Source of the DNA: a virus
Length of the DNA: 21,804 nt
IMG/VR virus record: IMGVR_UViG_3300035145_002602
Coordinates: 1 to 21,804 of that record
Strand: one strand, 5' to 3'
Positions 1-21,804 of this stretch are shown here, piece by piece. The notes below the pieces were generated by a model. The model did no database searches, was not told the DNA's origin, and saw only the letters and a list, made by a program, of their open reading frames with translations. A program made the position numbers and the translations under genes. How positions within the stretch are numbered: position 1 is the stretch's first letter; each line of letters begins with the position of its first letter.

Positions 1-3
1 ATA

Positions 4-408
4 ATGAAAGTAGGTTTTACTTGTTCTACATTTGATTTATTACATGCAGGACACATTATAATGTTGCGTGAAGCAAAAGAACAGTGTGATTATTTAATTT
101 GTGGATTGCAAGTTGATCCTAGTGTAGATAGAGCAGAGAAAAATGCCCCAATACAAACTGTAGTTGAGCGGTATACACAATTAAAAGGTGTAGAATACGT
201 TGATGAAATTATTCCCTACGGCACTGAAAACGATTTAGAAGATATACTATCTATGTATCCAATAGATGTACGTATACTAGGCGAAGAATACAGAGACAAA
301 GACTTCACTGGCAAGGATATTTGCCGTAAACGTGATATAGAATTATATTTTAATAAAAGAGACCACAGATTTAGCTCTAGTGATTTAAGAAGGAGAGTTT
401 GTGAATAA
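4..408 (+). CDS. Cytidylyltransferase-family nucleotidyltransferase (TagD-like)
   Basis: A 134-aa protein of the small cytidylyltransferase family, which joins CTP to a phosphorylated alcohol or sugar. Seen: an N-terminal Rossmann-type strand followed by the HxGH nucleotide-binding motif (H14-A-G-H17 in FDLLHAGH), and a C-terminal serine-rich segment (FSSSDLRR) where the family has its second CTP-binding motif. The length matches glycerol-3-phosphate cytidylyltransferases (about 130 aa), so the gene looks complete although it begins 3 nt into the window. It overlaps the next gene by 8 nt. With the downstream phosphomannomutase-like and epimerase genes it forms a sugar-nucleotide cassette. The substrate cannot be read from the sequence; glycerol-3-phosphate or a sugar phosphate are both possible. 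Confidence 0.8.
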   Translation: MKVGFTCSTFDLLHAGHIIMLREAKEQCDYLICGLQVDPSVDRAEKNAPIQTVVERYTQLKGVEYVDEIIPYGTENDLEDILSMYPIDVRILGEEYRDKDFTGKDICRKRDIELYFNKRDHRFSSSDLRRRVCE

Positions 409-1108
409 GTTTATATTCGATGTAGACGGTACGTTAACTCCTAGCAGAGGAGTAATAGATAAAGATTTTAAAGACTTCTTTAATGTATTTTGTAAATCCA
501 ATCATGTATTTCTAGTCACAGGAAGTGATAAACCAAAGACAGTTGAGCAAATAGGCGAAGACACTTATAATTTGTGTCGCACTGTATATAATTGTAATGG
601 CAATGATGTATGGCAGGGCAAAAATCATGTTAGAACAAATGAATGGGTTTTACCTTTAGAAGCATATAACTTTTTAGAGAAGTTTTTATTTGAAAGCGAG
701 TTTAGTCTACGAACAGGGTTGCATTTCGAAAATAGACCAGGTATGTGTAATTTTAGTATTGTAGGTAGAAATGCAAATGATATAGAAAGAAAAGAATATG
801 TCGTGTTTGATTCAAAATCAAACGAACGTGTAACTATTGCTAGTGACTTCAACACTAGGTTTCCTGAATTAGAAGCAAAAGTTGGAGGAGAAACAGGAAT
901 AGATATATCCCCTAAAGGATTTGATAAAAGTCAAATCGTAAAAGATTTTGATCCAAAAGATCAACTATGGTTTTTTGGTGATAGGATGGACAAAGGTGGT
1001 AACGATTATCCATTAGCACAAGTTGTTCATAACAAAAGAGAAGTTGCACGTTGGCAAAATACTTGGGAATATCTAACTTGGTTCCAAGAACAAGGTATAG
1101 CACAATGA
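401..1108 (+). CDS. Phosphomannomutase-like HAD-family protein
   Basis: A 235-aa HAD-superfamily protein resembling eukaryotic-type phosphomannomutase. Seen: the nucleophile motif DVDGT (D7, D9), the PMM-type cap segment RPGMCNFSIVGR near residues 112-124, and the C-terminal motif FFGDRMDKGGNDYPLA, close to FFGDKTMPGGNDHEIF of human PMM2. Known: these enzymes interconvert mannose-6-phosphate and mannose-1-phosphate, and related HAD proteins act as sugar phosphatases. The start is GTG at 401, preceded by AGGAGAG, and overlaps the upstream stop. The epimerase follows with an ATGA overlap. Homology is clear, but mutase versus phosphatase activity cannot be decided. Confidence 0.78.
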   Translation: MNKFIFDVDGTLTPSRGVIDKDFKDFFNVFCKSNHVFLVTGSDKPKTVEQIGEDTYNLCRTVYNCNGNDVWQGKNHVRTNEWVLPLEAYNFLEKFLFESEFSLRTGLHFENRPGMCNFSIVGRNANDIERKEYVVFDSKSNERVTIASDFNTRFPELEAKVGGETGIDISPKGFDKSQIVKDFDPKDQLWFFGDRMDKGGNDYPLAQVVHNKREVARWQNTWEYLTWFQEQGIAQ

Positions 1109-1866
1109 AAATTTTATTAACAGGTCATAATGGATACATAGGATCTGCACTACACACTGTACTACAAAATGCAGGACATACTGTGTTTGGTATAGATTTA
1201 AAAACAGGAGACGATTTACTGTTTTTTGATAAATGGCCAGAAAATATAGATCTAGTAATACATTTAGCAGGAAAAAGCGGTGTAAGAGAAAGTATTAAAG
1301 ATCCAGCAAGTTACTGGATGAATAACATAGAAGCAAGTAAACGTTTGTTTGCTAGATATGGTGATAAATGTAGAATAATTTATGCAAGCAGTTCTAGTGC
1401 ATATGAACCTGATCTAAATCCATATGCTGCTTCTAAGTATTGTTTAGAAGAATTAGCAGAAAGATATCCCGATACACTAGGATTAAGATTCCATACAGTG
1501 TATTCTGAAAATTGCAGGAGCAATATGCTTTTTTATAAATTACTAAATGACAAACTTGAATATGTTACAAGACATTACAGAGATTTTGTTCATTTAGATG
1601 ACGTATTAGACGCAATAATGATTTTAATTAACAAATCACATATTAAAGGTATATGTGATGTAGGCACGGGTATTCCTATTAAAGTCCAAGAACTTGCACC
1701 AGATCTACCTGTTCGTCTAAATACACCCGGAGAGAGAGAATTTACCTGTGCAAATATAGAATTGTTACTATCTTTAGGTTGGAAGCCTAAATACTCTATA
1801 AAAAAATTCTTGACAAACAACAACTTAGACAATATAATTAATATATTCAATGGAGAAACAGTATGA
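1105..1866 (+). CDS. NAD(P)-dependent sugar epimerase/dehydratase (extended SDR family)
   Basis: A 253-aa extended short-chain dehydrogenase/reductase. Seen: the N-terminal dinucleotide-binding motif TGHNGYIG (G7, G10, G13), the LAGKSGV segment near residue 54, the serine-rich strand YASSSSAY (93-100) and the catalytic Y107xxxK111 (YAASK). Members epimerise or dehydrate nucleotide-linked sugars using bound NAD(P). The protein is shorter than typical 310-340 aa members, the C-terminal substrate domain being reduced. ATG 1105 is chosen because it overlaps the upstream stop (ATGA) and directly precedes the Rossmann strand; an upstream in-frame start at 1051 would run far into the preceding gene. 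Its 3' end contains the promoter for the next gene. Confidence 0.82.
   Translation: MKILLTGHNGYIGSALHTVLQNAGHTVFGIDLKTGDDLLFFDKWPENIDLVIHLAGKSGVRESIKDPASYWMNNIEASKRLFARYGDKCRIIYASSSSAYEPDLNPYAASKYCLEELAERYPDTLGLRFHTVYSENCRSNMLFYKLLNDKLEYVTRHYRDFVHLDDVLDAIMILINKSHIKGICDVGTGIPIKVQELAPDLPVRLNTPGEREFTCANIELLLSLGWKPKYSIKKFLTNNNLDNIINIFNGETV
1810..1838 (+). promoter_or_regulatory. Perfect sigma70-consensus promoter for the clamp gene
   Basis: TTGACA (1810-1815), a 17-nt spacer and TATAAT (1833-1838) match the bacterial housekeeping consensus at every position. Transcription would start near 1845, giving a leader of about 18 nt with GGAGA ahead of ATG 1863. The site lies inside the 3' end of the epimerase gene. 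Confidence 0.8.
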
Positions 1867-2585
1867 AAGACATTTTACAAGACGTAGTTGCTCACACCCA
1901 TGCACTAGGCTTTTTATCGCTAGTTAGAGTAAACGGTGAAGAACAAACTACTATAGATTCAATGGCCGAAGATCGTTCAGTTATTATGAATGCAACATCT
2001 TCCCATAAAATTGCAGACGGTACGTTCGGTATGCCTAACTTAGATAAGTTATCTCTGCATTTGAAAAACCCTGAGTATCAAAAAGATGCAAAGATTGATG
2101 TTGTGCAAGCAGATAGAAATGGCGAAACAGTGCCAACACACATTCACTTTGAAAATGCCGCAGGTGATTTCCAAAATGATTATCGCTTTATGAACAAAGC
2201 AATTATTGAAGAAAAACTTAAAACTGTTAAGTTTAAAGGTGCAAATTGGAATGTGTCATTTTCTCCAAGTGTAGCGGCTATTGCACGTATGAAACTACAA
2301 AGTGCTGCACATAGTGAAGAGCCTACATTTAACGTGAGTACAAAAGACAGTAACTTAGTATTTGCTTTTGGCGATGCAGGAACACATGCAGGTGAATTTG
2401 ACTTTGAAAAGGGTGTAGAAGGTTCTCTACAACACACCTGGAGTTGGCCAGTTGCACAAGTACAAGCAATCTTAGGTTTAGATGGCGATAAAACTATGCA
2501 AATTTCAGACCAAGGTGCTATGATGATTTCTGTAGATAGTGGACTAGCAAAATATGACTATATTCTTCCGGCTCAAAGTAAGTAA
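1863..2585 (+). CDS. 45: Sliding-clamp-like DNA polymerase processivity factor (divergent T4 gp45 type)
   Basis: A 240-aa acidic protein whose size and two-domain pattern resemble T4 gp45 (228 aa). Seen: an N-terminal helix, then a GTFGMPNLDKLSL segment corresponding to the clamp's VAIYDLNGFL region, a central strand-helix repeat (KFKGANWNVSFSPSVAAIARM), and a C-terminal WPVAQVQAILGLDGDKTMQI strand pair like the final gp45 repeat. Known: gp45 trimers encircle DNA, tether the polymerase and co-activate late transcription. It starts four bases before the epimerase stop (ATGA) and has its own perfect promoter. The loader genes 44/62, adjacent in T4, are not in this window. The assignment rests on fold pattern rather than strong identity; a structural protein cannot be excluded. 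Confidence 0.55.
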   Translation: MKDILQDVVAHTHALGFLSLVRVNGEEQTTIDSMAEDRSVIMNATSSHKIADGTFGMPNLDKLSLHLKNPEYQKDAKIDVVQADRNGETVPTHIHFENAAGDFQNDYRFMNKAIIEEKLKTVKFKGANWNVSFSPSVAAIARMKLQSAAHSEEPTFNVSTKDSNLVFAFGDAGTHAGEFDFEKGVEGSLQHTWSWPVAQVQAILGLDGDKTMQISDQGAMMISVDSGLAKYDYILPAQSK

Positions 2586-2588
2586 ATA
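2581..2588 (+). promoter_or_regulatory. Candidate T4-type late promoter box upstream of the protease
   Basis: AGTAAATA resembles the T4 late box TATAAATA at 6 of 8 positions, with the TAAATA core intact. It ends 34 nt before ATG 2623. Three other boxes in the window sit at nearly the same distance from a start codon. Confidence 0.4.
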
Positions 2589-2610
2589 GTAGTGTACTAA
2601 TCATTACTAT
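2586..2610 (+). promoter_or_regulatory. Hairpin in the clamp-protease intergenic region
   Basis: ATAGTAGTG (2586-2594) pairs with CATTACTAT (2602-2610) over 9 bp including one G-U pair, with a 7-nt loop. The Shine-Dalgarno AAGGA (2611-2615) follows directly. There is no T-run, so it does not look like a terminator. The left arm overlaps the candidate late box, so late transcripts starting near 2594 would lack most of the stem. Confidence 0.4.
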
Positions 2611-2622
2611 AAGGAACTAAAA

Positions 2623-4221
2623 ATGAGCGAAAGAGAATATATTGTAACACTACATAAAGATGTAGATTATGAAGCATTTGACGCCGAAATGGTGTCGACA
2701 ACAGGAAGTGGAGCAATACCAAAACGTAGTCCTGATGTCGCAAATGCTAGACCAGCATCAAAACGTAATACACATTACATGTTAACAGACGAAGAAGCAG
2801 AAGCACTTCGATCAGATCAGCGTGTAATGGGTGTCGAAATTCCACCACAAGACAGAGACGATATTCAAATTGGCTTTAGAGCCACACAAGTCGGTAATTT
2901 TACAAAAACCACACTTGATTCAGGTGACTTTATTAATTGGGGATTGCGTAGATGTAACGAAAGTACAGATCCTTACGTAGGTAACATTGTTACAGGTGGT
3001 TATGATTACACCTTAGACGGAACTGGTGTTGATGTTGTTATTCAAGACAGCGGTTTACAAGTAGATCACCCAGAGTTCAATGACGCTAACGGTGCTAGCC
3101 GTGTTCAACAAATTGATTGGTATACAGAAAGTGGAATATCTGGAACGCAAAGTGCAAACCATTACAGAGATACAGATGGTCACGGAACTCATTGTGGAGG
3201 TATTGCCGCAGGAATAACTTATGGTTGGGCAAAAAATGCAAGAGTTTATTCGGTCAAAGTTCGCGGTTTAGAAGGTGCTGGTGACAGTAATACTGGAATT
3301 TCTACAAATGATTGTTTTGATGTAATTAAACTTTGGCATCGCAACAAGCCAGTAGATCCTGCAACGGGTGTAAAACGTCCTACAGTGGTTAATATGAGTT
3401 GGGGCTATGGTGGCTACTACAGATTTAATGCTAATTCAGGACATTCAATTACATACAGAGGTACTACATATACAGGAACAGATGTAGATAGCTCAAGTAA
3501 AAGAGAAGGCTTCGGATTGCCGGCAGAAGCATTTGCAGGAGGATTTGGAACGAGTGCATATTATAGATACAATTCTAGAGTCCCATCAGTTGATGCTGAT
3601 ATAGAGGAATTAGTTGACGAAGGTGTGCATGTTTGTATTGCGGCAGGCAACGGTTATCATAAGCATGATGTTGTAGGCGGTACTGATTATAATAACTCAG
3701 CAACATGCGAAACATATAACTTTACATTCAGTTCTTTTCAAAGCGGCACATTCAATTACCATCAAGGTTCATCGCCTCATTATGATGGAGCATTTAAAGT
3801 TGGTAATGTTGATAGTACAATTAATGCAGGGGGACTTGATCAAAAAGCAGTTAGTTCCGAATGTGGTCCAGCTGTAAACATATATGCTCCTGGTACAAAC
3901 ATAATGAGTTGTACCAGTACAACTAACAAATTTACAGATGGTGCTTATCCCCAAGATAGCAACTTTAGAATTTGTAATATTAGTGGTACCTCAATGGCTT
4001 CTCCACAAGTTTGTGGTTTGGTAGCACTGTTCGCACAACTTAATCCTGAAAAAACTCCGGCTGAAATGCTACAATTTGTATTTGACAATGCAACCAATCA
4101 GCTGTATACTACAGGTAATGATAACGACTATTCAAATAATAGAAGTATTATGGGAAGTCCTCAAAGATTTTTGTTTAACAAATTTAACAGCGGAATACAA
4201 TTGACGATAGGAAGTTCATGA
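2623..4221 (+). CDS. Subtilisin-family (S8) serine protease
   Basis: A 532-aa subtilase. Seen: an N-terminal propeptide-like region (MSEREYIVTLHKDVDYEAF, residues 1-about 80, resembling inhibitor I9), then the catalytic triad in family context: D142 (VVIQDSGLQVDHPEF), H187 (DGHGTHCGG) and S457 (SGTSMASPQVCG), with oxyanion-hole N343 (IAAGNG). All key residues are present, so it should be active. No signal peptide or membrane segment is visible, so it acts in the infected cell or in the virion. AAGGA lies 8 nt before the start, and a late-type box and hairpin precede it, suggesting late expression. The T4 prohead protease gp21 is a different family. The target could be capsid, tail or host proteins. 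Confidence 0.9.
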   Translation: MSEREYIVTLHKDVDYEAFDAEMVSTTGSGAIPKRSPDVANARPASKRNTHYMLTDEEAEALRSDQRVMGVEIPPQDRDDIQIGFRATQVGNFTKTTLDSGDFINWGLRRCNESTDPYVGNIVTGGYDYTLDGTGVDVVIQDSGLQVDHPEFNDANGASRVQQIDWYTESGISGTQSANHYRDTDGHGTHCGGIAAGITYGWAKNARVYSVKVRGLEGAGDSNTGISTNDCFDVIKLWHRNKPVDPATGVKRPTVVNMSWGYGGYYRFNANSGHSITYRGTTYTGTDVDSSSKREGFGLPAEAFAGGFGTSAYYRYNSRVPSVDADIEELVDEGVHVCIAAGNGYHKHDVVGGTDYNNSATCETYNFTFSSFQSGTFNYHQGSSPHYDGAFKVGNVDSTINAGGLDQKAVSSECGPAVNIYAPGTNIMSCTSTTNKFTDGAYPQDSNFRICNISGTSMASPQVCGLVALFAQLNPEKTPAEMLQFVFDNATNQLYTTGNDNDYSNNRSIMGSPQRFLFNKFNSGIQLTIGSS

Positions 4222-5762
4222 ATCGAGACTTAACTGCAACACAAAATGATTATGCAATATTTCTTCCTGCATTGAGTGGTTTTTATGCTACTTACGTAGG
4301 AAAACAACGATTTGACGAATACGTAGATAAAACACGTATACCTTCAAACTTTACAAACGGTGTTGAAAGTTTAAATTATCTTAATGTAAATGAAGGATTA
4401 TTTAACTATGCATTTACATTGTATTCTGCAGGACACGCAGAATTAGATGTTAACAAACACGCACCTAAAGAAGATATGGTACGTAACAGAGACCGTAACA
4501 ACAGCTGGATACTAGGTGATTCAGGTGGCTTCCAAATTGGTAAAGGCGTATGGGAAGGTGATTGGAAAGATCCTAACTGTCCAAAAGCACAAAAGAAACG
4601 TGAGCAAGTTCTTACATGGATGGATGCTTATATGGACTATGGTATGATCCTTGATATTCCTGCTTGGGTTGCACGTTCACCTGCAGGGCAACAAGCAACT
4701 GGTATTACAAGCTATATTGAAGCAGTTCAAGGTACTTATATTAATAATGATTGGTTCATCCGTAATCGTAATGGCAACTGCAAGTTTCTAAACGTATTAC
4801 AAGGTGAAAATCACGCTGACGCAGAAGATTGGTATCAGCGTATGAAGAAGTATTCAGATCCCAAGCAATATCCAAACGAACACTTTAATGGTTGGTCAAT
4901 GGGTGGCCAGAACATGTGCGATGTTCATTTAGTTCTTAAAAGGCTTATTTCATTGAGATATGATGGTTTACTTGAAAAAGGTGTACAAGACTTTATGCAC
5001 TTCTTAGGTACAAGTAAACTAGAATGGGCATTGTTGCTAACAGATATACAAAGAGCAGTTAGGAAACATCATAATGAAAACTATACTATTACTTTTGATT
5101 GTGCTAGTCCTTTTCTTGCCACCGCAAACGGACAAATATACATACAAAATGAAACAGAGGATCGTTCGAAATGGACATATCGAATGGTGCCGTCAGTTGA
5201 CAATAAGAAGTATGCTACAGACAACCGCTTGTTTAGAGACGCTGTTATATCAGATGGGATATTTAAAAACTTTGAAGACTCGCCAATCACTGCCGAACTC
5301 AAAGTATCAGACGTTTGTACGTATGCTCCAGGAGACCTAAACAAAATAGGTAAAGAGGGCAAAACGTCTTGGGATAGTTTTTCCTACGCTATCCAAATGG
5401 GTCATAATGTATGGAGTCACATTAATGCAGTCCAAGAAGCAAACAGACAATACGATTCAGGAACAATTCCAAAAATGCTTGTACAAGAGCAATTTGACAG
5501 GGTATTTTTCAGAGATGTTGTGGAAGAAATATTTGCAACTGATGACAAAGAAAAAGCACTAGAACTTGTAGAAGAACACAGTAGGTTTTACATGGCTATT
5601 CCTGGTACTAGGGGAGCAGTTGGTAAGAAAACAGTAAATGCTAGTACATTCTTCGATAGTTTATTTGATGTATCAGAAACACCAGTTGAAACTGCTGAAG
5701 ACGGCGAATTCACGCAAGAGCAAGAACATAACTTGGAGGTACTTGAGGATGAGCAACTATGA
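4218..5762 (+). CDS. dpdA: DpdA-like DNA 7-deazaguanine transglycosylase (TGT family)
   Basis: A 514-aa member of the tRNA-guanine transglycosylase superfamily, most like phage DpdA proteins. Seen: ILGDSGGFQIGKG with D101, matching the TGT DSGGFQ base-recognition motif; GWSMGGQ (225-231), matching the GGLAVGE loop region; and FDCASPFLATANGQIYI with D294, matching the TGT nucleophile motif FDCVLPTRxxRNGQ. The CxCxxC zinc site of tRNA enzymes is not visible, as expected for the DNA branch. Known: DpdA exchanges guanine in DNA for a 7-deazaguanine, protecting against restriction. FolE and QueE, which make the precursor, are in the same window. The start overlaps the protease stop (ATGA). A tRNA substrate remains a less likely alternative. 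Confidence 0.75.
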   Translation: MNRDLTATQNDYAIFLPALSGFYATYVGKQRFDEYVDKTRIPSNFTNGVESLNYLNVNEGLFNYAFTLYSAGHAELDVNKHAPKEDMVRNRDRNNSWILGDSGGFQIGKGVWEGDWKDPNCPKAQKKREQVLTWMDAYMDYGMILDIPAWVARSPAGQQATGITSYIEAVQGTYINNDWFIRNRNGNCKFLNVLQGENHADAEDWYQRMKKYSDPKQYPNEHFNGWSMGGQNMCDVHLVLKRLISLRYDGLLEKGVQDFMHFLGTSKLEWALLLTDIQRAVRKHHNENYTITFDCASPFLATANGQIYIQNETEDRSKWTYRMVPSVDNKKYATDNRLFRDAVISDGIFKNFEDSPITAELKVSDVCTYAPGDLNKIGKEGKTSWDSFSYAIQMGHNVWSHINAVQEANRQYDSGTIPKMLVQEQFDRVFFRDVVEEIFATDDKEKALELVEEHSRFYMAIPGTRGAVGKKTVNASTFFDSLFDVSETPVETAEDGEFTQEQEHNLEVLEDEQL

Positions 5763-5958
5763 AAACGAGGCAGATAAGTTAAGAACTCATTTAGAAAGTT
5801 TAGAAAAAAAACATAGAGATCTTGACAAAGAGATAGAAAGACGTTATCATAATGTTACAGTAAGTGATGACGTAAGAAAAATGAAGACTATGAAACTTTA
5901 TCTTAAAGATGAAATACATAGATTAAATGCAAGGCTAATTCAAATAGGTTTACAATGA
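5749..5958 (+). CDS. Small coiled-coil protein, DUF465/YdcH-like
   Basis: A 69-aa, highly charged protein predicted to be almost entirely helical. Seen: two heptad-like helices (LRTHLESLEKKHRDLDKEIE and MKLYLKDEIHRLNARLIQ) separated by a short turn, the pattern of DUF465/YdcH proteins, whose function is unknown. ATG 5749 is preferred because GGAGG lies 9 nt upstream and the coiled coil begins directly after it; an upstream in-frame start at 5638 would lie deep within the dpdA gene. It overlaps dpdA by 14 nt and the next gene by 4 nt, so it is probably translationally coupled to both. A role alongside DpdA is only a positional inference. Confidence 0.65.
   Translation: MSNYENEADKLRTHLESLEKKHRDLDKEIERRYHNVTVSDDVRKMKTMKLYLKDEIHRLNARLIQIGLQ
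5822..5850 (+). promoter_or_regulatory. Possible sigma70-like promoter inside the DUF465-like gene
   Basis: TTGACA (5822-5827), a 17-nt spacer and TATCAT (5845-5850, 5 of 6 matches). It would give a leader of about 100 nt for the gene at 5955. It sits entirely in coding sequence, so chance is a real possibility. Confidence 0.3.
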
Positions 5959-6485
5959 AAAGAGATTATAATACTGGCGTTAAAGAAGACGTAGTATTTT
6001 TTATAGGCAAAGAAGTAGAACACACTCCTGCTTTTGGATTAAAAACACTCTTTGTTACAGGCATTCAGCCGTGTGATGTTATACAAAAGCATTACGATAA
6101 TGAACAATGTGAACATATCTTCTTTGGTGCAAACCACAGTTTTAATCCAGGAACAAACTTTCCAGAAGATGCTGATGAATGGACACCTTGGGAAAACATG
6201 ATCCAGGCATTCTTAACAGCAGGAAAGTTGTGTAGTTTGGATATACCAATCACTCTTGCAGAAGCATTCCTCGAGTCAGGGTTGATCGAATATGAAAATT
6301 TTATCCCACAACTTCGCGTTCCATTGCCTTATGCGAAACAGTGGAATTACAACACCATGTTGAAGATTGATGATAAAGACTTTAAGGCAACTAATCCAGG
6401 CGTCTGGTGTCATAGTTTGCACGATCTAATGAACAGAGAAAAATTCACAGATTGGAGCAAATATGGACTTGACAAAACACTTTAA
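5955..6485 (+). CDS. Conserved hypothetical protein next to dpdA
   Basis: A 176-aa protein of no family I can name. Seen: a mixed alpha/beta composition with several aromatic- and histidine-containing blocks that look conserved in style (HIFFGANHSFNP near 54-65, then LRVPLPYAKQWNYN and NPGVWCHSLHDLM near the C-terminus). There is no signal peptide or membrane segment. It starts by ATGA overlap with the coiled-coil gene and lies between the DpdA-like and QueD-like genes. That placement makes a part in 7-deazaguanine metabolism or DNA modification possible, but nothing in the protein proves it. Its last codons contain the -35 element of the next promoter. Confidence 0.7.
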   Translation: MKRDYNTGVKEDVVFFIGKEVEHTPAFGLKTLFVTGIQPCDVIQKHYDNEQCEHIFFGANHSFNPGTNFPEDADEWTPWENMIQAFLTAGKLCSLDIPITLAEAFLESGLIEYENFIPQLRVPLPYAKQWNYNTMLKIDDKDFKATNPGVWCHSLHDLMNREKFTDWSKYGLDKTL

Positions 6486-6497
6486 AGAAAGTATTAT
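6469..6497 (+). promoter_or_regulatory. Sigma70-like promoter for the QueD-like gene
   Basis: TTGACA (6469-6474), a 17-nt spacer and TATTAT (6492-6497, 5 of 6 matches). The expected transcription start, near 6504, coincides with the ATG at 6504, so that start would be leaderless. Confidence 0.55.
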
Positions 6498-6503
6498 ATT
6501 ATT

Positions 6504-6986
6504 ATGGATAACGAAACTCGTGAATCCTACCACAACTATATGTTACGTAGAATGAAAGAAGAAGATCAAAAAATGAATAAAGAAAATGCAATAAATAATG
6601 CTGAGAGGAGTATATGGGTTACTTTTCAAAAAGAAGGTATTCACAAATATCCAGCAGCAATAGATGATCCAAAACTTGCAACGGGCGATTGGGATGATGT
6701 TAGTTTTCTTGGTTATCCTCACCGTCATATTTTTCACTTCCGGGTGCGTATCCAGGTGTTCCACAACGATAGAGACATCGAGTTCATCCAATTCAAAAGG
6801 TGGATGGAAAGACTCTATAGTAGTAGTTCCGACGGCGAAGTGCTCGTTTTAGATTACAAGTCCTGTGAAATGATCGCAGATGACTTGTATAATGAAATCT
6901 CTAACAAATATCCAGGCCGGTTTGTAGAGATTAGTGTCGCTGAAGACAACGAAAACGGCTGTTCAATCTTTTATCCTAAATCATAA
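6504..6986 (+). CDS. QueD-like T-fold protein (6-carboxytetrahydropterin synthase family) lacking the catalytic cysteine
   Basis: A 160-aa protein whose core matches the QueD/PTPS T-fold. Seen: a zinc triad H47 (EGIHKYP, for AAHRLP), H73 and H75 (PHRH, for the LHGH motif), then RDIEFIQFKRWMERL for the GWIIDFAELK helix, DYKSCEMIADDLYNEI for NPTSEVLAKWIWD, and E147 in VAEDNENGCSIF for VKETCTAGCIY. The usual catalytic Cys four residues before the HGH motif is Leu69, and the LDHHYLN catalytic His motif is not evident. Known: QueD converts dihydroneopterin triphosphate to 6-carboxytetrahydropterin. It may be an altered enzyme or a binding protein. The N-terminal 30 residues are an extra charged helix; starts at 6540, 6552 or 6573 are alternatives. 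Confidence 0.6.
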   Translation: MDNETRESYHNYMLRRMKEEDQKMNKENAINNAERSIWVTFQKEGIHKYPAAIDDPKLATGDWDDVSFLGYPHRHIFHFRVRIQVFHNDRDIEFIQFKRWMERLYSSSSDGEVLVLDYKSCEMIADDLYNEISNKYPGRFVEISVAEDNENGCSIFYPKS

Positions 6987-7003
6987 ATGAGGAATTTACA
7001 AAA

Positions 7004-7201
7004 ATGGCAATCGAATTTAATCGTCGTGCATACCAAAAAGTATTCAACGATTTGGATGCATACCGTGATTATTGTCGCTTTGAAGGCAAAGTCTTTAATG
7101 AAAAGGCTTTGTATAAGAAAGATGACCCGAACTGGCAGGCTTATCAAAAGTTCTGTAACTACGTTCGGGCTAAGAAACGTACTAGTAACAGAAAGGGGTA
7201 G
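7004..7201 (+). CDS. Small hypothetical protein (65 aa)
   Basis: A 65-aa basic, aromatic-rich protein (FNRRAYQKVFNDLDAYRDYCRFEGKVFNEKALY), predicted mainly helical with a lysine/arginine-rich tail (AKKRTSNRKG). I do not recognise a named family, though small proteins of this style occur in marine T4-like phages. ATG 7004 is chosen because TGAGGAA lies about 10 nt upstream; a competing ORF in another frame starts at 6987 and has poorer composition. The glycosyltransferase start follows the stop by 3 nt, and the gene's own tail GAAAGGGG supplies that ribosome binding site. The basic tail could bind nucleic acid, but this is a guess. Confidence 0.65.
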   Translation: MAIEFNRRAYQKVFNDLDAYRDYCRFEGKVFNEKALYKKDDPNWQAYQKFCNYVRAKKRTSNRKG

Positions 7202-7204
7202 TAT

Positions 7205-8245
7205 ATGACAATTTATATTGTAGACATTGAAGCAGTAGATACACGTTACACAAAACAGTGGAAAGAACATCTTCCACGTCAGCTTCAACATGCTACAAAT
7301 AAAAATGTCGTTACTATCAGTGGAGGAGATACGCCTCAGGCAACTACGCCTGGGGCATTTCTTAACTTTGGTGGTACAAATGTATATAAGAGCAAACAAC
7401 TTGAACAAATAGGAGAAATGTTCTGTAATGGGCAAGTTAAAAACGGCGATTATTTTTTGTACACTGATGCTTGGAATCCTACAGTTATACAATTACGTTA
7501 CATGGCAGAACTACTGGGTGTTGATATTCGCATTGGTGGCTTGTGGCATGCTGGTAGCTATGATCCACAAGACTTTTTAGGAAGACTCATTGGTGATAAA
7601 CCTTGGGTACGTCATGCAGAACAAAGTATGTATGAATGCTTTGATGATAACTTTTATGCTACAGACTTTCATATAGATTTGTTTGCTGAGAGTTTGCAAT
7701 TAGATCCTAAAAAAACACACCGTGTTGGGTGGCCGATGGAGTATCTAAAAAATAGTTTAGATAGTTACAAAGGTATGCCCAAGCGTGATCTTATATTATT
7801 CCCCCATCGTATTGCTCCAGAAAAGCAAGTCGACATATTCAAAGATTTAAAAGACAGCCTTCCGCAATACGAATTTGTTATTTGTCAAGAAAAGCAACTT
7901 ACAAAGAACGAATATCATAACTTACTAGGTGAAGCAAAACTAGTGTTTAGTGCTAACTTGCAAGAAACACTTGGTATTAGTTGGTACGAAGGCGCACTAG
8001 TAGATGCAATACCTATGGTGCCAGACAGACTAAGTTATACAGAAATGGCATTATCTGAATTTAAATATCCAAGTGCATGGACGGAAGATTATTTTTCTTA
8101 TCGCACTTGTAAAACAGAACTTATAGACCAAATAGTAAACTATATGGACAATTACAAAGACTATTTAGGACTACTTGATAAACAAAGATCTGTTTTAAAC
8201 AAAAATTTCTTTAGTGGAGCAGAACTTTATGGCAAAATCCGATAA
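7205..8245 (+). CDS. Glycosyltransferase, GT-B fold
   Basis: A 346-aa protein with a GT-B-type C-terminal half. Seen: DLILFPHRIAPEKQVDIF (195-212), the strand that opens the donor-binding domain; the helix LLGEAKLVFSA (240-250); and the acidic donor motif QETLGISWYEGALVDAIPMV (E254, E262), typical of GT4-like retaining enzymes. The N-terminal half carries the acceptor side (GDYFLYTDAWNP). Members transfer a sugar from a nucleotide donor; in T4-like phages the acceptor can be DNA, a protein or a surface glycan. The sugar-nucleotide genes at the left edge could supply a donor. Start ATG 7205 has GAAAGGGG upstream. Donor and acceptor are unknown. Confidence 0.75.
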   Translation: MTIYIVDIEAVDTRYTKQWKEHLPRQLQHATNKNVVTISGGDTPQATTPGAFLNFGGTNVYKSKQLEQIGEMFCNGQVKNGDYFLYTDAWNPTVIQLRYMAELLGVDIRIGGLWHAGSYDPQDFLGRLIGDKPWVRHAEQSMYECFDDNFYATDFHIDLFAESLQLDPKKTHRVGWPMEYLKNSLDSYKGMPKRDLILFPHRIAPEKQVDIFKDLKDSLPQYEFVICQEKQLTKNEYHNLLGEAKLVFSANLQETLGISWYEGALVDAIPMVPDRLSYTEMALSEFKYPSAWTEDYFSYRTCKTELIDQIVNYMDNYKDYLGLLDKQRSVLNKNFFSGAELYGKIR

Positions 8246-8624
8246 CGACTATATCTATAGTATTAGTGGCAGTGATACTATTACATTGAATGACTATACT
8301 TTGGCAGCGGCAGATAGTACTATTACTATCACAAGCGATGCACATGATTATTCGCCGTCAATTAATTTAAGTGATTATACTGTAGATACTGTTGATATTA
8401 GTAGTATTACAACTAACGGAGTAACCTTTGATACTGATTTAAATTATAATTATACTTTTGAAACAGAAAATTACATCAATCCAACCGAAGTAAGCAAAAT
8501 GTGTAAGGAATATCCTGCACTTGAAAAAGTCTGGAATAATTTTAAAGCAGTATACGATATGGTGCAGCAAGATTATAAAGGAAAGAAAGCAAATGGAGAA
8601 ATTGAAGATGACATTCCTTTCTAA
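8229..8624 (+). CDS. Hypothetical protein with beta-rich N-terminus and SSB-like acidic C-terminal tip
   Basis: A 131-aa protein. Residues 1-80 are rich in Ser, Thr, Asp and Ile in short strand-like repeats (SGSDTITLNDYTL, DSTITITSDAHDY, VDTVDISSITTNG), as in virion fibre or coat proteins. Residues 85-120 form a helical segment (EVSKMCKEYPALEKVWNNFKAVYDMV), and the chain ends in EIEDDIPF, close to the DDDIPF tip of bacterial SSB. ATG 8229 is chosen for GGAG 9 nt upstream and overlaps the glycosyltransferase by 17 nt; 8214 is an alternative without a clear ribosome binding site. I would guess a virion protein, but no family is certain. Confidence 0.65.
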   Translation: MAKSDNDYIYSISGSDTITLNDYTLAAADSTITITSDAHDYSPSINLSDYTVDTVDISSITTNGVTFDTDLNYNYTFETENYINPTEVSKMCKEYPALEKVWNNFKAVYDMVQQDYKGKKANGEIEDDIPF

Positions 8625-9054
8625 AATATTTGATAAACTTGGCAGACGTAGAGTAATTACAGAACGTAACTCAACAGAGCCTTATCTGATTAGATTTTAT
8701 GTATTTCTAAAGGATCGAAAGAACTTTCCTTTTAATATCACTTTACATAAAGTTCTAAAAAGTGATGAACCTACACTTCATGATCATCCTTGGAATTATT
8801 CCACCCTTATTTTAAAGGGAGGATATTACGAAAACACACCAGAAGGCAGATTTTGGAGGGGGCCTGGACATTTTAGATTTCGAAAGGCATCAGATCTTCA
8901 TTGGCTAGAACTTCCTAGAGACGAAAACGGAAATGAAATACCTTGTTGGAGTTTATTTTACATGGGTAAAAAAGCTCAAGAATGGGGGTTTTTGAAAGAT
9001 GGTACTTGGGTACATAACGAGCAATACTTAGCAAGAGGTGCAAAAGGTGATTAA
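8608..9054 (+). CDS. Cupin-fold protein
   Basis: A 148-aa protein with a cupin signature. Seen: the first cupin motif around TLHDHPWNYSTLILKGGYYE (56-75), with candidate metal ligands H58, H60 and E75, and a later histidine H98 in the second motif (HFRFRKASDLHWLEL). Cupins of this kind include metal-dependent dioxygenases and sugar isomerases; the substrate is unknown. ATG 8608 is preferred over the upstream in-frame 8521 because GGAG lies 10 nt before it and it precedes the conserved domain. It overlaps the previous gene by 17 nt and the next by 8 nt, within a run of small metabolic genes. Confidence 0.65.
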   Translation: MTFLSKIFDKLGRRRVITERNSTEPYLIRFYVFLKDRKNFPFNITLHKVLKSDEPTLHDHPWNYSTLILKGGYYENTPEGRFWRGPGHFRFRKASDLHWLELPRDENGNEIPCWSLFYMGKKAQEWGFLKDGTWVHNEQYLARGAKGD

Positions 9055-9592
9055 GAAGCATTTTTACAGTTGGCAGGACATAGAAAAACTATGTGTATCT
9101 ATTGTCAATCAAATGTATACAGATAATTGGAGACCAGATTATATTGTAGGATTAACAAGAGGCGGAAACATACCAGCTACAATTATTTCTAACATGACCG
9201 GCATTAGATGTGAAGCATTGAAAGTAAGTTTGCGAGATGATTACGAAGATATGAGCGAAAGTAATTGTTGGATGGCTGAAGATGCTTTTGGTTATGTAGA
9301 CAGAGAAGAAAATAAAATTACTGGCGGTCCACTAGAAAAACAAATCCTTATTGTAGACGATATTAATGACACTGGTGCTACATTTAACTGGATTAAAGAG
9401 GATTGGCCTTCAGGGTGTTTACCTAATGATCCTAAATGGAACAATGTTTGGGATAATAATGTAAGGTTTGCTGTATTGACAGAAAATTTAAGTAGTGAAT
9501 TTGGTCATGTAAGATATTACGGGCACGAAGTCAATAAAGCAGAAGAAGATGTTTGGTTAGTATATCCTTGGGAGATTGTTGGTGAATATTGA
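9047..9592 (+). CDS. Phosphoribosyltransferase (type I PRTase)
   Basis: A 181-aa phosphoribosyltransferase. Seen: IVGLTRGGNIPA (33-44), the strand and loop before the pyrophosphate site, and the PRPP-binding motif ILIVDDINDTGATF (100-113) with the paired acidic residues D104 and D105. Such enzymes salvage a base by joining it to PRPP. The hood region that would define the base (adenine, hypoxanthine/guanine or xanthine) is not recognisable. The start is taken as GTG 9047, with AGAGG 8 nt upstream, overlapping the cupin stop; GTG 9038 is an in-frame alternative. A role in handling purine or deazapurine bases for the modification pathway is possible but speculative. Confidence 0.82.
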   Translation: MIKKHFYSWQDIEKLCVSIVNQMYTDNWRPDYIVGLTRGGNIPATIISNMTGIRCEALKVSLRDDYEDMSESNCWMAEDAFGYVDREENKITGGPLEKQILIVDDINDTGATFNWIKEDWPSGCLPNDPKWNNVWDNNVRFAVLTENLSSEFGHVRYYGHEVNKAEEDVWLVYPWEIVGEY

Positions 9593-9971
9593 TACTGTAC
9601 CTTGGACTGATATAGTAGCAGAAACTAAAGATTATATTGTTTACAGGGACGGATTTCCTGTAACAAAAGGACATATGCTCTTTGTACCTAAAGAAGAAAC
9701 TTGGCAAAAACTGTCTAAATGCTATTCGGCAGCTTATGCTTGGGGTTGGAATTGGGTAGAAAAAGGATATTGTGATGCCTATAATATAGGGCAGAACGTT
9801 GGAGAAGAAGCAGGACAAACTGTTATGTATCCACACGTTCATTTAATCCCTCGCCGCAAGGGAGACATGAAAGATCCAAGGGGTGGTGTGCGGCACGTCA
9901 TTCCGAACAAAGGTAACTACAAGATAAAAACGGAAAGGAAAACAGATGAGCATGAGTGCCCAACTTGTTAA
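9582..9971 (+). CDS. HIT-family nucleotide hydrolase/transferase
   Basis: A 129-aa histidine-triad protein. Seen: YRDGFPVTKGHMLFVPKE (21-38), the HIT core that precedes the nucleotide pocket, NIGQNVGEEAGQTV (68-81) and the triad region YPHVHLIPR (83-91). The canonical motif is HxHxHxx; here the first position is Tyr83, while H85 (catalytic position) and H87 are kept. HIT proteins cleave phosphoramidates, dinucleoside polyphosphates or nucleotidyl sugars. GTG 9582 has GGAG 7 nt upstream and overlaps the phosphoribosyltransferase stop, so the pair is probably coupled. The C-terminal tail (residues 110-129) is charged and ends in CPTC, which might bind metal. Confidence 0.8.
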   Translation: MNIDTVPWTDIVAETKDYIVYRDGFPVTKGHMLFVPKEETWQKLSKCYSAAYAWGWNWVEKGYCDAYNIGQNVGEEAGQTVMYPHVHLIPRRKGDMKDPRGGVRHVIPNKGNYKIKTERKTDEHECPTC

Positions 9972-10176
9972 AGCCGCACGTATGCATGCCGAAGGAGAAT
10001 TGGAAAGAGCTAAAACTAATATTTTAGTTTATATGAACCAATCGGTAGGTATAGGAGAGCATAGTGATATTGTTGAAGCTATACAACAAGAATTAGATAC
10101 TATGGCTGCTGCAACGGACAGAATTGAAATGTTAGATACACACTTTTCTGCCCCAGTTGATCAATTAAATGGTTGA
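9946..10176 (+). CDS. Small hypothetical helical protein (76 aa)
   Basis: A 76-aa acidic protein, predicted to form two or three helices (AQLVKAARMHAEGELERAKTN and DIVEAIQQELDTMAAATDRIEML). I do not recognise a characterised family; proteins of this pattern are found in marine T4-like phages. AAGGA lies upstream of ATG 9946, and a second ATG two codons later is equally plausible. It overlaps the HIT gene by 26 nt. Its stop codon lies inside the -35 element of the folE promoter, so this gene ends the upstream transcription unit. Confidence 0.65.
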   Translation: MSMSAQLVKAARMHAEGELERAKTNILVYMNQSVGIGEHSDIVEAIQQELDTMAAATDRIEMLDTHFSAPVDQLNG

Positions 10177-10201
10177 CAAAAACCTAAATACATGGTACAA
10201 T
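10173..10201 (+). promoter_or_regulatory. Sigma70-like promoter for folE
   Basis: TTGACA (10173-10178), a 17-nt spacer and TACAAT (10196-10201, 5 of 6). It shares the GGTTGACA block with the promoters at 13768, 16294 and 17459. The -10 lies in the left arm of a terminator-like hairpin, so start and stop signals are superimposed. Confidence 0.65.
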
Positions 10202-10226
10202 ATACTAATATGTTGTACCATTTTTT
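10192..10226 (+). terminator. Rho-independent terminator overlapping the folE promoter
   Basis: ATGGTACAATATA (10192-10204) pairs with TATGTTGTACCAT (10209-10221) over 13 bp including one G-U, with loop CTAA, followed by a run of six T (10221-10226). It would end transcripts coming from the phosphoribosyltransferase-HIT unit. Transcripts from the overlapping promoter start near the loop and would not form the stem. Confidence 0.6.
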
Positions 10227-10259
10227 ACGACATCCTCGTCGGTAACTCGGAGAATAAAA

Positions 10260-10943
10260 TTGAGCAAAGCAATACAAATAAAAACAAAACTAGAAGAAGC
10301 TGGTATCCGTTATTGGGCCGGCGACAACATTTCAGAAGTCTTACAAAAAGGCGACAAAGAACAACTTATTGAAGAAGCAACTTTAGCTTTCAATCAAGTA
10401 TTAGATGCATTAGTAATTGATCGATACAACGATCCTAATTCACAAGGCACTGCAAGGCGTCTTGCAAAAATGTATTTTAATGAAATTATGGCAGGTCGAT
10501 ATGATCCCATTCCAAGTGCAACAGCATTTCCAAATGATTCAGATGAACGTTACGAAGGTATGCTTGTAGTTCGAAGTGAACTTAAAAGTATGTGTTCGCA
10601 TCATCACCAGCCTGTATCAGGTGTAGCATACATTGGTATTATTGCCGCGAACAAACTAATTGGATTATCTAAATATACACGTATCGCACAGTGGTGTGCA
10701 AGACGTGGTACACTGCAAGAAGAACTTGCAAATGATATTGCACGTGAAATTGCAAAAGCAACAGGCGCAGAACATTTAGGTGTATACATACAAGCAACAC
10801 ACGGTTGTTGTGAGAATCGTGGCATTATGGCACACAGTAGTCTTACACAAACAACAGTTTTACGTGGTGCATTTAAGAATGACCCAGGCACTAAAAAAGA
10901 ATTTATGGATAATATTAAACTACAACAGGAGTTTGCTTGCTAA
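10260..10943 (+). CDS. folE: GTP cyclohydrolase I
   Basis: A 227-aa GTP cyclohydrolase I. Seen: the zinc ligands C112 and H115 (SMCSHHHQPVSG) and C183 (THGCCENRG), and the family block KLIGLSKYTRIAQWCARR (132-149) that lines the active site, close to the E. coli VIGLSKINRI segment. It opens GTP to dihydroneopterin triphosphate, the first step of both folate and 7-deazaguanine synthesis. With the QueD-like protein, QueE and DpdA here, the deazaguanine role is the more likely one. The start is TTG at 10260, with GGAG 7 nt upstream. It has its own promoter at 10173 and heads a new unit that runs on to queE. Confidence 0.93.
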   Translation: MSKAIQIKTKLEEAGIRYWAGDNISEVLQKGDKEQLIEEATLAFNQVLDALVIDRYNDPNSQGTARRLAKMYFNEIMAGRYDPIPSATAFPNDSDERYEGMLVVRSELKSMCSHHHQPVSGVAYIGIIAANKLIGLSKYTRIAQWCARRGTLQEELANDIAREIAKATGAEHLGVYIQATHGCCENRGIMAHSSLTQTTVLRGAFKNDPGTKKEFMDNIKLQQEFAC

Positions 10944-11194
10944 TGTTTCATTGGGATAGAATGTACAAACACGAGGAAAATATCGAGCGTGATATAACTG
11001 AACGTGTAGAAGAATATGTATGTGAATTTTTCGATGTAGAAACAATTTTTGATCTTACAGATAGTGATATAGATCAATTAGAAAGTTTTGTAAATAATGA
11101 TCTAAATGAATACAGCGTAATGCAAGTAGGATTTAAAAATATTATAAACGACTGGGAATTAAACCTCGATGAGGAAGATGAATGGGACGACTAG
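10943..11194 (+). CDS. Small acidic hypothetical protein (83 aa)
   Basis: An 83-aa, very acidic protein (ending NLDEEDEWDD). Seen: two helices (ENIERDITERVEEYVCEFF and DSDIDQLESFVNNDLNEYSVM) and no motifs I recognise. It starts at ATG 10943, overlapping the folE stop by one base (TAATG), and its end overlaps the SGNH hydrolase by 13 nt, so it belongs to the folE-queE unit. The charge could suit a DNA-mimic or an adaptor protein, but that is only a possibility. Confidence 0.6.
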   Translation: MFHWDRMYKHEENIERDITERVEEYVCEFFDVETIFDLTDSDIDQLESFVNNDLNEYSVMQVGFKNIINDWELNLDEEDEWDD

Positions 11195-11859
11195 TAACTT
11201 TCGGGTGTAGTTATACACATGGTCAAGGTTTAGAAAAGTTTGATAAGACAAATGGATTTCCACAAGAAAAAACTTGGGGATCAGTATTATCTAAAAAATT
11301 AAAATTGCCATTTCATAATCTTGCACTTCCTGGAAGCAGTAATAGAAAAATTTGGCATACTATACTAAAGGCTGATTTAGACTCAAAAGATACTGTTGTA
11401 ATACTTTGGACACATCTAGAAAGAACATGCATGTTTACATTAAATTATGGCCCACTACAAGTTGAATTGGATGATGGTACATGGCATAAGAAGTTAACAA
11501 CAACTGATATCGGCCCTTGGACTAATAGTCCTGTATCTAAAGCATATATACAACATTTTTCTGGTTTATACAATCAATTAGTTGACTTAAACTTATATAT
11601 GTCGTATATTAGTAATTATTTAGATAATAAAGGTATTAAAAATTATCATGCACTTGCAATAAAGAATAAACAAGATGAAAATTTTATAAAAACAGATTAC
11701 AATAATGCAAGAGTTTTACTTACAAATTTTCAAAGTTTTTGGTGCGATAAAGGTTACGATCAAAAACATCCTGGTAAACGAAGTCATAAAAAATTTGCAC
11801 AAGAAATTTACAAAGAAATTAAAGAAATGGAGGCAATAAATGAAGATCAAAGACATTAA
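11182..11859 (+). CDS. SGNH/GDSL-family hydrolase
   Basis: A 225-aa protein with the SGNH hydrolase layout. Seen: block I FGCSYTHGQGLE with nucleophile candidate S10, block II NLALPGSSN with G51 and N54, and a C-terminal D193xxH196 (DQKHPGKRSHKKFA) supplying the Asp-His pair. There is no signal peptide. The family removes acyl or acetyl groups from sugars, lipids or glycans; some phage members sit in virions. GAGGAAG precedes ATG 11182, which lies inside the previous gene. The substrate is unknown, and why it lies between folE and queE is unclear. Confidence 0.72.
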   Translation: MGRLVTFGCSYTHGQGLEKFDKTNGFPQEKTWGSVLSKKLKLPFHNLALPGSSNRKIWHTILKADLDSKDTVVILWTHLERTCMFTLNYGPLQVELDDGTWHKKLTTTDIGPWTNSPVSKAYIQHFSGLYNQLVDLNLYMSYISNYLDNKGIKNYHALAIKNKQDENFIKTDYNNARVLLTNFQSFWCDKGYDQKHPGKRSHKKFAQEIYKEIKEMEAINEDQRH

Positions 11860-11965
11860 AGAAATTTGGAAGTCAAGCTACGGTGAAGGTACTCAGTTTG
11901 ATTTAGATTACGGCAAATTGCTAATTATTGCACTTTGCATTTATATAGCAGTGCAGGTGTCCTAA
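11840..11965 (+). CDS. Small single-span membrane protein (41 aa)
   Basis: A 41-aa ORF with an excellent ribosome binding site (GGAGG, 11829-11833, 6 nt before ATG 11840). The N-terminal half is charged (MKIKDIKEIWKSSYGEG) and the C-terminal half is a hydrophobic stretch (KLLIIALCIYIAVQVS) long enough for one membrane span. It overlaps the SGNH hydrolase by 20 nt, and its stop overlaps the queE start as TAATG, so the reading frame fills the gap between the two genes exactly. The function is unknown; small membrane proteins of phages often act on the host envelope or in superinfection exclusion. Confidence 0.6.
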   Translation: MKIKDIKEIWKSSYGEGTQFDLDYGKLLIIALCIYIAVQVS

Positions 11966-12858
11966 TGAAACTAAGATATTCAGAAGCATTTTACAGTGTA
12001 CAAGGCGAAGGTAAGTTTGTAGGAGTACCTAGTGTATTCCTACGTACATTCGGTTGTAACTTTCGTTGTATGAACTTTGGTACAAACGAAACAAAGGACA
12101 GATGGACATTGCATAAAGAAGGTATAAAACATAACCCTGAAGTAGCTGATCTTATCGCAAAAGGTGTACATGAAACTACAAAAGAATTTAATGACTTGCC
12201 GATTATCCACACAGGTTGTGATACATATGCAAGTATCTATCCCGAGTTCAAACACTTCAATAAACTTGCAGAAGTAGATGAAGTAGTCGAACATCTTCTT
12301 TCACTTACTCCAGAAGGTAAGTGGACTATGGACAATGGTCAAGACATTCATTTGATCATGACTGGCGGTGAGCCGTTGTTAGCGTGGCAACGACTATACA
12401 TCGATTTATTCGAACATCCACGTATGAAGGATTTGAAAAATGTTACATTTGAAACAAACACTACACAATCTTTACACGACGATTTCTTCAACTATCTCAC
12501 AGATCAAGACAGATTTGAAGTTACTTGGAGTTGTTCCCCAAAACTTAGTGTTAGCGGAGAACCTTGGGAAACTGCTATACTCCCTAACGTTGCTCGTGAG
12601 TATAGCCTCGTTGACGGTAGCGACATTTATCTTAAGTTTGTGGTTGCTAATACTAGAGACTTTGACGAAGTTACAAGAGCTGTGGAGGCGTATCGTGATG
12701 CAGGCGTCGAGTGTCCAGTATATCTTATGCCGCTTGGCGGACGTTCGGAAGAGTATAATCTCAATGTTCAAGAAGTCGCCGAAGCATGTATGGAGCGAGG
12801 TTGGCGCTTCACACCAAGACTCCACATCTCATTATTCGGAAACGCATGGGGAACATGA
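11965..12858 (+). CDS. queE: 7-carboxy-7-deazaguanine synthase, radical SAM enzyme with split cluster motif
   Basis: A 297-aa QueE-like radical SAM enzyme. Seen: EAFYSVQGEGKFVGVPSVFL (7-26), the QueE N-terminal signature; cysteines C31 and C35 (GCNFRC) and C85 (HTGCDTYAS, matching WCDTxY of QueE), so the cluster motif reads CX3C-X49-C instead of CX3CX2C; and the SAM-binding TGGEPLL (133-139). It ends in a typical RLHISLFGN segment. QueE contracts 6-carboxytetrahydropterin to 7-carboxy-7-deazaguanine. ATG 11965 overlaps the stop of the small membrane protein; an upstream in-frame start at 11935 would add ten residues not seen in the family. Activity requires C85 to be the third ligand. Confidence 0.85.
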   Translation: MKLRYSEAFYSVQGEGKFVGVPSVFLRTFGCNFRCMNFGTNETKDRWTLHKEGIKHNPEVADLIAKGVHETTKEFNDLPIIHTGCDTYASIYPEFKHFNKLAEVDEVVEHLLSLTPEGKWTMDNGQDIHLIMTGGEPLLAWQRLYIDLFEHPRMKDLKNVTFETNTTQSLHDDFFNYLTDQDRFEVTWSCSPKLSVSGEPWETAILPNVAREYSLVDGSDIYLKFVVANTRDFDEVTRAVEAYRDAGVECPVYLMPLGGRSEEYNLNVQEVAEACMERGWRFTPRLHISLFGNAWGT

Positions 12859-12988
12859 TATTGATTATCATGAGCATGAACCTGTTGTGATTAAAGATAT
12901 AAAATTAAAAAATTCTGGTAAAAAGAATTTAGAAAAGGCAATGAAGGCTCCAATAGACATAGATAAAATAAGAGAGAGAGGTTACTAA
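12764..12988 (+). CDS. Small hypothetical ORF with uncertain start, downstream of queE
   Basis: The last 40 codons look truly coding: acidic/histidine-rich DIDYHEHEPVVIKDI, then lysine-rich KNSGKKNLEKAM and a tidy end APIDIDKIRERGY, with a TAATG junction to the next gene at 12988. The start is unclear. ATG 12764 (74 aa) overlaps queE by 95 nt and has only GGAAGAG upstream. GTG 12887 (33 aa) avoids the overlap but lacks a clear ribosome binding site. The well-placed ATGA at 12855, behind GGGGAA, is in another frame that closes after 11 codons. A frameshift, a rare start codon or a degraded gene are the options. Confidence 0.35.
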   Translation: MFKKSPKHVWSEVGASHQDSTSHYSETHGEHDIDYHEHEPVVIKDIKLKNSGKKNLEKAMKAPIDIDKIRERGY

Positions 12989-13380
12989 TGGGCTGGTGGA
13001 ATAAAAAAATTAAAGATATGGCAGGTATTACTGCTAAAGAAAAAGAACTAGAAGAACAGGAAATGGCTCTTCTTAAGAAGAAAGATCCAAAGGCATATGC
13101 AACTAGACGCAAAGAGCCATGGGTAAATGTATTAGACGTTAAAGTAAACAAAGAAAATGTTCGTAACGGTTTTTTTGAACTTGATTGGAACGAGTACTTT
13201 ATTAAGCAATTAATCGAAGCAGGATATGGCGTTGACAATGATCCTGAAGAAGAAATTGTAGACAGATGGTTCCGTGATATTGTGTATAATATGTTACAAG
13301 AAGAAGGTTTAGATACTGATAGAGGTGCAGGATATATTAATGTTGTGCCAATTGACAAAGGAAAGAGTCAAGTTTCATGA
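12988..13380 (+). CDS. Conserved hypothetical phage protein (130 aa)
   Basis: A 130-aa protein. Seen: a charged N-terminal helix (KEKELEEQEMALLKKKDPKAYATRR), then a compact block, EPWVNVLDVKVNKENVRNGF followed by FELDWNEYFIKQLIEAGYG, and a helix DRWFRDIVYNML. The middle block is of a type I associate with conserved hypothetical proteins of marine T4-like phages, but no function is known to me. There is no signal peptide or membrane span. It starts by TAATG overlap with the previous ORF and ends with an ATGATG overlap into the DNA glycosylase gene. Confidence 0.7.
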   Translation: MGWWNKKIKDMAGITAKEKELEEQEMALLKKKDPKAYATRRKEPWVNVLDVKVNKENVRNGFFELDWNEYFIKQLIEAGYGVDNDPEEEIVDRWFRDIVYNMLQEEGLDTDRGAGYINVVPIDKGKSQVS

Positions 13381-13778
13381 TGCGTGACGACTTAATGGTT
13401 CAACAACAAGTTGAATCAGTTTGGCAACACATGGTAGGTGTAATCTGTTTGAACCAAACAAGTAGAAAGCAAGTAAAACGTGTTTTACCTAAATTGTTTG
13501 AAGTATGTCCCACACCAGAAAGTCTACTAAAAACCACGCCTAAACTTTTAAAAATGTTATTACAACCTTTAGGTATGGTCAATATACGTGAAAACCGTAT
13601 ACGTAGAATGTCTCAAGACTTTTTAACATGGGATGGTGATGATGCAACTAAATTATACGGTATAGGCAAGTATGGTTCAGACAGTTATAGACTTTTTTAT
13701 AAAAAAGAACTTCCAGAAGATGTAGGAGACCATGAATTAAAACGATATATTGAAGAAGAATTTAAGGTTGACAAATAG
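13377..13778 (+). CDS. HhH-GPD DNA glycosylase, MBD4-like
   Basis: A 133-aa compact helix-hairpin-helix DNA glycosylase. Seen: LICLNQTS-type opening (MVGVICLNQTSRKQVKRVLP, 19-38), LLQPLGMVNIRENRI (61-75), the hairpin LYGIGKYGSDSYRLF (93-107) and the catalytic Asp118 in DVGDHELKRY. The same order occurs in the glycosylase domain of MBD4 (LNRTSGK, LLKPLGLYDLRA, LHGIGKYGNDSYRIF, EDHKLNKY), which removes T or U from G mismatches. The iron-sulphur cysteines of endonuclease III are absent. It probably repairs deaminated bases in phage DNA or handles modified bases. A promoter for the exonuclease begins inside its last codons. Confidence 0.8.
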   Translation: MMRDDLMVQQQVESVWQHMVGVICLNQTSRKQVKRVLPKLFEVCPTPESLLKTTPKLLKMLLQPLGMVNIRENRIRRMSQDFLTWDGDDATKLYGIGKYGSDSYRLFYKKELPEDVGDHELKRYIEEEFKVDK

Positions 13779-13796
13779 AACATTATATGCAATAAT
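13768..13796 (+). promoter_or_regulatory. Sigma70-like promoter for the exonuclease gene
   Basis: GGTTGACA (-35 at 13768-13773), a 17-nt spacer and AATAAT (13791-13796, 5 of 6 but lacking the first T); TAATAT with a 19-nt spacer is an alternative -10. The AATATACT that follows matches the folE promoter at the same place. Confidence 0.5.
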
Positions 13797-13829
13797 ATAC
13801 TGTAATTGTAATTTTATAGGCAACAACAA

Positions 13830-14816
13830 ATGACATATATTCTTGTAGACACTGCAAATACTTTCTTTAGAGCACGACATGTTGTACGTGGCGATATCGA
13901 CACGAAAGTTGGTATGGCTATGCACATCACTCTTAGTAGCATTAAAAAGGCTTGGCAGGACTTCGACGGCAGTCATGTTGTGTTTTGTTTAGAAGGTCGT
14001 AGCTGGCGTAAAGACTATTACGAGCCTTACAAACGCAACCGTCAAGAAGCACGTGATGCTCTTACTCCACGTGAAGCAGAAGAAGATAAAGTGTTTTGGG
14101 AAATCTTTGATCAATTTAAAGATTTTGTTACAGACAAGACTAACTGTACTGTACTTCATAATCCTGTACTAGAAGCAGACGATCTTATTGCAGGTTGGAT
14201 ACAGAATCATCCTAATGACAATCATGTTATTATTTCAACAGACGGTGACTTTGCACAACTGATTGCACCTAATGTACGTCAGTACAATGGTGTAAGTAAT
14301 ACAACTATCACACATGAAGGTTACTTTACTGATAAAGGTAAACCTGTTATAGATAAGAAAACAGGAGAGCCTAAGCCTGCACCCAATCCTGCATTTATGT
14401 TGTTTGAAAAATGTATGCGTGGCGACACTAGCGACAATGTGTTTAGTGCGTATCCAGGTGTACGTAAAAAAGGCACTAAGAACAAAGTAGGACTTATCGA
14501 AGCCTTTGAAGATAAAGAAGCAAAAGGCTACAACTGGAATAACATGATGTTACAACGTTGGGTCGATCACAATGGTGAAGAACATCGTGTACTAGATGAT
14601 TACACAAGAAATGTTGTACTGTGTGATTTATCTGCACAACCTGCAGATATTAGAAATATTATAGATGAACAGATTAGTTCTGTTGAAACTAAGAACATAT
14701 CACAAGTTGGTATGCGTCTTATGAAGTTTTGTGCTAAATGGGATATGCAACGTATTGCAGATCAGGCTGCACAGTTTTCTGAACCTTTACAAGCGAGGTA
14801 TATAAATGGCAAATAA
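13830..14816 (+). CDS. rnh: 5'-3' exonuclease of the FEN/T4 RNase H family
   Basis: A 328-aa metal-dependent 5' nuclease. Seen: the acidic residues that bind two metal ions, D7 (YILVDTANTFFRAR), E115/D117/D118 (LEADDLIAGW), D138/D140 (STDGDFAQL) and D199/D202 (RGDTSDNVFSAYPG), followed by the helix-hairpin-helix-like GVRKKGTKNK that grips duplex DNA. The region YEPYKRNRQEARD (64-76) is the family's helical arch. In T4 this enzyme (305 aa) removes RNA primers and flaps during lagging-strand synthesis. The gene has its own promoter and a short leader, and overlaps the next gene by 11 nt. It is full length. Confidence 0.9.
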   Translation: MTYILVDTANTFFRARHVVRGDIDTKVGMAMHITLSSIKKAWQDFDGSHVVFCLEGRSWRKDYYEPYKRNRQEARDALTPREAEEDKVFWEIFDQFKDFVTDKTNCTVLHNPVLEADDLIAGWIQNHPNDNHVIISTDGDFAQLIAPNVRQYNGVSNTTITHEGYFTDKGKPVIDKKTGEPKPAPNPAFMLFEKCMRGDTSDNVFSAYPGVRKKGTKNKVGLIEAFEDKEAKGYNWNNMMLQRWVDHNGEEHRVLDDYTRNVVLCDLSAQPADIRNIIDEQISSVETKNISQVGMRLMKFCAKWDMQRIADQAAQFSEPLQARYINGK

Positions 14817-15288
14817 AATAAAATTAAAAGAAATCCTAAAAGATAAATTTTGGATAGTAGAAGATTCTGGCGAAAATGTTGGAACTATTAGTTTAAACGA
14901 AGACAAAAATTATATGTTGTCAAATGCATCTGGAGTAAGATTTTGTAAAGATGTTAGGTCTTTAAAGAAGCAACTCAATGCAGAGATAACTTGGAGCACA
15001 GCCGTCGAAGATAAAACTGCTCCCGAACACGAGATTTACGATTTTCCAACTAGTTGTTCTCCTTACAATCCTATGTATGATGTGAAAAGACGTCTTGCTT
15101 TGTTTACAAAAAGTGTGAAATCAAAGAGTTTATACTGTGCAGGTTATTTCATAATACGTTTTGAAAAGGGATGGGTGAAATCATTTTGTCCTAAACTAAT
15201 TACAATAGAACGTTATGAATCAAAAGGACCTTTCAAGACAGAGCTTGAAATGAGAACGGAGTTATCAAAAGCCAATGCAAAAAGATGA
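14806..15288 (+). CDS. Conserved hypothetical protein (160 aa)
   Basis: A 160-aa basic protein with no family I can name. Seen: an N-terminal alternating strand pattern (FWIVEDSGENVGTISLNEDKNY) that suggests a small beta domain, then DFPTSCSPYNPMYDVKRRLALFTKS, and a C-terminal strand region YCAGYFIIRFEKGWVKSFCPK. Four cysteines occur in CS/FC contexts without a clear zinc spacing. It starts within the exonuclease gene (11-nt overlap), which suggests co-expression with replication functions. No membrane segment is visible. Confidence 0.65.
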   Translation: MANKIKLKEILKDKFWIVEDSGENVGTISLNEDKNYMLSNASGVRFCKDVRSLKKQLNAEITWSTAVEDKTAPEHEIYDFPTSCSPYNPMYDVKRRLALFTKSVKSKSLYCAGYFIIRFEKGWVKSFCPKLITIERYESKGPFKTELEMRTELSKANAKR

Positions 15289-15511
15289 AATAAACACATT
15301 GCCAATACAACAATTTATTAATGTTGTCAAAGGTGCAGATGCCGCAAAAAAGCGTGAAATAACAATTAATATAGATACTGCTAAACGCCTTGCATTTACA
15401 CTCGGGGAAACAATGGCGAAACTAAATGGTGATTTAGAAACAATGCTAAAGAACAAAAAAGAGCAAGAAGAAACAATCAAAGTTACTATGGACGGCGGCA
15501 ATACCTGGTAG
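15275..15511 (+). CDS. Small hypothetical protein (78 aa)
   Basis: A 78-aa protein, helical in most of its length (QFINVVKGADAAKKREITI, then DTAKRLAFTLGETMAKLNGDLETMLKNKKEQEE). I recognise no characterised domain. It overlaps the preceding gene by 14 nt. A GGAG (15258-15261) lies 13 nt upstream of ATG 15275, a little far, so translation may be coupled. Proteins of this kind recur in marine T4-like phages without a known role. Confidence 0.6.
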   Translation: MQKDEINTLPIQQFINVVKGADAAKKREITINIDTAKRLAFTLGETMAKLNGDLETMLKNKKEQEETIKVTMDGGNTW

Positions 15512-15538
15512 AAAACTACGCATTTAACCTAAAAAAGA

Positions 15539-15546
15539 GATAAATA
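15539..15546 (+). promoter_or_regulatory. Candidate T4-type late promoter box
   Basis: GATAAATA matches the T4 late box TATAAATA at 7 of 8 positions. It ends 30 nt before ATG 15577. The expected start, 6-7 nt downstream, falls within the left arm of the hairpin at 15546-15578. Confidence 0.6.
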
Positions 15547-15578
15547 TATGCGTATATTATATTAAGGAATACGCATAT
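15546..15578 (+). promoter_or_regulatory. Hairpin pairing the start codon of the 15577 gene
   Basis: ATATGCGTAT (15546-15555) and ATACGCATAT (15569-15578) form a perfect 10-bp stem, extended by a T-G pair into the G of the ATG. The 13-nt loop carries the Shine-Dalgarno TAAGGA (15563-15568). In read-through mRNA the start codon would be paired. mRNA from the late box would begin inside the left arm and be free to translate. Confidence 0.65.
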
Positions 15579-15861
15579 GAGTAGACCAAAGCCAACAGTT
15601 CTATTAGAAACAATAGATAAAAAAACTTACAAAGGTGAACAGGTTCTCCAAGCTGACGCTATATGGGCTGTCTTCTATATGGGAGAACCTTTTAATTTGA
15701 AAAGTTTTAATGTTTTGACTAATTATCCAGGGCCTAAGTATAAGAAGACTAGTTTTTCTAATCCCGGACATGCAATTAATCTTGCAAAAAAACTAAATGA
15801 TACTTTTAGCACAGATGAATTTTCTGTGTATAAATTATCCTCAGGCGATAAAGTTGCCTAA
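15577..15861 (+). CDS. Conserved hypothetical protein (94 aa), probably late
   Basis: A 94-aa basic protein. Seen: PTVLLETIDKKTYKGEQVL (6-24), AIWAVFYMGEPFNLKSF (28-44), and YPGPKYKKTSFSNPGHAINLAKKLN (50-74), which reads like a small alpha/beta domain with a positively charged face. I know no function; similar proteins are common in marine T4-like phages. A T4-late-type box and a start-codon hairpin precede it, so expression is probably late and actively blocked in early read-through mRNA. The stop overlaps the next start (TAATG). Confidence 0.68.
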   Translation: MSRPKPTVLLETIDKKTYKGEQVLQADAIWAVFYMGEPFNLKSFNVLTNYPGPKYKKTSFSNPGHAINLAKKLNDTFSTDEFSVYKLSSGDKVA

Positions 15862-16241
15862 TGACAAATAAAACTACTCTAACAAAAGTTTTTTTAAAAC
15901 AATTAGACAAGAGTACAGATGAAACTTCTGTTAAACAATACATGCCTATATGGTGGCAAAACACCCGTAGTAAAGACAAAGGTGGTTTAAGATTAACAGA
16001 CGAAGGTTATAAGATTTTACAGGATATCGGATTAGCAGTATACGATATTCCGTTTCCGCCAGACATGCCTATGACTACACAAGTCATAATATTCTTAGAT
16101 CAATTTATAGATTGCCCATATTACATCACAAATCGTAGTATCATTGTAACGAACGAAAAGAAAGCGGTCGAACTAACTCTTTTTTCTGGCGATTTACGTA
16201 AATATGGGCTTATAAAAGCAATGAAAAGATCAAAAAAATAG
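15861..16241 (+). CDS. Conserved hypothetical protein (126 aa)
   Basis: A 126-aa protein. Seen: YMPIWWQNTRSKDKGGLRLTDEGYKIL (27-53), a winged-helix-like helix pair, then FPPDMPMTTQVIIFLDQFIDCPYYIT and a basic end SGDLRKYGLIKAMKRSKK. The block LDQFIDCPYYITNRSIIVTNEKKAVEL looks strongly constrained. I cannot name a family; a DNA-binding role would suit the basic ends and helix pattern but is unproven. It overlaps the previous stop by one base and ends the transcription unit before the promoter at 16294. Confidence 0.68.
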   Translation: MTNKTTLTKVFLKQLDKSTDETSVKQYMPIWWQNTRSKDKGGLRLTDEGYKILQDIGLAVYDIPFPPDMPMTTQVIIFLDQFIDCPYYITNRSIIVTNEKKAVELTLFSGDLRKYGLIKAMKRSKK

Positions 16242-16242
16242 G

Positions 16243-16270
16243 AAAAAAATTGTAAGTTATTGATTTTTTT
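16243..16270 (+). terminator. Weak A/T-only hairpin, possible terminator
   Basis: AAAAAAAT (16243-16250) and ATTTTTTT (16263-16270) can pair across a 12-nt loop directly after a stop codon, and the right arm provides the U-run. A stem of only A-T pairs is weak, so termination may be partial. The rest of the 121-nt gap holds the MoxR promoter. Confidence 0.3.
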
Positions 16271-16293
16271 GAGTTATTTTTTACCGCAAAAGG

Positions 16294-16331
16294 TTGACAA
16301 TATCTGTAATGATGCTATACTATATGTATAG
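16294..16331 (+). promoter_or_regulatory. Promoter of the MoxR gene with a palindrome over the -10
   Basis: TTGACA (16294-16299), a 16-nt spacer and TATACT (16316-16321). CTATAC (16315-16320), TATAT and GTATAG (16326-16331) form an inverted repeat across the -10 and start site. The same 19 bases recur at the promoter at 17459, suggesting a shared operator. Confidence 0.65.
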
Positions 16332-16362
16332 TTAGAAATAAACACAAAGAGAGGGTTGTTTT

Positions 16363-17451
16363 ATGTCAGAAGCACGTACAGTAAGTCCAAACAGAGCAAA
16401 AAAATCATTGCGTCATGCAATGCAAAAAAAGCGTCCTGTATTTATTTGGGGTCCCCCAGGTATTGGTAAATCAGACATTGTAAGTCAAATTACAAAAGAG
16501 TTTTCAAACTCATTACTTATTGACATTCGTTTGTCACTATGGGATCCAACAGATATTAAAGGTGTTCCTTACTACGCCGCTAATGACAATGTAATGCGTT
16601 GGGCTCCTCCTGCAGAACTTCCAGACGAAGAGCTTGCATCAAAGTACGATAATATTGTAGTTTTCTTTGATGAAATGAACTCTGCGGCGCCAGCAGTACA
16701 AGCGGCGGCTTATCAGTTAATTCTTAATCGTAGAGTTGGACAATACAAACTACCCGATAATGTTATTATGGTTGCGGCAGGTAACCGAGAAGCAGACAAA
16801 GGTGTTACGTATCGTATGCCTGCTCCGTTGGCAAACCGTTTTGTACACCTTGAGCTTGCAGTTGATTTTGATGACTGGTTTGCATGGGCAGTTGCACCTG
16901 AAAATAATATCCACAAAGATGTTGTAGGTTATTTGACTTTTGCAAAGAAAGACTTGTACGATTTTGATCCTAAGTCACCAAGTCGTTCGTTCGCAACACC
17001 TCGTTCTTGGTCATATGTATCAGAACTTATCGAAGACGAAGTAGATGAGAATACTACAACTGATCTAGTATCAGGTTCAGTAGGCGAAGGTCTTGCAGTT
17101 AAATTTATGGCTCACCGTAAAGTTGCGGCAAGTATGCCTAATCCAACTGACATTTTGTTAGGCAAAGTGAAGGAACTTGCAAACAAAGAAATTAGTGCTA
17201 TGTATTCCTTGACAGTATCTTTGTGCTACGAACTAAAAGAGGCTTGTGACAAGAATGATAAAAAGTTCGATAACAAAGTAAACAACTTCTTACGTTTTGC
17301 AATGGATAACTTTGATACAGAACTTGTTGTAATGGGTATCAAACTTGCACTTACACAGTATCAGCTTCCAATTGATCCAGACGAAGTCGAGTGTTTTGAC
17401 GAATTCCATGATAGATATGGTAAGTATATCAAAGCCGCACAACAGGTATAA
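16363..17451 (+). CDS. MoxR-type AAA+ ATPase
   Basis: A 362-aa AAA+ ATPase of the MoxR/CobS-like clade. Seen: Walker A GPPGIGKS (30-37), Walker B VVFFDEMN (99-106), sensor 1 AAGN (138-141) and an arginine-finger candidate R159 (APLANRF). Known: MoxR proteins work as hexameric chaperones paired with a VWA-domain partner, often to insert cofactors or remodel complexes. The partner is the next gene but one promoter later, and the two share the same 19-bp promoter palindrome. The start ATG 16363 follows GAGAGGG. The substrate of the pair in a phage-infected cell is unknown. Confidence 0.88.
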   Translation: MSEARTVSPNRAKKSLRHAMQKKRPVFIWGPPGIGKSDIVSQITKEFSNSLLIDIRLSLWDPTDIKGVPYYAANDNVMRWAPPAELPDEELASKYDNIVVFFDEMNSAAPAVQAAAYQLILNRRVGQYKLPDNVIMVAAGNREADKGVTYRMPAPLANRFVHLELAVDFDDWFAWAVAPENNIHKDVVGYLTFAKKDLYDFDPKSPSRSFATPRSWSYVSELIEDEVDENTTTDLVSGSVGEGLAVKFMAHRKVAASMPNPTDILLGKVKELANKEISAMYSLTVSLCYELKEACDKNDKKFDNKVNNFLRFAMDNFDTELVVMGIKLALTQYQLPIDPDEVECFDEFHDRYGKYIKAAQQV

Positions 17452-17458
17452 TTATTGG

Positions 17459-17497
17459 TTGACAAATGCAGTAAATATTGCTATACTATATGTATAG
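17459..17497 (+). promoter_or_regulatory. Promoter of the VWA gene with the same palindrome
   Basis: TTGACA (17459-17464), a 17-nt spacer and TATACT (17482-17487). The inverted repeat CTATAC-TATAT-GTATAG (17481-17497) is identical to that at 16315-16331. It rules out the in-frame start at 17478, which would lie inside the -10. Confidence 0.68.
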
Positions 17498-17516
17498 TAA
17501 GGGAAAGGGCAAAATT

Positions 17517-18884
17517 ATGTTAGATTTTACACCATCATATATTGCAATGGCAACTGCAACTGCAAAAGATACGCAGACAAAGTTAAAGCATTGGCAACCA
17601 GATCCTAATATTACACCAGAAGAATTAGATGTAATGCGAGTCGAAGTATACGATCGCATTATTATCGCTCGTGTTGGTTTGTTACTTAGACATCCTTTCT
17701 TTGGTAACATGGCAACACGTTTACGTATTGTTGCTGCTGACGAGTGGTTAATGACTGCCGCAGTTGATGGTAGAAACCTTTACTACAATACTCAATTTTT
17801 TAATGCAATGTCAAATAAAGAAATTGAGTTTGTTATTGCACACGAAATCTTACATATGGTATTTGATCATCTAGGACGTAGAGGTGATCGACATCCAATG
17901 TTGTATAACATTGCCGCAGATTATAAAGTTAATAATTTGCTTGTAAGAGATAGAATTGGTGAGAAACCAAAGATTGTAGATTGTTTCCAAGACTTCAAAT
18001 ATGACTTAGAAACATCTGAGGAAATTTACGACAAACTATTTGAAGACGCTAAAAAACGTGGCGAAGAATTGCAAGAACTTCTTGATCAATTAGAAAAAGA
18101 AGGCGAAATGCTTGACGAACATCTTGACATGGATGACGGCGACGGTGAAGAAAACGATGCCGGCGACGAAAAAGATGCAAACGGTAACAATATCAGCAAG
18201 AAAAAACCTAAGTATTCTAAAGAAGAATTAAAAAAGATCAAAGACGAAATAAAAGAAAATATGTTAAGTGCCGCTCAAGCAGCAGGTGCTGGAAACGTTC
18301 CTGCAGGTGTACAAAGGCTTATTAAAGAACTTACAGAACCTAAAATGAATTGGCGTGAAATTCTGCGTCAGCAAATTCAGTCTACAATTAAATCAGATTA
18401 TACTTTTGTTCGTCCATCACGTAAAGGTTGGCATACTGGTGCAGTATTGCCAGGAATGGATAACGATGAAACTATTGAAATATGTATTGCTATTGACATG
18501 AGTGGTTCAATAGGTGATGCACAAGCAAAAGACTTCTTAAGTGAAGTAAAAGGTATTATGGATGAATATAAAGATTACAAAATTAAAATATGGTGCTTCG
18601 ATACTAAAGTTTACAACGAACAAGACTTTAGTGCAGATGGCGGAGAAGATCTAAGCGAATATGAAGTGTTTGGCGGTGGCGGCACTGACTTTATGGTGAA
18701 CTGGGAATACATGAAGGATAACGATATACAACCTAAAAAGTTTCTTATGTTTACAGACGGGTATGCTTGGGACTCATGGGGAGATGCAGATTACTGCGAT
18801 ACAGTATTTTTAATTCACTCACATCATGATAAAAATCTTGAGGCACCTTTCGGACAAACCACCCACTACGAAATAGCTGCATGA
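17517..18884 (+). CDS. Metallopeptidase-like protein with C-terminal VWA domain (DUF2201-like), MoxR partner
   Basis: A 455-aa two-domain protein. Seen: an N-terminal zincin-like domain with H109-E-I-L-H113 (VIAHEILHMVFDH) and NIAADYKVNN (131-140); a long acidic, lysine/glutamate-rich linker (residues 170-245); then a VWA-like domain with the metal-binding motif D327-M-S-G-S331, T390 (GGGGTDF) and D414 (MFTDGY). This layout matches the putative-metallopeptidase/VWA family that pairs with MoxR ATPases. ATG 17517 is chosen because GGGAAAGGG precedes it and the promoter -10 covers the earlier in-frame start. It may recognise or cleave a substrate remodelled by the ATPase. The target is unknown. 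Confidence 0.82.
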   Translation: MLDFTPSYIAMATATAKDTQTKLKHWQPDPNITPEELDVMRVEVYDRIIIARVGLLLRHPFFGNMATRLRIVAADEWLMTAAVDGRNLYYNTQFFNAMSNKEIEFVIAHEILHMVFDHLGRRGDRHPMLYNIAADYKVNNLLVRDRIGEKPKIVDCFQDFKYDLETSEEIYDKLFEDAKKRGEELQELLDQLEKEGEMLDEHLDMDDGDGEENDAGDEKDANGNNISKKKPKYSKEELKKIKDEIKENMLSAAQAAGAGNVPAGVQRLIKELTEPKMNWREILRQQIQSTIKSDYTFVRPSRKGWHTGAVLPGMDNDETIEICIAIDMSGSIGDAQAKDFLSEVKGIMDEYKDYKIKIWCFDTKVYNEQDFSADGGEDLSEYEVFGGGGTDFMVNWEYMKDNDIQPKKFLMFTDGYAWDSWGDADYCDTVFLIHSHHDKNLEAPFGQTTHYEIAA

Positions 18885-19159
18885 TAAAACAAAAACCTAA
18901 TCCACTTAATTTCTTAGATATAAGGCGCCTTGAGAAACCGCCAGAACATTTCGAGTATATTACACTTCCGATTAAATATAATTTAGAAATGGTATTATCA
19001 AAGTGGATTACAGATAACCTTAAGAATAGATTTTATATAGGTAAAACTGTTTGTGTAGACGAAGAAAATAATGTTAAAAGTGTACTACAAATAGGATTTG
19101 AAGAACCTAGAGAATTAAGTTATTTCACTTTGGCGTGTCCATATTTGAAATTTACTTAA
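18881..19159 (+). CDS. Hypothetical protein (92 aa)
   Basis: A 92-aa protein starting by ATGA overlap with the VWA gene. Seen: an N-terminal LNFLDIRRLEKPPEHFEYITL and a strand-rich C-terminal part (FYIGKTVCVDEENNVKSVLQIGFEEP, then FTLACPYLKF). No family is recognisable and no membrane span is present. Its coupling to the MoxR partner suggests joint expression, but not necessarily a joint function. Transcription changes after it, since a late-type box follows. Confidence 0.65.
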   Translation: MIKQKPNPLNFLDIRRLEKPPEHFEYITLPIKYNLEMVLSKWITDNLKNRFYIGKTVCVDEENNVKSVLQIGFEEPRELSYFTLACPYLKFT

Positions 19160-19162
19160 ATA
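19155..19162 (+). promoter_or_regulatory. Candidate T4-type late promoter box
   Basis: CTTAAATA keeps the TAAATA core of the T4 late box and ends 32 nt before ATG 19195. It overlaps the stop codon of the preceding gene. Confidence 0.4.
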
Positions 19163-19194
19163 TATTCATAGTTGTTAAATTATAGGAGAACCGA

Positions 19195-19449
19195 ATGAGC
19201 GACAACACTACAGCACCCGAGGCTACTGAAGCACAAGCACCTGCTAATAATCAATCTGCTGAACTAACTGTTACAGATTTAGGAACTTTGAAGCAGATTA
19301 TTGATGTAGCAAGCCAAAGAGGTGCATTTAAACCAAATGAAATGCAAACTATTGGCGCAGCTTATAGCAAATTAGAAGCATTTTTAGCGGCTGTTACACA
19401 ACAGCAATCACAAAACCAAGAAGTTCCTAAAGAAACAGAAGGAGCATAA
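19195..19449 (+). CDS. Small Ala/Gln-rich hypothetical protein (84 aa)
   Basis: An 84-aa protein with a disordered, alanine- and glutamine-rich start (NTTAPEATEAQAPANNQSA), a structured helical core LTVTDLGTLKQIIDVASQRGAF followed by KPNEMQTIGAAYSKLEAFLA, and a disordered tail rich in Gln and Glu. The core is of a type common in marine T4-like phages, with no known function. AGGAG precedes ATG 19195, and a late-type box lies 32 nt upstream. The position just before probable structural genes suggests a late role. Confidence 0.65.
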   Translation: MSDNTTAPEATEAQAPANNQSAELTVTDLGTLKQIIDVASQRGAFKPNEMQTIGAAYSKLEAFLAAVTQQQSQNQEVPKETEGA

Positions 19450-19450
19450 T

Positions 19451-20068
19451 ATGGCGTTAAAGCATGTAGGTCGAATGAGACAAAATAAAAGGAAGGTTGT
19501 AGTAGCATACAGGACTGTACCTAATGAACCAAATAGTGCGGTTGTTGTAACTACAGAAAACCTAATGGCTGAAGAACACGATACTTTGATGAAACTAGTA
19601 GAGTCGCCAGCAGGACAGAATGCAGAAGAACTTGCAGATGCAATGGCAAGAACTCCATTACCAGACGGACGTATTATGTTATCAGCATTCCATACTACTG
19701 GTAAAATGGTAAAAGTTAATACATCAGATGTTGAAATGACTCCTGATACACAGACTGTTATTATGCTTGATGAGCTTAATAATCTTATTGCTGAGCAAAA
19801 AGGTGTGAGTGTTGGTGATTTAGCAGTTAAACCTTCTCAGAAACAAGCGGCACAAGCAAAAACAAATGAAGAAGTTATTGTAAATGACCCTGTAGAACAA
19901 GTTACTGTTACTACTGAAGATGTAATTAGTGACGAGCAATTAGCGGCTCAATATAGGTCACAAGCAGACTCCTTATTCAAGGAGGCAAAACGCCTTAGAG
20001 AACAAGCAGAAGAATTAGTTCCTACTAAGAGAAAAGCCAAGTCGAAGACTACGGCCGGTGCCCAATAG
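19451..20068 (+). CDS. Conserved hypothetical protein (205 aa), probably late
   Basis: A 205-aa protein. Seen: an N-terminal domain of about 125 residues with strand-rich start (RKVVVAYRTVPNEPNSAVVV), helix DTLMKLVESPAGQNAEELADAMA and TQTVIMLDELNNLIAEQKGV, followed by an acidic linker and a C-terminal helix QYRSQADSLFKEAKRLREQAEELV ending in a lysine-rich tail (PTKRKAKSKTT). No enzyme motif is visible. GGAG lies 7 nt before ATG 19451. The layout of a folded domain, coiled coil and basic tail would suit a scaffold or virion protein, but this is inference. Confidence 0.65.
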   Translation: MALKHVGRMRQNKRKVVVAYRTVPNEPNSAVVVTTENLMAEEHDTLMKLVESPAGQNAEELADAMARTPLPDGRIMLSAFHTTGKMVKVNTSDVEMTPDTQTVIMLDELNNLIAEQKGVSVGDLAVKPSQKQAAQAKTNEEVIVNDPVEQVTVTTEDVISDEQLAAQYRSQADSLFKEAKRLREQAEELVPTKRKAKSKTTAGAQ

Positions 20069-20375
20069 AAAAAAAGAGTCTTTACCGCCCTCAGTAATAG
20101 ATCATTGGCCTGAAGTATTCGCCGATCTTGATGTGCAAGTAGTGCCGTTAGAATACTTGCATTCAGTAAGAGTATATTTCAACAATGGTAAAGTGTGGGA
20201 TATTGACATTGAAAAATCAAAGGCAGAAAATAAATCAAATCTTGAAGAAACATTAGAACAACTATTTGACGAGTATGATGACGTAATTACAAACGTCGAT
20301 TTTAGGCTAGATACAGTAAGACTTAAAAAAGACATTACTAACCGTACAAAAACATTCATGAAGAAACGGAAGTAG
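20058..20375 (+). CDS. Conserved hypothetical protein (105 aa)
   Basis: A 105-aa protein starting with GTG 20058, overlapping the previous gene by 11 nt. Seen: LPPSVIDHWPEVFADLDV (9-26), strands VRVYFNNGKVWDIDI (37-51), a helix-rich acidic stretch LEETLEQLFDEYDDVI and the basic end TNRTKTFMKKRK. The pattern is typical of small conserved proteins of marine T4-like phages near structural genes. The basic C-terminus could contact DNA or another virion protein. No named family is recognised. Confidence 0.65.
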   Translation: MPNRKKESLPPSVIDHWPEVFADLDVQVVPLEYLHSVRVYFNNGKVWDIDIEKSKAENKSNLEETLEQLFDEYDDVITNVDFRLDTVRLKKDITNRTKTFMKKRK

Positions 20376-20390
20376 TTATTTGTTGAAAGG

Positions 20391-20398
20391 CATAAATA
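20391..20398 (+). promoter_or_regulatory. Candidate T4-type late promoter box for the tail-fibre gene
   Basis: CATAAATA matches the T4 late box at 7 of 8 positions and ends 31 nt before ATG 20430. The gene behind it is structural, as expected for late transcription. Confidence 0.6.
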
Positions 20399-20429
20399 CT
20401 ATATAATGATGATTCCAGGAGTTAATTAA

Positions 20430-21804
20430 ATGGCTTTGAGACTAAGACGAGGTACAGATGCAGAACGCCTACTTGTAACACCACTACAAGGCGAGCCCAT
20501 CTTTACAACCGATACAAAAAGGTTATATGTAGGTGATGGCAGTACTGTAGGGGGTGTGCTTGTAACAGGTGATACTTCAAATACCGAAGTAGGTGCAGAC
20601 ACAACACCACAACTAGGTGGTGATTTAGATTTGAATAGTAATAATATTGTTGGTACAGGTAACATTAGTATTGACGGTACAATTACTGCAACAGGAAATA
20701 TAAGTTTAGGTGATAGTGATGCAGACACAATTGATGTAGGCGGTCTTATTAATACAAACTTACGTCCTGCTATAGACGGCGCATTTAACATAGGTAGTGC
20801 TATACGTAGATGGAATAATATTTACGCAGAAGGTGCTCAAATTGACGGGGAAATAACAGCTCAAAACTTAGTTGTTGGAAACATTATTGGGGCTGATAGT
20901 ACTGTATACCTAAACACTGCAACATCAACAATCACTGCTACAAATTTTAACGGAACATTTACTGGAGATTTTAACGGAAATATTACTGGAGACTCACAAG
21001 GTTTTCACACTGGTAGAGTATCTGACTTATCCGTAGAAGGTAGTGTAATTAATAATTTAACAACTTCTAATGCAACTATCACAGGCGGAACACTAACAGG
21101 TATTCAATTAGGTACACCTGCTAATGGTTTAAATATAGAAGCACAAACACTTAATATCCAAAGCATTGCAACAGGCAATTTACAAGGTAACGTGTCTGGT
21201 AATGTTGTAGGTGATATTAAAGGTTCTGTATTTGCAAATGATTCTACTATGGTTATTGATAGCACGGCAGGTGGCACATTATTGTCAAGTGTAGACAACT
21301 TATATGTCTCAACTAAGGATATTACCGCAGGTGTTATTAACTTGTCAGGAACAAATGCAGTTGGCGATAAAAAAGCAGGTATTAGAATCGAAAGTGACGG
21401 CGATAGGAATGACGATTTTGATTTTCTATCATTAGTTACATCAAAAGAATCAGCAGATTCAGCTATTGTTACTTTTGCTAGAACCCGTGGAACTTTAGCT
21501 GCACCTGCAGCATCTCAAAGTGGTGACGAGCTAACAAGTATTGTTTGGTCAGCAGCTGACTCAAATGCAAGTCTTGTTCCAAGTGTTGCACTAGTAGCAT
21601 CTGTAGATGATACTCCAACCGCTGGGCGAGTTCCTGGAAAAATTGGATTATACGCTTGGAATGATGCAGGTATTCCTTTACCAGGAATAGAAATTGATCA
21701 TGATAGAAATACTACATTTGGCGGAGCGGCACAACTTTTTAATTATGCAGATGCTACAGCAAGAGATACAGCAATTACATCACCTGCTGCAGGAATGTTA
21801 GTGT
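20430..21804 (+). CDS. Tail-fibre/virion adhesin protein with Mtd-type N-terminus (partial, runs off the window)
   Basis: At least 458 residues, open to the right edge without a stop. Seen: LRLRRGTDAERLLVTPLQGE followed by PIFTTDTKRLYVGDGS, the N-terminal domain shared by the major tropism determinant and many phage fibres; then a long glycine-rich beta region of short repeats (GNISIDGTITATGNISLG, FNGTFTGDFNGNITGD, LQGNVSGNVVGDIKG) as in trimeric fibre shafts; then a globular part, and the phrase ARDTAITSPAAGMLV at the very end, which usually opens a final beta domain. It probably binds the host surface. AGGAG lies upstream of ATG 20430, and a late-type box precedes it. Confidence 0.8.
   Translation, partial: MALRLRRGTDAERLLVTPLQGEPIFTTDTKRLYVGDGSTVGGVLVTGDTSNTEVGADTTPQLGGDLDLNSNNIVGTGNISIDGTITATGNISLGDSDADTIDVGGLINTNLRPAIDGAFNIGSAIRRWNNIYAEGAQIDGEITAQNLVVGNIIGADSTVYLNTATSTITATNFNGTFTGDFNGNITGDSQGFHTGRVSDLSVEGSVINNLTTSNATITGGTLTGIQLGTPANGLNIEAQTLNIQSIATGNLQGNVSGNVVGDIKGSVFANDSTMVIDSTAGGTLLSSVDNLYVSTKDITAGVINLSGTNAVGDKKAGIRIESDGDRNDDFDFLSLVTSKESADSAIVTFARTRGTLAAPAASQSGDELTSIVWSAADSNASLVPSVALVASVDDTPTAGRVPGKIGLYAWNDAGIPLPGIEIDHDRNTTFGGAAQLFNYADATARDTAITSPAAGMLV

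Follow-up and report, generated by a model that had tools for sequence, protein, structure and literature searches.

A conserved phage gene with a T4 gene e-like leader: a start-codon hairpin that a predicted late transcription start would remove

In phage T4, the leaders of e, 49, soc and I-TevI are arranged so that the downstream side of a late promoter provides the 5' arm of a structure over the start codon or the Shine-Dalgarno sequence (PMC3014915), and control of this kind has been shown or implied for e, segB, I-TevII, 49 and I-TevI (PMC3014915). The T4 late promoter box occupies positions -13 to -6 relative to the transcription start (PMC1524935). T4-like cyanophages use NATAAATA as late promoters, which is the box described below with its first base free, located before structural genes (PMC2984593). 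Hairpins before homing endonuclease genes (mobE of Aeh1, segB and I-TevII) also lower translation initiation through RNA structure, and the T4 cases among them combine this with a late promoter (PMC3014915).

The locus described here lies in a 21,804-nt stretch of viral DNA, a genome fragment that was analyzed as a whole and is referred to as the window. A preliminary description of this DNA had claimed that a 10-bp stem pairs the ATG at 15577 and places the Shine-Dalgarno sequence in the loop, and that the left arm of this stem starts on the last base of a late-type box. Both claims were confirmed from the sequence: positions 15546-15555 pair perfectly with positions 15569-15578 around a 13-nt loop (15556-15568), the A and T of the ATG (15577-15579) fall within the right arm, and position 15546 is common to the box and the left arm. 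The features of the locus are as follows.

13768-13796, + strand: sigma-70-like promoter that matches the consensus at 11 of 12 bases and lies ahead of the exonuclease gene, a candidate source of early read-through RNA; such sites cluster here in relatives.
15515-15528, + strand: upstream element ACTRCGYAKWTAAC, a partial copy of the left arm and loop, identified by sequence.
15539-15546, + strand: putative gp55-type late promoter box GATAAATA, identified by sequence; -13 to -6 relative to the predicted start.
15546-15555, + strand: left arm of the hairpin, ATATGCGTAT, supported by sequence, covariation and folding; the predicted late RNA retains only GUAU (15552-15555).
15552, + strand: predicted late transcription start, placed at the last A of the box plus 6 as in T4 (PMC1524935); the box-to-ATG spacing of relatives agrees.
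15564-15568, + strand: Shine-Dalgarno sequence AAGGA, in the loop, identified by sequence.
15569-15578, + strand: right arm of the hairpin, ATACGCATAT, containing the A and U of the start codon, supported by sequence, covariation and folding.
15577-15861, + strand: gene for a conserved 94-aa phage protein, the gene that the proposed switch would control; relatives in viral contigs and named phages, no family match.
15861-16241, + strand: 126-aa open reading frame (ORF), identified by sequence, whose ATG overlaps the stop codon of the 94-aa gene (TAATG).

By itself, a 10-bp hairpin is not beyond chance in the window. Two perfect stems of at least 10 bp with loops of 3-20 nt were found, compared with 0.88 expected from dinucleotide shuffles, and 14 of 60 shuffles reached two; the case therefore rests on the position of the hairpin and on its conservation.

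As judged from its sequence, GATAAATA is a gp55-type late promoter. Nearly all distinct homologous leaders (181 of 185) carry the box, as ATAAATA in 167 and as CTAAATA in 14. In the larger contigs of relatives, ATAAATA was found 12-35 nt before ORFs more often than the mean of 20 control words of the same composition; in G003, for example, it occurred 18 times, whereas the control words averaged 2.9 and none exceeded 5. Very long ORFs of 1000-2300 aa are among the genes that follow it in relatives. Within the window ATAAATA is rarer than expected (4 copies versus 10.9), and its two intergenic copies are located 30-31 nt upstream of ORFs, the other one (20392-20398) preceding a gene whose product contains an Mtd_N domain (tropism determinant). 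Genes encoding late sigma factors of the T4 gp55 family were found in 10 of the 12 relatives searched, including PA5oct, Phosso, Atu_ph07 and SCTP-2; none was found in the 21.8 kb of the window, which represents only part of a genome.

The T4 spacing of box and start (-13 to -6) leads to a predicted +1 at 15552. Moreover, the distance between box and ATG in marine contigs peaks sharply at 5 nt (22 cases versus 0.6 in control words); under the T4 spacing, +1 would fall exactly on the A of the ATG in these cases, an independent sign that fits this spacing. Late boxes 5 nt before an ATG were observed in the marine contigs G001-G007 (loci L086-L117 and L288-L307) and also at position 144985 of PA5oct, and, with T4 spacing, the mRNAs of these late genes would be leaderless. 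Similar proteins keep the 5-nt spacing across phages, e.g., MAISTINIGT and MPISTINIGT in G005 and G006. A 5-nt peak was not found in T4.

The predicted folding of the leader (37 °C, as for all energies given here) depends on where the RNA starts. For RNAs starting at 15300-15539, the main stem forms with a probability (P) of about 0.86-1.0 (0.95-1.0 for the core pairs), leaving the AUG unpaired with a probability of only 0.12-0.17. The stem is still predicted for an RNA starting at 15550 (P about 0.99), and is lost for starts at 15551-15554 (P at most 0.05, AUG unpaired about 0.9), so that the predicted start at 15552 falls just beyond this edge. The upstream copy at 15515-15528 was considered as a competitor for the left arm, and the core pairs of the main stem (P at least 0.95 in read-through RNA) leave little room for such a role.

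These features suggest a translation switch of the T4 gene e type, set by the position of transcription start, a reading to which we assign a probability of about 0.85. Read-through RNA from the upstream early and replication genes would carry both arms, and the hairpin would then cover the start codon and shut the ribosome binding site (RBS), meaning that early in infection neither the 94-aa protein nor, probably, the product of the overlapping 126-aa ORF would be made. Late in infection, RNA polymerase carrying a phage gp55-type sigma factor would initiate at about 15552, within the left arm; the mRNA would retain four of the ten left-arm bases, no hairpin could form and the gene would be translated. 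For T4 gene e, long and short leaders are reported to differ about 100-fold. The inclusion of the 126-aa ORF is based on the TAATG overlap, which suggests that the two ORFs are probably translated together.

The transcriptional setting is consistent with this proposal. Strong sigma-70-like promoters (11 of 12 bases) were found on the + strand of the window at 13768, 16294 and 17459, and those of relatives cluster about 1.8-1.9 kb upstream as well as 0.6-0.8 and 1.8-1.9 kb downstream of the 94-aa gene, with no cluster within 100 bp upstream of it. The upstream genes are co-directional with the 94-aa gene, and no terminator-like site was found on the + strand between 14771 and this gene. Since early-type promoters flank the gene, none lies directly before it and no terminator-like site was found in between, the 94-aa gene is, from the arrangement of predicted signals, a late unit embedded in a region open to co-directional transcription from early-type promoters, which is the situation of the T4 switch. 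Other genes of the window include a protease-like gene (2623-4221), a GTP cyclohydrolase gene (10260-10943) and a QueE-like radical SAM gene (11935-12858), the latter two suggesting a putative 7-deazaguanine pathway. A 240-aa ORF (1863-2585) was suspected to encode a sliding clamp, a possibility unsupported by profile searches, where its sole match was phrog_12062 (unknown function).

At least 599 relatives of the 94-aa protein were found in a scan of viral contigs, and annotated phages with a homologue are PA5oct and its kin, Phosso, Atu_ph07 and Salicola phage SCTP-2; the SCTP-2 version, used as a query against the viral contigs, gave no match. The protein is basic (pI 9.3) and had no sequence match in Pfam, NCBIfam or PDB, including any to T4-type lysozyme (gene e), and no match worth the name in PHROGs. 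Its AlphaFold model has a pLDDT of 95, and a Foldseek search of this model against PDB and BFVD gave no convincing fold match beyond relatives from uncultured phages; a Tic22-like fold, indicated by weak matches (Z about 5), was set aside. The neighbourhood of the gene is broadly kept: upstream, most relatives carry a gene for an exonuclease or a DNA polymerase I-like protein, joined by a glutaredoxin gene in Phosso and Atu_ph07, and an ATPase gene lies downstream of the homologues.

Among the 185 distinct leaders, 108 share the left-arm type of the window (class 1), and their two arms change together. A left-arm GCG pairs with a right-arm CGC in 72 of 77 cases, the remaining five being G-U compatible, and a left-arm ACG faces CGT in 26 of 31. 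In a MAFFT alignment made without reference to the structure, 92.9% of cells were paired, compared with at most 52.3% when the partners were slid, and the covariation score was 0.191 versus 0.118 for shuffled alignments, with none of 500 shuffles reaching the observed value. On a tree built from the flanking DNA starting at the gene, eight well-supported independent differences on the left side were identified; the right side follows in nearly all of them and never changes in the opposite direction (p = 0.0078). A tree of the 94-aa gene alone was too weak for this comparison, yielding three supported pairs. G-U pairs occur in 36 of the 108 class-1 stems and loop lengths range from 6 to 19 nt, which favours a structure formed in RNA over a DNA dyad.

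Further analysis addressed leaders with unrelated sequences by calculating how much free energy it costs to open the RBS (-13 to +3) in the read-through RNA, in the late RNA and in an RNA whose upstream part was taken from a foreign phage. For class-1 leaders (70 clusters), the mean values were 9.11 (own), 3.22 (late) and 7.63 (foreign) kcal/mol. For the unrelated leaders (47 clusters) they were 8.20, 3.11 and 4.99 kcal/mol, respectively, and the own upstream part was more inhibitory than the foreign one in 36 of the 47 clusters (p = 6e-8). By comparison, 83 other late genes of marine contigs showed no group effect (4.49, 2.12 and 4.25 kcal/mol, p = 0.53), and 61 other late genes of PA5oct and Phosso gave 6.83, 3.42 and 5.23 kcal/mol (p = 0.04). 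As a positive control, the measure was applied to T4, where the top 7 of 27 entries include e (both promoters), segB, I-TevII, 49 and I-TevI; soc was missed. Switch-like leaders were also seen on other late genes, i.e., Phosso (PV764938) +129695, PA5oct +135020, G003 81330 and G001 3085, and in the Phosso example AATAAATACTCTGTTAATTCCCGCCAAGGAGTACAGAGT precedes the ATG. Among the late genes tested in PA5oct and Phosso, 31% scored within the highest 4% when compared with foreign upstream parts.

The unrelated leaders appear to reach this result by different structures. Some (L145 and L265) have new stems adjoining the box, and in others (L251, L226, L247, L219 and PA5oct) the Shine-Dalgarno region finds its pairing partner upstream of the box, leaving the box in the loop; in both layouts, according to the folding predictions, a start at the box strips off the inhibiting arm. 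Eleven leaders carry the box just 6-10 nt before the ATG, leaving no space for a Shine-Dalgarno sequence; their late mRNA might be translated almost without a leader, which would be another route to the same result. Some homologues showed no blocking by this measure. The leaders L144, L150 and L169, which lack a start-codon hairpin, carry the perfect palindrome AGTAATATACGTATATTACT upstream of the box instead. On balance, we lean towards the view that gating of translation by the late start is ancient in the 94-aa gene family and has been kept by selection across giant and marine phages, while the RNA has been rebuilt repeatedly (an arm beside the box; an anti-Shine-Dalgarno sequence upstream with the box in the loop; the box itself as an arm; no Shine-Dalgarno sequence and a nearly leaderless late mRNA), with leaderless late mRNAs as a second common tie to the late start in the marine branch. 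With regard to the preliminary description, its proposal that a late start inside the left arm would abolish the stem agrees with the predicted start and with the predicted loss of the stem from 15551 on, and compensatory arm changes in related phages, which it had named as a check, were found as the eight independent paired changes above. The likeness to T4 gene e that it had drawn thus appears well supported by the promoter, the predicted folding, the covariation and the retention of the same logic in most unrelated leaders.

A different role for the hairpin would be that of an RNA operator bound by a protein, for which the basic 94-aa product (pI 9.3) would be a candidate, with the late promoter merely nearby. 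The arms and the loop are conserved beyond what pairing requires, and in an exact-pattern scan of viral contigs all 80 hairpins among the 80 loci listed precede a homologue of the 94-aa gene, which would suit such an operator. However, the loop varies from 6 to 19 nt, an arm is placed on the promoter, and other branches have leaders of unrelated sequence and shape that still depend on sequence upstream of the late start; we consider this explanation unlikely, even though an operator and a start-gated switch could act together.

Conservation of the left arm also bears on the idea that the repeat acts as DNA, either as a dyad at the start site that a regulator recognises or as an extended late promoter. 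Its TRCGTA is nearly invariant in class-1 leaders, more so than pairing requires, and the ACTRCGYAKWTAAC-type element is present in 59 of the 108, mostly 8-11 nt upstream of GATAAATA at a nearly fixed spacing; together, these observations make an additional DNA-level or protein-binding role of the left arm possible. As the whole explanation, however, a DNA function is very unlikely, given that the G-U pairs noted above preserve an RNA stem and break a DNA dyad, that the spacing of the half-sites is freely variable, and that the motif seldom occurs elsewhere in the genomes and is absent from other late promoters. Constitutive damping of translation on all transcripts (attenuation or an RNA thermometer), unlinked to the start site, would fit an AU-rich stem over the start codon and a true start at or before 15550, which would keep the stem (P about 0.99), but is hardly credible because the T4 spacing and the 5-nt peak both indicate 15552, beyond the edge, and because late RNA is predicted to be open in most leaders.

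If the start-gated switch is real, a control mechanism familiar from a few T4 genes would be a widespread and durable timing device for one phage gene, and the conserved, unstudied 94-aa protein would be marked as one barred from early synthesis. The cultured relatives PA5oct, Phosso and Atu_ph07 make the switch testable. Logic that outlives sequence would clearly exemplify selection acting on how an RNA structure is placed with respect to a promoter. Moreover, the RBS-opening measure is usable wherever a phage has T4-type late promoters, and the leaderless peak allows the late start position to be estimated from sequence, even for phages that were never cultivated.

The proposed mechanism adds one more example to a form of control already known in T4, and is unusual in its breadth, in the gene controlled and in how frequently the RNA has been replaced with the logic kept. 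As in the T4 e-type leaders, the long RNA is predicted to be closed and the late RNA open, giving the same computed signature; in contrast to them, the gene and the phages here are unrelated, one hairpin type is found with covariation on more than 100 distinct contigs, and distant relatives build the blocking RNA differently. The cyanophage NATAAATA promoters share the box, whereas the portion of that source available to us describes no start-codon hairpin with them (PMC2984593). Unlike the genes behind the homing endonuclease hairpins, the gene controlled here seems not to be a mobile element and looks instead like a conserved gene of core type whose neighbourhood is fixed.
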